A program made the position numbers and the translations under genes. A stretch of 64,000 nucleotides of DNA, taken from Actinoallomurus spadix (GTDB taxonomy: Bacteria > Actinomycetota > Actinomycetes > Streptosporangiales > Streptosporangiaceae). The stretch spans positions 170,604-234,603 of the forward strand of contig NZ_JAMXMX010000013.1 of the NCBI RefSeq assembly GCF_024055725.1, given 5' to 3'. Shown here piece after piece: positions 1 to 64,000 of this stretch. The notes under the pieces are model-generated. The model was given only the letters and a program-made list of their open reading frames with translations. It had not been told where the DNA came from and searched no databases. How positions within the stretch are numbered: the stretch's first letter is position 1; each line of letters begins with the position of its first letter.

Positions 1-3000
1 CGCGGGCCGCGCGGAGCGCGCGGAGCAGCACGTCGTCGAAGGAGCTGGCGTCGAGCAGCTCGGCGTCGTCGACCACCACGACGTACCGGTCGTGGCCCTC
101 GACGATCTCGTCGAAGCGGTACGCCTCGTCCAGGCCCTCCAGGACGGCGAGGACGCCCGGCTCGCCGCGCAGGTCGCGGAGCGGGGAGCGGCGCGGGCAG
201 ACCAGGACGACCGGCACGGTGCCCTCGCCGATCCGCGGGTCGAGCAGCGATCGCACCATCGTCATCAGGACGGTCGAGCGGCCGGAGCGGGGCGGGCCGG
301 CGACGGTGAAGCCGGGGCCGTCGGCGAGGAGGTCGGCGCCGATCGGGGCGAGTTCGTCGCCGCCCGCGCCGACGAGCGCCCACAGCGGCGACGGGGCGGT
401 GAAGTCCGGGTCGAGGGACAGGGCCTCGGCGTAGGTGACGTGGACCGGGAGCTCGTCGACGTGGAGAGGGCGCTGGGCGCGGGCCGGCCGGTCGTACGTG
501 CGCTCGGCCTCGCGCGCGAGGCGTTGCAGGGCGGCGACCTGGGCGGTGCCGGCGGCGACCTCGGTGAGCAGGGCGATCTGGGACTCGCGCAGGGCGCCGT
601 CCGGGCCGACCGCCTCCAGGACGCGACCCGGTGGCAGGTCGGAGGGGAGGTGGCGTTCGTCGAGGCCGGCGTAGGCGTAGTCGTTCGGGTCGGCCATGCG
701 GAGGACGAGGCGGCCGTCGAAGACAGTGGAGATCTGGCCGGTGAGGCCGGAACGGTCGCCGGTGAAGACGGCGCGCAGGCCGACGGCGGCGCCCTCGCGG
801 AGGAGGCGCAGGAGGGAGTCGACGAGGCGGCCGTAGTCGTAGTTCTCGAACGCGGCGACGTAGCCCTCCCAGCGGTCCAGCAGGAGGAGCATCCAAGGGA
901 GGCGGTCGGCGGGCGCGGCGGCGGTGCGCTGTTCGGCGAGGGAGGAGAAGCCGGTGGCGGCGAGGATCTGCTGGCGGCGGCCGACCTCGGCGTGGAGGCG
1001 GGCGAGGAGGCGTTCGAGGCGTTCGGTCTGGTCGCGGCCGACGACGGCGCCGCAGTGCGGGAGGGCGACGAGGGGGAGCAGGGCGTTGCCGCCGCAGTCG
1101 ATGGCGTACAGGTGGGCGTCGGAGGGAGCGCAGGTGGCGGCGAGGGAGCCGGCGAGGGTGCGCAGGACCGTGGAGCGGCCGGAGCGCGGCGAGCCCGCGA
1201 CGTACACGTGGCCGCCCTGGACGAGGTCGAGGGCGAGGACGGAGCGGGTCTGGGCGGACGGCAGGTCGGTGAGGCCGAACGCGAGCGGCGGCACGTCGTC
1301 GTGGTCGGTGAACACGGCGGGCAGGTCGCCGAGGGTGACGCGGGCCGGGAGGGGCTCGAGCCACGGCGCCGGCTGGTCGTCGAGGCCGGCGCGGTCGGCG
1401 GCGTCGCGGATCGCGGCGACGAGGGCCCGCAGGTCGGTGATCGTGGTCGCGTCGTGGTCGGCCGGGCCGGTCACCGGGAGGGGACGGCCGAGGCCCTGCC
1501 AGGGGAGGGGGACGACCTCGGCGGGGGTGGTGGCGTGGGCGCCGGGGCGGCGGCCGCCGATGCGGGCCGACTGGACCGCGTGCGGTGCGGCGGCGCCGGA
1601 TCGTACGTAGCAGCGGCCGGGCGTGGCCTTGGAGATGCGGGCGGCGGACGGGTCGTCGATGATGTCCGTGGACTCCTCGGGCGCGGTGACGCGCAGGGCG
1701 ATCCGCAGGTTGGTGTTGGCGCGGATGTCGGCGGTGACGACGCCGGCGGGGCGCTGGGTGGCGAGGAGCAGGTGGACGCCGAGGGACCGGCCGCGGCGGC
1801 CGATGTCGACGAGACCGTCGACGAAGCCGGGAAGCTCGGCGGCGAGGGTGGCGAACTCGTCGATGACGAGGACGAGGCGCGGCATCCGGATGGAGGCGCG
1901 CGGGTCGCCGTCGTCGTGCAGCTCGCAGTAGTCCTCGATGTCCTTGGCGCCGGCGTGCAGGAGGATCTCCTCCCGGCGCCGTAGCTCGGCGCCGAGGGAT
2001 TCGAGGGCGCGTTCGGTGAGGTGGCCGTCGAGGTCGGTGACCACTCCGGTGACGTGCGGGAGCGCCGCGCAGTCCTGGAACGCGGCGCCGCCCTTGTAGT
2101 CGATGAGGACGAAGGTCATCTCGTCGGGGCGGTTCGCGACGGCGAGGGACGCGATGAGGGTCTGCAGGAGCTCGGACTTGCCGGCGCCGGTGGTGCCGGC
2201 GATGAGGCCGTGCGGTCCGTCGACGCGCAGGTCGACGGTGAAGACGCCGTCGGCCGACAGCCCGATGGGGACGGCGGTGGTACGCCCGCCGGCGGCCCAG
2301 ACGGCCTGGACGTGGGCGGCGGTGGGGTTCTGCATGCCGAGGACGTCGAGGAGCCGGGCCTCGCGGGGGACGGCCGACTCGGCGTCGTCGCGGGACACGT
2401 CCCGTACGGGGGCGAGGGCGCGGGCCATGCGGTCGCACCAGCCGGTGGAGACCTGGTCGGCGAGGATCGGGCCGGCGGAGTCGAGGCCGTGGCCGCGCAG
2501 CCGTACGTGCGTGGGGTGGTCCCAGTCCCACATCGCGACGGCGGTGCACTCCTCCGGCAGGAGACGTTCGTCGTCGTCGATGCAGATCGCGTGCAGCCCG
2601 TACGCCGGGCCGCTGGACAGGACCTGCGGCATGCCCGGCATCCGGCGCAGGCGGCGCGCGCCGTCCATGACGAGGAGGATGTTGTACGGGCCGGCGCCCT
2701 GGGGGCCGAAGAGGCCGCCGGTGGAGCGGTCGGCGGTGCGGCGGCGTTCGGTGACGCGGATCGCCAGCTCGGTGATGCGGTGCGCGACGGAGGCGGGGTC
2801 CGCGCCGATCAGGGCGACGCACTCCTCGCCCTCGCGGGGGGCGGAGTGCGGCAGCCAGCGGACCCAGTTCCAGTGGTCGCCGCCGTCGGGGTCGGCGCAG
2901 AGCACGACGATGGCGAGGTCGCGGGGGCTGTGCAGGGCGGCGGCCTGCGCGACGAGCCAGCGGGCGAGCGCGCGGGAGCGGTCGCGGGGGCCGGCGAGCC

Positions 3001-4222
3001 CGATGACGCCGAGGTCGGCGAGGGGCAGGGTGACGGGGACGGCGTGGGCGACGGGCTGTTCGGGCATGACGGGGTCGGTGTCGCCGCCGCGACCGGGGAC
3101 GAGCTCGATGTTCGCGGGCTGGTCGGCGAGGCCGACGCGCAGGTGCAGGGTGTCGGCGTCGGAGCGGCGGCGTTCCCAGAGCCGCCGGCGCGGGCCGGTG
3201 GCGGTCAGCAGCACCTCGGCGGGGTCCGGCGCGAGGGCGCGGCGGTCCTGCTCGTCGGCGTGGCGCAGTTGCTCCAGCGCGGCGTCGAACTCCTCCTTGG
3301 CCCGCCGATGGGCCTTCATCGCCCTCTTGTAGGAGGTGCGGCCGTACATCCGGTCGCCGATCCACTCGCCGACCTGGATGACGGGGTACGCGAGCGCCAT
3401 CAGCGCCCAGTACCACTGGCCGGTGACGACGGCCATGACGACGCCGGTCGCGGCGAACAGCAGTGAGCCGAGGAGCCGGAGCCGTACGCGCTGCGTCTTC
3501 GGCGGCTCCTGCGGGACCTCCAGCCTGGTGCGCCGCTCGGGCGGCAGCAGGCGGGGCGGCCGGTTGTAGGCGAGCCCGCCGTCGTCCAGCGGCGCGAGGT
3601 GGGCGTCGGGGGCGGTGGCGGGGACGTAGGTCAGGACGGACGAGCCGACGGTCAGCATCGCGCCGGGCCGCCACTGGGCGGTGCCGTCGAGCGGGGCTCC
3701 GTCGAGGAGGGCGTCGCCGGCGGCGGCGACGGCGACGCTGACGGTGACGCGGTGCGACTCGACCGTGACGGTCAGGGCGTGCGCGGGGACGGCCGGGTCG
3801 CCGAGGCGTACGTCCACGTCGGGGCCGCTGCCGAAGGTCGTCTCGCCGATGCCGACGCGGTGCACGGCGCCCGCGGCGGGGCCGCCGGTGACGCGGATCT
3901 CGGCGCTGCCGGTGGGCTCGGTCAGGACCGTCGCGACGGCGCCGGCGGGGTCGAGGGCCACGAGGGCGCCGTCGCGCAGGACCCGCGCGGCGGGCACGGC
4001 CGGATCGAGCATGCGGCCGCCCGCCCACAGGGGCGGCGCGGATTCGGGCACCCAGCGTGCGCTTGGTAGGTGGACGACTTCCGCGAGGGCCTCTTTGACC
4101 GGCTCGGTGTTGAGCGCCGTAATTAGTGATCTCGCAACGGTTTCTACCGTCATATCGGAATCACCGTTGACCACGACGTCACGGGGACCTTGATCGGTCA
4201 TCACCGTGAGCGAGATTCGCAT
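1..4222 (-). CDS. FHA-domain FtsK/SpoIIIE ATPase, EccC-like, truncated at window edge
   Basis: This minus-strand reading frame is open from an ATG at 4222 to the left edge, about 1,407 codons, so the C-terminus is missing. A Shine-Dalgarno GGAGGGG lies just before the ATG. The N-terminus (roughly residues 110-170) looks like an FHA domain, with FGSGPDVDV and PAHALTV. Two membrane helices follow near residues 245-285. The first ATPase domain has a canonical Walker A (GTTGAGKS, near residue 670) followed by VLIDYKGG. The second and third P-loops, near residues 1010 and 1305, read GSPRSGRS and GPPRSGRS, with Arg replacing the catalytic Lys. Three tandem ATPase domains behind two membrane helices is the EccC layout of type VII secretion, where the protein drives WXG100 substrates across the inner membrane. 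An N-terminal FHA is the variant seen in actinomycetes outside Mycobacterium. The gene diverges from the Tad operon. Family assignment is firm; the substrate is unknown. Confidence 0.88.
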   Translation of the reverse strand, partial: MRISLTVMTDQGPRDVVVNGDSDMTVETVARSLITALNTEPVKEALAEVVHLPSARWVPESAPPLWAGGRMLDPAVPAARVLRDGALVALDPAGAVATVLTEPTGSAEIRVTGGPAAGAVHRVGIGETTFGSGPDVDVRLGDPAVPAHALTVTVESHRVTVSVAVAAAGDALLDGAPLDGTAQWRPGAMLTVGSSVLTYVPATAPDAHLAPLDDGGLAYNRPPRLLPPERRTRLEVPQEPPKTQRVRLRLLGSLLFAATGVVMAVVTGQWYWALMALAYPVIQVGEWIGDRMYGRTSYKRAMKAHRRAKEEFDAALEQLRHADEQDRRALAPDPAEVLLTATGPRRRLWERRRSDADTLHLRVGLADQPANIELVPGRGGDTDPVMPEQPVAHAVPVTLPLADLGVIGLAGPRDRSRALARWLVAQAAALHSPRDLAIVVLCADPDGGDHWNWVRWLPHSAPREGEECVALIGADPASVAHRITELAIRVTERRRTADRSTGGLFGPQGAGPYNILLVMDGARRLRRMPGMPQVLSSGPAYGLHAICIDDDERLLPEECTAVAMWDWDHPTHVRLRGHGLDSAGPILADQVSTGWCDRMARALAPVRDVSRDDAESAVPREARLLDVLGMQNPTAAHVQAVWAAGGRTTAVPIGLSADGVFTVDLRVDGPHGLIAGTTGAGKSELLQTLIASLAVANRPDEMTFVLIDYKGGAAFQDCAALPHVTGVVTDLDGHLTERALESLGAELRRREEILLHAGAKDIEDYCELHDDGDPRASIRMPRLVLVIDEFATLAAELPGFVDGLVDIGRRGRSLGVHLLLATQRPAGVVTADIRANTNLRIALRVTAPEESTDIIDDPSAARISKATPGRCYVRSGAAAPHAVQSARIGGRRPGAHATTPAEVVPLPWQGLGRPLPVTGPADHDATTITDLRALVAAIRDAADRAGLDDQPAPWLEPLPARVTLGDLPAVFTDHDDVPPLAFGLTDLPSAQTRSVLALDLVQGGHVYVAGSPRSGRSTVLRTLAGSLAATCAPSDAHLYAIDCGGNALLPLVALPHCGAVVGRDQTERLERLLARLHAEVGRRQQILAATGFSSLAEQRTAAAPADRLPWMLLLLDRWEGYVAAFENYDYGRLVDSLLRLLREGAAVGLRAVFTGDRSGLTGQISTVFDGRLVLRMADPNDYAYAGLDERHLPSDLPPGRVLEAVGPDGALRESQIALLTEVAAGTAQVAALQRLAREAERTYDRPARAQRPLHVDELPVHVTYAEALSLDPDFTAPSPLWALVGAGGDELAPIGADLLADGPGFTVAGPPRSGRSTVLMTMVRSLLDPRIGEGTVPVVLVCPRRSPLRDLRGEPGVLAVLEGLDEAYRFDEIVEGHDRYVVVVDDAELLDASSFDDVLLRALRAAR

Positions 4223-4358
4223 TACCCCTCCGGATTCGCCGTCTGCCGGACCAGGATAGAGAGGGTTCCGGGGTCTCTCCAGCGGCTTCGACCGAGTGCA
4301 GTCTTGATCACTTAACAGGACGGCGACATCCGGGACGAAACAATCTGTGGATGCCGCA

Positions 4359-4387
4359 TTGACGCGGAGCGGTAAGGACGGAACGAT
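4359..4387 (+). promoter_or_regulatory. candidate promoter of the Tad operon
   Basis: TTGACG (4359-4364) and AACGAT (4382-4387) are separated by 17 bases, a good sigma70-type spacing. They lie about 60 bases upstream of the first Tad gene in the divergent intergenic region. The assignment rests on sequence only. Confidence 0.4.
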
Positions 4388-4398
4388 GGTTCGCCGCG

Positions 4399-4416
4399 TC
4401 CCGTCAACGCCGACAG
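4399..4416 (-). repeat. intergenic repeat core, copy 1
   Basis: The plus-strand TCCCGTCAACGCCGACAG matches 17 of 18 bases at 20914-20931 and resembles the cores of the 68-bp elements at 45732-45799 and 47993-48060. It lies in the leader between the Tad promoter candidate and the first Tad start codon. Confidence 0.45.
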
Positions 4417-4447
4417 TCCGCAATCCCCCGAATTGGCGGAGTATCCA

Positions 4448-5299
4448 GTGACGACGAGCAGTGATCGCAAGAGCGTCGCCGACACCTCCGGGCGGCCGTC
4501 GCTCGCGGTGGCGGCCGGCCACCGGATTCCCGTGCCGCCCCGGGAGCGCAAGCCGGCGATGGCGGCGCTGGCCGTCCTGCTCATCGTCGGAGGCGCGCTG
4601 GTCAGCGCCTATCTGGTGATGGCCAGCGGGCAGCGCGTCCCGGTCATCCGGGTGGCCAAGCCGGTCGCCGCGGGGCAGCGCATCCCGGCGTCCGCGCTCC
4701 AGGAGGTCCAGGTCTCCTCGACCGGCGGCCTGGACTACATTCCGTGGCGGGACCGCGCGAAGGTCACGCAGACGTACGCGACCGTCACGCTCGTCAGCGG
4801 GTCGCTCCTGACCAACGGGATGATCAGCACGGCCGCGTCGGCGGCCAAGGGCACCGTCGTCGTCGGGCTGGCGCTCAAGCCCGGTCAGCTCCCGGCGGGC
4901 GGCCTGCACCCGGGCGACCGCGTCGCGGTGTACGCCGTGGCGGTCGAGGGACAGACCGCGATCCAGGCCGGTGCCGTGCTCGCGCCGGCCGCGATGGTCT
5001 ACGACGTCGCCGGGCCCGGTCAAAACGACATCCAGAGCGACCAGGTCCAGGTGTCGGTGACCGTGCCCACGGACGAGGCCCCGCTCGTCACCCAGGCCGC
5101 GTCGGCGGGCGCGGTCGCGGTGGCCGTCCTCGCGCCCGGCGAGCAGGCGTCCGGGAAACGGCCGCGCGCCGCCACCGCCCCGACCGCCGTGCCCCCGACG
5201 CCGCAGCAGTCGGCGACCGGCCGGCAGCCGGCCCCCGGCCGCACAACACCACACCGGCCGTCCTCCGGCGCCTCCGGTGGCGCGACGGGCAGGCCCTGA
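4448..5299 (+). CDS. SAF-domain membrane protein, CpaB/RcpC-like, Tad pilus
   Basis: The protein has 283 residues if it starts at GTG 4448, chosen because GGCGGAG sits six bases before it. A TTG at 4433 is in frame but has no ribosome site. Residues about 37-59 form one membrane helix (MAALAVLLIVGGALVSAYLV). A SAF fold follows, with VIRVAKPVAAGQRIP near residue 66 as the usual entry strand. The last 55 residues are Pro/Thr/Ser/Gly-rich and probably disordered. CpaB/RcpC proteins are periplasmic or cell-envelope partners of Tad secretion systems, and here the gene opens the Tad operon. Its TGA overlaps the next ATG (ATGA), so the two are translationally coupled. Confidence 0.8.
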   Translation: MTTSSDRKSVADTSGRPSLAVAAGHRIPVPPRERKPAMAALAVLLIVGGALVSAYLVMASGQRVPVIRVAKPVAAGQRIPASALQEVQVSSTGGLDYIPWRDRAKVTQTYATVTLVSGSLLTNGMISTAASAAKGTVVVGLALKPGQLPAGGLHPGDRVAVYAVAVEGQTAIQAGAVLAPAAMVYDVAGPGQNDIQSDQVQVSVTVPTDEAPLVTQAASAGAVAVAVLAPGEQASGKRPRAATAPTAVPPTPQQSATGRQPAPGRTTPHRPSSGASGGATGRP

Positions 5300-6339
5300 T
5301 GGGGCTCATCGTCCTCGCGGCCGACAAGGGAGCGCCGGGCGTCACGACCGCCGCGATCGCCATCGCGGCGGTGTGGCCGCGCCCGGTGCTGCTGGCCGAG
5401 TGCGACCAGGCGGGCGGCGACCTGGTCTACCGGCTGCCCGCCGAGGACGGCGGCATGCTCAACCCCGCGCGCGGCATGCTCAGCCTCGCCGCCACCGCGC
5501 GGCGCGGGCTGCGCGCCGACCAGGTATGGGAGCACACGCAGCGGCTCGTCGGCGGCCTCGACGTGCTCGTCGGTCTCACCAACGCCGAGCAGGCGCAGGG
5601 GCTCACCTGGCTGTGGGGCCCCCTCGGCCGCGCGTTCGCGGGTCTAGGCGCCCCGGCCCCGTACGCCGACGGCGCCGCGCATCCCGCGAACGGCACGCCG
5701 CCGCACGGCCTGACGGCCAACGGCACCCCGCCGAACGGCCTGACCGTGAACGGCGCGCATCCCGGGGCCGGCGCCACGCCCGGCGCCGAGCGGCCGGGGA
5801 ACGGCACGACGCCGAGCGGCGGGTTCCCCGTCCAGGGCGGCCCGCAGGGCATCGCAGCGGCCGCTCCCGCGCTCCAGACCCCGGTGGACGTGGTCGCGGA
5901 CTGCGGGCGGCTGGGCGCCGGATCGGCCGTGACCGACCTGCTACGCGAGGCGTCCACCATCGTGCTGTTCACCCGCGCCACCCTCGAACAGGTCGCTCAC
6001 CTGCGCGAACGCATAAACGCGCTCGCCACCGAACTCGGCGGTCACGCCGCGCCGCCGATCGGGGTCGTCGTCGTGGCCGATCCCCGCGAATACCGGACCG
6101 CCATCACCGAGGTCGGCCGCATCATTTCCCACGCCGAATTGCCCGCGAGCGTTCTGGGGGGTTTCGCGCTGGATCCCAAGGGTGCTGAAATGCTGAGGGG
6201 ACGTTGGGGCGGGAGGCTTGACAAATCACTGCTGATTCGTTCGGCCCGGCAGATCGCGGGCGATCTCGCCGCGCGGGTCGCGGGCGGCCCGGAGGGCCGC
6301 GAGGCGCAGGGAGCGGCTAGTGGATCACAGTCTCGTTAA
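5299..6339 (+). CDS. TadZ/CpaE-like ParA-family ATPase with degenerate P-loop
   Basis: The protein has 346 residues, starting at the ATG that overlaps the previous stop. The fold is ParA/MinD-like: residues 9-17 hold the deviant Walker A in the form DKGAPGVTT, and VDVVADCGRLG near residue 195 is the second acidic strand. The first (signature) Lys is present, but the usual GK(T/S) Lys is replaced by Val, so nucleotide hydrolysis may be weak or absent. Residues about 130-180 are a low-complexity insert of Asn-Gly-Thr-Pro-Pro-type repeats. TadZ proteins place the Tad machine at a cell pole or site, and position two of the operon fits that role. The gene overlaps the tadA start by 20 bases. Confidence 0.8.
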   Translation: MGLIVLAADKGAPGVTTAAIAIAAVWPRPVLLAECDQAGGDLVYRLPAEDGGMLNPARGMLSLAATARRGLRADQVWEHTQRLVGGLDVLVGLTNAEQAQGLTWLWGPLGRAFAGLGAPAPYADGAAHPANGTPPHGLTANGTPPNGLTVNGAHPGAGATPGAERPGNGTTPSGGFPVQGGPQGIAAAAPALQTPVDVVADCGRLGAGSAVTDLLREASTIVLFTRATLEQVAHLRERINALATELGGHAAPPIGVVVVADPREYRTAITEVGRIISHAELPASVLGGFALDPKGAEMLRGRWGGRLDKSLLIRSARQIAGDLAARVAGGPEGREAQGAASGSQSR

Positions 6340-7621
6340 GCGACTCCGGCAGGAGGTGGGCGGGCGGCTCGCCGACCAGCGCCGGCTCGACGCCGCGAAC
6401 GGCATCGCGCCGATGCTCCCGGAGGACGAGCGCCAGTTCGCCCGCGCCCTGATCGGACAGGTCCTCGAGGAGTACGCCCGCGCGGAGATCGCCGCGGGCC
6501 GCCGCCCGCCGAACGCCGAAGAGGAGGAGCAGCTCGCGGCCGGCGTGCACGCCGCCCTCTTCGGCGTCGGACGCCTCCAGCCCCTGCTCGAGGACCCCGA
6601 GATCGAGAACATCGACGTCAACGGCTGCGACCGGGTGTTCATCGGGTACGCCGACGGCCGGGAGGTCATGGCCGAGCCGGTCGCCGAGTCCGACGAGGAG
6701 CTCGTCGAGCTCATCCAGATCCTGGCGGCCTACAGCGGGCTGTCGAGCCGGCCGTTCGACTCCGCCAACCCGCAGCTCGACCTGCGGCTGCCCGACGGGT
6801 CCCGGCTGTCCGCCGTCATGGACGTCACCGTACGGCCCGCGCTATCGATCCGGCGGGCCCGGCTGGGCAAGGTGTTCCTGTCCGACCTCGTCGGCAACGG
6901 CACCCTCAGCACCGAGATCGGCCTGTTCCTGCGGGCCGCCGTCGCCGCGCGCAAGAACATCATGATCGCCGGGGCGACGAACGCCGGGAAGACGACCCTG
7001 CTGCGCGCCATCGCCAACGAGATCCCCACCGCCGAGCGGCTCATCACCGTCGAGCGCGCCCTCGAGCTCGGGCTCGACCAGTTCCCCGAGCTGCACCCGA
7101 ACGTCGTCGCCCTGGAGGAGCGCCTGCCGAACTCCGAGGGCCAGGGCACGATCACGATGGCCGAGCTCGTCCGCCGGTCGCTGCGCATGAATCCCTCCCG
7201 CGTCATCGTCGGCGAGGTCCTCGGCGACGAGATCGTCACGATGCTCAACGCCATGACGCAGGGCAACGACGGTTCCCTGTCCACCATCCACGCGAACTCC
7301 TCCTGGGAGGTGTTCAACCGCATCGCGACGTACGCCCTGCAGTCCGACGAACGCCTGCCGATCGAGGCGACGCATATGCTCATCGCAGGTGCCATCGACT
7401 TCGTCGTCTTCATCGAGAAGCGCAACGACTACGCCCAGGGCGGTCGGCTGCGGCGCTTCGTCTCCAGCATCCGCGAGGTGACCGGCTGCGACGGCCGCGT
7501 GCTGTCCAGCGAGATCTTCGAGCCCGGCCCGGACGGCTCCGCCGTGCCCGCCGCGCCGATCGCCTGCGCCAACGAACTCGTGCCCTTCGGCTACGACCCG
7601 GCCCGCGGGGTCTCCTGGTGA
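6320..7621 (+). CDS. tadA: Tad pilus assembly ATPase TadA/CpaF
   Basis: This is a 433-residue secretion ATPase of the type II/IV superfamily, starting at GTG 6320 inside the end of the TadZ gene. The Walker A is GATNAGKTT (near residue 220), the Asp/Glu box region contains VIVGEVLGDE, and the His box is STIHANS. An N-terminal helical domain precedes the core, as is usual for CpaF. It powers polymerisation of Flp-type pilin at the inner face of the membrane, working with the two TadB/TadC platform proteins encoded next. Stop and next start overlap by four bases. Length and motifs are normal for the family. Confidence 0.93.
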   Translation: MDHSLVKRLRQEVGGRLADQRRLDAANGIAPMLPEDERQFARALIGQVLEEYARAEIAAGRRPPNAEEEEQLAAGVHAALFGVGRLQPLLEDPEIENIDVNGCDRVFIGYADGREVMAEPVAESDEELVELIQILAAYSGLSSRPFDSANPQLDLRLPDGSRLSAVMDVTVRPALSIRRARLGKVFLSDLVGNGTLSTEIGLFLRAAVAARKNIMIAGATNAGKTTLLRAIANEIPTAERLITVERALELGLDQFPELHPNVVALEERLPNSEGQGTITMAELVRRSLRMNPSRVIVGEVLGDEIVTMLNAMTQGNDGSLSTIHANSSWEVFNRIATYALQSDERLPIEATHMLIAGAIDFVVFIEKRNDYAQGGRLRRFVSSIREVTGCDGRVLSSEIFEPGPDGSAVPAAPIACANELVPFGYDPARGVSW

Positions 7622-8583
7622 GCGGCGGTCTGACCGACCTCGCCGCGCTGCCCGCGATCCTCGCGGGCGCGATGGCCGGCGGCGGCGTGTTCCTGCTGAT
7701 CCTCGCCCTCCGCGGCGTACGCCCCCGGCCCGGACGGCCGACGGGACGCAGCCGCGAGGAGATCATCCGCACGCTGAGCACCCGTACGGCGCTGGCCGTC
7801 ATCGCCGGCGTCGTCGTGCTGATCGTCACGCAGTGGCCGGTCGCCGCGCTCGGCAGCGGCCTGCTCGTCCTCGGCTGGAACACCGTCGGCGGCGGGGCGG
7901 CCGAGGAGCGCCGCGCGATGGCCCGGCTGGAGGCCCTCGCCGCCTGGACCGAGTCGCTGCGCGACACGATCGCCGGCGCGGTCGGCCTCGAACAGGCCAT
8001 CCCCTCCTCGCTGCGGGCCGTCGCCCCGGTCCTGGAACCGCACGTACGGACCCTGGTCGACCGCCTCCACACCCGCGTGCCGCTCGCCGACGCGCTCCGC
8101 AGGTTCGGCGACGAGCTGAACGACCCGTCCGCCGACCTCGTCGTCGCGGCGCTCATCCTGAACGCCCGGCTGCGCGGCCCGGGCCTGCGCGACATGCTCG
8201 GCGCGCTGTCCACCTCCGCCCGCGCCGAGCTCGACATGCGGCGCCGCGTCGAGGCGAACCGCCGCACGACGCGCCGCAGCGTCCAGATCGTCGTCGGGGT
8301 CTCGGTCGGCACCGCGATGCTCCTCGCCGTCTTCAACCGGTCCTACGTGAAGATGTACGACACAGTCACCGGCCAGCTCGTCCTCGGTGTGGTCGTCGGG
8401 CTGTTCGCCCTCGGGTTCATCTGGCTGCGCCGGCTCGCCAGGTACGAGATGCCGCAGCGCTTCCTCGGCGGCACCGACACCGACCGGCCCGGCGTGCCCG
8501 CCGAGGTCCCCGAGACGGTCGCGCGCTGGCAGGGCCGTACGGGCACCGGCCCCAACCCCACGGTCAAGGGAGGCACGCGATGA
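7618..8583 (+). CDS. tadB: Tad platform protein TadB (GspF domain)
   Basis: The protein has 321 residues and starts at GTG 7618, overlapping the tadA stop. It has hydrophobic segments near residues 10-31, 57-85, 222-242 and 255-275, with a cytosolic GspF-like helical domain between the pairs (LEALAAWTESLRDTIAGAV, LVVAALILNARLRGPGL). TadB forms half of the inner-membrane platform on which TadA works. Translational coupling to both neighbours and the co-linear tadA-tadB-tadC order support the call. Confidence 0.9.
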   Translation: MSGGLTDLAALPAILAGAMAGGGVFLLILALRGVRPRPGRPTGRSREEIIRTLSTRTALAVIAGVVVLIVTQWPVAALGSGLLVLGWNTVGGGAAEERRAMARLEALAAWTESLRDTIAGAVGLEQAIPSSLRAVAPVLEPHVRTLVDRLHTRVPLADALRRFGDELNDPSADLVVAALILNARLRGPGLRDMLGALSTSARAELDMRRRVEANRRTTRRSVQIVVGVSVGTAMLLAVFNRSYVKMYDTVTGQLVLGVVVGLFALGFIWLRRLARYEMPQRFLGGTDTDRPGVPAEVPETVARWQGRTGTGPNPTVKGGTR

Positions 8584-9494
8584 CGATCGCACTGCTGGCC
8601 GGGGCGATCTTCGGGCTCGGCGGCTACCTCCTGTTCCGAGCGTTGTTCCCGCCCCGGCCGGGGCTGGCGGCGCGCCTCGCGGCCTTCGACACGGCCCGCC
8701 GGCGCGGCGAGACCGCGCCGGAACGCCGCCCCACCGGCGACTCGGGACGGTTCCCCGGGCTGCGCGCCCGGGTCGGCCGCTCCCTGGCCGCGTTCTACCA
8801 GGCACGGGGATGGCAGCAGCGCTCGGCCCGCGCGGACCTGGCCCTGCTGGACCGGTCCTTCGAGGGATTCCTCGCGACGAAGTTCCTGCTGTCGGCGGCG
8901 GCGATCGTGTTCATTCCCCTCCTCGCCGGCTACTTCGCCATCCTGGGCCTCGGCGTCGCGGTCTCCGTCCCCGTCTGGGTCGGCCTGTTCTTCGCCGTCA
9001 TCTTCTTCCTGCTGCCGGACCTGCAACTGCGCCAGGAGGCCGCGGCGCGGCGGCGCGACTTCCGGCACGCCGTCAGCGCGTTCCTCGACCTCGTCGCCAT
9101 GAACCTCGCGGGCGGGCGCGGCGTGCCCGAGGCCCTCATGACCGCGGCGAACGTCGGGGACGGCTGGGCGATGCGCCGCATCCGCGACGCCCTGTCCAAC
9201 GCGCGCATCACCGGCATCACGCCGTGGCAGGCGCTCGGACGGCTCGGCGAGGAGATCAGCGTCGACGAGCTCCGCGACCTGTCCGCGGCGCTCGCGCTGG
9301 TCGCCGACGACGGGGCCAAGGTCCGCCAGTCGCTGGCCGCCCGCGCCGTCAGCATGCGCAGCCGCGAGCTCGCGGACATCGAGGGGAAGGCGGGTGAGCA
9401 GTCCCAGTCCATGCTCGTCGCCCAGCTGCTGCTGTGCGCCGGTTTCTTGATCTTCCTCGCCTATCCGGCGGTGATGCGGGTCATCGCCACCTGA
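8580..9494 (+). CDS. tadC: Tad platform protein TadC (GspF domain)
   Basis: The protein has 304 residues and starts at ATG 8580, which overlaps the tadB stop. It begins with a hydrophobic segment, has two central membrane helices (near residues 103-145), a GspF-type helical domain (FLDLVAMNLAGGRGVPEAL, then DELRDLSAALALVADDGAKV) and a C-terminal membrane helix. It is the second platform protein, paired with TadB. Spacing to the pilin gene that follows is 37 bases, the only gap within this part of the operon. Confidence 0.9.
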   Translation: MTIALLAGAIFGLGGYLLFRALFPPRPGLAARLAAFDTARRRGETAPERRPTGDSGRFPGLRARVGRSLAAFYQARGWQQRSARADLALLDRSFEGFLATKFLLSAAAIVFIPLLAGYFAILGLGVAVSVPVWVGLFFAVIFFLLPDLQLRQEAAARRRDFRHAVSAFLDLVAMNLAGGRGVPEALMTAANVGDGWAMRRIRDALSNARITGITPWQALGRLGEEISVDELRDLSAALALVADDGAKVRQSLAARAVSMRSRELADIEGKAGEQSQSMLVAQLLLCAGFLIFLAYPAVMRVIAT

Positions 9495-9531
9495 CGACGA
9501 GGACCGTCCCCCGAGACATCCGAGGTGTTCC

Positions 9532-9768
9532 ATGCAGTGGTTGAATCCGATGAACGACCCCGTCGTCGTCTACGTGCGGTCCCACGTCGAGGCGCGCATC
9601 GAGCGGCTCCGCGAGGACTCCGAAAGGTCACGGGGCGCCTCCGCGATCGAGTGGGCGATCATCACCGGGATCCTCGCGCTCATCGCGATCACCGTCGGCT
9701 GGGTGATCTTCCGGCGGGTCAAGTCCGCCGCCAACAAGATCAACGTTGACAACGGTCCTGGAGGCTGA
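9532..9768 (+). CDS. Flp-like pilin, small membrane protein
   Basis: The protein has 78 residues. After a charged 34-residue leader comes GASAIEWAIITGILALIAI, a type IV/Flp prepilin-like signal with Gly before the cleavage site, Glu at position 5 and one membrane helix; the mature part would be about 43 residues. The size and position directly after tadABC are those of the major pilin subunit. GAGGTG lies five bases upstream of the ATG. The leader is longer than in most Flp pilins. No prepilin peptidase gene is in this window, so processing must depend on one elsewhere. Confidence 0.75.
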   Translation: MQWLNPMNDPVVVYVRSHVEARIERLREDSERSRGASAIEWAIITGILALIAITVGWVIFRRVKSAANKINVDNGPGG

Positions 9769-9769
9769 G

Positions 9770-10207
9770 GTGCGCCACCGGACGACGCGGGAGGGCGCTG
9801 CGGCGGACGAGGGCGCGAGCACCCTCGAACTCGCGTTGCTGACGCCGATCCTCCTCATGGTCATCCTGCTGGTGGTCCAGTTCGCGATGGTCTACCACGC
9901 CCGGCACGTGGCGCTCGCGGCGGCGCAGTCCGGCGCCCGGGTCGCCCGCGAGAGCGGGGCCGCCGACTGGAAGGGAGAGGCGGAGACGAAGGCACGCGAG
10001 TACGTCCGGCGGATCGGCCCGGAGCTCCTGACCGGCGTGACACCGCAGGCCGGCGGCGACCAGAAGACGCGGTGGGTCACGGTGACCGGCAGCGCGGTGC
10101 GGGTCGTGCCCTTCCTCACGTTCCACGTCAGCCAGCGATCCGGCGGGCCGATCGAGTGTTACCGGCCCGACGTCGGCGCCGGCACGACCTGCGCGGACCG
10201 GCCGTGA
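9770..10207 (+). CDS. TadE-like pseudopilin
   Basis: The protein has 145 residues from GTG 9770, which has GGAGG five bases upstream; a TTG 24 bases earlier is in frame but poorly supported. The N-terminal segment DEGASTLELALLTPILLMV is the TadE-type prepilin-like signal and helix, and the rest is an extracytoplasmic domain with Cys residues near the end. TadE-like minor pilins are needed for Flp pilus assembly. The next gene overlaps its stop (GTGA). Confidence 0.82.
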   Translation: MRHRTTREGAAADEGASTLELALLTPILLMVILLVVQFAMVYHARHVALAAAQSGARVARESGAADWKGEAETKAREYVRRIGPELLTGVTPQAGGDQKTRWVTVTGSAVRVVPFLTFHVSQRSGGPIECYRPDVGAGTTCADRP

Positions 10208-10680
10208 CGAGCCCCGCGGCGAACCCGAACCCGAATCCGCATCCGAAACCGGACCAGCACCGGGACCGGAACCCGGACCGGGACCGGGGCACGATGGCGC
10301 TGGAGATGGCCATCCTCACCCCGGTGCTCGTGGCGTTCATGATGCTGATGGTCGGGCTCGGCCGGATCGTGGAGGCCCACGGCCAGGTGGAGGGCGCCGC
10401 GCGGGACGCCGCCCGCGCCGCCTCGGTCGCACGCGACCGGACGACCGCCCGGTCCGACGCCGAGCAGGCGGCTCAGGCGACCCTGAACGGCGGCAAGCGG
10501 TGCCGGGGCGGGCCGCGCACGGAGCCGGACTTCCGCGACTGGCGTCCGGGCGGCCAGGTCACCGTCACGGTGCGGTGCGACATCGACCTGGGCGGGCTGT
10601 CCCTGATCGGGCTGGCCGCTTCCCGGACGATGGTCGGTACGGCGACCGCTCCCCTCGACACGCTGCGGAGGATCGGTTGA
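10204..10680 (+). CDS. second TadE-like pseudopilin with NP-repeat leader
   Basis: The protein has 158 residues from GTG 10204. Its first 28 residues are made of Asn-Pro, His-Pro and Asp-Arg repeats encoded by a short tandem DNA repeat (about 10215-10280). Then GTMALEMAILTPVLVAFMM gives the TadE-type signal and membrane helix, followed by QVEGAARDAARAASVAR, a hallmark region of TadE-like proteins. It is probably a minor pseudopilin. The repeat leader may simply be slippage-prone DNA. Its TGA overlaps the TTG of the next gene. Confidence 0.8.
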   Translation: MTSPAANPNPNPHPKPDQHRDRNPDRDRGTMALEMAILTPVLVAFMMLMVGLGRIVEAHGQVEGAARDAARAASVARDRTTARSDAEQAAQATLNGGKRCRGGPRTEPDFRDWRPGGQVTVTVRCDIDLGGLSLIGLAASRTMVGTATAPLDTLRRIG

Positions 10681-11117
10681 CGCGGTGGCATCGGGCGGTG
10701 GCCGAAGACCGCGACCGTGGGACGGTCGCGATGTTCACCACGATCTTCGCCCTGTTCGTGATCGTGCTGGCCGGCCTGGTCGTCGACGGCGGCCAGGCGA
10801 TCCACGCCCGCCAGCGCGCGGCGGACATCGCCGAGCAGGGCGCCCGCGCCGCGGCCGACGAGATCGACCTGGACGTCCTGCGGCGTACCGGGCAGGCGCG
10901 GATCACCGACCCGCGCGCGGCCTGCGCCCGCGCCGAACGCCTCGTCGCCGCCTACCCCGAGGTGACGGGGCGGGCCAAGTGCCAGATCGAGGGCGGCCGT
11001 ACCGCGCGGGTCGTCGTACAGATCAAGGTCCGGCTGCAGCTCCTCGGCATCATCCCCGGCTTCAACGACTTCACCATGACGTCGGCGGCGACCGCCCACC
11101 CTCAGGAGGGGATCTGA
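10677..11117 (+). CDS. TadG-like pilus-associated membrane protein
   Basis: The protein has 146 residues and its only reasonable start is TTG 10677, overlapping the previous stop. DRGTVAMFTTIFALFVIVLA starts the membrane helix, followed by VVDGGQAIHARQRAADIAEQ, typical of the N-terminal part of TadG-like (von Willebrand-type or plain) Flp accessory proteins. This version lacks a large adhesive domain. It closes the set of three membrane-anchored pilus proteins of the operon. Confidence 0.78.
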   Translation: MTRWHRAVAEDRDRGTVAMFTTIFALFVIVLAGLVVDGGQAIHARQRAADIAEQGARAAADEIDLDVLRRTGQARITDPRAACARAERLVAAYPEVTGRAKCQIEGGRTARVVVQIKVRLQLLGIIPGFNDFTMTSAATAHPQEGI

Positions 11118-11151
11118 TGAGACCGGTCACTCCTCCGGCGAAGGAGAATCC

Positions 11152-14100
11152 GTGAGTACCATCCGGCGACCGCCGGTGCGGATCGATCGCGGGCGCGGGC
11201 CCGGTGACGTGGCCGTCGGCGTGCTCGCGCTCGCCGCCATCGCCGCGCTGCTGGCCGGTGTGCCGTTCGCGCTGGTCACCTTCTTCGGCTCGCCGATTCC
11301 CAGCCGGCCGCCGTCGATGGAGACGCTGACGCAGCGGCTCGACACCGCCGCGCTGATGCGCATCCTCGTCATCGTCGTGTGGCTGGCGTGGCTGCAGCTG
11401 GCCGCCTGCGTGCTCGTGGAGGTGTACGCCGGGATCCGCGGGGTCGGCGTGCCCGCCCGGGTGCCGTTCGCCGGTGGACCCCAGGCGGTCGCGCACCGGC
11501 TCGTCGTCGCCGCCCTGCTGCTGTTCACCGCCACGACGGTGGTCGTGCCCGCGCTGACCGCGCCGCGCGCCACGCACGTCCAGGTCAAGGAGCCGCCACG
11601 GCAGCAGCCGCGGCCGGCCGAACGCCCCGAGACCGTGGCCCGGCAGGCTCCGGAGCAGGACGCGGCGCCGACCCCCATGGAGGAGAACGCCGTCCGCAAG
11701 ATCTACCGGGTCCGGCCGCCGGAGGGACGGCACCACGAGAGCCTGTGGGAGATCGCGGAGAAGTGCCTCGGCGACGGCCGCCGCTACCGCGAGATCTACG
11801 CGCTGAACAAGGGCAAGGTGCAGCCGGACGGCACCCGGCTGACGATGGCGAGCCTGATCCGGCCCGGCTGGGTCCTCGACATGCCGGCCGACGCCACGCA
11901 CGTCGAGGTGATCCACCGGGGGCCGCACGACGGGCAGCACGAGCACGGCGTGCCCCACGCCCAGGTTCCCGGCGGCGTCCACCACCGCAGCGGCGTCACC
12001 ACCGAGCAGCAGGCGGTCGACGCGGCCCGGCGGGCGGCTCGCCAGGAGGCGCGGGACCATCAGGCCGGTCACGAGGCGCACGAGGGAAGCGGGCCGGGAG
12101 CGGAGCACCAGGGCGGCGCCGCGTCGGGTCGCCCGCCCGCCGCGCGGCCGCCGCAGGCGACCTCACCGGGCACGGCCCCGCCGGCCCGGCCGCCCGCGCA
12201 CGCGTCGCCGCGCGCCGAGCATCCCACTCCGGCCCGGCCGGAGCATTCCGGGCACCCCTCCGAGCAGCGGCAGTCACCCGCCGGGCAGGGGCAGTCACCT
12301 GCCGAGCAGCACAGGCCCGCCGAGCAGCATCGGCCCGCCGAGCGGCAGCCGTCCCACCTGCCGGCCTTCGGCTGGCCCGAGGAGCTCGCGGTGGCGTCGC
12401 TCCTGGCCGCCGGAGTGCTCGCCGTCCTCGGCCGCCGCCGGCGCGAACAGCTGTGGCGGCGGGCGTTCGGCACCAGGATCGCCCGGCCCGACGGGGAGGC
12501 CGCGCTCGCCGAGCAGGCCCTGCGCATCGGCGCGGACACCGACGCGACCCGCCTGCTCGACCTCGGCCTCCGGCAGATGTCTCAGGCCCTCGCCGCCGAG
12601 GGGCGCACGCTGCCCACCGTGTACGGCGTGCACCTCGGCGCCGACAGCCTCGACCTGTGGATCGCGCCCGCCGACCGCAACCCGCCGGCGCCCTGGGAGG
12701 AGTACGACAACGGGCAGGTCTGGCGGCTGAACGCCGGCGCCCTCGACGGGATGGCCACCGCCGACCTCGCCGACGTCCTGGCGCCGTACCCGGGGCTCGT
12801 CTCGATCGGCACGAACGACACCGGCCGGATCCTCGTCGACCTGGAGACCGCGCACGGGCTGATCTCCCTGCAGGGCCCGGACGAGGTGCGCCGTGCCGTC
12901 CTCGCCGCCGTGGCCGTCGAGCTCGCGACGAACCGCTGGTCCGACCACATGCGGATCACCCTCGTCGGCTTCGGCGAGGAGCTCTCGCTGATCGCGCCGG
13001 ACCGCATCCGGGCCGTCGCCACCCTCGCCGAGGCGCTGCCGGAGCTGGAGAGCCGGACCGAGGAGGTGCGGCAGGCCCTCGCCGCCTCGGGCGCGGACTC
13101 GGTGCTCACCGGCCGCTGCCGCGGCGTGTTCGGCGAGGCGTGGATGCCGCACTACCTGATCATGGCCGACCCGCCGGCGCCCGACGAGGCCGAACGCCTG
13201 GTCGCCCTGGCCCGTACCGGTCAGCGGATGGCGGCCGGGTACATCGTCGCGGGTGAGACGCCCGGCGCCACGTGGACCTGGGACGTCACCTCCGACGGGC
13301 GGCTCCGCGCCGGGGTCCTCGGTTTCGACGTCGAGGCCCAGCTCGTTCCCGAGCGGCACTACCGGGCCGTCCTCGAGCTGTTCCGCACGGCCGGGCGGGC
13401 GGACGGCGTCCCGTACGGCGGCCTCGACGAGGAGCCGTCGACGGCGCCCGTCATGGGCGAGGTACGGCCGGCCGTCGACATCCGGATCCTGGGCCCCGTC
13501 GAGGTGGACGCGCCGGGCGTCGTCGAGGAGAGCCGCCGGGCGCTGTGCACCGAGGTGCTCGTTCACCTGGCCACCCATCCCGAGGGCGTGCACCCGACCG
13601 TGCTGGGCGGCGCGGTGTGGCCGCGCGGGGTCTCGGCGCCGGTGCGCGACGCCACCGTCGCCCGGGTCGCCGACTGGCTCGGCCGCGACTCCCGTGGCCG
13701 CCCCAACCTGTACTACGACGAGAGCGGCCGGATCCGGCTCGGGTCGGAGGTCCGGGTCGACTGGGAGATGTTCCGCTGGCTCGTCTGGCGGTCCGCCGCC
13801 GAACCCGCCTCCGAGACGGCCTACCTCGCCTACGCCCTCGACCTCGTACGGGGCCCGCTGCTGGACGGCCGCCCGCGCGGCCGGTACTCCTGGCTGGCCG
13901 CGGAGGACCTGGAGTACGAGGCGACCGCGCGCGTCGCGGACGTCGCGCACCGGCTCGTGCTGATGCGCCTGGACGACGGCGACGCCCGGGGCGCGGTGTC
14001 GGCGGCCCGCGCCGGCCTGCGGCTGGCCGTGGAGGACGAGGGCCTGTGGCGGGACCTGCTGCGCGCGACCCACGCGACGGGCGACCAGGCCGCGGTGTAC

Positions 14101-14226
14101 GACGTCGTCGACGAGCTGAGCGAGCGCGTCACCGCCGACCCGTTCGCCGCGCAGTTGCAGCCGGAGACCGAGGCGCTGGTCGAGGAGCTCGTTCCCCAGT
14201 ACCGCGTCGCCGAGGGAGCGGGCTGA
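11152..14226 (+). CDS. membrane LysM and BTAD domain protein of the Tad locus
   Basis: This 1,024-residue protein starts at GTG 11152 with AAGGAG six bases upstream. Three membrane helices lie near residues 18-42, 65-92 and 112-136. A LysM-like domain follows (about 180-245; ESLWEIAEKCLGDGRRY). Residues about 255-405 are Pro/His/Ala/Glu-rich with repeated AEQHRP units and probably disordered, and a further hydrophobic stretch lies near 410-425. The C-terminal quarter (from about residue 776) has a SARP-like winged helix followed by a bacterial transcriptional activator domain. Such LysM-BTAD proteins are common beside actinobacterial Tad loci; their role is not settled. BTAD in a membrane protein suggests a scaffold or signalling part rather than a classical activator. 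Confidence 0.8.
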   Translation: MSTIRRPPVRIDRGRGPGDVAVGVLALAAIAALLAGVPFALVTFFGSPIPSRPPSMETLTQRLDTAALMRILVIVVWLAWLQLAACVLVEVYAGIRGVGVPARVPFAGGPQAVAHRLVVAALLLFTATTVVVPALTAPRATHVQVKEPPRQQPRPAERPETVARQAPEQDAAPTPMEENAVRKIYRVRPPEGRHHESLWEIAEKCLGDGRRYREIYALNKGKVQPDGTRLTMASLIRPGWVLDMPADATHVEVIHRGPHDGQHEHGVPHAQVPGGVHHRSGVTTEQQAVDAARRAARQEARDHQAGHEAHEGSGPGAEHQGGAASGRPPAARPPQATSPGTAPPARPPAHASPRAEHPTPARPEHSGHPSEQRQSPAGQGQSPAEQHRPAEQHRPAERQPSHLPAFGWPEELAVASLLAAGVLAVLGRRRREQLWRRAFGTRIARPDGEAALAEQALRIGADTDATRLLDLGLRQMSQALAAEGRTLPTVYGVHLGADSLDLWIAPADRNPPAPWEEYDNGQVWRLNAGALDGMATADLADVLAPYPGLVSIGTNDTGRILVDLETAHGLISLQGPDEVRRAVLAAVAVELATNRWSDHMRITLVGFGEELSLIAPDRIRAVATLAEALPELESRTEEVRQALAASGADSVLTGRCRGVFGEAWMPHYLIMADPPAPDEAERLVALARTGQRMAAGYIVAGETPGATWTWDVTSDGRLRAGVLGFDVEAQLVPERHYRAVLELFRTAGRADGVPYGGLDEEPSTAPVMGEVRPAVDIRILGPVEVDAPGVVEESRRALCTEVLVHLATHPEGVHPTVLGGAVWPRGVSAPVRDATVARVADWLGRDSRGRPNLYYDESGRIRLGSEVRVDWEMFRWLVWRSAAEPASETAYLAYALDLVRGPLLDGRPRGRYSWLAAEDLEYEATARVADVAHRLVLMRLDDGDARGAVSAARAGLRLAVEDEGLWRDLLRATHATGDQAAVYDVVDELSERVTADPFAAQLQPETEALVEELVPQYRVAEGAG

Positions 14227-14232
14227 AGGTCC

Positions 14233-15426
14233 CTACCGGTAGATGCCGGTGTGGCCCAGGGAGAACCGGCCGGGCTGCGGGAAGACGCACAGGCCGTGCG
14301 GGGCGGGTCCGGCGGGGAGCCGCCGGATGACCCGCCCGGTGCGCGTGGAGACGGCGAAGACCGTGTCGGCCTGCCGGGCGGACAGCCACAGCACCCGGCC
14401 GTCCGCCGACACCCCGCCCATGTCGGGCGCGGCCGGAAGCCGCCACCGGCCGGCCAGGCGGCGTTCGGCGACGGAGATCAGCGAGACGGTCCGCGCGGCG
14501 CCGTCGGTGACGTAGAGGGTGGCGGCGTCGCGGCTGGGGTACAGCCCGTGGGCGCCGCGCCCGGTGGCGATGAACCCGGCCGGCCGCAGGCTCGCGGCGT
14601 CGACGGCCCACACGCCGCCGCGACCCGCGTCGGCGACGAAGAAGGCCGTGCCGTCCGGCGCCAGGCGGACGTCCCGGAGCAGTGCGTCGCCGGCGAGGGG
14701 GGCCGTCCCCGCGGCGACCCGCCGCTGGAGGTCGACGCGGACCAGCCGCCCGCCGCCGCACGCCACGGCCATCGTGGATCCGTCGGCCGACAGGTCCGCC
14801 GCCGCCGGGTCGGGGCAGGGCAGGGCGACGGCCGACCGGAGCCGGAGGGTCCGCGGGTCGCGGATCTCCAGCCGTCCCGGCCGCGCGCCCAGGACCAGGG
14901 CGGACCGGCCGTCGAGCGTGAAGTACAGGTCGACGGGATCGGGGACCGGCACCGTACGGCCGCGCGTGCCGGTGCGCGCGTCGATCGGCAGGAGCCCGGC
15001 CGCCTCCGTGACCCACAGCGTCCGCAGGTCCCAGGAGGGAACGACCTGCCGTGGCACGCGCCCGACCGGGATGCGGCGGATCGGGCGGTACGTGCGGGCG
15101 TCGACCACGTCGATCGCGGTACCGCCGCTGACCGGGACGTATACCCGAGGCGGCAGGCGACGCGCGACGGGCCCGAGCATGCCGGCCCGCGTCGCGGCGT
15201 AGACCCCCGACGGCCGGTCGGGCGAGGCGGCGGGCCGGCCGAGCGGGGAGGGCGGCGGCGTGACGGGCGGCCGGACGTACGGCGCGGGCCCGCCCAGCGC
15301 CAGGACCGGTGACCCGGGCCCCGGCCGACCCCGGAAGGGCACCGTCCGGCACCCGCAGAGCGCCGGCCCGCCGACGGTCAGCGTCAGCGCGACCGCGACC
15401 CGCGACGCCGCTCTGCACCCCTTCAT
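14233..15426 (-). CDS. YncE-like beta-propeller lipoprotein
   Basis: The protein has 397 residues. The N-terminus is a signal peptide ending in PALCGC, which could serve as a lipobox (the last Cys being lipidated). After a Pro-rich linker there are about six repeats of the pattern seen in YncE/NHL-type propellers, such as AIDVVDARTYRPIRRIPVGR and GGVWAVDAASLRPAGFIATG. It is probably an exported surface protein of unknown ligand. It converges with the LysM-BTAD gene, with only six bases between their stops. Confidence 0.7.
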   Translation of the reverse strand: MKGCRAASRVAVALTLTVGGPALCGCRTVPFRGRPGPGSPVLALGGPAPYVRPPVTPPPSPLGRPAASPDRPSGVYAATRAGMLGPVARRLPPRVYVPVSGGTAIDVVDARTYRPIRRIPVGRVPRQVVPSWDLRTLWVTEAAGLLPIDARTGTRGRTVPVPDPVDLYFTLDGRSALVLGARPGRLEIRDPRTLRLRSAVALPCPDPAAADLSADGSTMAVACGGGRLVRVDLQRRVAAGTAPLAGDALLRDVRLAPDGTAFFVADAGRGGVWAVDAASLRPAGFIATGRGAHGLYPSRDAATLYVTDGAARTVSLISVAERRLAGRWRLPAAPDMGGVSADGRVLWLSARQADTVFAVSTRTGRVIRRLPAGPAPHGLCVFPQPGRFSLGHTGIYR

Positions 15427-15471
15427 ATGCGCCGGACTCTAGCCGCCCGAGGGCGGATCGTGAGCGTGTAA

Positions 15472-15906
15472 TTACGAAGAGGTCGCCATCGGCTCGAACG
15501 GATTGAGCGTACGCACGCCGGTCCGCTCGACATCCTTGACGTTCCGCGTGACGAAGGTCCAGTCGTTCAGGTACGCCGTCGCCGCCATCAAGCCGTCGAC
15601 GACAGGGATCGGCGACACCGCTTGCCATCGTCCCCAGATGATCGCCGCCGCGGTGTCGACCGGGATGATTCGCGAGGCGTATTGCTCCTTGATTCCGGTC
15701 AGCCAGGCGGCCAACGTGGTCGCCTGGGGAAGGTCGCGCTTACTGAGCTGGTGGATGCCGCGTGTGAGTTCCCCAATGACAAGGGAGCTGAGGTACTCGG
15801 TGGAGCCTTCGATCGAGCGGTACCAGGCGCGCACGTTCGGGTCGCATCCACGTGACTTCCGGAGTTCGGAGACCACATTCGTGTCGAGGAGGTAGGCCAC
15901 TCTCAC
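15472..15906 (-). CDS. vapC: VapC/FitB-type PIN-domain toxin
   Basis: The protein has 144 residues and starts at GTG 15906, overlapping the antitoxin stop (GTGA). The PIN fold is recognised by LLDTNVVSEL at the N-terminus (first acidic residues), VIGELTRGI (second acidic position), VVDGLMAATA and TRNVKDV near the end. PIN toxins of this class are Mg-dependent RNases. The arrangement antitoxin then toxin with translational coupling is the standard vapBC layout. The RNA target cannot be told from sequence. Confidence 0.88.
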   Translation of the reverse strand: MRVAYLLDTNVVSELRKSRGCDPNVRAWYRSIEGSTEYLSSLVIGELTRGIHQLSKRDLPQATTLAAWLTGIKEQYASRIIPVDTAAAIIWGRWQAVSPIPVVDGLMAATAYLNDWTFVTRNVKDVERTGVRTLNPFEPMATSS

Positions 15907-16196
15907 TCCTCGAGGAGGAACGATATGTCGCGCCCATAGTCCTCGTCACGCTTGATGAGGTCGTCGAAGTCCTCTGGGAACGGGGGTCCGGACAGCAGGT
16001 AGTCGTGGAAACTCATCCTCTTCGCCTGCGTATGGCGGTATTCGCTCATGTCGATGATGACTGCCACCTCTTCCCCGTGCCTCGTGATGATTTGGGGGCC
16101 TTCGTCGTGGGCCCGGCGTAGGACCTCACTGAAGCGCTGCTTCGCCTCTTGGACCTGCCAGTGCTGTGCTGGGTCGCGATCGTGTGCTGCGGGCAT
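15903..16196 (-). CDS. Phd/YefM-type antitoxin
   Basis: The protein has 97 residues. WQVQEAKQRFSEVLRRA followed by GPQIITRHGEEVAVIID is the Phd/YefM DNA-binding N-terminal fold, and the C-terminal half is the likely toxin-binding tail. The ATG at 16196 is preceded by a purine-rich AGGAGAG. As with other Phd-type antitoxins, autoregulation of the operon is expected; an 8-bp palindrome lies about 25 bases upstream. Confidence 0.88.
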   Translation of the reverse strand: MPAAHDRDPAQHWQVQEAKQRFSEVLRRAHDEGPQIITRHGEEVAVIIDMSEYRHTQAKRMSFHDYLLSGPPFPEDFDDLIKRDEDYGRDISFLLEE

Positions 16197-16221
16197 GCCA
16201 TCACTCTCCTCTGTCCATACA

Positions 16222-16229
16222 GTCTAGAC
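16222..16229. promoter_or_regulatory. GTCTAGAC palindrome, possible antitoxin operator
   Basis: A perfect 8-bp palindrome sits 25-33 bases upstream of the antitoxin start codon, where Phd-type autoregulators usually bind. No second copy is adjacent, so this is only suggestive. Confidence 0.3.
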
Positions 16230-16274
16230 CGAGGGGGCATTCCGTGTTCACCTGAACACGAAGTGTGCTGGTAT

Positions 16275-16490
16275 TTACGGCAGGGCGCTGGTGCGCCAGG
16301 TGCCGGGGCCGTGGGGGAGGGGGCGGCGGAGCCGGCGGGAATGGTCGGCCCAGGCCGAGCGGCGCCGCGGGGGCGTCGCCCGCGCCGCTTCGGCGGCGCG
16401 GGCCCGTGCGGTCAGCACCGCCACGAGGGCGGCGATATCCTCCGGCGTCGCGTCTCCGCGCACGACCTGCAGGAAGGGGCGCTCGCTCAT
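16275..16490 (-). CDS. accE: acyl-CoA carboxylase epsilon subunit
   Basis: The protein has 71 residues. It begins FLQVVRGDATPEDIAALVAV, the conserved core of the small epsilon subunits that stabilise actinobacterial propionyl/acyl-CoA carboxylase complexes, and ends in an Arg/Pro-rich tail. It starts 11 bases after the beta-subunit stop codon, so the pair is co-transcribed, matching the pccB-pccE arrangement in Streptomyces. Confidence 0.85.
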   Translation of the reverse strand: MSERPFLQVVRGDATPEDIAALVAVLTARARAAEAARATPPRRRSAWADHSRRLRRPLPHGPGTWRTSALP

Positions 16491-16501
16491 CAGGTCCTCT
16501 C

Positions 16502-18106
<1,605 letters not shown>

Positions 18107-18231
18107 GGAGATCAGGTTAGCCAGCGGCCGGAACGTCCCGCCAGGAGGGTCACGATCTCGGCGCTCGCTGCGGCTTCTCACCAGGCGAGACGGACTCGGA
18201 TCGCCTTGCGGGACGAACTACCCTGAGGTGC

Positions 18232-21200
18232 GTGTCGACACGAAACTCAGCTCGGCAGGAGATGCCCGAGCCACTGCGCCGTGACGTCCGGTTGCTCGGT
18301 TCGCTCCTGGGCAACGTTCTCGTCGAGTACGGGGGGCAGAGCCTGCTCGATGACGTCGAGGCCCTGCGCCACGCGGTGTTCGCCGCGCGCCGGGGCGAGA
18401 CCTCCGTCGACGACGTCGCCGCGATCGTCGGCGGCTGGGCGATCGACCGCGCGGAGCTGGTGGCCCGCGCGTTCACCGTGTACTTCCACCTGACCAACCT
18501 CGCCGAGGAGCACCAGCGGATCCGCACGCTCCGGGAGCGGGACACCGGCGAGACGCCGCAGCGCGAGTCCGTCGCCGCCGCGGTCGCCGAGATCGGGGAG
18601 GACCGCGTCCGTGAGCTGCTGGAGGACCTGGAGCTGCGCCCGGTCCTGACCGCGCACCCGACGGAGGCGCGCCGCCGCGCGGTCGTCACCGCGATCCTGC
18701 GGATCAGCAAGCTGCTCACCGACCTGGACGACCCGCGCGCGGGCAGCGGCGAGCGCGAGGAGACCACCCGCCGGCTGGTCGAGCAGATCGACCTGCTCTG
18801 GCGCACCTCGCAGCTGCGCCGCACGAAGCCGGACCCGCTCGACGAGGTCCGCACCGCCATGGCGATGTTCGACGAGACGATCTTCCGGGTCGTCCCGGTG
18901 ATCTACCGCTCGCTGGACGCGGCGCTCGCGCCGGGCACCGGCGAGCGGCCGCCGCTGGCCAAGCCGTTCCTGCACTACGGCAGCTGGATCGGCGGTGACC
19001 GCGACGGCAACCCGTTCGTCACCGCGCAGATCACGCGGGAGGCGATCGGCGTCCAGGCCGACCACGTCCTGCGCGCGCTGACCAACGCGTGTACCCGGAT
19101 CGGCCGCACGCTGACCGTGCACGAGACCACGACGCCGCCGTCCGAGGCGCTGCGCGGCGCGCTCGCCGCCGCCCGTGCCGCCCAGCCCGAGCTGTTCGCC
19201 GAGATCGCCAAGCGGTCGCCGGGCGAGCCGCACCGGGTGTTCCTGCTGCACGCCGCCGAGCGGATCAACGCGACCCGGCTGCGCCACGCCGACCTGGCGT
19301 ACCGCGGCCCCGCCGACCTGCTGGCCGACCTGCGCGTCGTCCAGGAGTCCCTGGTCGAGGCGGGCGCGCGCCGTCAGGCGTACGGCGAGCTGCAGCACCT
19401 GATCTGGCAGGTGGAGACCTTCGGGTTCCACCTGGCCGAGCTCGAGGTCCGCCAGCACTCCGCGGTGCACGAGAAGGCCCTCGCCGAGGTCCGCGCCGGC
19501 GGGCCGCTCAGCGAGCAGACCGAGGAGGTCCTCGACACGCTGCGGGTCGTGGCGTGGGTGCAGGAGCGGTTCGGCGTCGACGCCTGCCGCCGGTACGTCA
19601 TCTCCTTCACCCGCACCGCCGACGACGTGGCCGCCGTGTACGAGTTGGCCGAGGCCGCCGCGATCGGCGGCCGCGCGCCGGTGCTCGACGTCGTGCCGCT
19701 GTTCGAGACGGGCGAGGACCTCGACCGGTCCCCGGCCGTGCTGGACGGCATGCTGCGGCTCGCGCCGGTGCGCCGCCGCCTGGAGGAGACCGGCCGCCGC
19801 CTGGAGGTCATGCTCGGCTACTCCGACTCGGCCAAGCAGCTCGGCCCGACGACGGCGACGCTCAAGCTGTACGACACGCAGGCCGCGCTCGCCGCCTGGG
19901 CGGACGAGCACGACGTGCGGCTGACCATGTTCCACGGCCGCGGCGGCGCGCTCGGCCGCGGCGGCGGCCCGGCCAACCGGGCCGTGCTGGCGCAGGCGCC
20001 GGGCTCGGTCGCCGGCCGGTTCAAGGTCACCGAGCAGGGCGAGGTCATCTTCGCGCGGTACGGCCACGCGGAGATCGCCCAGCGCCACGTCGAGCAGGTC
20101 GCCAACGCGGTGCTGCTCTCCTCGACCGAGGCGGTGCAGGAGCACGCGGTGGCGGCGGCCGAGCGGTTCCGGCCGCTGGCCGACAAGATCAGCGTGGCCG
20201 CGGAGCGGACGTTCCGGTCGCTGGTGGAGACGCCGGGCTTCCCGGAGTGGTTCGCCCATGTCAGCCCGCTGAACGAGCTGGGCAACCTGCGGCTCGGCTC
20301 CCGGCCGTCCCGCCGCAAGGCGACGACGTCGCTGGACGACCTGCGCGCGATCCCCTGGGTGTTCTCCTGGACGCAGACCCGGGTGAACCTGCCGGGCTGG
20401 TACGGCCTGGGCAGCGGTCTGGCCGCCGCGGAGGACCTCGACGCGCTGCGCGAGGCGTACCGGTCGTGGCCGCTGTTCGCCGCGCTGCTGGACAACGCCG
20501 AGATGAGCCTGGCCAAGACCGACCGGGCGATCGCCGAGCGCTACCTCGCCCTCGGTGACCGGCCGGAGCTGACCGAGACGGTCCTGGCCGAGTACGACCG
20601 CACGAGCTCCCTGGTCCTGGAGGTCACCGGGCACACGCGGCTCCTGGAGAACCGCCGCGTGCTGTCCCGCGCGGTCGAGCTGCGCAACCCGTACGTCGAC
20701 GCGCTGTCCCACCTGCAGCTCCGCGCGCTGAAGGAGCTGCGGGCCGGGATCGACGACGACGCCGAGCGCGAGCGCATCGAGGACCTGCTCCTCCTCGCCG
20801 CCGCCGGCGTCGCCGTGTCCGAGGGCCGTTTCCCCGCCCGACGGCCTGCTTCGTCGTCGCGGTGGTCACTTCGCCGCCGCGGTGGCCGGGCCTCGTCCCG
20901 ATCGCGCGTTTCGTCCCGTCAACGCCGACGGCAGGGCTCCGTGCCGCGCGTGCGGGGACGGCGCCAAGATCGTGGCGGACGGCCGGCTTCCATCGGCGCC
21001 GGCTCCCATCGGCCTGCCCGTGGTTACGCTTCCCGGATGTCCTCGCTGAGATTGCGGCACTCGGCGCGCGCCATCGTCCTGGACGAGGACGACCGCATCC
21101 TGTTGTGCCGGTTCACTCCGCCCCAGCCCGCCGGGACCGTCGTGTGGGCGGCGCCCGGCGGGGGTGTCGAGCGCGGCGAGTCGGCGCTCGCCGCACTGCG

Positions 21201-21531
21201 CCGGGAACTGCTCGAAGAGGTCGACCTCGTCATCGGCGCCGACCCGCCGCACGTCTGGCGCCAGCGAGTCGTGGCGGCCGACCACGCGCCCGGCTACGAC
21301 GGTGTGGTGAACGACTACTTCGTCGTCCGCACCCAGCGGTTCCGTCCGCGCGGAACGCTGTCCGACGTCGAACTCGCCGATGAGAACATCAGCAGGTTCC
21401 GGTGGTGGTCGCCCCAGGAGATCGCCGCGTACGGCGGTCCCGACCTGTTCTCGCCTCGCGACCTCGCCACCCCGCTGGTGGCCTTGATCGATCACGGCGT
21501 TCCGGCGCACGTGGTCGAGCTCGGCCTGTGA
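18232..21531 (+). CDS. ppc: PEP carboxylase reading in frame into a NUDIX gene
   Basis: The frame is open for 1,099 codons from GTG 18232. Residues 1 to about 860 are phosphoenolpyruvate carboxylase, the anaplerotic enzyme making oxaloacetate: LTAHPTEARRRAV holds the catalytic His, WIGGDRDGNPFVT the active-site loop, and MFHGRGGALGRGGGPANRA the PEP/bicarbonate loop. PEPCs normally end in a short (Q/R)NTG-type signature that reaches the active site. Here the sequence diverges after LLLLAAAGVAV and no stop appears. A run of about 70 Arg/Ser-rich codons (20830-21036) then leads in frame into a NUDIX domain. Either this is a true fusion, or the ppc stop was lost by mutation or sequence error and the NUDIX gene is also expressed from its own start at 21037. 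The other two frames do not restore a normal PEPC end. Confidence 0.78.
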   Translation: MSTRNSARQEMPEPLRRDVRLLGSLLGNVLVEYGGQSLLDDVEALRHAVFAARRGETSVDDVAAIVGGWAIDRAELVARAFTVYFHLTNLAEEHQRIRTLRERDTGETPQRESVAAAVAEIGEDRVRELLEDLELRPVLTAHPTEARRRAVVTAILRISKLLTDLDDPRAGSGEREETTRRLVEQIDLLWRTSQLRRTKPDPLDEVRTAMAMFDETIFRVVPVIYRSLDAALAPGTGERPPLAKPFLHYGSWIGGDRDGNPFVTAQITREAIGVQADHVLRALTNACTRIGRTLTVHETTTPPSEALRGALAAARAAQPELFAEIAKRSPGEPHRVFLLHAAERINATRLRHADLAYRGPADLLADLRVVQESLVEAGARRQAYGELQHLIWQVETFGFHLAELEVRQHSAVHEKALAEVRAGGPLSEQTEEVLDTLRVVAWVQERFGVDACRRYVISFTRTADDVAAVYELAEAAAIGGRAPVLDVVPLFETGEDLDRSPAVLDGMLRLAPVRRRLEETGRRLEVMLGYSDSAKQLGPTTATLKLYDTQAALAAWADEHDVRLTMFHGRGGALGRGGGPANRAVLAQAPGSVAGRFKVTEQGEVIFARYGHAEIAQRHVEQVANAVLLSSTEAVQEHAVAAAERFRPLADKISVAAERTFRSLVETPGFPEWFAHVSPLNELGNLRLGSRPSRRKATTSLDDLRAIPWVFSWTQTRVNLPGWYGLGSGLAAAEDLDALREAYRSWPLFAALLDNAEMSLAKTDRAIAERYLALGDRPELTETVLAEYDRTSSLVLEVTGHTRLLENRRVLSRAVELRNPYVDALSHLQLRALKELRAGIDDDAERERIEDLLLLAAAGVAVSEGRFPARRPASSSRWSLRRRGGRASSRSRVSSRQRRRQGSVPRVRGRRQDRGGRPASIGAGSHRPARGYASRMSSLRLRHSARAIVLDEDDRILLCRFTPPQPAGTVVWAAPGGGVERGESALAALRRELLEEVDLVIGADPPHVWRQRVVAADHAPGYDGVVNDYFVVRTQRFRPRGTLSDVELADENISRFRWWSPQEIAAYGGPDLFSPRDLATPLVALIDHGVPAHVVELGL
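20915..20934 (-). repeat. intergenic repeat core, copy 2
   Basis: CCCGTCAACGCCGACGGCAG matches the core of copy 1 (4399-4416) and 18 of 19 bases at 45753-45771. It lies in the Arg/Ser-rich linker between the PEPC and NUDIX parts, which suggests that this linker is really non-coding DNA that happens to lack stops. ACTTCGCCGCCG upstream (about 20864) also resembles the element at 47993. Confidence 0.45.
21037..21531 (+). CDS. NUDIX hydrolase domain protein
   Basis: If started at ATG 21037 the protein has 164 residues. The Nudix box reads GGVERGESALAALRRELLEE, matching G-x5-E-x7-R-E-x2-E-E; the usual final Gly is replaced by Asp. TACGCT lies six bases upstream of the ATG, the spacing of a leaderless actinobacterial promoter, which supports separate expression even though the frame is continuous with ppc. 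NUDIX enzymes hydrolyse nucleoside diphosphates linked to another group; the substrate cannot be predicted here. Confidence 0.8.
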   Translation: MSSLRLRHSARAIVLDEDDRILLCRFTPPQPAGTVVWAAPGGGVERGESALAALRRELLEEVDLVIGADPPHVWRQRVVAADHAPGYDGVVNDYFVVRTQRFRPRGTLSDVELADENISRFRWWSPQEIAAYGGPDLFSPRDLATPLVALIDHGVPAHVVELGL

Positions 21532-21631
21532 GCGGCGTCCCGGCGACGTGTGCCGGACGGCGCCCGGCTCGGAGATCATGCGAGCCGTGTCGGGTAGATT
21601 CGGATGATTCTCGTCGATCTGACGGTTAGGG

Positions 21632-22099
21632 ATGGGCATGGGCATCAGGCTGGCCGAAGCCGTCGACCAGGACGCGGTAGAGGCGATCGTCAAGGCTGCG
21701 TACGACCCGTGGATCCCGGTGATCGGCGTGGCACCCCTGCCGCTCGTCGCCGACTACGCGGAGCTGATCTCTCGCGGGTACGTGTACGTCCTCGAGTACG
21801 ACCAGGTGGACGCGTTGATCGTCCTCGTTCCCGAGGACGAGACGCTGCTCGTGGAGAATGTCGCGGTGCGTCCCGACCGCCAGGGGCGGGGGCTGGGGCA
21901 CCGGCTTCTGGCCTTCGCCGAGTTCCGTGCCCGGTCGCTCGGGCTGTCCGCGGTGCGGCTGTACACGAACGAGAAGATGACCTCCAACATCGGCCTGTAC
22001 GAGTCCCTCGGTTACCGCGAGACGGGCCGGGAGGGCATCGACGGCCGGCACGCCGTCCACCTGCGCAAGGACCTGCTCCCCGAACCCGACCGCGTCTGA
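21632..22099 (+). CDS. GNAT-family N-acetyltransferase
   Basis: The protein has 155 residues and starts at ATG 21632 or the ATG six bases later. VENVAVRPDRQGRGLGHRLL is the acetyl-CoA pyrophosphate-binding motif A of GNAT enzymes, and TSNIGLYESLGYRETGR is motif B. It is likely a small-molecule or protein acetyltransferase of unknown substrate. It stands alone, converging with the cyd operon. Confidence 0.88.
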   Translation: MGMGIRLAEAVDQDAVEAIVKAAYDPWIPVIGVAPLPLVADYAELISRGYVYVLEYDQVDALIVLVPEDETLLVENVAVRPDRQGRGLGHRLLAFAEFRARSLGLSAVRLYTNEKMTSNIGLYESLGYRETGREGIDGRHAVHLRKDLLPEPDRV

Positions 22100-22104
22100 C
22101 CTGG

Positions 22105-22120
22105 CGGGCGCTTCCGCCCG
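22105..22120. terminator. hairpin between convergent GNAT and cydC genes
   Basis: CGGGCG-CTTC-CGCCCG forms a perfect 6-bp stem with a CTTC tetraloop, placed between the two stop codons. There is no T-run, as is usual for actinobacterial terminators. Confidence 0.45.
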
Positions 22121-22150
22121 GCGCCCGGCGGAACGTACGCGCCCGGCCGG

Positions 22151-23920
22151 TCAGCGGGGGGCGTGGTCGTGGCGGCGTTCGCGGTCCCACATCGCGCGGT
22201 ACGGGCCCGGGCGGGCCAGCAGCTCCGCGTGGGCACCGCGCTGCACCACCCGGCCGGCGTCGAGGACAACGATCTCGTCAACGGCGTCCAGCCCGGCCAG
22301 GCGGTGCGTGACGAGCAGGGTGGTACGGCCCTCGGTGGCCGCCAGCAGGTCGGCGGTGAGCTCGTCGGCGGTCGCGACGTCGAGGTGCTCGGCGGGCTCG
22401 TCGAGGAGCAGCACGGGAAAGTCGGCCAGCAGCGCGCGGGCGAGCGCGATGCGCTGGCGCTGCCCGCCGGAGACCTGGGCGCCCTCCTCGCCGACGCGGG
22501 TGTCCAGCCCGCGCGGCAGCGTCTCCACCCAGTCCAGCAGCCGGGCCCGGCGCAGCGCGTCGCGGATCTCCTCGTCGGTGGCGGAGCGCCGGGCGAGCCG
22601 GATGTTCTCCCCGATCGTCGTGTCGAACAGGTGCGCGTCCTGGCCGCACAGCCCGACCACGCGGCGTACGTCGTCACCGGCCAGGTCGCTCAGGTCCACG
22701 CCGTTCAGCGTCGCCAGGCCCGACTCGTAGTCGAGGAGGCGCAGCAGCACGGTGGTCAGCGTGGTCTTGCCCGATCCGCTCGGCCCGACGACGGCGCACC
22801 GCCGGCCCGGCGGCAAATCCAAGGAGACGCCGTCGAGCGCGTACGGGCCGCCGGGCGTCCACCGGGCGCGCAGGTCCGTGGCCCGCAGGGTGCACGGCGG
22901 CTCGGGCAGCGGGACCGGCGCGGCGGGGTCGCGCACCGGCTCCTCGCGGTCGAGCACGGCGAACACGCGGGCGGCCGACCGGCGGACCCGCTGCAACTGC
23001 TGCGCCGCGAGCGGCAGGCCCGCCACCACCTCGAACGCCGCGAGGGGGAGCAGGACGATCACGGCGAGCAGCGTTCCGTCGAGGTGGCCGGACCGCACGG
23101 CCGGGATGCCGACGGCGAGGGCGCCCCACACGGCGAGCCCGCCGGCCAGCGCCGTGACGGCCGCGCCGGCGCCCGCCGTCGCGGCGGACCGGGCCGACGC
23201 CCGGGTGAGCCCGTCGTCGAGGCGCGCGGCCGTGGCGAGCCGGTCGGTGGCGGCGCCGTAGGCGACGAGCTCCGGCACCCCCTGGAGGACGTCGACCACG
23301 TGCGCGGTCAGCTCGCCGCGCAGATCGGCGGTCCGGTGCTCCGCACGCCGCGACGCGGCGGCCGACAGCCACGGGGCGACGACTCCGGCCAGCAGCAGGC
23401 CGGCGAGCAGGAGGACGCCCGCGGACGGCAGCAGGCTCCACGCGAGCGCCACCGACGCCCCGCCGACGAGGACGGCGGCCGCGGCGGGCAGCAGCACACG
23501 CAGGTAGAGGTCCTGGACGGCGTCGACGTCGGCGACGAGCCGGCCGAGCAGGTCGCCGCCGCGCGCCTCCGGCAGCCCGGCCGGGACGAGCCGCTCCAGC
23601 CGCTCGTACACCCGGGCCCGCAGGTCGGCGAGGACCCGGAACGTCGCGTCGTGCCCGATCAGCCGTTCGGCGTACCGGAAGACGCCCCGCCCGATCCCGA
23701 ACGCCCGCACCGCCACGATCGCGACCATCAGCACCAGCACCGGCGGGTGCTGCGCGGCCCGCGAGATCAGCCAGGCGGAGGTCGCCATCAGCCCGACGCC
23801 GCTGCCCAGCGCCAGCGCGCCGCACAGCGCCGCCAGCGTCAGCCTGCCGCCCGCGGGGCGTGCCGCGGCGAGCAGCCGCAGCACCGGCCCATGCTCCGGA
23901 CCGATCCTCATGACGGTCAC
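22151..23920 (-). CDS. cydC: thiol reductant ABC exporter CydC
   Basis: The protein has 589 residues from GTG 23920, which overlaps the cydD stop and has GGAGG seven bases upstream; an ATG nine bases inside is the alternative. Six membrane helices make up the N-terminal half. The nucleotide-binding domain has GPSGSGKTT (Walker A), VSGGQRQRIALARAL (signature) and VLLLDEPAEHLD (Walker B). CydC and CydD form a heterodimer that exports thiol reductants (glutathione or cysteine in enterobacteria) and is needed to assemble cytochrome bd. Last gene of the cydABDC operon. Confidence 0.9.
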   Translation of the reverse strand: MTVMRIGPEHGPVLRLLAAARPAGGRLTLAALCGALALGSGVGLMATSAWLISRAAQHPPVLVLMVAIVAVRAFGIGRGVFRYAERLIGHDATFRVLADLRARVYERLERLVPAGLPEARGGDLLGRLVADVDAVQDLYLRVLLPAAAAVLVGGASVALAWSLLPSAGVLLLAGLLLAGVVAPWLSAAASRRAEHRTADLRGELTAHVVDVLQGVPELVAYGAATDRLATAARLDDGLTRASARSAATAGAGAAVTALAGGLAVWGALAVGIPAVRSGHLDGTLLAVIVLLPLAAFEVVAGLPLAAQQLQRVRRSAARVFAVLDREEPVRDPAAPVPLPEPPCTLRATDLRARWTPGGPYALDGVSLDLPPGRRCAVVGPSGSGKTTLTTVLLRLLDYESGLATLNGVDLSDLAGDDVRRVVGLCGQDAHLFDTTIGENIRLARRSATDEEIRDALRRARLLDWVETLPRGLDTRVGEEGAQVSGGQRQRIALARALLADFPVLLLDEPAEHLDVATADELTADLLAATEGRTTLLVTHRLAGLDAVDEIVVLDAGRVVQRGAHAELLARPGPYRAMWDRERRHDHAPR

Positions 23921-25575
23921 GCGGCCACCTCCAGTGGCGCTCCGACGCGGACGACCCGGTCGGCCAGGTCGGCGAGCGCCGGGCGGTGGGCGACGAGGAC
24001 GACCGTGCGCCCGGCCGCCAGGCGCCGGACGGCCTCGATCACCGCGGCCTCGCTCTCGGCGTCCAGGCCGGACGTCGGCTCGTCGAGCAGCAGGATCGGC
24101 GCGTCGCGCAGGAACGCCCGCGCGAGGGCGATCCGCTGCCGCTGCCCGGCGGACAGGCCGGTCCCGCGCTCGCCGAGCGGGGTGGCGAACCCCTCCGGCA
24201 GCGCGTCGACGAACTCTTCGGCGCGGGCGTCGCGCGCCGCGCGCCGTACCTCCTCGTCGGAGGCGCCGGGGCGGCCCAGCCGGATGTTGTCGGCGACCGT
24301 GCCGGCGAACAGGTACGGCCGCTGGGGGACCCAGGCGATCCGTTCCCGCCAGGCGTCCGGGGCGAGGTCGGCCAGGTCGGTCCCGCCGAGGAGGACCCGT
24401 CCGGCGTCCGGGCGGACGAAGCCGAGGAGCACGGCGAGCAGCGTCGACTTGCCGGAGCCGCTGGGCCCGGTCAGCGCGACGGTCTCGCCGGGCCGTACGA
24501 CGAGGGAGAAGCCGTCGAGGGCGGGCTCGTCCCGGCCCTCGTACGCGACGGTGACCTCCTCCAGGCGGAGCGGCGCGGACGCCGGGTCGGGGACGTCGGT
24601 ACGGGTGCCGTGGCGGGGGAGCGGCGTCTCGAGCACCTCGAAGATCCGCTGGGAGGCGGTGAGCCCCTCGACGCTGGCGTGGTACTGCGCGCCGACCTGG
24701 CGCAGCGGCAGGTACGCCTCCGGCGCGAGGATGAGGACGAGCAGCGCGGTCCGCAGGCCGACCTCCCCGTTGACGAGGCGCAGGCCGATCGAGACGGCGA
24801 CGAGCGCGACGGAGATCGTCGAGAGCATCTCCAGGACCAGCGCGGACAGGAACGCCACCCGCAGGCTCGCCATCGTCTCCGTGCGGTACCGGCCGGTGAC
24901 CTCGCGGATCGCCCGCGCCTGCGCCTTCGCCCGGCCGAACACCTTCAGGGTCGGCAGGCCCGCGACGACGTCGAGGAAGTGCCCGGACAGCACGGACAGC
25001 GTGCGCCACTGGCGGTCCATCCTCCGCTGGGCGGCCAGCCCCACGAGGATCGCGAAGATCGGGATGAGCGGGAGCGTCAGCGCGATGGTCAGCGCGGACG
25101 GCCAGTCGCCGAACAGGATCCGCGCGCCCACCGCCGCCGGGACGAGCACGCCGAGCACGAGCTGCGGGAGGTAGCGGGAGAAGTAGGCGTCCAGCGCGTC
25201 GATCCCGCGGGTGGCGAGGGTGGCGAGCTCGCCGCTGCGCTCGCCGGACAGCCACCGCGGGCCGAGGCCCACCGCCCGTTCGAGCAGCAGCCCGCGCAGC
25301 CGCGACTTCACCGCGGCGGACGTGCGGTGCGCGGCGACCTCCTGCAGCCAGGCGACGAGCGCCCGGCCGGCGACGACGGCGAGGAGGAGCAGCAGCGGCG
25401 TGCGGGAGGCGGCGAGCGAGGCACCGCCGACGAACGCGTGGGCGATCAGGCCCGCGAGCAGCGCCGCCTGGGCGATGACCAGGCCGGCGGTGGCCGCGCC
25501 GAGAACCACCGACAGGGCCAGGTACGCCCGGGTTGTGCGGGCGTACCTCAGCAGCCGGGGGTCGAAGGGCCTCAT
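23917..25575 (-). CDS. cydD: thiol reductant ABC exporter CydD
   Basis: The protein has 552 residues from ATG 25575, overlapping the cydB stop (ATGA). It has a six-helix membrane domain followed by an ABC domain with GPSGSGKSTLLAVLLG, LSAGQRQRIALARAF and ILLLDEPTSGLDAESE. It is the partner of CydC. Gene order cydA-cydB-cydD-cydC with overlapping ends indicates a single transcript read from the cydA promoter. Confidence 0.9.
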   Translation of the reverse strand: MRPFDPRLLRYARTTRAYLALSVVLGAATAGLVIAQAALLAGLIAHAFVGGASLAASRTPLLLLLAVVAGRALVAWLQEVAAHRTSAAVKSRLRGLLLERAVGLGPRWLSGERSGELATLATRGIDALDAYFSRYLPQLVLGVLVPAAVGARILFGDWPSALTIALTLPLIPIFAILVGLAAQRRMDRQWRTLSVLSGHFLDVVAGLPTLKVFGRAKAQARAIREVTGRYRTETMASLRVAFLSALVLEMLSTISVALVAVSIGLRLVNGEVGLRTALLVLILAPEAYLPLRQVGAQYHASVEGLTASQRIFEVLETPLPRHGTRTDVPDPASAPLRLEEVTVAYEGRDEPALDGFSLVVRPGETVALTGPSGSGKSTLLAVLLGFVRPDAGRVLLGGTDLADLAPDAWRERIAWVPQRPYLFAGTVADNIRLGRPGASDEEVRRAARDARAEEFVDALPEGFATPLGERGTGLSAGQRQRIALARAFLRDAPILLLDEPTSGLDAESEAAVIEAVRRLAAGRTVVLVAHRPALADLADRVVRVGAPLEVAA

Positions 25576-26594
25576 CGCGCAGGCTCCGGCTCCCGCGCCG
25601 GCTGCGGGACGTGCGAGGCGTCGATGCGCCGCCGGAACACCCAGTACGTCCAGCCCTGGTAGAGCACGACGAGCGGCGTGAACGCGACCGCCGCGATCGT
25701 CATGATCTTCAGCGTGTACGGGGAGGAGGCGGCGTTGGTCGTGGTGAGGCTGTTCGCGGCGGCGATCGTCGACGGCATGACGTCCGGGAACAGCGCGACG
25801 AAGAGGGTCGCGACCGCGGACACGATGGCCGTGCCCGTGCCGACGAACGCCCAGCCGTCGCGGCCGCGGGCGATCGCGACCGCCGCGCCGGCCAGGCCGG
25901 CGGCGGCGACCGCCACGGTGGCCCAGGTGACCGGCTTGCCGTGCTGCACCTGCGTGATGAGCAGGAACGTCCCGCCCACCGCGATGGCGGCCACCACGGC
26001 GGCCCGCGCGGCGCGGACGGCGCGGGCGCGCACGTCCCCGGCCGTCTTGAGCGCCAGGAAGACCGCGCCGTGCAGCACGAACAGCGTGAGCGTGGTCAGC
26101 CCGCCGAGCAGCGCGTACGGGTTCAGCAGATCGGTGAGGGTGCCGGCGTACTCGTGCCGGGCGTCCAGGGGGACGCCGCGGCTCAGGTTCGCGAAGACCA
26201 CGCCCCACACGAACGCCGGGACGACGCTGCCCCAGAAGATGGCGCGGTCCCAGCGGCGGCGCCAGTGCGGCTCGTCCCGCTTGCCGCGGTACTCCAGCGC
26301 CACGCCGCGCACGATCAGCGCCAGCAGGATCGCCAGCAGCGGCAGGTAGAAGCCGCTGAAGAGGGTGGCGTACCAATCCGGGAACGCGGCGAACGTCCCG
26401 GCTCCGGCGACGATGAACCAGACCTCGTTGCCGTCCCAGACCGGCCCGATGGCGTTCAGCAGGACGCGGCGCTCGGTGTCGTCGCGGCCGAGCACCGGCA
26501 GCAGCGCGCCGACGCCGAAGTCGAAGCCCTCCAGGAGGAAGTAGCCGGTCCACAGGAAGGCGATGGCGACGAACCAGACGGTCGTGGCCTCCAT
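25572..26594 (-). CDS. cydB: cytochrome bd ubiquinol/menaquinol oxidase subunit II
   Basis: The protein has 340 residues and eight or nine membrane helices. It begins with the conserved CydB stretch WFVAIAFLWTGYFLLEGFDF and has GPVWDGNEVWFIVAGAGTF, both typical of the family. With CydA it forms the high-affinity bd oxidase that reduces oxygen with menaquinol in the membrane, important at low oxygen or when the bc1-aa3 branch is inhibited. There are 22 bases between cydA and cydB. Confidence 0.95.
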   Translation of the reverse strand: MEATTVWFVAIAFLWTGYFLLEGFDFGVGALLPVLGRDDTERRVLLNAIGPVWDGNEVWFIVAGAGTFAAFPDWYATLFSGFYLPLLAILLALIVRGVALEYRGKRDEPHWRRRWDRAIFWGSVVPAFVWGVVFANLSRGVPLDARHEYAGTLTDLLNPYALLGGLTTLTLFVLHGAVFLALKTAGDVRARAVRAARAAVVAAIAVGGTFLLITQVQHGKPVTWATVAVAAAGLAGAAVAIARGRDGWAFVGTGTAIVSAVATLFVALFPDVMPSTIAAANSLTTTNAASSPYTLKIMTIAAVAFTPLVVLYQGWTYWVFRRRIDASHVPQPAREPEPAR

Positions 26595-26616
26595 GGCACA
26601 ACCCCTTGTCAGTTGG

Positions 26617-28026
26617 TCAGTAGGCGAGGGTGAGCGACGGTTCGGCGGCGGAGCCGCCGTCGGACGGGGGCGGCGCGACGTCCTCCTCGGAGGGCGGACC
26701 GGCCTTGACGTACCGCGCCATCAACCCGGTCTCGATGACGATCAGTACGGCGTACAGCGCGGTCAGCGCGAGGACGGAGATGAGCATCGACGTGGCCGAG
26801 ACGCCGGGTGAGACGCTCGCGGAGGTCTTCAGGACGCCGTAGACCGACCAGGGCTGGCGGCCCATCTCGGTGAAGATCCACCCCGCGGAGTTGCCGACGA
26901 ACGGCAGGACGAGCGACAGCACGCCGGCGCGCCACACCCACCGGTTGCGCGGCAGCCGCCCGCGGCGCATGAGCCACAGGCCGAGCAGGGCGAGGAACGC
27001 GGTGAGGAACCCGACGCCGGCCATGATCCGGAAGTTCCAGTAGGTCACCGGGACGACCGGCCGGTAGTCGCCCGCGCCGTACCGGGCCTGCTCGGCGGCC
27101 TGCACGTCGTTGATGCCGTCGACCTTGCCGTCGAAGCGGCCGGTGGCGAGGAACGACAGGACCCGCGGCACCTTGACGCTGAAGACCTCCTTGCGGCCGT
27201 CGAGCGTGCCGACGGTGACCAGGGAGAACGACGCGGGCTTCTCCGTCTGGTACAGCGCCTCCGCGGCGGCCATCTTCATCGGCTGCTGCCTCGTCATGAC
27301 CTTGCCCTGCAGGTCGCCGGTGACGGCGACGCCGAGCGATGCGATCAGCGTGACGGCCAGGGCGATCTTCAACGAGGGCCGGAACACCTCGACGTGCCGG
27401 CGCCGGGCCAGGTGCCACGCGCTGATGCCGACCATGAACAGGCCCGCCGTGACGAACGCCGCGGTGATCGTGTGCGGGAAGGCGACGAGCATCGTCGAGT
27501 TGGTCAGCACGGCCCAGAAGTCGGTCAGCCGGGCCCGTCCCGTCGCCGGGTCGAGGTGGTAGCCGACCGGGTGCTGCATCCAGGAGTTGGCGGCGAGGAT
27601 GAAGTACGCCGACAGGAGCGTTCCTACAGAGACGATCCAGATGCAGGCCAGGTGGATCTTCTTCGGCAGCCTGTCCCAGCCGAAGATCCACAGGCCGAGG
27701 AAGGTCGACTCGAGGAAGAAGGCGAGCAGTCCCTCCAGGGCCAGCGGCGCGCCGAACACGTCGCCGACGAACCGGGAGTAGGCGCTCCAGTTCATCCCGA
27801 ACTGGAACTCCTGCACGATGCCGGTGACGATCCCCATCGCGAAGTTGATCAGGAGGAGCTTCCCCCAGAACTTCGTCGCGCGGAGGTACCCCGTGTTCCC
27901 GGTCCGCACCCACGCCGTCTGCAGGGCCGCGACGAGCGCGGACAGGCCGATGGTCAGGGGTACGAAGAGGAAGTGGTAGACGGTGGTGATCCCGAACTGC
28001 CACCGGGCGATGTCGAGCGGGTTCAT
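26617..28026 (-). CDS. cydA: cytochrome bd oxidase subunit I
   Basis: The protein has 469 residues. His18 (VYHFLFVPL), the His in AFPHTITAAF and the Met in FTEMGRQPW correspond to the heme ligands of E. coli CydA, and GRQPW is the conserved quinol-site neighbourhood. The Q-loop region is short, as in Gram-positive CydA proteins, and the C-terminal tail is acidic and Pro/Ser-rich. GGGAGGG precedes the ATG at 28026. A tandem palindrome sits 22 bases upstream, so repression of the operon is likely. Confidence 0.95.
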   Translation of the reverse strand: MNPLDIARWQFGITTVYHFLFVPLTIGLSALVAALQTAWVRTGNTGYLRATKFWGKLLLINFAMGIVTGIVQEFQFGMNWSAYSRFVGDVFGAPLALEGLLAFFLESTFLGLWIFGWDRLPKKIHLACIWIVSVGTLLSAYFILAANSWMQHPVGYHLDPATGRARLTDFWAVLTNSTMLVAFPHTITAAFVTAGLFMVGISAWHLARRRHVEVFRPSLKIALAVTLIASLGVAVTGDLQGKVMTRQQPMKMAAAEALYQTEKPASFSLVTVGTLDGRKEVFSVKVPRVLSFLATGRFDGKVDGINDVQAAEQARYGAGDYRPVVPVTYWNFRIMAGVGFLTAFLALLGLWLMRRGRLPRNRWVWRAGVLSLVLPFVGNSAGWIFTEMGRQPWSVYGVLKTSASVSPGVSATSMLISVLALTALYAVLIVIETGLMARYVKAGPPSEEDVAPPPSDGGSAAEPSLTLAY

Positions 28027-28047
28027 GCCCGCGCCCTCCCGTTCATC

Positions 28048-28078
28048 TACTACGACTCGTAGTACTACGTCTCGTAGT
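28048..28078. promoter_or_regulatory. tandem palindromic operator upstream of cydABDC
   Basis: Two adjacent 15-bp palindromes, ACTACGACTCGTAGT (28049-28063) and ACTACGTCTCGTAGT (28064-28078), differ by one base. The first extends to a perfect 17-bp dyad. On the minus strand a TAGGAT -10 element (28081-28086) directly precedes them, so a bound repressor would cover the start of transcription. The ACTACG/CGTAGT half-sites resemble operators of BlaI/MecI-type repressors; the family assignment is an inference. Confidence 0.7.
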
Positions 28079-28229
28079 GGATCCTATGGTGTGTCCGCCC
28101 CCCATGCGTCGTTACCTCGATCACAGCGCCGCGTGCGGATAACGGGCGGCACCGTTCCCGGAATACCGTGCGACCGGAGAGCGGGAACAGCGAGAAAGGC
28201 AGCACAACCGAGGACGGGGGGCTGATCTT

Positions 28230-28247
28230 CACCTAAAGTCATAGGTG
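28230..28247 (+). promoter_or_regulatory. CACCTA-TAGGTG hairpin at the NYN gene start
   Basis: A 6-bp inverted repeat with a 6-base loop ends directly at the ATG of the NYN gene. It contains TAAAGT, a possible -10, and its right arm GGTG overlaps the ribosome-binding position. It could be an operator or an RNA hairpin that hides the start. Confidence 0.35.
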
Positions 28248-29228
28248 ATGACTGTTCGCGAGTCCGTGTCTCAACCACCGCCGCTGCCGCGCTACGCGAT
28301 CCTCGTAGACGTGGGGTACCTCTACGCCGCGGCGGGTGACCTCCTGTTCGGCATCTCCTCCCGCCGCTCCTACCGGGTGGACGCCGAGGGCCTCATCAAG
28401 GCCCTGCAGGACCGCGCGAAGACCTGCATGCGCGGCAAGGAGCTGCTGCGCATCTACTGGTTCGACGCCGCTCGCGACCGCGTGCCGACGATCGACCAGC
28501 GGGTCGTCGCGCCGCTGCCCCAGGTGAAGCTCCGCCTCGGCAACCTCAACAAGCACAATCAGCAGAAGGGCGTCGACGCCCAGATCCGCGAGGACCTGGA
28601 GACGCTCGCCCGCCACGGCGCCGTCACCGACGCCATCCTGCTGGCCGGTGACGAGGACATGCTCCCGGCCGTGGAGGCCGCGCAGACCTACGGGGTCCTC
28701 ATCCACCTGTGGGGGGTCGAGCCGCCGTACGGCACGAACCAGGCCGAGCGCCTCATCTGGGAGTCCGACACCGTCGACGTCGTGAACACCGACTTCGTCA
28801 AGCCGTACTTCACCCTCGACACCTCCCGCGAGCCGGCCTCGGAGACGCCCGTCACCCCGCCGATCCCGTCGCCCACCGCGGTCTTCGGCTCCCGGCCGCC
28901 CCGGCCCACTCCGCCGCCGGTCCGCCCGGCGCAGCCGAGCCCGGTAGCCAAGCTCGGCCCCAGCCGCGACCGCGTCGAGGAGATCGGCGAGCACATCGCG
29001 CACAAGTGGATCCTGACCCGGGGCCGGGACAACATCCGCGACCTGCTGCCCGGCCCGATCCTGCCCACGGTCATCGACAAGGAGCTGCTGATCGAGGGCG
29101 AGAAGGAGCTCGGCCACTCGCTGCGCCCCTACAAGGAGGCCCGCGACTGGCTGCGCGAGGGCTTCTGGGCGCGGGTCTACCGCGAGTTCGACTTCGGCGT
29201 CGGCATCTCCGGCAAGGCCCCTCGCTGA
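28248..29228 (+). CDS. NYN-domain (PIN-like) putative RNase
   Basis: The protein has 326 residues from ATG 28248. The N-terminal 180 residues are a NYN/LabA-like domain: YAILVDVGYLY (first Asp), RIYWFDAA, KGVDAQIREDLE (metal-binding Asp) and AILLAGDEDMLPAVEAA. A Pro-rich linker follows (about 195-235), then a C-terminal helical domain (EEIGEHIAHKWILTRG) that may be an OST-HTH/LOTUS-like or other nucleic-acid-binding domain. NYN proteins are predicted metal-dependent RNases. It diverges from cydA. Confidence 0.82.
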   Translation: MTVRESVSQPPPLPRYAILVDVGYLYAAAGDLLFGISSRRSYRVDAEGLIKALQDRAKTCMRGKELLRIYWFDAARDRVPTIDQRVVAPLPQVKLRLGNLNKHNQQKGVDAQIREDLETLARHGAVTDAILLAGDEDMLPAVEAAQTYGVLIHLWGVEPPYGTNQAERLIWESDTVDVVNTDFVKPYFTLDTSREPASETPVTPPIPSPTAVFGSRPPRPTPPPVRPAQPSPVAKLGPSRDRVEEIGEHIAHKWILTRGRDNIRDLLPGPILPTVIDKELLIEGEKELGHSLRPYKEARDWLREGFWARVYREFDFGVGISGKAPR

Positions 29229-29230
29229 CG

Positions 29231-29284
29231 CTCCGGCTCCCGCCCCTCGGCGGCCCTGCGGGCCGTGGAGGCTGGGGGCCGGAG
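29231..29284. terminator. long stem-loop between convergent genes
   Basis: CTCCGGC (29231-29237) pairs with GCCGGAG (29278-29284), and inside it CGGCCC-TGC-GGGCCG (29251-29265) forms a perfect inner stem; the intervening bases also pair partly. It lies just after the NYN stop and before the stop of the large minus-strand gene, so it may terminate from both sides. Confidence 0.6.
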
Positions 29285-29360
29285 GATGTCATACGGTCGG
29301 TGACGGTGATCAGTACATGCGCGAACCACGGCTCGGGCGGCCCGTGCCGGGGCCCAGGTC

Positions 29361-32300
29361 TCACGGCTTGAGTTTGATGACCACCAGGCCCAGCCCCTCC
29401 TCGCCCGCGGAGAACTGCTGGTCGCCGCGCGTCTCGAAGATCTGGTAGCTCTCGACCCGCGGGTGGTCGTCGAGGAACCGCTCCCAACGGGCCCGGTCGT
29501 AGGCCGTGTTGGGGAAGAGCGTTCCCTCCCCGGCCGTGTAGCCCTCGCCGGCACCACTGCCCTTGGACTTGGGGAGGTTCAACACGTTGCCGATGACCAC
29601 GACCCCACCAGGCCGGACGGCATCGATGATCTTGCTGCGGAAGGCGAAGGCCACATCGGGATCGGTGCTCATCGAATCCCCCGCGAAGAATTCGACTGCG
29701 GCATCCGCTCGCATCGTTTCCGGCAACGTGAAGATGTCACCGGGGACGACGACGCTGCGCCGCAGGGCCTTCAGGTCGGCATCTTCGAAATTCGCCGGGT
29801 GATCCGGGAAGTATTGCGCCCCGCCCTCTTTGAAGATGGGCCGCCAATTCTGCCAGATGGCTCGGGTGTCGATCTCCTGCGGGATGCCGTACCTGTCCTC
29901 GCCGTGGTAGATCCCGTCCCCCTCGAAGTCGTACATCACCTCGTTGTACGCGATCTCCTGCGAATTCCCCTCGTACACGAGCCTGGTGATGTGGCCCCCC
30001 GGACGAAGGAACGCGCTCATGGCCGCCGCCGGATAGAGGTTGGATCCGGATCCCACATCGAGGATGCTCGAGAAATGCCCCGGGTGGATCCCCATCTCCC
30101 GGAAGATCCGGAACAGGGCGTGAATCATCTTGACATCTTCATCGAAGATGCGAAGTTTGAAGTGGCCCGGCGCCCAGCGTCCCGGCTCGGCCCCGATCGG
30201 TGGGTTCCAGTGCGCCGGGACGCGTTCCCCGACGTAGTTCCGTCTCGTGTATTCGATCGGGTCGAACTTGGACCAGTCGGTGAAGGCCTTTTCGTGGGCG
30301 TGGGTGCTCTCCGCCAGATCCCTGATCGAGTGCACCATGCCGTCAGGGGTGTCCGCCCGCACCTTCCGGTAGAGCTTGAGGAGCTCGTACGGGTCTCCTT
30401 TGCCGGTGAGTTTCTCGGCGACGGGCTCGAGGACCCGGAAGGACGTCGAGCGGGGGAGCCCTTCCTCGCCGGGCCACTCCAGTTTGATCAGCTCCTGCAG
30501 ACGGGCGACCTCACCGAGCATGAACCGGTGTTCGACGGGATTGCGCGCCTCGAGATGCAGGCGGTAGAACTCCGACACCAGGGCGGCGTCCATGAGTGAA
30601 CGGGTCCCGGAAGGCGGCGACCCCTCCGCCACTCCCACACCGTGCTCCCGCAGAAGGTCGCGGGCGTAATCCCGGACCAGGCCGGGATCCACGTGCTCAA
30701 GCCCGTATTCGGCCTGGACCAGACGGACGACGCGCTCCATCGGCCTGAAGTACTTCTCCACGAGCGGCCAGTCCTCGCCGACGAGGTCGATCGCCAGGCT
30801 CAGCGTGTGACCGGCGGCTCTCGTCTGTTCGGGCGTCGGCGGATGGTCGAGGCCGAGGAGGTTCTGGGCGATGTCCCCCATCGCCTCCTTGGGGTCCAGC
30901 GTCCTGCCCGGATTCGTCGACCACAGCCGGGCGAGGGCCTTCGCGTCCGACGGCGTCGGCATCTCACCAGGCGGCACGTCCCAGTATCTGCGGATCACGT
31001 GGTGGATGTCGTCCAAGGTGACCGAGACGTGCCGCCGCTCGCTCGGATCGAGCCGGTCGAGAGCGTCCAGGAGGATGGACAGGTCGGTCCGGCGGGGATC
31101 GACCGGCGAGGCCCCGACCCCCGCCACCTCGGTCTGCCTGTGCCCGAAGATCTTCGTAAGCGTGGCGTCGATGTGACTCTGGGTGATCTCGGCGTCGTGG
31201 CCGACGCCTGTCGCCGACCGGGCGAGCTGCCGCACCTGGACGTCCCGGTGCATGTGCCGTACATAGTCGAACGGTTCCCCCGGATGCCAGAGGTCGTGGA
31301 CTCTGAGCACGCGACCGAGCTCCTGGACGGCCTCACCGCCTGCGCGGCCCGGCACGGACGTCTCCGCGAAGCGGTGGAGGTCCCGTACGCCAGGGGGCGC
31401 CGTCCCGTCGGGGTGGTACTGCCGGTAGTAGGCGAGCGACCGGTTGAGGGAGTCGACGTCGTACGCCGTGATCGCGGCGCCGTCGTCCAGGCCGAGGGCG
31501 TTGCGCGTCCATGCGCGGAGCTGGGGCGGTTCCGGCAGGCGCCCGGGCTGACCGTTCTCCTCGGCGAGCGTACGGACGAGGGAGTCGATCTGGCGCAGGT
31601 GTTCCGTGCCCGCGAGGGTGGTGACGTCCTTGGCGACGTCCGGGCCGAAGGCTCCCTCGGACAACCTGCGCAACTCCTTGGCGCGTCCGGCGCCGACCGG
31701 GAGTTCGAAGACATGGCCGAAGGACATGACGCCGGCCATTCCCGCCGCCATGCCGAGGTCCTTGGTCCAGTCGACGTGCCCGTGGTTGAAGACGACGTCC
31801 CCGCCCACGTTGATCCCGAACCCGACTCCGGTGTTGACCGCGATCTGGCCGGGCGCCCGGTGGGCGAGGAAACCGGCCAGCGCGCTGCCGTCTTCGGCCG
31901 ACTTGGCCAGCGCCAGGTGGCTCGACGCGAAGATGCGGCCGCCGAGACCGCCGAACACGGCGGTCTTCGCCACCGACGTCCAGTCGGCCGGCAACCCGTT
32001 CATGGCGCGGGTCGTGTTACCGATGAGGCTCTGGCCGCCGGCGAGCGCGGCGCCCATGAGCGTCGCCCTGGCCCGGACTCCCGTCAGGATGGAGCGCAGT
32101 GCCACCCCGATCCGTTCGGTCTCCTTCAGGGCCGCCAGCCACGCGAGCACGCTGGACGGCATGAACGCCGGCAGGAGTCTCACCACCTGCCACAGCGCGG
32201 CGGTGTAGACGGCGGCCGCCTCGAACGCCTCCTTCGCCGCCTTCACCTCGGTGCCGAAGTACCGGCAGTAGGCCGCCAATCCCCGGTAGGCCTTCGCCGC

Positions 32301-33095
32301 GTCCGTGAGCCTCCCGCGACCACGGGTCAGGACCTCGAAGGACTCGACGAACGCGTCGATGCCCTTGCCGATGTTGTCGGCGGAGACGTTCTTCACATGC
32401 CGAGTGGTCACATCGGTGACATCGTCGATGACGTCCGCCATTCCGTCGATGGCGTCCGCGGCCTGATGGTAGGCCTTCTCGTTGCCGCGCGGATAGGTGC
32501 AGCCGGCGACCATGATTTCGAGCAGTTCGAATACCCACTGAAGGCTCGCCGTGGGCGTCTTCTGGGACAATCCTGAGACGGCCGTCTCTCCGGCCACCAG
32601 CGTCAGGGCGGCTTTGCGCTCCGCGACCGATCCGTGATCCTCGAGTAGGAGCGGGAACGCGGGGTTGATCGCAGGAGAGGTGACGTCGCCCGCATGCTCT
32701 GCCTGTGCGTAGACGTATGCCGTCTGCTTGACGCGGTGCGCGTGGTCGCGCAACGTCAACGCCAGTTCGGCGGTACCGCCCAAGAGGTCGTCGCGCGCCT
32801 CGCGGAAGGCAAGGGAACCGTTCTCTCCGTGGAAGAAGGAGTGGCCGAGGTCGTCGTTTCCATACCACGGGCTTTCCGATGGGCTGCCGAAGTAATGCGA
32901 ACGCTCGCGATCGAGTTCGTCGAGTCTCCAGACGAGCGCTCTCAATCCCGCTTCCAGCGCGTCGCACGCGTCCTCGATCCCATGCCCCTGCGCGGCGATC
33001 TGTCCCGGTTTCACTTTGAGGTGCTGATCGTCGCCGAACGTACCCATGCGCGTGACCGCCCGTTCCACCGGCTGGCCGCCGGGGCCATCCTCCAT
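29361..33095 (-). CDS. very large WXG-like protein with C-terminal methyltransferase domain
   Basis: The protein has 1,244 residues from ATG 33095. That start was chosen because TTGTGA and TACGCT, 17 bases apart, place transcription at or next to it; a TTG at 33119 and an ATG at 33047 are also possible. Residues about 20-135 are helical and resemble the WXG100/ESX-associated N-terminal domain of type VII secretion substrates (ESPWYGNDDLGHSFF at the turn). The middle is a helical scaffold with Gly-rich hydrophobic patches (FGGLGGRIFASSH, GFGINVGGDVVFN, about 385-450) as in toxin translocation bodies. The last 270 residues are a class I SAM methyltransferase: SSILDVGSGSNLYPAAA is motif I near residue 1012, with VVVIGNVLN late in the fold, recalling SCO2525/NNMT-type enzymes. 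A secreted effector is inferred; no immunity gene is recognised next to it. Confidence 0.7.
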   Translation of the reverse strand: MEDGPGGQPVERAVTRMGTFGDDQHLKVKPGQIAAQGHGIEDACDALEAGLRALVWRLDELDRERSHYFGSPSESPWYGNDDLGHSFFHGENGSLAFREARDDLLGGTAELALTLRDHAHRVKQTAYVYAQAEHAGDVTSPAINPAFPLLLEDHGSVAERKAALTLVAGETAVSGLSQKTPTASLQWVFELLEIMVAGCTYPRGNEKAYHQAADAIDGMADVIDDVTDVTTRHVKNVSADNIGKGIDAFVESFEVLTRGRGRLTDAAKAYRGLAAYCRYFGTEVKAAKEAFEAAAVYTAALWQVVRLLPAFMPSSVLAWLAALKETERIGVALRSILTGVRARATLMGAALAGGQSLIGNTTRAMNGLPADWTSVAKTAVFGGLGGRIFASSHLALAKSAEDGSALAGFLAHRAPGQIAVNTGVGFGINVGGDVVFNHGHVDWTKDLGMAAGMAGVMSFGHVFELPVGAGRAKELRRLSEGAFGPDVAKDVTTLAGTEHLRQIDSLVRTLAEENGQPGRLPEPPQLRAWTRNALGLDDGAAITAYDVDSLNRSLAYYRQYHPDGTAPPGVRDLHRFAETSVPGRAGGEAVQELGRVLRVHDLWHPGEPFDYVRHMHRDVQVRQLARSATGVGHDAEITQSHIDATLTKIFGHRQTEVAGVGASPVDPRRTDLSILLDALDRLDPSERRHVSVTLDDIHHVIRRYWDVPPGEMPTPSDAKALARLWSTNPGRTLDPKEAMGDIAQNLLGLDHPPTPEQTRAAGHTLSLAIDLVGEDWPLVEKYFRPMERVVRLVQAEYGLEHVDPGLVRDYARDLLREHGVGVAEGSPPSGTRSLMDAALVSEFYRLHLEARNPVEHRFMLGEVARLQELIKLEWPGEEGLPRSTSFRVLEPVAEKLTGKGDPYELLKLYRKVRADTPDGMVHSIRDLAESTHAHEKAFTDWSKFDPIEYTRRNYVGERVPAHWNPPIGAEPGRWAPGHFKLRIFDEDVKMIHALFRIFREMGIHPGHFSSILDVGSGSNLYPAAAMSAFLRPGGHITRLVYEGNSQEIAYNEVMYDFEGDGIYHGEDRYGIPQEIDTRAIWQNWRPIFKEGGAQYFPDHPANFEDADLKALRRSVVVPGDIFTLPETMRADAAVEFFAGDSMSTDPDVAFAFRSKIIDAVRPGGVVVIGNVLNLPKSKGSGAGEGYTAGEGTLFPNTAYDRARWERFLDDHPRVESYQIFETRGDQQFSAGEEGLGLVVIKLKP

Positions 33096-33198
33096 GATCA
33101 ACAGCAGCGTAGCGACCAATAACGTCAGTCACAATCGCCCATAAATGGATGTCCGGTGATGGGAAGGCATGAAGCCCCCATGGGGGCGGCACCGCTGT

Positions 33199-34080
33199 TC
33201 AGGTCGATGCCTGGTTCGCCTGCTGCCAGAGCGTGTAGATGCCGTTGTCCCACTGGGAGGCGTAGCTGACCGACGGCGTCGTCCCGCCCTCCTGGTAGCC
33301 GCCGAGGACCGCGCCGATGGTCGTGGAGTTCCAGGGGGCGGGCTGGTAGTGCTGGAACGAGGTGCCGCTGACGCCGTCCGTGAACGCCGCGCAGTCGACC
33401 CGCCAGTAGCCGACGTTGCTGAACTTCACCGACGTGACGGGCGTGTCACACCCATAGGGGACGTCCTGGTCACCGGGATATCCGAGAAGGTGGACCTGCT
33501 CCCCGGACTGGAAAGGGTCGGCCGAAATGCGTACGGTTCCGGTCTTGTCGCCAAGCGAATAGTCGTGACCGGTTTTCGACAGCGAAACGATGGCGTAGTC
33601 GTATCGTGGATTGTCGAGGAGGCCCCAGCGCGAGTCGATGTAGTAATCGGCCAGCGGCCAGACTCCGTACGGACTGTCGCCACCTGAGTACTCCGGCACG
33701 AATGCGCCGAGCTTTCCGATCGGCAGACCGTAGCGCTTGATGCAGTGGGCGGCCGTGACGATCAGATTCGCGCCCACCACGGTGCCCGTGCAGTTGTCCC
33801 CTGTCGGGAAGACGATCCTGCCGACGGTGGGCACCGGCCGGGCCGCGCCCGACGCCTTCACACTCGCCCGTCCGGACGCGCCTCCAAGGGCGGTGGTCCA
33901 GTACCGGATCGTCGCCTCGGCCTCGGCCTTCGTGTCGTTCAACGGGCCCGAGTCGACCTTTATCGACGACGCCTTCTTCGCCGTTGACCGTGGCCGTGGG
34001 GTCGCCGCGTCGGCGTTCGCCATGGACACCGCGGCCGCGCACGTAACCGCGGCCAACGCGAACGAGATTCGTTTGAACAC
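33199..34080 (-). CDS. secreted trypsin-like serine protease
   Basis: The protein has 293 residues from GTG 34080, with AAGGGG upstream. A signal peptide (about residues 1-25, FALAAVTCAAAVSMANADA) is followed by a propeptide-like stretch. The catalytic triad is visible: His112 in LIVTAAHC, Asp161 in RYDYAIVSL, Ser238 in DGVSGTSF. Cys97/Cys113 and Cys211/Cys230 are probable disulfides. It belongs to the S1/glutamyl-endopeptidase-like group of actinomycete extracellular proteases. It sits upstream of, and on the same strand as, the methyltransferase-tailed protein, but a 100-bp gap separates them and no functional link is shown. Confidence 0.9.
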   Translation of the reverse strand: MFKRISFALAAVTCAAAVSMANADAATPRPRSTAKKASSIKVDSGPLNDTKAEAEATIRYWTTALGGASGRASVKASGAARPVPTVGRIVFPTGDNCTGTVVGANLIVTAAHCIKRYGLPIGKLGAFVPEYSGGDSPYGVWPLADYYIDSRWGLLDNPRYDYAIVSLSKTGHDYSLGDKTGTVRISADPFQSGEQVHLLGYPGDQDVPYGCDTPVTSVKFSNVGYWRVDCAAFTDGVSGTSFQHYQPAPWNSTTIGAVLGGYQEGGTTPSVSYASQWDNGIYTLWQQANQAST

Positions 34081-34245
34081 GATGGCCCCTTACGTTCGTC
34101 CGGATTCGCGACGAGATGATATTGAATAACGGGATCAGAGGCCACCTATTGCGGTGTATTGGAATTAGTTCGTTTGCCGCGCCCGGGGCGGCGCGGGGCC
34201 GGCGGTCCGGCGTTCCGGCAGGCTCCGGCCCCTACGCTGGGATGG

Positions 34246-35091
34246 GTGAGCCCTTCGCCGTACACCGATCTGGACCGTCCGCCGCTGAACGAGCGGGCGC
34301 TGAACCGCGCGCTCGTCCGTCCCGGTGGGGTGTGGCGCCGGATCGAGGTGGTCGACGAGACCGGCTCGACCAACGCCGACCTGGCCGAGGCCGCGCGGGG
34401 CGGAGCGGAGGAGGGCCTGGTCCTGGTCGCCGAGGCGCAGACGGCCGGGCGCGGCCGGCTGGACCGGGCGTGGACCGCCCCGCCGCGTTCGGGGCTGGCG
34501 TTCTCGGTGCTGCTGCGGCCGTCCGTCCCGGTCGCCCGGCTCGGCTGGCTGCCGCTCCTGGCCGGGGTGGCGGTGGTGAGCGCCCTGCGCGGGTTCGCCG
34601 AGGTCGAGGGGGTGTCACGCGGCGGGATGGCCGACGCGGCGCTGAAGTGGCCGAACGACGTGCTGATCCACGGCCGCAAGCTCGCCGGGATCCTCGCCGA
34701 GCGCGTCGGCGACGCCGTCGTCCTCGGCATCGGTCTCAACGTCAGCCTGCGCGCCGGTGAGCTGCCGGTGCCGACCGCGACGTCCCTCACCCTGGAGGAC
34801 GCCCCGGCCGACCGCGACCCGGTGCTGCGCGCGATCCTGCGCGAGCTGGCGCACCGGTACGTCGAGTTCTGCGGGGACTGGACCGAGGGGGAGCTCCGGG
34901 GCGCGTACCGCGAGGTGTGCGCGACGCTCGGCCGTCAGGTGCGCGTGGAGCTGCCCGGCGCGGTCGCGGGCGCGCCGGACGGCGTGCTGACCGGGGAGGC
35001 CGTGGACGTCGACGCGAACGGCTGCCTGGTGGTCCGCGCCGCCGACGGCGATCACGCGCTCAGCGCCGGCGACGTCGTCCACGTCCGTTAG
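34246..35091 (+). CDS. birA: biotin-[acetyl-CoA carboxylase] ligase
   Basis: The protein has 281 residues from GTG 34246. TACGCT about seven bases upstream suggests a leaderless transcript, and the frame upstream is open but not conserved. Motifs are DETGSTNADLAEAA, QTAGRGRLDRAW (biotin/ATP loop) and ALKWPNDVLIHGRKLAGIL. There is no N-terminal DNA-binding domain, so this is a class I ligase without repressor activity. It activates biotin with ATP and attaches it to the biotin carrier of acyl-CoA carboxylases such as the one whose beta subunit is encoded at 16.5-18.1 kb. Confidence 0.93.
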   Translation: MSPSPYTDLDRPPLNERALNRALVRPGGVWRRIEVVDETGSTNADLAEAARGGAEEGLVLVAEAQTAGRGRLDRAWTAPPRSGLAFSVLLRPSVPVARLGWLPLLAGVAVVSALRGFAEVEGVSRGGMADAALKWPNDVLIHGRKLAGILAERVGDAVVLGIGLNVSLRAGELPVPTATSLTLEDAPADRDPVLRAILRELAHRYVEFCGDWTEGELRGAYREVCATLGRQVRVELPGAVAGAPDGVLTGEAVDVDANGCLVVRAADGDHALSAGDVVHVR

Positions 35092-35107
35092 GGGAACCCG
35101 GCCGAAC

Positions 35108-35147
35108 CGGTCACATGACCGTTGGTCGGACCCAACTGGACCGGTCC
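35108..35147. promoter_or_regulatory. two close palindromes upstream of the 86-aa gene
   Basis: CGGTCACATGACCG (35108-35121) and GGACCGGTCC (35138-35147) are perfect dyads sharing the GGTC/GACC half-site, located 50-90 bases before the start of the three-gene cassette. They could be operators of its promoter or part of a birA terminator. Confidence 0.35.
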
Positions 35148-35196
35148 GCGACGCGCCGGTTTAATTGGGCTATCCCCATCCTCCGGAGGTCGTTGC

Positions 35197-35457
35197 ATGG
35201 CCAGTGTGGCTGAGCTCAAGGGCGCCATCGCCCAGGCCGGTGAAGAGGCGGAGCAGGCCGTGCAGCTGCTCGTCCAGGCCGGGAGCCGAGCCGAGTCGGC
35301 GCTGCAGTACCTGATCGCGGTGGCCCAGGGGAGCGACCACGACGCCCTGAGCGGCGCGCTCGGCGCGATGGGGCAGGCGGTCGAGAGCATCGAGGAGTGC
35401 CAGGGCCAGATCGGCGCCGCCATCGAAGAGGCGAACACCTACGCCGAGGGGCTCTAA
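35197..35457 (+). CDS. 86-aa helical protein, WXG100-sized, unknown
   Basis: The protein has 86 residues from ATG 35197, with CCGGAGGT ten bases upstream. It is predicted almost wholly helical: Ala/Glu/Gln-rich helices (AELKGAIAQAGEEAEQAV, then ALGAMGQAVESIEECQGQI) around a short QGSDHDAL turn. No WXG motif is seen. The size, two-helix shape and position before an FtsK/SpoIIIE-type ATPase are those of WXG100 proteins, the secreted partners of type VII systems, so it is a candidate cargo or regulator. Not recognised as a named family. Confidence 0.65.
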   Translation: MASVAELKGAIAQAGEEAEQAVQLLVQAGSRAESALQYLIAVAQGSDHDALSGALGAMGQAVESIEECQGQIGAAIEEANTYAEGL

Positions 35458-35535
35458 GGCGACCACGACCCAGCACGTCCCCGACCGAGGAACCCCGCCC
35501 ACCGCCGTCTGCGTGAAAGCCGCAGGAACCCCCAC

Positions 35536-38085
35536 ATGACGCTCAAGCCCGGCGATCTCGTTGCCGCCGTGCGCAAGGACATCCGGCAGGCGCGCGGCGC
35601 GATCCGCGCTCGCCGGGCCCGGCTCGACGAGATGATCGCCGAGGCCGAGGCGGCGGTCGAGCAGGGCCGCCGGGACGTCGCCGCGACGAGCGGCCCGGAG
35701 ACGGCGATGGCCGTGGCGGGGTGGCGGGAGCTGGCCGCCGAGGCCGCGCCGGGCGCCGCGTCCGCGTCCTGGGCCGACTGGCCGGCCGAGCCCGAGCCGG
35801 CCGAGTCCGGGCCGTGCCTGTACCGCGTGGGCACGGCCGCCGGTGAGGTGCCCGCCCTCGTCCCGCTGCTGGACTCCGGCCATCTGAAGATCACCGGGAG
35901 TCAGACGCCCCTGGCCGACGCCATCGTCGACGCGCTGCTCGTCCGGATCGTGGCGACGACGCGGCCCGGCTCCGTACGGGTGAGCCTGTACGACCCGCGG
36001 CGCCTCGGAGCCGGGCTCGGCGGCTTCCACGCACTGTCCCGGCCGGGCCTGCTCACCGTGTACGGCGTCGAGGAGTTCAAGGACCTCCTCGGCTCGTTGG
36101 ATCGTGACATCCGGCGCATCCAGCGGGACGTGCTCGGCGGCGGGCACTCCTCCCTCTCCGAGCTCGCCGCGGCCACCGGGCGGCGGCCCGAGCCGTGGCA
36201 GGTCGTCATCGTGCAGAGCCCGGCGCGCGGCTTCCGCGACGACGAGGTCGCCCACCTGAACAGCGTGATGCACGCCGGCGCGGCCTGCGGCATCCATGTC
36301 ATCTGCCGCGACGTTCCCGTCGAGGACGCTTCGGGCATCGAGCGGGTCGACCTCACGGCGGATGGCCGGATCACCACCTCGATGACGGGGGAGCTGCCGG
36401 TGACGGCCGAGCCGCCGCCGCCGGAGCTGGTCCGCGCGGTCTGCGAGCGCGCCGCCCGCTGGGCGGGCATCGAACGCGACCCGCCCCGCTTCGCCGAGCT
36501 GGTCCCGCACCGCATGTGGAGCGAGTCGTCCGCGGCCGGGGTACGCGCCCCGATCGGCGAGGACGTCGACCGGTACGAACCGGTGGAGGTCCTCCTCGGC
36601 GACGACCCGGTGCACGCGCTCGTCGGCGGCCCGCCCGGCTCCGGCAAGACGAACTTCCTCTACGCCATGATCGGGTCGATGGCCGCGCGCTACTCGCCCG
36701 AGGAGCTGGAGTTCTACCTGCTGGACTTCAAGGAGGGCGTGTCGTTCGCCCGCCTGGCCAGCGGCCGTACCGACAAGACGTGGCTGCCGCACGCCCGGCT
36801 CATCGGCGTGAACATCAACAACGACCGCGAGTTCGGCCTGGCGCTGCTGCGCTTCCTCGCCCGCGAGCTCGAACGCCGGGGCGCCGCCGCCCGCGAGCAC
36901 GAGGTCACGAAGATCGAGGAGCTGCGGGCCGCCGACCCGGACGGGCACTGGCCGCGTATGGTCGCGGTGATCGACGAGTTCCAGGTGCTGATCCAGCAGC
37001 AGGACAAGATCACCGACGAGTCGCTGTACCTCCTGAACGACCTGGCCCGCCGGGGCCGGTCCCAGGGCATCCACCTGGTCCTGGCCAGCCAGAACATCGG
37101 CGGCGTCCAGACCCTGTGGGGGCGCGGGGCCATCCTCGACCAGTTCACGCTGCGGATCGCGCTGCCCAAGGCGCGCCGCATCCTCGCCGACGACAATCCT
37201 GCCGCGCTGCAGGTCGCGCGCTTCTGCGCGGTCGTGAACGCCGAGTCCGGCGCGCGGCAGGCCAACCGCATCGCCCGCCTGCCGGACGCCGGCGTCGCCG
37301 GCACGTTCGACGCGCTGCAGCGGGAGCTGTGGCAGCGCCGGCCCGAGCACCTGGCGCCGCCGCGCATCTTCGACGGCGCGCACGTGCCCGAACTGATGAC
37401 CGCGCCGGCCCTGCCGCCGGGCGAGAGCGCGGTCGGCCAGCTCATCGACCTGGCCGGCAGCGCGGCGACCGTGCGCTTCGACCGCGCGCCCGGCCGCAAC
37501 CTCGCGGTCGTCGGCACCCGCGCCGACGAGGCGTACGACGTGCTCGCCTCGGCGGTGCTGTCGCTGTCGCGCGGGCACGCGCCGGGGTCGGCGGTCTTCC
37601 GGCTGTACGCGCTGGACCCGCAGCTGGAGCCCCGGGTCGGCCTGCTGGCCCGGCGGCTCGCCGACGACGGCCACGAGGTGACGCTCGGCGGGGAGCTGCC
37701 CGAGCCCGCCGACCGGGACGTGCCCGAGTACCTCGCGCTGTTCGCGGTGGACGCCGCGACCGGCCGCGCCGAGGACCTGCGCCGCGCGGTCCGCCGTCTC
37801 GTCGAGCACGGCCCGGAGCGCCGGATGCACGTGCTCGGCTGGTGGCGGACGACGGACCGGCTCAAGGCCGACGTCGTCGAGCGTGTCGGGAACGTCCGCA
37901 ACATCGACGCCTGGGTCGCCCTGGACGTACGGGACAGCGAGCTGTCGCCGCTGCCGGGCGGCCAGATGCTGAGCTGGACCCCGCGCCACCGGCGGGCCCT
38001 GTTCCACGACCAGCGCACCGGCGTGCCGCCCCAGCCGATCATCCCGTTCGAGGTGATGAGCGAGACAGGGGACGGCGTCGCGTGA
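35536..38085 (+). CDS. FtsK/SpoIIIE-type ATPase with N-terminal coiled coil
   Basis: The protein has 849 residues. Residues about 5-60 form a coiled coil (RQARGAIRARRARLDEMIAE). The motor domain has Walker A GGPPGSGKTNFL (about 364), YLLDFKEGVSF, Walker B MVAVIDEFQVL (about 474) and LVLASQNIGG, all typical of FtsK/SpoIIIE/EccC motors. A domain before it (about 90-300) and one after it (about 620-849) resemble inactive or unrelated modules. There is no membrane helix, so it must act through a membrane partner, possibly the coiled-coil protein encoded next. It is not a DNA translocase of the division type, because the membrane domain and the gamma wHTH are absent. Role unknown; a protein-export motor is the best guess. 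Confidence 0.8.
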   Translation: MTLKPGDLVAAVRKDIRQARGAIRARRARLDEMIAEAEAAVEQGRRDVAATSGPETAMAVAGWRELAAEAAPGAASASWADWPAEPEPAESGPCLYRVGTAAGEVPALVPLLDSGHLKITGSQTPLADAIVDALLVRIVATTRPGSVRVSLYDPRRLGAGLGGFHALSRPGLLTVYGVEEFKDLLGSLDRDIRRIQRDVLGGGHSSLSELAAATGRRPEPWQVVIVQSPARGFRDDEVAHLNSVMHAGAACGIHVICRDVPVEDASGIERVDLTADGRITTSMTGELPVTAEPPPPELVRAVCERAARWAGIERDPPRFAELVPHRMWSESSAAGVRAPIGEDVDRYEPVEVLLGDDPVHALVGGPPGSGKTNFLYAMIGSMAARYSPEELEFYLLDFKEGVSFARLASGRTDKTWLPHARLIGVNINNDREFGLALLRFLARELERRGAAAREHEVTKIEELRAADPDGHWPRMVAVIDEFQVLIQQQDKITDESLYLLNDLARRGRSQGIHLVLASQNIGGVQTLWGRGAILDQFTLRIALPKARRILADDNPAALQVARFCAVVNAESGARQANRIARLPDAGVAGTFDALQRELWQRRPEHLAPPRIFDGAHVPELMTAPALPPGESAVGQLIDLAGSAATVRFDRAPGRNLAVVGTRADEAYDVLASAVLSLSRGHAPGSAVFRLYALDPQLEPRVGLLARRLADDGHEVTLGGELPEPADRDVPEYLALFAVDAATGRAEDLRRAVRRLVEHGPERRMHVLGWWRTTDRLKADVVERVGNVRNIDAWVALDVRDSELSPLPGGQMLSWTPRHRRALFHDQRTGVPPQPIIPFEVMSETGDGVA

Positions 38086-38099
38086 GGGCGGAGGGCCGG

Positions 38100-38732
38100 A
38101 TGACGGATCCGCAGGCGGCGCGGCGCGCGTACAAGGAGTACGCCGCCGAGGCCGGCCGCAGGCTGCTCGCGGCGGAGCAGGCCCGGCGCGGCCTGGAGGA
38201 GGCCGAGGAGCGGCGGACGGCCGCGTACGCCTCCGTCGAGCAGGAGTGGGCGCGCCTCGACGGCCTGGAGGAGCGGGCGGCGGGCGTCTGGCGGGAGCTG
38301 ACCACCCGCTTCGGCCCGCACACGGTCGGCCCGCTGCCCGAGCCCGCCGACGACGTACGGCCCGACCAGGAGGCCGCCGAGCTGGTCGGTGACGCGCACC
38401 GGCGGGTGCGCGAGCCGGTTCACTACGCCCTCGGCGGCCGGTACGTCCAGATGGCGGTGCTCGGCTTCGTGGTGGCCGTGGTCGTCACCGCCATCGGCTT
38501 CGAGCTGGCGAAGAGCCTGCACGGCCTGGGGCAGGCGCGGCTGGCCCTGGCGTACGGGCCGGTGCTGGCGGCGCCGTGGCTGGGGCAGGTCACGGCCGCG
38601 GGCTGGATCAGGCTCCGCACGTCGCACGAGGAGCGCGAGTACGCCGTCGACACCGCCATGGGGGGCCTGATCGGGGGCGGCGGCGTGTGGGTCCTCGCCC
38701 TCATCTTCATCGTTGTCCACTTTGTGACCTGA
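38100..38732 (+). CDS. coiled-coil membrane protein of the FtsK-like cassette
   Basis: The protein has 210 residues from ATG 38100 (GGAGGG four bases before it); a GTG at 38082 overlapping the ATPase stop is the alternative. The first 65 residues are a coiled coil rich in Ala/Glu/Arg. Three or four membrane helices follow (VLGFVVAVVVTAIGF, LALAYGPVLAAPWLG, IGGGGVWVLALIFIVVHF). It is the only membrane protein of the cassette and probably anchors the ATPase or forms the channel. No named family was recognised. Confidence 0.7.
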   Translation: MTDPQAARRAYKEYAAEAGRRLLAAEQARRGLEEAEERRTAAYASVEQEWARLDGLEERAAGVWRELTTRFGPHTVGPLPEPADDVRPDQEAAELVGDAHRRVREPVHYALGGRYVQMAVLGFVVAVVVTAIGFELAKSLHGLGQARLALAYGPVLAAPWLGQVTAAGWIRLRTSHEEREYAVDTAMGGLIGGGGVWVLALIFIVVHFVT

Positions 38733-38771
38733 TGACAGCTGCCGCCGGGCGGTTTCTGCCAGGATGACGCC

Positions 38772-39281
38772 ATGGGTCTTGCGAAGAGCTCGTTGGGCGA
38801 GGACGAAGAGATCGTCCTCGAGTTCCACCCGCACTGGTCGACGCTGGTCGGCACGATCTTCTGGGCGGTCGTGACCGTGGCCGTCGCCGCGGTGGCCATC
38901 GTCTTCATCCCGGGCGGCAGCGCGCAGACGCTGATCCGCCTGATCATCGCGGCGGTCGCGGTCGTCGTGATCCTCGTCGTCGGGCTGATCCCGTTCCTGC
39001 GCTGGGTCACCACCTCCTACACCCTCACGAACCGGCGGTTCGTGCTGCGGCACGGCATCCTGTCGCGCTCCGGGCGCGACATCCCGCTCACCCGGGTCAA
39101 CGACGTGTCGTTCGAGCACAACCTGATCCAGCGGATCCTGGGCACCGGCACGCTGATCGTCGAGTCGGGCGGTGAGAACGGCCAGCTCGTCCTGAAGAAC
39201 ATCCCCCGGGTCGAGTCCGCCCAGAATCACCTGTACCGGATCGTCGAGGAGCTGACCGACGGCGACGGCGTCAAGCCGTAG
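38772..39281 (+). CDS. bacterial PH-domain membrane protein
   Basis: The protein has 169 residues. Two membrane helices (about 23-47 and 52-75) are followed by a bPH2/YdbS-like domain: SYTLTNRRFVLRHGILSRSG, DIPLTRVNDVSFEHNLIQRI, GTGTLIVESGGENG. This architecture is common in actinobacteria; the function is not known. The gap to the gene before it is 39 bases, so it could still belong to that transcript. Confidence 0.82.
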   Translation: MGLAKSSLGEDEEIVLEFHPHWSTLVGTIFWAVVTVAVAAVAIVFIPGGSAQTLIRLIIAAVAVVVILVVGLIPFLRWVTTSYTLTNRRFVLRHGILSRSGRDIPLTRVNDVSFEHNLIQRILGTGTLIVESGGENGQLVLKNIPRVESAQNHLYRIVEELTDGDGVKP

Positions 39282-39315
39282 CCGGGCCGGGAACCGAGCC
39301 GTGGGTGAGCCGTAG

Positions 39316-40296
39316 ATGAGCGACGCGCCGGAGCCGAGGGAGATCGAGGAGCTCCTTCTCGGTGGTGAGCTGCGGTTCACCCGGATCGACGCGATCGAGC
39401 GGTCCGGGGTGTCGGAGGAGTTCACCCAGCGGCTGTGGCGGGCCTTCGGCTTCCCGCACCTCGCCGACGAGACGGTCGCCTTCACCGACGGCGACCTCGA
39501 CGCGCTCGTCCGCATCAAGGACCTCCTCGGCGAGGGCCTGCTGGACGAGGAGATGGTCCTGCGGATGGTCCGCGCCGTCGGCCAGACGATGGCGCGGCTC
39601 GCCGAGTGGCAGATCGACATCATCGTCGGCGCGCTGGCCGACCCGCTGCAGCCGCCCTCTCCGGACGTCGTCAACATGATCATGGACCACGCCGAGACGC
39701 ACATCGCGGCGCTGGAGCCGCTCCTCGTCCACGCGTGGCGGCGGCAGCTCGCCGCCGCGGGCACCCGCGCGCTGACCGCGTCGGCGGCGGAGGACGCCGT
39801 TCCGGGGCGGCTGCGGGTGGCGGTGGGGTTCGCCGACATCGTGGGCTTCACCGCGACCAGCCGGAACCTCGGCGAGCTGGAGCTGGCCGAGCTGGTCGAG
39901 CGGTTCGAGGAGACCGCCTCCGACGTCGTGGCCGAGCACGGCGGGCGGATCGTCAAGACCCTGGGAGACGAGGTCCTCTACACGGCCGACACTCCCACGC
40001 TGGGCGCGGAGATCGGGCTGAGCGTCGCCGAGGCGGTTCGCGCCGGGGGAGACACGGACGTGCGGGTCGGCATGGCGTACGGCCTCGTGCTCTCGCTGAT
40101 GGGCGACGTCTTCGGCACGACCGTGAACCTCGCCAGCCGGCTGACCTCGATCGCCCGGCCCGGCACGGTCCTCGCCGACGCCGCCCTGGCCGACGGCCTG
40201 CGTGGCGACGGCGCGTACGAACTGATCCGCATCGGCCGCCGCCCGGCCCGCGGCCTCGGCATCGTCCAGCCCTACGTCGTGCGCCGCGCCCGCTGA
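39316..40296 (+). CDS. class III adenylate cyclase, Rv1264-like
   Basis: The protein has 326 residues. An N-terminal all-helical regulatory domain (about 1-150) precedes the catalytic domain, the same layout as the pH-sensing mycobacterial cyclase Rv1264. The catalytic part has [12 protein letters not shown] (metal-binding Asp), [15 protein letters not shown] (substrate Lys and second metal Asp) and [17 protein letters not shown] (transition-state Arg). It makes cAMP from ATP as a homodimer. It starts 34 bases after the PH-domain gene. pH control is known for Rv1264 and only inferred here. Confidence 0.88.
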
Positions 40297-40350
40297 GAGA
40301 GTCTTTGCCGGTCAGCGGCTTGATAGGGGGATTTGGGCCGGAAACATCTC

Positions 40351-40372
40351 GTTCGCTTTCCGTTCACCAAAA
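40351..40372 (+). promoter_or_regulatory. PHO-box-like direct repeats upstream of ppk
   Basis: GTTCGCTTTCC followed by GTTCACCAAAA are two units with exactly 11-base periodicity, the pattern of actinomycete PhoP binding sites (consensus unit near GTTCACC). They end 18 bases before the ppk start. In Streptomyces lividans ppk is known to be under PhoR-PhoP control. Confidence 0.6.
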
Positions 40373-40390
40373 ATGGGGACCATATACCTC

Positions 40391-42460
40391 ATGAGCGTTG
40401 AACCAGGGCATTTCGCCCGATCCGTGGACGGGCTGCCAGAGGATCGGTTCCTTGATCGAGAAGAGAGCTGGCTCCGGTTCAACCAGCGCGTCCTGGATCT
40501 CGCCGCCGACCCGTCGCTGCCGCTGCTCGAACGCGTGCGGTTCCTGTCGATCTTCGCGACCAACCTGGACGAGTTCTTCATGGTGCGGGTCGCCGGGCTG
40601 ACCCGGCGCATGGCCACCGGCATCGCCGTCCAGAGCGCCAGCGGCCGCCAGCCTCGCGAGGTGCTCGCGCACACCTCCGAGGTCGCCCGCGACCTCATGC
40701 TGGAGCACGCGGCCCTCTTCCGCGAGGAGATCCTCCCGGCCCTCGCCAAGGAGGGGATCGAGGTCCTGCGCTGGGACGAGCTCGCCGACACCGAGAAGGA
40801 GAGCCTGAACCGCCTGTTCCGGCGGCGGATCTACCCGGTGCTGACGCCGCTGGTGGTCGACCCGGCGCACCCCTTCCCGTACATCTCCGGGCAGTCCCTC
40901 AACCTGGCGGTGCTGGTCCGCGACCCCGAGGTCGGGACGACGATGTTCGCCCGCGTCAAGGTCCCGCCGGTGCTGCCGAGGTTCCTGGAGGCGTCCCCGT
41001 CGCGGTTCGTGCCGCTCGAGGACGTGATCGCCGAGAACCTCCCGGAGCTGTTCACCGGCACCGAGATCCTCGAGCACCACGCCTTCCGCGTCACCCGCAA
41101 CCAGGACCTGGAGGTCGACGAGGACATCGCCGAGAACCTCCTGCAGGCCCTCGAACGCGAGCTGCTGCGCCGCAGATTCGGGCCCGTCGTGCGCCTGGAG
41201 GTCGAGGAGTCGATCACGCCGGAGGTCCTCGACCTGCTGATGACCGAACTGGAGGTCGACGAGCGCGCGGTGTACCGCGTGCCAGGCCCGCTCGACCTCG
41301 GCGGCATGTCCGCGATCGCCGACCTCGACCGCGGCGAGCTGAAGTACCCGCCGTTCGTGCCGTCCGAGGCGGCGCTCCCGCACGACACCGACATCTTCGC
41401 CACCCTGCGCGACCACGACGTCCTCGTCCAGCACCCGTACGACTCGTTCACCACGAGCGTCGAACGCCTCATCGAGGACGCCGCCACCGACCCGCAGGTC
41501 CTCGCGATCAAGCAGACGCTGTACCGCACCAGCGGCGACTCGCCGATCATCGACGCCCTCATCGACGCCGCCGAGGCGGGCAAGCAGGTCGTCGTGGTCG
41601 TCGAGATCAAGGCGCGGTTCGACGAGCAGGCCAACATCACCTGGGCGCGCAAGCTGGAGCGCGCCGGCTGCCACGTGGTGTACGGCTTCGTCGGCCTCAA
41701 GACCCACTGCAAGACCGCGCTGGTGGTCCGGCTGGAATCCGACGGGACGCTGCGCCGCTACTGCCACATCGGCACCGGAAACTACAACCCCAAGACCGCC
41801 CGGATCTACGAGGACTACGGCCTGCTGACCGCCGACCCCGAGGTCGGCCAGGACGTCAGCGCCCTGTTCAACCACCTGACCGGTTATTCGCGCGACACCG
41901 ACTACCGGCGGCTCCTCGTCGCCCCCGACTCGCTGCGCACGGGCCTCGTCGAGCGCGTCGAGCGGGAGATCGAGCACCACGAGCAGGGCCGGCCCGCCCG
42001 TATCCGGTTCAAGTGCAACGCGCTGGTCGACGAGGTTCTCATCGACGCGCTGTACCGGGCGTCGCAGGAGGGCGTGCCGGTCGACGTCTGGGTGCGTGGG
42101 ATCTGCGCGCTCCGCCCCGGAGTACCCGGCCTGTCGGAGACCATCCAGGTCCGCAGCATCCTCGGCCGGTTCCTTGAGCACTCCCGCGTGTACGCCTTCG
42201 AGAACGGCGGGAACCACGAGGTGTGGATCGGCAGCGCCGACCTCATGCACCGCAACCTGGACCGCCGGGTCGAGACGCTCGTGCGCGTCACCGACCCGGC
42301 CCACTGCGCCGACCTCGTCGGCCGCTTCGACCTCGCGATGGGCGCGGACACCAAGTGCTGGGTCCTCGGCGAGAACGGCGTATGGACCCGGCACGAGGGG
42401 GACGTCGACGTGCAGACCCACCTGATGCGGGCACGCCGCTGGAGGACCGTTGATTCCTGA
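40391..42460 (+). CDS. ppk1: polyphosphate kinase 1
   Basis: The protein has 689 residues from ATG 40391; an ATG 18 bases earlier lies within the promoter-like region. It has the N-terminal [14 protein letters not shown] and [14 protein letters not shown], the head domain, and two phospholipase-D-like catalytic domains. [15 protein letters not shown] contains the autophosphorylated His, and [13 protein letters not shown] and [16 protein letters not shown] are the other active-site motifs. It polymerises the ATP gamma-phosphate into polyphosphate and can work in reverse. Its stop overlaps the start of the MutT1-like gene, matching the ppk1-mutT1 neighbourhood of Mycobacterium. Confidence 0.95.
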
Positions 42461-43328
42461 CCCCCCGGGAACGATCAGCGCCGCCGGCGCGGTGCTGTGG
42501 CGGCCCGGCCCGGACGGCCGCCCGCTCGTCGCCCTGATCCACCGCCCCCGGTACGACGACTGGTCCTTCCCCAAGGGCAAGGTCGACCGGGACGAGCACG
42601 TCGTACGCGCCGCGGCCCGCGAGGTCTGGGAGGAGACCGGCGTCTGGCCCGTCCTCGGCCGCCGGCTGTCCACGGTCCGGTACGAGGCGCGCGGCCGGCC
42701 CAAGCGGGTCGACTACTGGACGGCCACCGGCGACGAGGGCCGGTTCGTTCCGAACGACGAGGTCGACCGGGTCGACTGGCTCCCGATCGCGGAGGCGGAG
42801 GACCGGCTCAGCTACGACCACGACCGCGGCGTGCTCGGAGAGTTCGCCACCGGCCCCCTCCGCACGACGCCGTACATCGTGCTCCGGCACGCCACGGCCG
42901 GGCAGAAGCGGGACTGGGAGGAGGACGACCTGCTGCGCCCTCTCGACCCGGAGGGCCGCGCGCAGGCCCAGCGGCTCGACGACGTCCTGATCTGCTATGG
43001 CCCGGCCCGCCTGATCAGCTCGGCGACGGCCCGCTGCGTCGAGACGGTCCTGCCCTACGCCGCCCGTACGGCCGCGGACGTGCGCACCGACTGGGCCGTG
43101 ACGGTCGGCACGGCCAAGGCCCCGGGAGACCGGCTCGCCGAACTCCTCGCCGACGGCGTCCCCGCCGTGATCTGCACCCACGGCGAACTCGTGCCCGACC
43201 TCATCACCCGTGCCTGCGACGAGCTCGGCGCCCCGCCCCCGGAGGACCCCCGGCTCCCGAAGGGCGGATTCTGGGTCCTCCAGGTCGCCGACCGCGCCCT
43301 CGCCTCCCTCGAACGCCACACCTGCTGA
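42450..43328 (+). CDS. mutT1: MutT1-like NUDIX plus histidine-phosphatase protein
   Basis: The protein has 292 residues, starting at TTG 42450 with GGAGG five bases upstream; it overlaps the end of ppk. The N-terminal NUDIX domain has [20 protein letters not shown], a full Nudix box, followed by ETGV. The C-terminal domain is of the histidine phosphatase type, with [12 protein letters not shown] (RHA) and later CTHGELVPD. This two-domain form is the mycobacterial MutT1 type, which removes 8-oxo-GTP/dGTP and hydrolyses diadenosine polyphosphates. Working next to polyphosphate kinase fits nucleotide-pool control. Confidence 0.88.
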
Positions 43329-43334
43329 CCGCGC

Positions 43335-44810
43335 TCACCTGGTTCCGCCCCTGCGCGGAACCAGCAGCACGGGGATCAACGTCACGGCCAGGATCACGGC
43401 CGCCCACCAGAACGTGTCCGTGAACGCCGCGGTCAACTGCGCGGGCATCCGCGCGGTGCGATGGGTGACGGCCTCCCGGAGGTTACCGGTCGCCCCCGGC
43501 ACGTGATCGCGGATCATGATCTGCAGGACGATCGCGAGGATCGCGGTGCCGAACGAGCTGCCGACCCGGATGAGGATGCTCGCGCCGGTCGTCGCGGCGG
43601 GCACCGACTCACGCGGGATCCCCTGATACGCGGCCGCCATCAGGACCGGGGACACGGCACCGTGCCCCAGGCCGATCACCAGCATCACGGCCATCAGCGC
43701 CGGACGGCCGGTGGACGGGTCGATCCGGGTCAGGACCAGCGCCCCGGCCAGCACCAGCGCCACCCCGGCCGTCGCGATCCAGCGCGCCCCGTACCGGTCG
43801 GTCATCCTCCCCGCCACGGTCATCGTGAGCATCGCGCCGAGACCGAGCGGGGAGATCAGCCACCCCGCCTCCATCGGTGACTCACCCCGCACGACCTGGG
43901 AGAACAACGGCAGCAGCACCGTCAGGCCGAACACCGGAACGCAGTAGGCGAACAGCCCGCCGGTCGCGGCGGCGAACGAGCGGTCGCGCAGCAGCCGCAC
44001 ATCGATCAGCGCGCCCGCCCCCTTGCGCAGCGCGTGCGCCACGAACGCCGCGACCAGCACGGCACCGGCCCCGATACCGGCCAGGAAGCGGGAGCTGGAC
44101 AGGCCGGTGCCCTCCCCGGCCTGCGCCAGGCCGTACACGAGCGCGGCCAGGCCGGGGGAGAGCAGCAGCATGCCGACGAGGTCCAGGGGCGCGCTCGGGT
44201 CGCGCTCGGCGTCGCGCGGCATCATGCGCAGCGCGGCGGCCAGCGCCAGCGCGCAGAACGGGACGTTGATGAAGAACAGCCAGCGCCAGCTGACGCTGTC
44301 GAGGATCACGCCGCCGAGCAGCGGGCCGAGCACGGGCGCGAGCATGGCCGGCACCGAGACGATGGTCATCACCCGGCCCATCCGGTCCGGTCCGGCGGCG
44401 CGGGCCAGCACGGTCTGGCCGATCGGCATGAGCATGCCGCCGCCGACGCCCTGCAGGATCCGGAAGGTGATCAGGGCGGGCACCGACCAGGCCAGCCCGC
44501 ACAGCAGCGAGCCGGAGATGAACAACGCGATCGAGGTCAGCCACATCGTGCGCGCCCCGAAGCGGCGGACCGACCAGCCGGTGAGCGGGATCGCCATGGA
44601 CAGGGCCAGGGTGTAGCCGGTCATCACCCACTGGATCGACGACAGCGAGGCGTCGAAGTCCTTGCCGAGGGTGGTGACGGCGACGTTGACGATCGTGGTG
44701 TCGAGGATCGTCATGATCGCGCCGAGCAGGACGACGATCGCGAGCCGGCGCAGCTCGGGATCGATGCCGCGCTGTTCCGCGGCCTGCTCGCGCGTGGGTA
44801 CGGCGCTCAT
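43335..44810 (-). CDS. MFS drug exporter, DHA2 (14-helix) family
   Basis: The protein has 491 residues from ATG 44810, with GGAGGAAG upstream. It has about 14 membrane helices. LDTTIVNVAVTTLGKDF is the DHA2 family motif D1, RFGARTMWLTS is motif A, and RILQGVGGGMLMPIG and LGPLLGGVILDSVSWRW (motif C region) follow. It is a proton-driven multidrug exporter. It is transcribed divergently from a TetR gene and the shared intergenic region is filled with repeats, so control by that TetR is very likely. Confidence 0.9.
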   Translation of the reverse strand: MSAVPTREQAAEQRGIDPELRRLAIVVLLGAIMTILDTTIVNVAVTTLGKDFDASLSSIQWVMTGYTLALSMAIPLTGWSVRRFGARTMWLTSIALFISGSLLCGLAWSVPALITFRILQGVGGGMLMPIGQTVLARAAGPDRMGRVMTIVSVPAMLAPVLGPLLGGVILDSVSWRWLFFINVPFCALALAAALRMMPRDAERDPSAPLDLVGMLLLSPGLAALVYGLAQAGEGTGLSSSRFLAGIGAGAVLVAAFVAHALRKGAGALIDVRLLRDRSFAAATGGLFAYCVPVFGLTVLLPLFSQVVRGESPMEAGWLISPLGLGAMLTMTVAGRMTDRYGARWIATAGVALVLAGALVLTRIDPSTGRPALMAVMLVIGLGHGAVSPVLMAAAYQGIPRESVPAATTGASILIRVGSSFGTAILAIVLQIMIRDHVPGATGNLREAVTHRTARMPAQLTAAFTDTFWWAAVILAVTLIPVLLVPRRGGTR

Positions 44811-44834
44811 TCGACTCTTCCTCCGCCGAGGTTT

Positions 44835-44912
44835 CCGTACGCTGTATCGTCTCAACCGTACGCCGTATCGCTGTTTCCGTACAGCGTTTCGCTCGGAACG
44901 TACGCCGTACGG
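44835..44912. promoter_or_regulatory. four operator-like repeats with 21-bp periodicity
   Basis: CCGTACGCTGTATCG (44835), CCGTACGCCGTATCG (44856), CCGTACAGCGTTTCG (44877) and ACGTACGCCGTACGG (44898) begin exactly 21 bases apart, two helical turns. The last contains the dyad CGTAC-GCC-GTACG. They fill the divergent MFS/TetR intergenic region and are probably TetR sites bound on one face of the DNA. Confidence 0.7.
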
Positions 44913-44925
44913 ATACGATCGGGGC

Positions 44926-45672
44926 ATGACACTCGACGGGGACCGGCCCTCCACAGTCCCTGAGCGCTACGGGCGCGCCGGCGACCGCAAACGCGCCGCC
45001 GAGCCGGTGTGGTCCCGCCCGCGCGGCGGGCGCCGGCCGAAGCTCAGCCGGGAGGCGATCGTGGCCGCCGCCATCGCGATCGCCGACGCCGAGGGCCTGG
45101 ACGCGGTGTCCATCCGGCGCGTCGCGAGCGAGCTCGGCGTCCGCGCGATGAGCCTCTACACCCACATCGACGCCAAGGAGGACCTCCTCGACCTCATGCA
45201 CGACGAGGTGGCCGCCGAGGTGCTGATCGAGGGCGAGCTGCCCCCTGACTGGCGCGAGGCGTTCCGGGAGATCACCGCCAGGGAACGGGAGGTCACGCTG
45301 CGGCACCCGTGGGTGTTCCAGCTCGCGGGACGCTCCCCACGGGTCGGGCCCAACGGCCTCATGCACGCCGAGCAGTCGTTCACCGTCGCGAGCCGGCTCA
45401 CCGACGACCCGCGCGAGATGCTGGCCATCGTCAGGGCCATCGACCACTACATGCTCGGCTACACCCTCCGCACGCAGGGCGGTCGCGAACGCAAAGCCGC
45501 CGGCCTGGGCGGAGTAGGCGAGGAGCCGTACGTGCGCACCCTCCTGGCCGAGGGAACCTTCCCGCACTTGAAGCCGGTGCTCGACGCGGGAATCCATGAC
45601 CAGGATGACTTCGAGCAGGGCCTCACCTGGATCCTGGACGGCATAGAACGCGAATACGGCCACCGCCGCTAA
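44926..45672 (+). CDS. TetR-family transcriptional regulator
   Basis: The protein has 248 residues from ATG 44926. TACGAT lies seven bases upstream, so the transcript is probably leaderless. A charged 44-residue N-terminal extension precedes the helix-turn-helix (AIAIADAEGLDAVSIRRVAS, then LGVRAMSLYTHIDAKEDLLD). The C-terminal ligand-binding domain is of the TetR_C type (AIDHYMLGYTLRTQGGRE). It likely represses itself and the divergent exporter. Confidence 0.9.
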   Translation: MTLDGDRPSTVPERYGRAGDRKRAAEPVWSRPRGGRRPKLSREAIVAAAIAIADAEGLDAVSIRRVASELGVRAMSLYTHIDAKEDLLDLMHDEVAAEVLIEGELPPDWREAFREITAREREVTLRHPWVFQLAGRSPRVGPNGLMHAEQSFTVASRLTDDPREMLAIVRAIDHYMLGYTLRTQGGRERKAAGLGGVGEEPYVRTLLAEGTFPHLKPVLDAGIHDQDDFEQGLTWILDGIEREYGHRR

Positions 45673-45731
45673 CGACAGCGCCCTACCCGATCAAATCGCC
45701 CAGCGACTTTGCCGCCGCCGCTGACGCGCAG

Positions 45732-45799
45732 CCCCGGCGAATCGGTCACCGACCCGTCAACACCGACGGCAATGCGACCACAGCGACGGCAAAGTCACG
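45732..45799 (-). repeat. 68-bp intergenic repeat, left copy
   Basis: Read on the minus strand this 68-bp segment aligns without gaps to 47993-48060 on the plus strand, with about 55 identical bases. Shared blocks are CGTGACTT, TTGCCGTCG, TGACGG and GCCGGG. With the right copy it brackets the regulator island 45834-47904 in inverted orientation. Confidence 0.65.
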
Positions 45800-45833
45800 G
45801 AGGCCAAGCACGAAGATTCCCTACCGGGTGCTC

Positions 45834-45935
45834 TCAAGTGTTGACGGTGGCGACCTCGACGCAGGCGTCTTGCTGCTGCGAGCGCAACGCCTTGCGCCAA
45901 TCGATTACGCAGGTCAGGCCTCGGGTCGAGTCCAT
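45834..45935 (-). CDS. miniature DUF397 protein 2
   Basis: The protein has 33 residues from ATG 45935. CVIDWRKALRS and DACVEVATVN are the first two conserved blocks of DUF397 (W-R/K-K-S then CVEVA), and the gene stops there, about half the usual 60-residue length. It shares the leader CGTACGCCCATG with the gene before it, so the two arose by duplication. DUF397 proteins act with XRE/DUF5753 regulators in actinomycetes. Confidence 0.65.
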   Translation of the reverse strand: MDSTRGLTCVIDWRKALRSQQQDACVEVATVNT

Positions 45936-45962
45936 GGGCGTACGTTTCCTCGTAGGGGGTGG

Positions 45963-46058
45963 TCAGGCGTTGACGACGGCGACCTCGACGCACTCACCGG
46001 AGTCCGTGGACCGCTCGGCCTTGCGCCACTCTGCACGCGAAAGATCGACCTGGGGCAT
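45963..46058 (-). CDS. miniature DUF397 protein 1
   Basis: The protein has 31 residues from ATG 46058. LSRAEWRKAERSTDSGECVE followed by VAVVNA is the N-terminal half of DUF397 and ends right after the CVEVA block. It starts 26 bases after the stop of the XRE-DUF5753 gene and probably shares its transcript. GAGAGG precedes the conserved CGTACGCCCATG start region. Confidence 0.7.
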   Translation of the reverse strand: MPQVDLSRAEWRKAERSTDSGECVEVAVVNA

Positions 46059-46084
46059 GGGCGTACGCCTCTCGGCTCGGTGGG

Positions 46085-46948
46085 TCAGGTGCTGGCCAAT
46101 TCCTCGGCGATGAACGTCATCGTAGCCGCGGGTGACAATGCCGCCCCGACCAGATGGCGGAACGCCCCGTGGAATCGCTCGACCTCGGCCGCCTCCTCGA
46201 TGTACAACTCGCCGGCGAAATTGTCGACGTAGGCGGCGTCACGGTCGGCGTCGTCGGGGAATTGGAGGATCGTGAACGGGCCACGCCCAACGCCTGGATG
46301 AGCGCCGATGGAGAACGGGATCAGCTGCAGTGTCACCGAGGGCATGCGCGCTGCTTCTGCGAGGCGTTCGAGTTGGCCGTGAATGACCTCGGGGCCGCCC
46401 ACCGGTCGCCGGATCGCGGCCTCGTCGATGACCGCCCATAGGCTAAGCGGGCTGGGGCCGGTGAGTATTTGCTGGCGTTGCATGCGTACGGCGACGCGGT
46501 CGCTGGTCACCTGGTCAGAGACCTCATCGTGCGGATTCTCCACCAGCGCCCGAGCGTAGTCCTCGGTCTGCAGCAGACCGGGGATGACGAGCGGCTGGTA
46601 GGTCAGCAGCGTCGATGCTTCGGCTTCCAAGCCGATGTAGGTGGTGTAGGTCTCCGACAGCATCTTGCTATGGGGCTGCCACCAGCCACGCTGGCGTCCC
46701 TCGCGAGCCAGGGTGAGCAGTTCTTCGTGCTGCCGAGCGTCCTTCACGCCGTAGACATCCAGCAGCGCCCGCACGTCGCCGATGTTCGGCCGCACCCACT
46801 GAGCGTTCTCGATGAAGCGCAGCTTGGCCGTGGAGAACTCCAGCCGCTCGGCGACCTGCTCCAGGGTCATGCCGGCGCTGGCGCGGAGCTGTCGTAGTTC
46901 GGCCGACAGGCGACGCCTGCGCAGGGTTGGACTGCGGCGTTCTGGCAT
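46085..46948 (-). CDS. XRE-family regulator with DUF5753 domain
   Basis: The protein has 287 residues from ATG 46948, chosen because TACGAT lies eight bases upstream; an ATG at 46984 would add 12 residues. The helix-turn-helix covers LRASAGMTLEQVAERLEFST, and the rest is the DUF5753 domain (TYIGLEAEASTLLTYQPLVI, PGLLQTEDYARALV). This is the WhiJ/AbaA-like class found in many copies in actinomycetes, usually with a DUF397 partner and often an anti-sigma-type ATPase, as here. Roles in development and antibiotic control are known for some members. Confidence 0.9.
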   Translation of the reverse strand: MPERRSPTLRRRRLSAELRQLRASAGMTLEQVAERLEFSTAKLRFIENAQWVRPNIGDVRALLDVYGVKDARQHEELLTLAREGRQRGWWQPHSKMLSETYTTYIGLEAEASTLLTYQPLVIPGLLQTEDYARALVENPHDEVSDQVTSDRVAVRMQRQQILTGPSPLSLWAVIDEAAIRRPVGGPEVIHGQLERLAEAARMPSVTLQLIPFSIGAHPGVGRGPFTILQFPDDADRDAAYVDNFAGELYIEEAAEVERFHGAFRHLVGAALSPAATMTFIAEELAST

Positions 46949-46984
46949 GGCAGCGATCGTAGCCACGGCTGGCTTCCGTCTCAT

Positions 46985-47125
46985 TGAAAACCGGCAATTG
47001 CTATCTAATAGTACTCGTTCAAAGATTGCGATTGAAAGTTTGCCTGTAGGAGTCCATCCTGACGCTACTCAACACGTCCGCCAGGGGCCATGCACCCTGG
47101 CACGATTACAGGGAGTTGATATCCC
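46985..47125. promoter_or_regulatory. AT-rich divergent promoter region
   Basis: This stretch between the XRE gene and the anti-sigma-type ATPase gene is clearly richer in A and T than its surroundings. It contains CTATCTAATAGTACT, and TTCAA/TTGAA inverted arms around AGATTGCGA (about 47019-47037). It probably holds the promoters of both directions and an operator. Confidence 0.45.
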
Positions 47126-47623
47126 GTGACACCCGATCCAGCGGTCATCACCGACCGCTCCCCATATCCCCCCGAACCGGCATCCGCTTCCGTCTCGCTC
47201 CACGTCCGGCGTGACGCCGTACGCGACGCCCGGCGCTTCGCCGCCGGCGCGGTGGCCGGGCACCCGTACGACTCTTACGAGATCGCGCTGGTGGCCTCGG
47301 AGCTGGCGACCAACGCCGTACGCGCCGCCGAGACCATGCACCCCACCTGGCCCGACGACATCCGCCCGATCGGCATCACGCTGACCGTCACCGACCGGTA
47401 CGCGCACCTGGCCGTCAGCGACCCCGACCCCGAACCCCTGCCCGCCCAGCAGCACGGCGGCCTGCTCGCCGAACGCGGACGCGGCCTGACCATCGTCGAC
47501 CAGCACGCCGCCGCCCGATGGGTCACCTACACCGACCGCCACAAGACCGTCCATGCCCTCATCACCGCACCCGGCGTCATCCTCACCGCCACAGAACTCG
47601 CCGAAATCCAGGAGGCATCGTGA
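47126..47623 (+). CDS. RsbW-like ATP-binding anti-sigma-type protein
   Basis: The protein has 165 residues from GTG 47126. It is a GHKL ATPase of the RsbW/SpoIIAB type: VASELATNAVRAAE is the N box, HLAVSDPDPEPLP holds the G1 Asp, and GLLAERGRGLTIVDQHA the G2 loop. Such stand-alone proteins are typical partners of XRE-DUF5753/DUF397 loci. Its target (a sigma factor or an anti-sigma antagonist) is not nearby. Confidence 0.85.
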   Translation: MTPDPAVITDRSPYPPEPASASVSLHVRRDAVRDARRFAAGAVAGHPYDSYEIALVASELATNAVRAAETMHPTWPDDIRPIGITLTVTDRYAHLAVSDPDPEPLPAQQHGGLLAERGRGLTIVDQHAAARWVTYTDRHKTVHALITAPGVILTATELAEIQEAS

Positions 47624-47904
47624 TCCGGCGACTACTCGCCTCCCTCGGCATCCTCATCGCCAGGCCCGGCCGGTCCCCGTGGCCGCCTCCGCCGCACCGG
47701 CCCGAGCCACCCGATCCCTCCCCGGCCCAGTTCGCCGAAGTCCAGGCCCTGTGCTCCCAGTGGCTGGTGATGTGGTGCTGGTACCGCCGCGCATACGCCG
47801 CCATCGCCAAATTCGGCCCCGCGCCGACGATCATCTACGCCCGCGACCCACGCCATTTAGTCTTCCAATGCCGCGCGGCCGAACTGGCGGCGCCGATCCC
47901 CTGA
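47620..47904 (+). CDS. 94-aa hypothetical protein
   Basis: The protein has 94 residues from GTG 47620, overlapping the previous stop, with GGAGG upstream. It has a short hydrophobic N-terminus (LLASLGILIARPG), a Pro-rich linker, and a Trp/Tyr-rich helical part (WLVMWCWYRRAYAAIAKFG). No family was recognised. Translational coupling suggests it works with the anti-sigma-type ATPase. Confidence 0.7.
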   Translation: MIRRLLASLGILIARPGRSPWPPPPHRPEPPDPSPAQFAEVQALCSQWLVMWCWYRRAYAAIAKFGPAPTIIYARDPRHLVFQCRAAELAAPIP

Positions 47905-47921
47905 GCGTGCACGCAGTCGCG

Positions 47922-47958
47922 CTGGCGATCGCTGCGGCTAGAGCGCAGCGATCGCCAG
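47922..47958. terminator. perfect 15-bp stem-loop terminator
   Basis: CTGGCGATCGCTGCG (47922-47936) and CGCAGCGATCGCCAG (47944-47958) form a perfect 15-bp stem with a 7-base loop, 17 bases after the stop of the 94-aa gene. No T-run follows. Confidence 0.7.
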
Positions 47959-47992
47959 GAGAACCGAGTCAGAAGCGTGTTTCGGAGCCGTG

Positions 47993-48060
47993 CGTGACTT
48001 CGCCGCCGGGGTGGTCACCTTGCCGTCGATGGTGACGGATCGATGACCGGTTTGCCGGGA
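47993..48060 (+). repeat. 68-bp intergenic repeat, right copy
   Basis: Inverted partner of 45732-45799, about 80 percent identical over 68 bases without gaps. It lies just outside the terminator of the regulator island, so the island is bounded by an inverted repeat pair about 2.3 kb apart. Confidence 0.65.
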
Positions 48061-48111
48061 CGTGTCACGTCACGATCGACGTCACAGTGGCTGCTCGACC
48101 CGTTCGCTCCG

Positions 48112-48788
48112 TCAGGCGCGGGCTCCGGGGAGCCTGGCGATCAGGGCGTAGCGCTCGTCGGTGACGGGGCCGCCCCACAGGTCCGGGTCGTCGCTGAGCG
48201 GCTCGATCCGCAGGTCTGTGGCGAGGGGGCGCACGGCGGAGTCGGCGGCCAGGTCATGGGCGCCGACTCCGCCGTGCCACGGCAGGCGTTCCGCCCCGCT
48301 CACGGAGGGCCTCCCGATGCCCCGACTCACGCCACCGGCCCTCGACCAGGACCACCCGGCCGCCGGGCCGCAGTCGCTGCACCCACTCGCGCAGCGCGGC
48401 CTCGGGATCGGGGAGGGTCCACATCAGGTGGCGCGACAGCACGACCTCGAAGACTTCGTCGCCGGTCGGCGGCGAGGTCGCGTCACCCACGAGGAACCGG
48501 CACGGCAGGCCGGGCGGCCGCCAGCTTGGCGCGGGCTTGGGAGACCATTCCCGGCGCCAGGTCCACACCGGTCACGCGATGCCCCGCCTGCGCCAGGAGC
48601 AGAGAGAGCGAGCCGGTTCCGCAGCCGACGTCGAGGACGTCGACGGCGCCGGGCGGCATCCAGGTGTGGAGCGACCGCGCCCAGGCCGCGCGAGTCCGTT
48701 CAGCCCGCAGTCCGTGATCCGGCTCGTCGTCGAAGGTCAGTGCGGCGGCGTCCCAGTAGCCGGCGATGGCGGCGGTGTCGTCGCTCAT
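48112..48788 (-). pseudogene. class I SAM methyltransferase with two frameshifts
   Basis: The protein can only be read by joining three frames. The first part (from ATG 48788) has AAIAGYWDAAALTFD and VLDVGCGTGSLSLLL (SAM-binding motif I). The second (to about 48310) has LPCRFLVGDATSPP and RLRPGGRVVLVEGRW. The third has ERLPWHGGVGAHDLAA and PDLWGGPVTDERYAL. Each junction is explained by one extra base, in a CCC run near 48515 and a GGGG run near 48320. Joined, it would be a normal UbiE-like enzyme of about 225 residues. It is either a recent pseudogene or a victim of homopolymer sequencing errors. Confidence 0.75.
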
Positions 48789-48916
48789 GACCGGCATCCT
48801 CGCAGTGGAGTCCGACAGGCGCGGCTCGGCGGCTCGGCGCCGAGGTTCTTGGTGCCGGGAGCGACGACGATCCTCGGCGCTGACGGCGGCTCAGGGACGC
48901 GCGGGGAGACGGGGCG

Positions 48917-51771
48917 TCAGTCCACCATGCGTTCGTACGGTTCGTCGTCGTCCTCGTCATCGCCGGCGAAGTCCTCCCAGTCCATGTTGGCGAGGCCGAG
49001 GTTCGTGCTGATCTCGATGGCCGCGTTGGGCAGCAGGCGGAACTGCGTGACGAATCCCTCCTCGTCCTCCTCGAAGGGCTCACCGTCCCATTCGGTCGAA
49101 ACGGCCAGCAGTGGATGATCCGGGCCGCGCATCGTGGTGCTGTCGGTGATGAAGATCGCCGTTGGCCGGCTCGAACCGGGCATGGCCGTGCGAACGTCTT
49201 TCAGCACCCGCTCGATGGAGGCATCGGCGTACCTGGGGTCGCTGACGAGGTAGGGAGTCACCGGCTCGTCGTCCACCCAGGGCATACGCAGTTGCTCGAC
49301 CACCCGGTTCCAGGCGTCATCGTCGGTGAAGTCGGTGCGGATCACCAGCGGGTACATCTCGTCGTGCCCTTCGATCGCCGGGAACGATTCGGCCGGCTCG
49401 GCCGCAGGCGCCGCGGAGGGTGACGGGGCCGGTACCAGGACCCCGCCGAGCAGCGGGCCGCCGAGCTCGGCGGCGCTGGGAACCAGCCCGGACACGCGGA
49501 ACACCAGCTCGTGGCGGTGCAGGTCGTGCGCGAGGTCGTCCAGTGCGGCGGCGACGTCCGGCACCTTCGTCCCCTTGCGGCGGCGCGGCTCGTCCCGCAC
49601 CTCGGCCACGAGGCCGCCGTCCTGATGAAGGCTGAAGGTCCCGCCGTAGGCGTCCCCGCCGGACGGCTGGTGGAGGGCCACCACCGAGGTCGAGGGTGCC
49701 AGCGCCGCCACCGGCAGGGTGGGGTCGTCACTGACCAGGAGAACGTCCGGACCCACGGCGATCGCCGCCACCACCGTCCCCTCGCCCGGGTGTGCGGTGT
49801 CCCGGTGCCGCTGGAGCCGGTGCCACGTGGTCCGCGTCACCGAGCCCGGCGCGACACCGGTGCGCTCGAGTACGTCCTGCGGGGTGCTCTCCCTCACCAC
49901 CGCGACGCAGTAGCCGCGGCCCTGGCCCACCAGCGCGCCGAACCAAGCGGCCAGGTCGTCGTTGTGCGGTATCGCCGGCTCGCGCACCGAGGCCACCCGG
50001 CTCCAGGAGCCGGCGGAGGACCAGACGACGGCTCCCGTGTCGTCACGGAGCTCCGCCGCGCCGCGCACGACCACGAGCTCGGCGCCCGGCCCGGCGATCT
50101 CCTCCACCATGGCGCCGTCCGGGGTCCGCAGGCGCAGGAAGCCGTCCTCGTCGAGCACCAGGACGGTCTCCCGCTCGGGGAACCGGTCCCAGTGCGAGGT
50201 CCGTCCCCGCAGGATGACGAACGCCACGGAACCGCCGTGGGACAGCACGGTCGACCCGTCTTCGCTGGTCAGCGACTGTCCGTACAGGCTCTCGCCCCGG
50301 CGCATCCTCGACCCCCGGGCCACCGTGCGGTGACCGGTCCCCGCGGCCGCCGGCACCTGGGGGATTCCCGAGCTCCACACGACGGCGCCGTTCGCGTCGG
50401 TCAGGGCCAGCTCACCGCTGTCCCGCATCTCCAGGCGCCGCACGCCCAGCCACGCCGTGCCGGTGCTCCACACCCGGTCGCCGTGGTGGTCCCAGGCCAC
50501 GAGATCCCCGTCGGGGCCCAGGCATACCCGGTCCGATCGCGGCGAGACGCCGGCCCACACCCGCTCCCGTGTGACGTTGTCCCGTACGGCCAGGGACGGC
50601 TCGTAGATCGAGTGCAGCACGGTGAACCGCCCTGACGGCGAGGTCAGGGACTCCATCGACAGCGTGCCGCCGAGCGGCAGCCATGATCCTCCCGGTTGCC
50701 ATCCCTCCCACTCGGCCGGGCGGTCGCCGTGGGCTCGGGGCGTGGGCGGAATCTCGGGCACCGGCCTCGCGTGCGAAGGCGCCGGCGTGTCGGCGAGCGG
50801 TGCTTCCGGCGTCCGGCCAGGTGACGCCTGCGCGACGCGTACGCCCCGGTAGGCGACGGGGGCGTGGCCTTCCCGCTGGCGGTAGCCGACGAATCCGGCA
50901 GCGGCGTCGGCCAGGAACCGGACCGCCTGAAGCTGCAGGTGCGGGGAGCCGTTGCTGCCGGTGATGTCGAGGCGATAGTGGGCATAGGAGCCGGGCTCGG
51001 CGATCCGGTACGTCCTGGCCTGGTGCCGCCGGCTGAACGACTCACCCGAGCGGATGTCGAGCGTTCGCCATACGGTTCCGTCCGCGGAGCCGCGCAGGGT
51101 CCAAGTGGCCGGGTCGCGGTCGGGCGCGTCATCGGCGGAGGTGAGGACGTACCGATCCACCGCGATCGGCCGGGAGAGCTGGAAACCCAGGGACGCGCGG
51201 TCGTGCGGTGCGAACCACTTGGCGGCCGACGCGTCCGTCAGGTTCGCGGCCACCTCGCCCGCGTCGCGATGTTCGGCACTGGCCCACACGACGCTCACCA
51301 GGTCGGTGACGTCGGCGTTGCCGGAGGGACTCACCGAACGCAGCGTGACCGAACAGGCGAGACCCGATCGCTCGCGCCAGGCCGCCCACCGTACGGGCGC
51401 GTCACCGCCGTCATCGATCAGCAGCCGTAGCGGTCCCGCCGGCCGCCGGCCGTCCGGTTCCTCGACCTCCGTTTCGAACTCGAGCCATCGATCACCGGAG
51501 GCTTCCTCCGGGTACTCTCGCCGGTCATCGCGTTCGCCCTGCACCTCCACCACGTCACCGCGGTGGTGCGGCAGTGGCCATAGCAGCTCGCCATGTCCGG
51601 GGAGAAGGCCACTGCGGACTGCGAGCCGTCCTCCGTGCCCCAGTGCAGGTGCGCCGGCACCACACTCTCACCGCGGCTCAGGTGCACGAGCAGCGGTGAC
51701 GCCGGCAGCCACTCCGCGGAGTCCCCCGCGCGCCGCCACATGCGAAACGCGAACACCGAACCTTCGACCAT
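48917..51771 (-). pseudogene. discoidin/B-lectin/DUF6924 multidomain protein with one frameshift
   Basis: The C-terminal 878 residues are open from 51553. The true N-terminus lies in another frame, starting at ATG 51771 (MVEGSVFAFRMWRRAG) and joining near 51600, where one missing C in a CCCC run restores SAVAFSP to GHGELLWPLPHHRG. The joined protein of about 950 residues has an F5/8-type (discoidin-like) domain (ASAAKWFAPHDRASLGFQL, TWTLRGSADGTVWRTLDI), B-lectin-like repeats (LVAWDHHGDRVWSTG, LALTDANGAVVWSSG), a middle domain, and a C-terminal DUF6924-like domain (VIRTDFTDDDAWNRVVEQL). No signal peptide is seen. Carbohydrate binding is suggested; the function is unknown. Confidence 0.68.
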
Positions 51772-51905
51772 TGTGCGATCGCGCCTTCCGTCCACTCGGC
51801 AGCCGTATGCCCCTGCATGGGCATACGGCTGCCGGTGGCCGATTGTTCACGGCCGCGTGGCGGGGGCCCGGTGATCGCGTCCGCACGCGATGTGGATCGG
51901 CGAGG

Positions 51906-52334
51906 TCAGGAGTCGGGGAAGAGCCAGAGGTCCTGGGCGGCGGTGGCGCGGACGAACGCGGCGAGCGCCTCGATGCCGCTCAGGGGAACGGTCGTGGCGT
52001 CGTCGAGCGGCACCTCGTCCGTGCCGGCGGCGCGGGCGTCGGTGAGCCAGTGGTCGAGGCGGTCGGCGAGGTCCCGGACCTGCGCCGGGTCGAGCAGCTC
52101 GTACAGGTTGAACCCGAGCGTGCGGTTGACCCACTCCCGGTAGACCTGGCCGCGGAACCCGGTGGAGTCGCCGTCGGAGGGCCAGAACAGGCCTTCGGGG
52201 AAGTCCCGTGGGACGTCCTCGAACGGGTCGAGGTCCGCGGGCCCCTCCCACTCCCAGGTCACGGGCGTCCGCAGCGTGTCGTGGCCCTTCACCGCCGGGT
52301 CTCCCGGGCGGACCGCATAGACATCGAGTCCCAT
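51906..52334 (-). CDS. 142-aa hypothetical protein
   Basis: The protein has 142 residues, soluble and acidic. Recognisable only as an uncharacterised actinobacterial type: MGLDVYAVRPGDPAVKG, a central FRGQVYREWVNRTLGFNLYE, and a C-terminal helix. There is no membrane segment or catalytic motif that I can identify. It stands alone between the lectin-like gene and the DUF2786 gene. Confidence 0.65.
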   Translation of the reverse strand: MGLDVYAVRPGDPAVKGHDTLRTPVTWEWEGPADLDPFEDVPRDFPEGLFWPSDGDSTGFRGQVYREWVNRTLGFNLYELLDPAQVRDLADRLDHWLTDARAAGTDEVPLDDATTVPLSGIEALAAFVRATAAQDLWLFPDS

Positions 52335-52383
52335 GCCCCTGATCGTCGCACAATGTGACCAGGTGTGCCGAAAAATGACACGG

Positions 52384-53529
52384 TCAGCGGACCGGCCGGC
52401 GGGTACCCAGGTCGGCGCGGTCGGCGGCGGCCCGGCCGGACAGCCAGCCGCCCCGGTCGCTGACGCTCATCCGGCGGCCGGTGAGCCGGGGGAACATCGC
52501 GGTCATCGCGTCCTCGACGGCCCGGTCGCGGGCGGCGAGGACCGGGAGGAGGTCCGTGCCGGGCGTCTCCGCCGCGGCCCGGTGCTCGGCCGCGGCGGCG
52601 GCCTCGGTGAGACGCTCGCCGACCCGGACGGCGTAGGACGCCAGGAACGCCCGGCGGAACGCGCGCGTACGGGCACGGTCGCCCTCCTCGTGGACGAGCG
52701 CGGACGTCGCCTGGACCAGCAGGGACGTGAAGAGCAGTTCGACGGCGTCCAGGTCGGCGGGGAAGCCGACCACGGTGCAGAAGCCGAGCGACCTGCTCCA
52801 GGCGGCACGGCACCGGTTCGCGTCGGCGACGGCGCCCAGCAGCAGGGCCTTCGGCGACTCGTAGGGACGGTCGATCGGCAGGCGGCGGCCGACGGGGCCG
52901 TCACCGGTCCGTCCGGTCCGCGCGGTGAGGAGCGCGGAGTCGAGGCTGTGGCGGGCCATCAGCTCCTGGGCCCGGGTGGTCAGGGCCTCCGCCTCCTCGG
53001 GGAACTCGGTCGACTCGGCCTTGGCCAGGAGCGCCTGGACCTTGTCGAGGACGCGCCGGTCGGCGTGGACACCGGGCTCGGAGGGATGGGCGCCGGGCAC
53101 CGAGGACCGGGTGCCGGGCTCGGAGGGGCGGGCGTGGCCGGGCGGCGGGCAGAGGATCTCCAGGCGGGGCAGCGCGCGCAGCAGGGCGGTCAGGCGCAGG
53201 GCGCAGCCGGCGGCCGCGGCCTGGTCGGTGCCGTGGCGGGCCGCCCACTCGGCCAGGTACGTGTCGTCGCGCCGCCACCACACGGTGGCCCCGAGCGCCG
53301 TCAGCCGGCCGCGCCACCATTCGTCCACGGTGCCCGCCGCGTACGCGCGCATCTCGGCGGCGATCGCGTCGGTCATCATCCGGCCGGCCCGGTTCCCGTG
53401 CGTACGGGCCGCGTGGCGTACGAGGTCGGCCGGCTGCCAGCCCAGCCGCCACGCCGCCGTGACGCCGGCGATCAGGGCGCCCGGCAGCGCGCGGTCCGCT
53501 CCGGGGGCCTCCCGGGGCGGGCGGCTCAC
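52384..53529 (-). CDS. DUF2786-domain protein
   Basis: The protein has 381 residues. DKVQALLAKAESTEFPEEAE followed by LTTRAQELMARHSLD near residue 160 is the DUF2786 signature; a helical, Ala/Arg-rich domain flanks it on either side. The function of DUF2786 proteins is unknown. Its ATG overlaps the bacterioferritin stop, so it is translated from the bfr transcript. Confidence 0.82.
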   Translation of the reverse strand: MSRPPREAPGADRALPGALIAGVTAAWRLGWQPADLVRHAARTHGNRAGRMMTDAIAAEMRAYAAGTVDEWWRGRLTALGATVWWRRDDTYLAEWAARHGTDQAAAAGCALRLTALLRALPRLEILCPPPGHARPSEPGTRSSVPGAHPSEPGVHADRRVLDKVQALLAKAESTEFPEEAEALTTRAQELMARHSLDSALLTARTGRTGDGPVGRRLPIDRPYESPKALLLGAVADANRCRAAWSRSLGFCTVVGFPADLDAVELLFTSLLVQATSALVHEEGDRARTRAFRRAFLASYAVRVGERLTEAAAAAEHRAAAETPGTDLLPVLAARDRAVEDAMTAMFPRLTGRRMSVSDRGGWLSGRAAADRADLGTRRPVR

Positions 53530-54005
53530 TCGCCCGGAGGCTCGGCGTAACGCTGGAGGTAGAGCGGCTCGCCGAGCTTCTCCAGGAGCTCCAGCTCCGT
53601 CTCCAGGTAGTCGATGTGCTCCTCCTCGTCCGCGAGGATCTCCTCGAAGATCCGGGCGGACGTGACGTCACCGCGCGAGCGCATCAGCTCGATGCCGGGA
53701 CGCAGGCGGTCGACCGCCTCGATCTCGACGGCGAGGTCCGCGCGGAGCTGCTCGGGAACGCTCTGGCCGATGCGCAGCGGGTTCAGGCGCTGGTAGTTCG
53801 GCAGGCCCTCGAGGAAGAGGATGCGGTCGGTCAGGCGTTCGGCGTGCCGCATCTCGTCGAACGACTCGGCGCGGGTGTGGCTCGCGAGCTTCGTGAAGCC
53901 CCAGTTCTCCTGCATCTTGGCGTGCAGGAAGTACTGGTTGATCGCGGTCAGCTCGGCGGTGAGCTGCTCGTTCAGCAGCGCGATGATCTCCCTGTCACCT
54001 TCCAT
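53526..54005 (-). CDS. bfr: bacterioferritin
   Basis: The protein has 159 residues, normal for Bfr. Ferroxidase-centre residues are present in ELTAINQYFLHAKM, FDEMRHAERL (Glu, and the Met that ligates heme at the dimer interface), AVEIEAVDRL and ILADEEEHIDYLE. It forms a 24-mer iron store. It lies just downstream of its ferredoxin partner gene bfd, 51 bases away on the same strand. Confidence 0.95.
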   Translation of the reverse strand: MEGDREIIALLNEQLTAELTAINQYFLHAKMQENWGFTKLASHTRAESFDEMRHAERLTDRILFLEGLPNYQRLNPLRIGQSVPEQLRADLAVEIEAVDRLRPGIELMRSRGDVTSARIFEEILADEEEHIDYLETELELLEKLGEPLYLQRYAEPPGE

Positions 54006-54056
54006 ACCTCACCATCGTGGCACGGGAGGGCGCCGGTGGAGCCGACCGACCCGCGG

Positions 54057-54257
54057 TCAGGCCGCGGTGGTCATCGCGTCGTCGGGCTCGGCGGGGGTGA
54101 AGTGCTGCTCGATCAGGGCGCGGATCCGGTTCACGCACGAGCCGCAGCCGGGGCGCATGCCGCAGGCCGCGCGGACCTCCTTGGCCGAGCAGGCCCCTGC
54201 CGCCACATGATCGCGCACGTCCTCGTCGGTGACGGCGTGGCAGACACATGCGTACAT
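54057..54257 (-). CDS. bfd: bacterioferritin-associated ferredoxin
   Basis: The protein has 66 residues from ATG 54257; an ATG at 54284 lies inside the iron box and is less likely. Cys4, Cys6, Cys38 and Cys41 (CVC and CGSC) are the [2Fe-2S] ligands of BFD-like proteins. It reduces the iron core of bacterioferritin to release iron. Placement before bfr and behind an IdeR/DtxR-type box fits induction under iron starvation. Confidence 0.9.
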   Translation of the reverse strand: MYACVCHAVTDEDVRDHVAAGACSAKEVRAACGMRPGCGSCVNRIRALIEQHFTPAEPDDAMTTAA

Positions 54258-54283
54258 TGAGGGGAGCCTCTCGGTCAGATCCA

Positions 54284-54302
54284 TTAGGTAAGGCTCTCCT
54301 AA
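54284..54302. promoter_or_regulatory. IdeR/DtxR/DmdR iron box upstream of bfd
   Basis: TTAGGTAAGGCTCTCCTAA matches the 19-bp consensus TTAGGTTAGGCTAACCTAA at 16 positions. It lies 27-45 bases upstream of the bfd start. Iron-loaded IdeR/DmdR bound here would repress bfd when iron is plentiful. Confidence 0.8.
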
Positions 54303-54416
54303 GGTAACGCAGGGTGTGTGACCAGGCAATACGGGGTGGCGACACTCGGCCCGTTCGGCTACGAACCGGCATGAACATCCGCGTGTGAGGCGATCACGGT
54401 TGGGAAGCTCACCCAT

Positions 54417-56502
<2,086 letters not shown>

Positions 56503-56510
<8 letters not shown>

Positions 56511-58776
56511 GCGGCCGACCGGAACGTACCGGCTGCAACTGCGCAGGGGCTTCGGGTTCGCCGAGGCCGGGGAACTGGCCGGTTACCTCGCGGCGCTCGG
56601 CGTCTCGCACGTGTACCTGTCGCCGATCCTGCAGGCCACCCCGGGCTCCGCGCACGGCTACGACGTCGTCGACCACGCGCGGATCTCCGACGACCTCGGC
56701 GGCGAGGAGGGCTTCCGGGCGATGGCGGCCCGGATGCGCGAGCACGGCCTGTCGATCATCGTGGACGTCGTGCCGAACCACATGGCGATCCCCGCGCCGG
56801 AGAGCCTGAACCGGCAGTTCTGGGACGTCATGCGCCGGGGAGCGGACTCCCCGTACGCCCGATGGTTCGACATCGACTGGTCGCAGGGCGTCGTCGTGGT
56901 GCCGGTCCTCGGCTCGCCCGACGACGAGCCGCGCCCGGACGGCGACGTGCTGCGCTACCACGACCACGTCTTCCCGCGCGAGGGCCGCTACCGCCCGGCG
57001 TACTGGCGCGAACCCGCCCTGAACTACCGCCGCTTCTTCGACATCTCCTCCCTGATCGGGCTGCGCGTCGAGGACCCGGAGGTCTTCGACGCAACGCACG
57101 CGGTGCTCCTGCGGCTGGTCGATCAGGGCCTCATCGACGGTCTGCGGATCGACCACCCCGACGGGCTCGCCGACCCGCGCGGGTACCTGCGGCGGCTGGA
57201 ACGGCCACGCGGCTGGGTGGTCGTCGAGAAGATCCTTACCGGCGACGAGCCGCTGCCCGGCGACTGGCCCTGCGCGGGCACCACCGGGTACGACGCGCTG
57301 GGCATGGTCGGCGGGCTGTTCGTCGACCCGGCGGGGGAGAAGCCGCTGACCGAGGCGTACAGCGCGCTGACCGGCGGCCCCGCCGACTTCACCGAGGTCG
57401 AGCGGGTGGCCCGGCGGTTCGCCGCCGAGCGGATCCTCGTCCCGGAGGTGCGCCGCCTGACCGCGCTGCTGACGCGGATCCTGCCGGAGGAGGACCCCGG
57501 CGCACTGCGGGAGGTCCTGGTCGAGCTGCTGGTCGCGATGCCGGTCTACCGGGCCTACCTGGTGCCCGGCGAGGAGCCGCCGGCCCAGGCCCTGGAGATC
57601 GTCGCCCAGGCCGCCGCCGAGGCCCGCGCCGTCCTCCCGGACGGCGACCTGCTCGACAAGGTCGTCCCGCTCGTCCTGGGCCTGGGCGGCCGCGACGAGA
57701 CGCGCGACGAGTTCGTCGTACGGTTCCAGCAGACGTCCGCGCCGATGACCGCGAAGGGCGTCGAGGACACCGCCTTCTACCGCTGGTCGCGGCTGGCCGC
57801 GCTGAACGAGGTCGGCGGCGACCCGGCGCGGTTCGCCGTCGCGCCGGAGGACTTCCACGCCTACTGCGCGCGGATCGCCGCCGACTGGCCGCGGACCATG
57901 ACCACGCTGTCGACGCACGACACGAAGCGGCAGGAGGACGTACGGGCGCGGCTGGCCGTCCTGTCGGAGCTGCCGGACGAGTGGGTCGCCGCCGTCGGCC
58001 GCTGGCGGTCCCGGGCGCCGGAGAGCCCGCTGGAGCCCGACCTGGACTACCTCATGTGGCAGACGATCGCCGGCGCGTGGCCGCTGCCGCCCGACCGGCT
58101 CCGGGAGTACCTCACCAAGGCGATGCGCGAGGCGAAGACCCGCACGTCCTGGACCGACGGCGACCCGGCGTACGAGGAGGCGGTCCTGGCCCACGCCGAC
58201 GCGGTGCTGTCCGACCCGACGCTGACCGCGGACGTCGAGCGGTTCGTCCAGCGGATCACCCCGTACGCCCGGGTGAACTCGCTCGGCCAGAAGCTGGTGC
58301 AGCTGGCCATGCCGGGCGTGCCGGACGTGTACCAGGGCTGCGAGCTGACCGGCCTGTCCCTCGTCGACCCCGACAACCGGCGCCCGGTCGACTACGCGCA
58401 CCGCCGCGAGCTGCTCGCCGACCTCGACGCCGGGACCACCCCGGCCGACCTCGACGGCGAGAAGCTCCTCGTGACGTCCCGCCTGCTCCGGATGCGCGAG
58501 CAGCACCCGGAGTGGTTCGACGGCCCGTACGATCCGGTGGCCGCCACGGGTTCCGCCGCCGCCCACGCGGTGGCGTTCCGGCGCGGCGGCGTCGTGATCG
58601 TCGCGACCCGGCTGCCCGCCGGGCTCGAACGCCGCGGCGGCTGGGCCGACACCCACCTCGACCTGCCCGGCGGCCCCTGGCACGACGTCCTCACCGACCA
58701 GTCCTACCCCTCCGGCCTGGAGCTCAGCGGGGTCCTCCGGCTGCTCCCGGTCGCCGTCCTGATCGAGGCCGCATGA
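56503..58776 (+). CDS. treY: maltooligosyl trehalose synthase
   Basis: The protein has 757 residues from GTG 56503. TGTYRLQLRRGFGFAEAGEL and LSPILQATPGSAHGYDVVDH at the N-terminus, DVVPNHMAIPAPES, GLRIDHPDGLADPRGYL, WVVVEKILTGDEPLP and MTTLSTHDTKRQEDVRARLA are the family motifs. It converts the reducing-end glucose pair of a maltodextrin to an alpha,alpha-1,1 (trehalose) linkage. Four-base overlap with treZ. Confidence 0.95.
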
Positions 58777-60485
58777 GGTACGAGGTGTGGGCACCGGCCG
58801 CCGAGACCGTCGAGGTGCAGACCGGCGACGCCCGGCACGCGATGACGCGCTCCGAGCGGCCCGGCTGGTGGACCGCGGAGGTCGGCGGCGAGGGCGGTGC
58901 GCAGGACTACGGCTTCGTGCTCGACGGCGAGGGACCGTTCCCCGACCCGCGCTCGCCCTGGCAGCCGGACGGCGTGCACGGGCTCAGCCGCACGTACGAC
59001 CACGGACGCTTCGAATGGTCCGACGACGGCTGGCGGGGCCGGCCCCTGGCGGGCTCGGTCCTGTACGAGCTGCACATCGGGACCTTCACCCCCGAGGGCA
59101 CCTTCGACGCCGCGATCGACCGCCTCGACCACCTCGTCGACCTCGGCGTCGACGCCGTCGAGCTGCTCCCGGTCGCGGCCTTTCCCGGGCGGCACGGCTG
59201 GGGGTACGACGGCGTCCACCTGTGGGCGGTGCACGACCCGTACGGCGGACCGGACGGGCTCAAGCGGTTCGTGGACGCGGCGCACCAGCGCGGTCTGGCG
59301 GTCGTCCTCGACGTCGTCTACAACCACCTCGGTCCGAGCGGCAACTACCTGGGCCGCTACGGCCCGTACTTCACCGACGCCCACCAGACGCCCTGGGGCC
59401 CGGCCGTCAACGTCGACCAGGCCGGCTCCGACGAGGTCCGCGCGTACATCATCGGGAACGCGCTGATGTGGCTGCGCGACTACCACGTCGACGGGCTGCG
59501 GCTCGACGCCGTCCACGCCATCCGGGACCAGCGCGCGCTGCACCTGCTGGAGGAGCTGGCCGTGTCCGTGTCCCGGCTGAGCGCCGCGACGGGCCGGGAG
59601 ATGTTCCTCATCGCCGAGTCGGACCTGAACGACCCGCGTCTGGTCACCTCCCGCGAGGCGGGCGGGTACGGCCTGGACGCGCAGTGGAGCGACGACTTCC
59701 ACCACGCCCTGCACACGCTGCTCACCGGCGAGCGGCAGGGCTACTACGCCGACTTCGGCACCCCCGCCGTGCTGGCCAAGACGCTGACGCGGGTGTTCCT
59801 GCACGACGGGACCTGGTCGTCGTTCCGCGGCCGTACGCACGGACGGCCGGTCGACACGCACCGCACGCCGGCCCACCGCTTCCTCGGCTTCCTGCAGAAC
59901 CACGACCAGATCGGCAACCGCGCCACCGGCGACCGGATCTCCGCGAGCCTGTCCCCGGGCCTGCTCAAGGTCGGGGCGGGCCTGCTGCTGACCGCGCCGT
60001 TCACGCCGATGCTGTTCATGGGCGAGGAGTGGGGTGCGGGCACGCCGTGGCGGTATTTCAGCGATCATCAGGAGCCCGACCTTGCCCGGGCTGTTAGTGA
60101 GGGCCGCCGTCGGGAGTTCGCCGGTCACGGCTGGGCGTCGGAGGACGTTCCCGACCCGCAGGATCCTGAGACCCACCGGGCCTCGGTTCTGAGTTGGAGC
60201 GAACTCGGCGAGCCGGGCCGCCGGGAGCTGTACGCGTGGTATCGCGCTTTGATCGCGTTGCGGCGGGCCGAGCCTGAGTTGACCGATCCGCGTCTGACGG
60301 AGGTGGCGGTCGAGTATGGCGAGTCCTGGCTTGTGATCCAGCGTGGTTCGCTCCGGATCGCGGCGAACCTGGGCACGGACCCGCTGCCTCTGCCGGAGGG
60401 CGACGTCGTCCTGGCTTCCTTCACCGGAGTGGCCGCGGGCAGGCTGCCGGGCGAAGCCTTCGTTGTCCTGCGATCTTTCCGGTAG
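58773..60485 (+). CDS. treZ: maltooligosyl trehalose trehalohydrolase
   Basis: The protein has 570 residues from ATG 58773. Family motifs are SVLYELHIGTFTPEGTF, VVLDVVYNHLGPSGNYLG, VDGLRLDAVHAIRDQ, MFLIAESDLNDPRLV and GFLQNHDQIGNRATGDRIS. It releases trehalose from the TreY product, completing the glycogen-to-trehalose route. From about 60050 (roughly the last 140 codons) the third codon positions become visibly richer in T, as in the gene that follows, while the protein remains conserved-looking. This suggests a recombination joint or relaxed codon selection. Confidence 0.94.
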   Translation: MRYEVWAPAAETVEVQTGDARHAMTRSERPGWWTAEVGGEGGAQDYGFVLDGEGPFPDPRSPWQPDGVHGLSRTYDHGRFEWSDDGWRGRPLAGSVLYELHIGTFTPEGTFDAAIDRLDHLVDLGVDAVELLPVAAFPGRHGWGYDGVHLWAVHDPYGGPDGLKRFVDAAHQRGLAVVLDVVYNHLGPSGNYLGRYGPYFTDAHQTPWGPAVNVDQAGSDEVRAYIIGNALMWLRDYHVDGLRLDAVHAIRDQRALHLLEELAVSVSRLSAATGREMFLIAESDLNDPRLVTSREAGGYGLDAQWSDDFHHALHTLLTGERQGYYADFGTPAVLAKTLTRVFLHDGTWSSFRGRTHGRPVDTHRTPAHRFLGFLQNHDQIGNRATGDRISASLSPGLLKVGAGLLLTAPFTPMLFMGEEWGAGTPWRYFSDHQEPDLARAVSEGRRREFAGHGWASEDVPDPQDPETHRASVLSWSELGEPGRRELYAWYRALIALRRAEPELTDPRLTEVAVEYGESWLVIQRGSLRIAANLGTDPLPLPEGDVVLASFTGVAAGRLPGEAFVVLRSFR

Positions 60486-60770
60486 TGCCGGGGCGTTACG
60501 GCTCGCTGCGCTCGTGAGGGGGATCGAGCTGGTGATCGTGCGGGTGGTCCGGCCGGCATCGGCTTCCAGGGGTGTTCGGTGTCGGGTGTGGTGTGGGCGG
60601 GATGGTTGTGTGGGTGGGATGGGTGGTGGTTCTCGTCCGTTTCGGGGGTTGATTTTTGAACCGTTCGCTCGTTTGATCCGTATGTCGATGGTGTGGGCTT
60701 TTTGGTCCGCGTTGATAGGAACAGGGACGATTCGGGTTCCGGGTCGGGATACCGGTGTGGGGAGGCGGCT
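60486..60770. other. intergenic region before the giant gene
   Basis: This stretch holds no convincing gene. It is G/T-rich on the plus strand, with TTGATTTTTGAACCG and TTTTTGG tracts, and shares the relaxed composition of the DNA to its right. A promoter for the giant gene should lie here, but no clear -35/-10 pair stands out. Confidence 0.5.
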
Positions 60771-63700
60771 ATGCGGGTGGCTGAGTGGCGTAAGTCGGCT
60801 TGGAGTGCTGCGGCGTGTCTGGAGGTTGCTCCGGTGATCATCACGGAGCAGGATCCTGTGACGGGGGCGGTTATCGCCTTTGAGGCGGCTCCGGCTGGTT
60901 CCCCGCAGGTCGGCACCGCCGTTGAGGGGGCTGGAACGGTTGGCGCGCCGGTTTCGGCCGGTGGTGTGGGTGCTGTGGCCGGCCGTGGTGAGGTCACTGC
61001 CATGGCGGCGGGTGCTTCGCTGGCTGCCGATGATGTGCTTGCGGCGCTGGTGCCGGCTGTGGATGCCGGTGTGCCGGTGGTTGAGTCGCAGTTGAAGGGC
61101 GTGGTCGCGAAGGTTGCGAAGTGGGCGGCGGAGATGCCGGCTGAGTTGTCCGCTGGTGAGGAGCAGGCGTGTGCGGTGTTGATGCGCCGGTTCGCGACGG
61201 GGGATGTCAGGCATGGGATGCCTCGTGGTGAATGGGCTGATGGTGGCGCCGTGGAGGCCGGTCGTGGTGATCGTGGCCTGTTCAGCCGTCTTGTTTCGGC
61301 TTCTGTTGTCGATGACGCGGTGGTGGTTTCTGATGCGGTGCATGTGCGTTCTTTGGGGGTGCCGGCTGAGGATTGGGTGCGGGTCGGTACGTGGGAGGAG
61401 CTTTTTGATGTCGTGACCGGCGGTGTTGAGCTGGAGGCGGGTGGCGGGGTTGTTGTTCCGGCGGCGGTGTTCGTGCGGGTGCGGCAGCCTGGGACGACGG
61501 CGCATATGGTGGGGCTGGTTCCGGCTGTGGGTGATGATGGTACGGAGCGTGTGTGGCGTTTTGACCCTGACTTCAGTGCCGCTGCGCGGCAGGCTGAGAT
61601 CGAAGCCCTTAAGCGGAGCGGCATTGATACCGGAAAGGTTCAGGGGCTGATCGCCGCCGGCTGGGCCGGGCAGTGGCTGCACGAGACAGGCCCGGACGAT
61701 ATGAAGCGCTGGTCTCCTGTTACCGCCAGTGCTTTGTTCGTGGACGAGAGTGGCCACGTTTTCAAGCCGCGGTTTGATGCCGCTCTGGAGTCGAGCAGGC
61801 CTTATTGGGCGCTCACCGACCCGACCGATCCCCGCGTCGCAGGCCGTATCCAACTACCGAGCGACAAGCAAAAGGTGTGGGAAGGATTCAAAAAAGCGAA
61901 AGGATCAGGCATCTCCGCTAAAGATATTCGTCTGGACATCTTCAAGGGCGCTCGCGCGCTCGAAGATATCATAAAGATCATCGGCCTCCTCGCCGGCGAA
62001 AATCCCGGCGCGATCCGAACCTTCAAAAAGCCCGGTGAAAGAACACGGTATTGGGGGCTGAGGTTCGACCCTGACAATCCGGGGGTAAACTACCTCCCAC
62101 CACTCGATGCTCTTGACATTGAAAACTTGGACGTTCCTCCTAAAACCGTGGAGTGGCTGCGGGACGCTCTCACCAAAGCAGGGGAGGCCGGCCTGCCCGC
62201 GTACGAAATCGACGTAGAGGCGTTCAATTCCGATAAGTTGATCGATGACCTCGCCGTCCTTTACTCTGGGCGATTCCGGACCTGGATTGCAAAGGTTAAA
62301 GGAAGCCGTGGAGGGGGTGGTGCAGGGGTCCTGGAGCGATTTTATGGTCCGGTGCGCGATGCGAACGGTCTTCCCTACCCAAAGCCGGACGGTGCCGGTG
62401 AAGTGCATGAACTCCTGCCCAGTGGCACTTCCAACCGACGGTTGGCGAGGCTACGGTATAACCTGCTCATTGCGGGCCGTGAGCAGATTGCGGGCCGTAA
62501 GGAGTCGGCCGGCATCTCCCGTCGGGACATTAACGATTCATTCAGTCATGTAACAAAAGAGGTGGCCGACAAGCTGATCGACGAACTCGGTGTCCGTTGG
62601 CCTGGCCGGTTCCGGACCTGGGAAATCGGTGGCAGAAACGTTTCCGGCTATGTCGGGCCGGTGTACCGTCCGGATGGGGAGGGGGAGTACGAGCTTCCTG
62701 AGGGTGCCCGTGACGTTGTGGTGCTCGGGGCTGTCCCCGCGCCTGGAGCCGGTGTTGTTCGAGCGGGCGCCGCTGGCGGGGGCCTCAACGCGGACGAGCT
62801 CCTGCGATTTGACGTGATGGAGCTGGGGTATGTCGTCGCCGGAGTGGGGGAGGGTGGTCTGCGCGTCGATGAAATCGATAGGCGGATGCCTCCGAGCGTG
62901 TCCGGTGTTACTAGGCATGAGTTGATCAGTCGGCTCGGTGACTTCTACCCCGGCCGGTTCCGGACCTGGAGAATCGGCAACGCCGACTATGTTGGGCCGG
63001 TTTACCGTACGGATGGGGAGGGGGAGTACGACCTTCCATTGGGTGCCAGTGACGTTGAGGTGCTCGACGCGTTTTTGCAGGCTGATATGACGGCGCTGTG
63101 GCTATTCCTCATCGAAGGGGGGGAGGACGGCCGGCGCCTCATCAACGGCCAATTCGCGGGTTTCGAGAGCGTTTCCGGTCGTACTGCGGGTGAGTTGGTC
63201 GGCCGGCTCGGTGACTTCTACCCCGGCTGGTTCCGGACCTGGCCGGTTCATGATGATGCGGACGCCGTTCATTATGTTTACGGGCCGGCGAAAAACCCGC
63301 AGGGAGAGCTCTATCCGGCCCCGGCTGGAGCCTATGAGGGAGTGTTTTCTGTTCTCGGTGACAGCTCTGCGTCCGGGGTCGATGGGGGTTATGGGGGCTG
63401 GGCGGCGTCCGGGGCGGGTTTGCAGGGGGCTCAGGAGTCGGGTTATCAGGTGCCGCAGGCGTGGCCGCAGGGTGCTGGTCCTTCGGTGTCCGCGTCCGGG
63501 TCCGATGATAGGGGTTATGGGTCTGGGGTCTCGGTTCCTGGGTGGGGCTCTAATGTAGCGTTTTCTCAGTATTGGCATGGTGGTGCGGGTTCTGGTTCTG
63601 AGGGTTTTGAAGCTGGCCACGTCCTTGGCAGTTCGGGTGATTTCAATTACTTCAAGGATGTGGTAAACGTGGCCAAGGCGGCACTTAGGCGGCCTATCAC

Positions 63701-64000
63701 TATTGAGCAGTATTTGGCTGATGTCGGGGCGAGAGGTGTTGATGAGCCGGTTGCTCGGGCGGCCTGGAAGCAGGCCGTTGCTGAGGCTTTTCCGGGTGGT
63801 GCGGTGCAAGAGCCTTTTGTGGGGCTGACGAACGTTGTTGTGCCGTCGTTTGAGGATGTTTTTGGTGCGGCTGGTGGTGGGGAAAAGCGGGTGGCCGGTG
63901 GTGTTGGTGGGGGTTGGGGTGCGGGTTTGGGGGGGGTGCCGGAGGGTGTGCGGTGGGTGAATGCTCTTCGGGCGTATTCGTGGGGTCTGGAGTTTGTTCC
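60771..64000 (+). CDS. giant multidomain protein with tandem FRTW modules, runs off right edge
   Basis: The frame is open from ATG 60771 (GGGGAGG five bases upstream) to the window end, at least 1,076 codons without a stop. Residues 4-40 resemble DUF397 (EWRKSAWSAAACLEVA). Residues about 120-275 could be a papain-like or toxin-deamidase-type domain, with Cys134 (EQACAVLMRRF), His245 (TTAHMVGLV) and Asp265 (VWRFDPDF). From about 355 to 850 there are about five repeats of 85-115 residues. Each ends in a block like YPGRFRTW followed by YVGPVYRxDGEGEYxLP; the FRTW or RTF arginines lie near residues 416, 501, 613, 729 and 820. A Gly/Ser/Gln-rich linker (about 860-930) and a helical part follow. 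Codons end in T far more often than in the rest of the window, and 61840-62260 is especially AT-rich. I do not recognise the whole protein; a polymorphic-toxin-like secreted protein is one possibility. Confidence 0.85.
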   Translation, partial: MRVAEWRKSAWSAAACLEVAPVIITEQDPVTGAVIAFEAAPAGSPQVGTAVEGAGTVGAPVSAGGVGAVAGRGEVTAMAAGASLAADDVLAALVPAVDAGVPVVESQLKGVVAKVAKWAAEMPAELSAGEEQACAVLMRRFATGDVRHGMPRGEWADGGAVEAGRGDRGLFSRLVSASVVDDAVVVSDAVHVRSLGVPAEDWVRVGTWEELFDVVTGGVELEAGGGVVVPAAVFVRVRQPGTTAHMVGLVPAVGDDGTERVWRFDPDFSAAARQAEIEALKRSGIDTGKVQGLIAAGWAGQWLHETGPDDMKRWSPVTASALFVDESGHVFKPRFDAALESSRPYWALTDPTDPRVAGRIQLPSDKQKVWEGFKKAKGSGISAKDIRLDIFKGARALEDIIKIIGLLAGENPGAIRTFKKPGERTRYWGLRFDPDNPGVNYLPPLDALDIENLDVPPKTVEWLRDALTKAGEAGLPAYEIDVEAFNSDKLIDDLAVLYSGRFRTWIAKVKGSRGGGGAGVLERFYGPVRDANGLPYPKPDGAGEVHELLPSGTSNRRLARLRYNLLIAGREQIAGRKESAGISRRDINDSFSHVTKEVADKLIDELGVRWPGRFRTWEIGGRNVSGYVGPVYRPDGEGEYELPEGARDVVVLGAVPAPGAGVVRAGAAGGGLNADELLRFDVMELGYVVAGVGEGGLRVDEIDRRMPPSVSGVTRHELISRLGDFYPGRFRTWRIGNADYVGPVYRTDGEGEYDLPLGASDVEVLDAFLQADMTALWLFLIEGGEDGRRLINGQFAGFESVSGRTAGELVGRLGDFYPGWFRTWPVHDDADAVHYVYGPAKNPQGELYPAPAGAYEGVFSVLGDSSASGVDGGYGGWAASGAGLQGAQESGYQVPQAWPQGAGPSVSASGSDDRGYGSGVSVPGWGSNVAFSQYWHGGAGSGSEGFEAGHVLGSSGDFNYFKDVVNVAKAALRRPITIEQYLADVGARGVDEPVARAAWKQAVAEAFPGGAVQEPFVGLTNVVVPSFEDVFGAAGGGEKRVAGGVGGGWGAGLGGVPEGVRWVNALRAYSWGLEFV

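What the first reader, a model, noticed from the sequence alone, without database searches (positions are those of the whole stretch)
60771..64000. Giant gene with about five tandem copies of an unrecognised FRTW module
The plus-strand frame is open for at least 1,076 codons. It contains repeated units of 85-115 residues. Each has a helical part (for example ADKLIDELGV), then YPGRFRTW, then YVGPVYR-DGEGEYELP-GA-DV. The helical part followed by a short beta/wing-like tail suggests a winged-helix-like adaptor repeated in tandem. The DNA TTCCGGACCTGG is identical in four units, so the duplications are recent or being homogenised. I know no family with this module.
Basis: partly seen in the sequence, partly recalled or inferred. 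Interest (0 to 1): 0.82.

Follow-up and report, generated by a model that had tools for sequence, protein, structure and literature searches.

The report
Winged-helix beads on giant bacterial protein
The window ends inside a very large gene of an Actinoallomurus bacterium that encodes five tandem copies of a module matching no described sequence family searched and predicted to fold as a winged helix; the copies likely serve as protein-docking beads on a giant protein that probably belongs to a family whose other members can lie beside a type VII secretion gene.

Summary
From 60771 the frame is open to the window end, which is also the contig end, so the gene is cut. A profile finds five units (residues 362-863). 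No Pfam, NCBIfam, PHROG, PADLOC or PDB sequence matches the protein. The 'recent or homogenised' claim fails: units share 37-58% of their DNA, whereas units 1-3 share 70-78% with their counterparts in a paralog. The paralog's fourth unit is a hybrid of window units 4 and 5 joined at the FRTW core, so copy number changed by recombination there. The module was found only in three genes of this genome and in a second assembly of one of them.

The rest of the protein says more: a half-DUF397 motif with one cysteine, a predicted papain-like domain (C134, H245, D265), the five modules, and probably a roughly 1,300-residue C-terminal block that is constant in Actinoallomurus giants of up to 9,558 residues. 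[quoted passage not shown] I read the modules as docking beads in a variable N-terminal cargo; that step is inferred.

The parts
60771..64000 (+). Open reading frame, 1,076 codons held, cut by the contig end; expected full length about 2,400 aa by comparison with the C49 paralog (inference)
   Evidence: the ATG follows GGGGAGG
60780..60890 (+). N-terminal half-DUF397 motif WRKSAWSAAACLEVA with Cys16
   Evidence: 18.3 bits to PF04149, cut-off 24
61020..61817 (+). Predicted papain-like cysteine-enzyme domain; candidate triad C134 (61170-61172), H245 (61503-61505), D265 (61563-61565)
   Evidence: alignment A6/A7, weak model and fold matches, relatives matching PF15644
61854..62132 (+). Module 1 (degenerate, AIRTF)
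   Evidence: profile match
62139..62420 (+). Module 2 (FRTW)
   Evidence: profile match
62433..62729 (+). Module 3 (FRTW)
   Evidence: profile match
62805..63071 (+). Module 4 (FRTW); the unit whose structure was predicted
63078..63359 (+). Module 5 (FRTW)
   Evidence: profile match
63360..63896 (+). Gly/Ser-rich linker region
   Evidence: translation
63897..63998 (+). Start of the constant C-terminal block, judged by its alignment to the C49 paralog

Best explanation
The window's last gene encodes the start of a very large protein in which five tandem copies of one roughly 90-residue module, predicted to fold as a winged helix, follow a predicted papain-like cysteine-enzyme domain; the modules likely act as protein-docking beads rather than DNA readers. 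Shown: the five units, their divergence, the recombination joint in the paralog, the restriction to this genome among the genomes searched, and the terminal motif. Predicted: the winged-helix fold and the papain-like fold with C134, H245 and D265. Inferred: the gene runs into the constant C-terminal block of the Actinoallomurus giants; [quoted passage not shown] the variable N-terminal part is its cargo; the bead array holds a partner or target next to the papain-like enzyme, which modifies or cleaves a protein; changing the number of beads changes what is held.
For: Five units by profile. Confident winged-helix model with winged-helix matches. Net charge of the third helix -2 to +2 in 11 units, positive in 2 of 11; 7 of 11 units negative overall. 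Cys and His invariant in 6 of 6 papain-like rows, Asp in 5 of 6; papain-type enzymes lead the VIA list by title; a relative's domain passes PF15644 with 28.2 bits against 24.1. Constant C-terminal block in 6 of 8 genus genomes and in 0 of the 330 others examined, behind N-terminal parts of about 200 to about 8,160 residues. EccC above both NCBIfam cut-offs directly before one giant, whose first start overlaps its stop by 4 bases, and near three others. The paralog's fourth unit is a hybrid: N half 81% to window unit 4, C half 70% to unit 5.
Against: No type VII gene is seen beside the window gene or its two paralogs in the sequence held; treZ lies upstream and nothing is held downstream. The window's papain-like domain gives no PF15644 hit, its model is weak (pLDDT 61), and the C49 paralog has Asn for the Asp. 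Winged helices are best known as DNA binders (recalled), and the strand-wing stretch is net positive in 8 of 11 units. No binding partner is known; that the docking array is the function is argued from charge and setting only.
Confidence: 0.45

Rival explanations
1. The modules are a nucleic-acid-binding array: five winged helices in a row grip DNA or RNA, in the producing cell or in a target cell.
For: The fold; many VIA rows are DNA-binding regulators by title. The strand-wing stretch is net positive in 8 of 11 units, and the Arg of FRTW is invariant in 11 of 11 rows.
Against: Third helix positive in only 2 of 11 and 7 of 11 units negative overall; the related giants are nearly cysteine-free and some are encoded with type VII secretion genes.
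Confidence: 0.17
2. The modules are themselves payload: the papain-like domain cuts the giant after export and frees single winged-helix units, which then act on their own.
For: Internal Tox-PL1 domains are proposed to self-process toxins (PMC3482391, passages); the units are separable ~90-residue domains.
Against: No cleavage site was looked for or seen; gaps between units 1 and 2, and 4 and 5, are only two residues; the paralog has Asn for the triad Asp.
Confidence: 0.15
3. The array is a passive spacer that drifts in length by recombination inside a gene under little constraint.
For: Lineage restriction; unit number differs between paralogs through a crossover.
Against: Both paralogs keep the frame open over whole held lengths; six residues are invariant in 11 of 11 units; the core codons are unchanged.
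Confidence: 0.15

Closest known systems
Winged-helix domains; top structural row is a subunit of human RNA polymerase III (9fso chain F)
   Different: 6% identity; no sequence family match; third helix not basic in 9 of 11 units; an extra strand after the wing with an invariant Y and P
Papain fold toxin 1 / Gln_amidase PF15644 (Tox-PL1 of Zhang et al. 2012, PMC3482391, passages seen)
   Same: Cys-His-Asp order; relatives in the same genus match the Pfam model; described as often type VII-linked
   Different: The window domain itself gives no Pfam hit, lies at the N-terminus, and lacks the printed NC ... DxQ signature (it has AC and DPD)
DUF397 (PF04149), small partners of XRE regulators such as Scr2 and BldB (PMC6262351, PMC4239341, passages seen)
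   Same: W-R-K-S ... C-x-E-V-A start
   Different: Only part of the domain (profile positions 1-45 at 18.3 bits), as a motif at the ends of giant proteins
Giant multi-toxin proteins of actinobacteria (PMC3482391, passages seen)
   Same: Very large actinobacterial proteins with enzyme domains
   Different: Here the C-terminal block is constant and the N-terminal part varies; no Pfam toxin domain in 9,282 residues of two giants scanned, mostly cargo

Membership tests
Winged helix | Three helices followed by a two-stranded wing | tested here: met
   Predicted model, pLDDT 94.2; structural matches
Winged helix | Basic recognition helix, for the DNA-binding kind | tested here: not met
   Net charge of helix 3 is positive in 2 of 11 units; charge alone does not settle binding
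Winged helix | Sequence match to a described family | tested here: not met
   No Pfam, NCBIfam or PDB sequence match for the window protein
Papain fold toxin 1 (PF15644) | Score above the Pfam cut-off | tested here: not met
   No hit at E 1 for the window domain; C44 protein 21.7 bits, below 24.1, its cut-out domain 18.1; a G005 relative 28.2, above
Papain fold toxin 1 (PF15644) | Cys, His, Asp catalytic residues | tested here: met
   C134 and H245 invariant in 6 of 6 rows, D265 in 5 of 6
Papain fold toxin 1 (PF15644) | Papain-like fold | tested here: inconclusive
DUF397 (PF04149) | Score above the Pfam cut-off over the 55-position domain | tested here: not met
   18.3 bits against 24, profile positions 1-45
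Type VII secretion substrate | Gene in a type VII locus | tested here: inconclusive
   Not seen for the window gene, whose downstream side is missing; seen for relatives in G006 and G007, EccC also near in G001
Type VII secretion substrate | Export dependent on EccC | not testable with these tools
   Needs a secretome experiment
Polymorphic toxin | Constant N-terminus with a swapped C-terminal toxin | tested here: not met
   In this family the C-terminal block is constant and the N-terminal part varies
Polymorphic toxin | Adjacent immunity gene | not testable with these tools
   Downstream sequence not held

The most novel reading that the evidence does not exclude
A new bacterial delivery chassis: giant, nearly cysteine-free chains with a constant C-terminal block, an N-terminal cargo that varies about forty-fold in length, and a cysteine hairpin (half a DUF397 domain) at each end that links or docks the chains through the type VII machinery. 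The FRTW array is one cargo: a new family of tandem winged-helix adaptors that hands targets to a papain-like enzyme.
Probability: 0.15. Interest if true: 0.85.

Novelty: new variant of a known kind. Interest (0 to 1): 0.58.

Why it matters
It adds a lineage-specific winged-helix family used as tandem beads, unusual for a fold known mostly from DNA binding (recalled). It also points to a group of giant proteins, up to 9,558 residues, with no Pfam hits in the two giants whose N-terminal parts were scanned, a constant C-terminal block, and cysteines almost only at the ends. If they are type VII substrates, they would test how such long chains leave the cell, and why DUF397, known from developmental regulators, caps them.

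Tried and rejected
Recent duplication or homogenisation of the units: rejected. An earlier unit-identity table used free end gaps and gave meaningless 100% values; one search replaces it.

Module outside this genome: 341 genomes of the family, own included; 6 others at E 0.003-0.009; 345 of the order, nearly the same set; one further, G038, at 0.001; 394 drawn from the class; two others, 3e-4 and 8e-4. Only the best 12-14 first-look candidates per genome were scored. All nine weak hits were opened: G038, G242, G248, G249 and G252 lie in topoisomerase I, G512 and G610 in TruA, G020 and G177 in low-complexity frames that look non-coding; these names are recalled from the sequence. I take them as chance, also the topoisomerase C-terminal repeat resemblance in G038. 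One weak partial match on the other strand of C44 of the own genome was not opened. A 258-residue query found none in 59 other genomes at E 0.001.

No relative in plasmids (C49 protein), phages (module region), viral contigs or, with the N-terminal query, genome contigs. Protein searches scored only the roughly 8,000 candidates sharing most words. PHROGs and PADLOC gave nothing for the window protein at E 0.1.

That this family is undescribed rests on paper searches only, in an open-licence library.

Full report
Observation. The plus frame from ATG 60771 (or GTG 60693) is open to 64000. The ATG follows GGGGAGG. The window ends where contig C4 ends, so the gene's 3' part is missing. TTCCGGACCTGG lies at 62274, 62610, 62958 and 63231. 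A profile of 11 aligned units finds five units in the window protein, four in a paralog on contig C49 and two in a more distant protein on contig C44, all in the same genome. Unit 4 alone finds the stretch before it at E 2.2e-20 and the stretch after it at 1.5e-10, against 0.13 for the best of 1,000 shuffles.

Age of the units. Within the window the units share 37-58% of their DNA letters and 18-46% of residues. Units 1, 2 and 3 share 70, 78 and 76% of their DNA with their counterparts on C49. So the array is older than the split of the two paralogs. All seven FRTW cores (four in the window, three on C49) use the same codons, which codon use alone (TTC 0.72, CGG 0.40, ACC 0.62) would rarely give. 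The paralog's fourth unit is 81% identical to window unit 4 up to FRTW (63% to unit 5) and 70% to window unit 5 after it (42% to unit 4). That is the mark of a crossover at the core that removed or added one unit.

The giant family. The C-terminal half of the C49 paralog finds a protein of Actinoallomurus soli and one of another Actinoallomurus. The A. soli contig of 126,703 bases has the length and the match of contig C13 of genome G001, which the tool puts in the window's genus; so the window is taken to be from Actinoallomurus. In the genus, frames of up to 9,558 and 7,438 residues carry the same block. In a comparison of nine members, a C-terminal block of about 1,250-1,400 residues is shared by seven (the window protein is cut before it, the C44 protein lacks it), while the part before it runs from about 200 to about 8,160 residues and is mostly unshared. 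The block's most conserved module was found in 6 of 8 genus genomes and in none of the other 330 of 338 examined. The window's last 34 residues match the block's start, and its last 50 bases are identical to C49. That the window gene continues into the block is therefore likely but not shown. A second, unnamed assembly holds the C49 protein with 1,077 of 1,078 residues identical, so it is most likely the same species.

Ends and cysteines. The six giants of other genus genomes that I read begin with a W-[RH]-x-[SP]-x-x-S ... C motif, close to W-x-x-S-S-x-S in five of six, and end with W-R-x-[SA]-[ST] ... C-V-S-V in six of six. Over 13 proteins there are 39 cysteines in 40,674 residues, and 27 of the 39 lie in the first or last 60 residues; in the nine that I took as complete at both ends the figures are 27, 30,298 and 21. 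The four dropped from the second count are the window and C49 proteins, one G004 giant with an uncertain start and one G001 frame cut by the fetched stretch. For comparison EccC has 6 in 1,354 and two trehalose enzymes have 3 in 698 and 3 in 758. What the end motifs do is not known.

Type VII link. The gene before the 9,558-residue giant is EccC above both NCBIfam cut-offs (753 and 744 bits), and the giant's first start overlaps its stop by four bases. In G006 the order is EccC, a 2,126-residue protein ending in the cysteine motif, and the 7,438-residue giant. The second G007 giant starts about 5.7 kb after an EccC gene, and in G001 an EccC gene follows the giant. In G005 the nearest EccC on the contig is about 25 kb away, and in G004 none is on the giant's contig in the list. 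The 2,126-residue protein looks WXG100-like at its N-terminus to my eye only; Pfam and NCBIfam gave no such hit. A DUF397 gene, bldB, is reported close to type VII genes in Streptomyces pratensis (PMC4239341, passages), and DUF397 proteins pair with XRE regulators (PMC6262351, passages). The window gene and its two paralogs are not beside such a locus in the held sequence; the genome does have EccC genes elsewhere.

Locus. In 6 of the 7 other genus genomes I read about 12 kb from treZ on; none has a relative of the window gene there, and DNA similarity stops at the end of treZ (G004 not fetched). The gene is thus a lineage-specific gain at this place.

Reading. I commit to a docking array: a string of predicted winged helices between a predicted papain-like enzyme and a long linker, as one cargo of a type VII-linked giant family. 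The fold is well supported, the enzyme moderately, the export link by relatives only, the docking role by charge and setting only. Giant actinobacterial toxins with many domains, and Tox-PL1 domains proposed as toxins or self-processing enzymes, are described (PMC3482391, passages), so the kind of protein is not wholly new. The module, the constant C-terminal block and the cysteine-capped ends were not found described in searches.

Noticed in passing
L008:6890-8128 (minus), contig C49: A 413-residue gene with a DUF397-type motif and the same papain-like domain ends 25 bases before the paralog's start.
   Followed up: partly
L009:5614-9366, contig C44: A complete 1,250-residue relative with cysteine end motifs at both ends, a papain-like domain, about five copies (by eye) of a short helical repeat (VTEAALLDAAKYAQ...) and two FRTW-type modules; a compact candidate for the bench.
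   Followed up: partly
window 60500-64000: GC skew rises to +0.36 to +0.44 and AT skew falls to about -0.41 to -0.47 in both ends of the held gene, but both are small over 61500-62499.
   Followed up: no
window 2-5254 (minus): An FtsK/SpoIIIE ATPase related to EccC (33% to the G007 EccC), with a match below the cut-off (28.9 against 33.2 bits) to PF16697.
   Followed up: no
P0002, unnamed contig of 505,066 bases: Another assembly's copy of the C49 protein (1,077 of 1,078 residues identical) stops at residue 1,078, close to where the window contig breaks; near-identical C-terminal blocks of the paralogs may break assemblies there.
   Followed up: partly
L048:15150-20000, L049:1-14400, L051:1966-10560: 9,282 residues, mostly N-terminal cargo of two giants, give no Pfam hit at E 0.01.
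   Followed up: no
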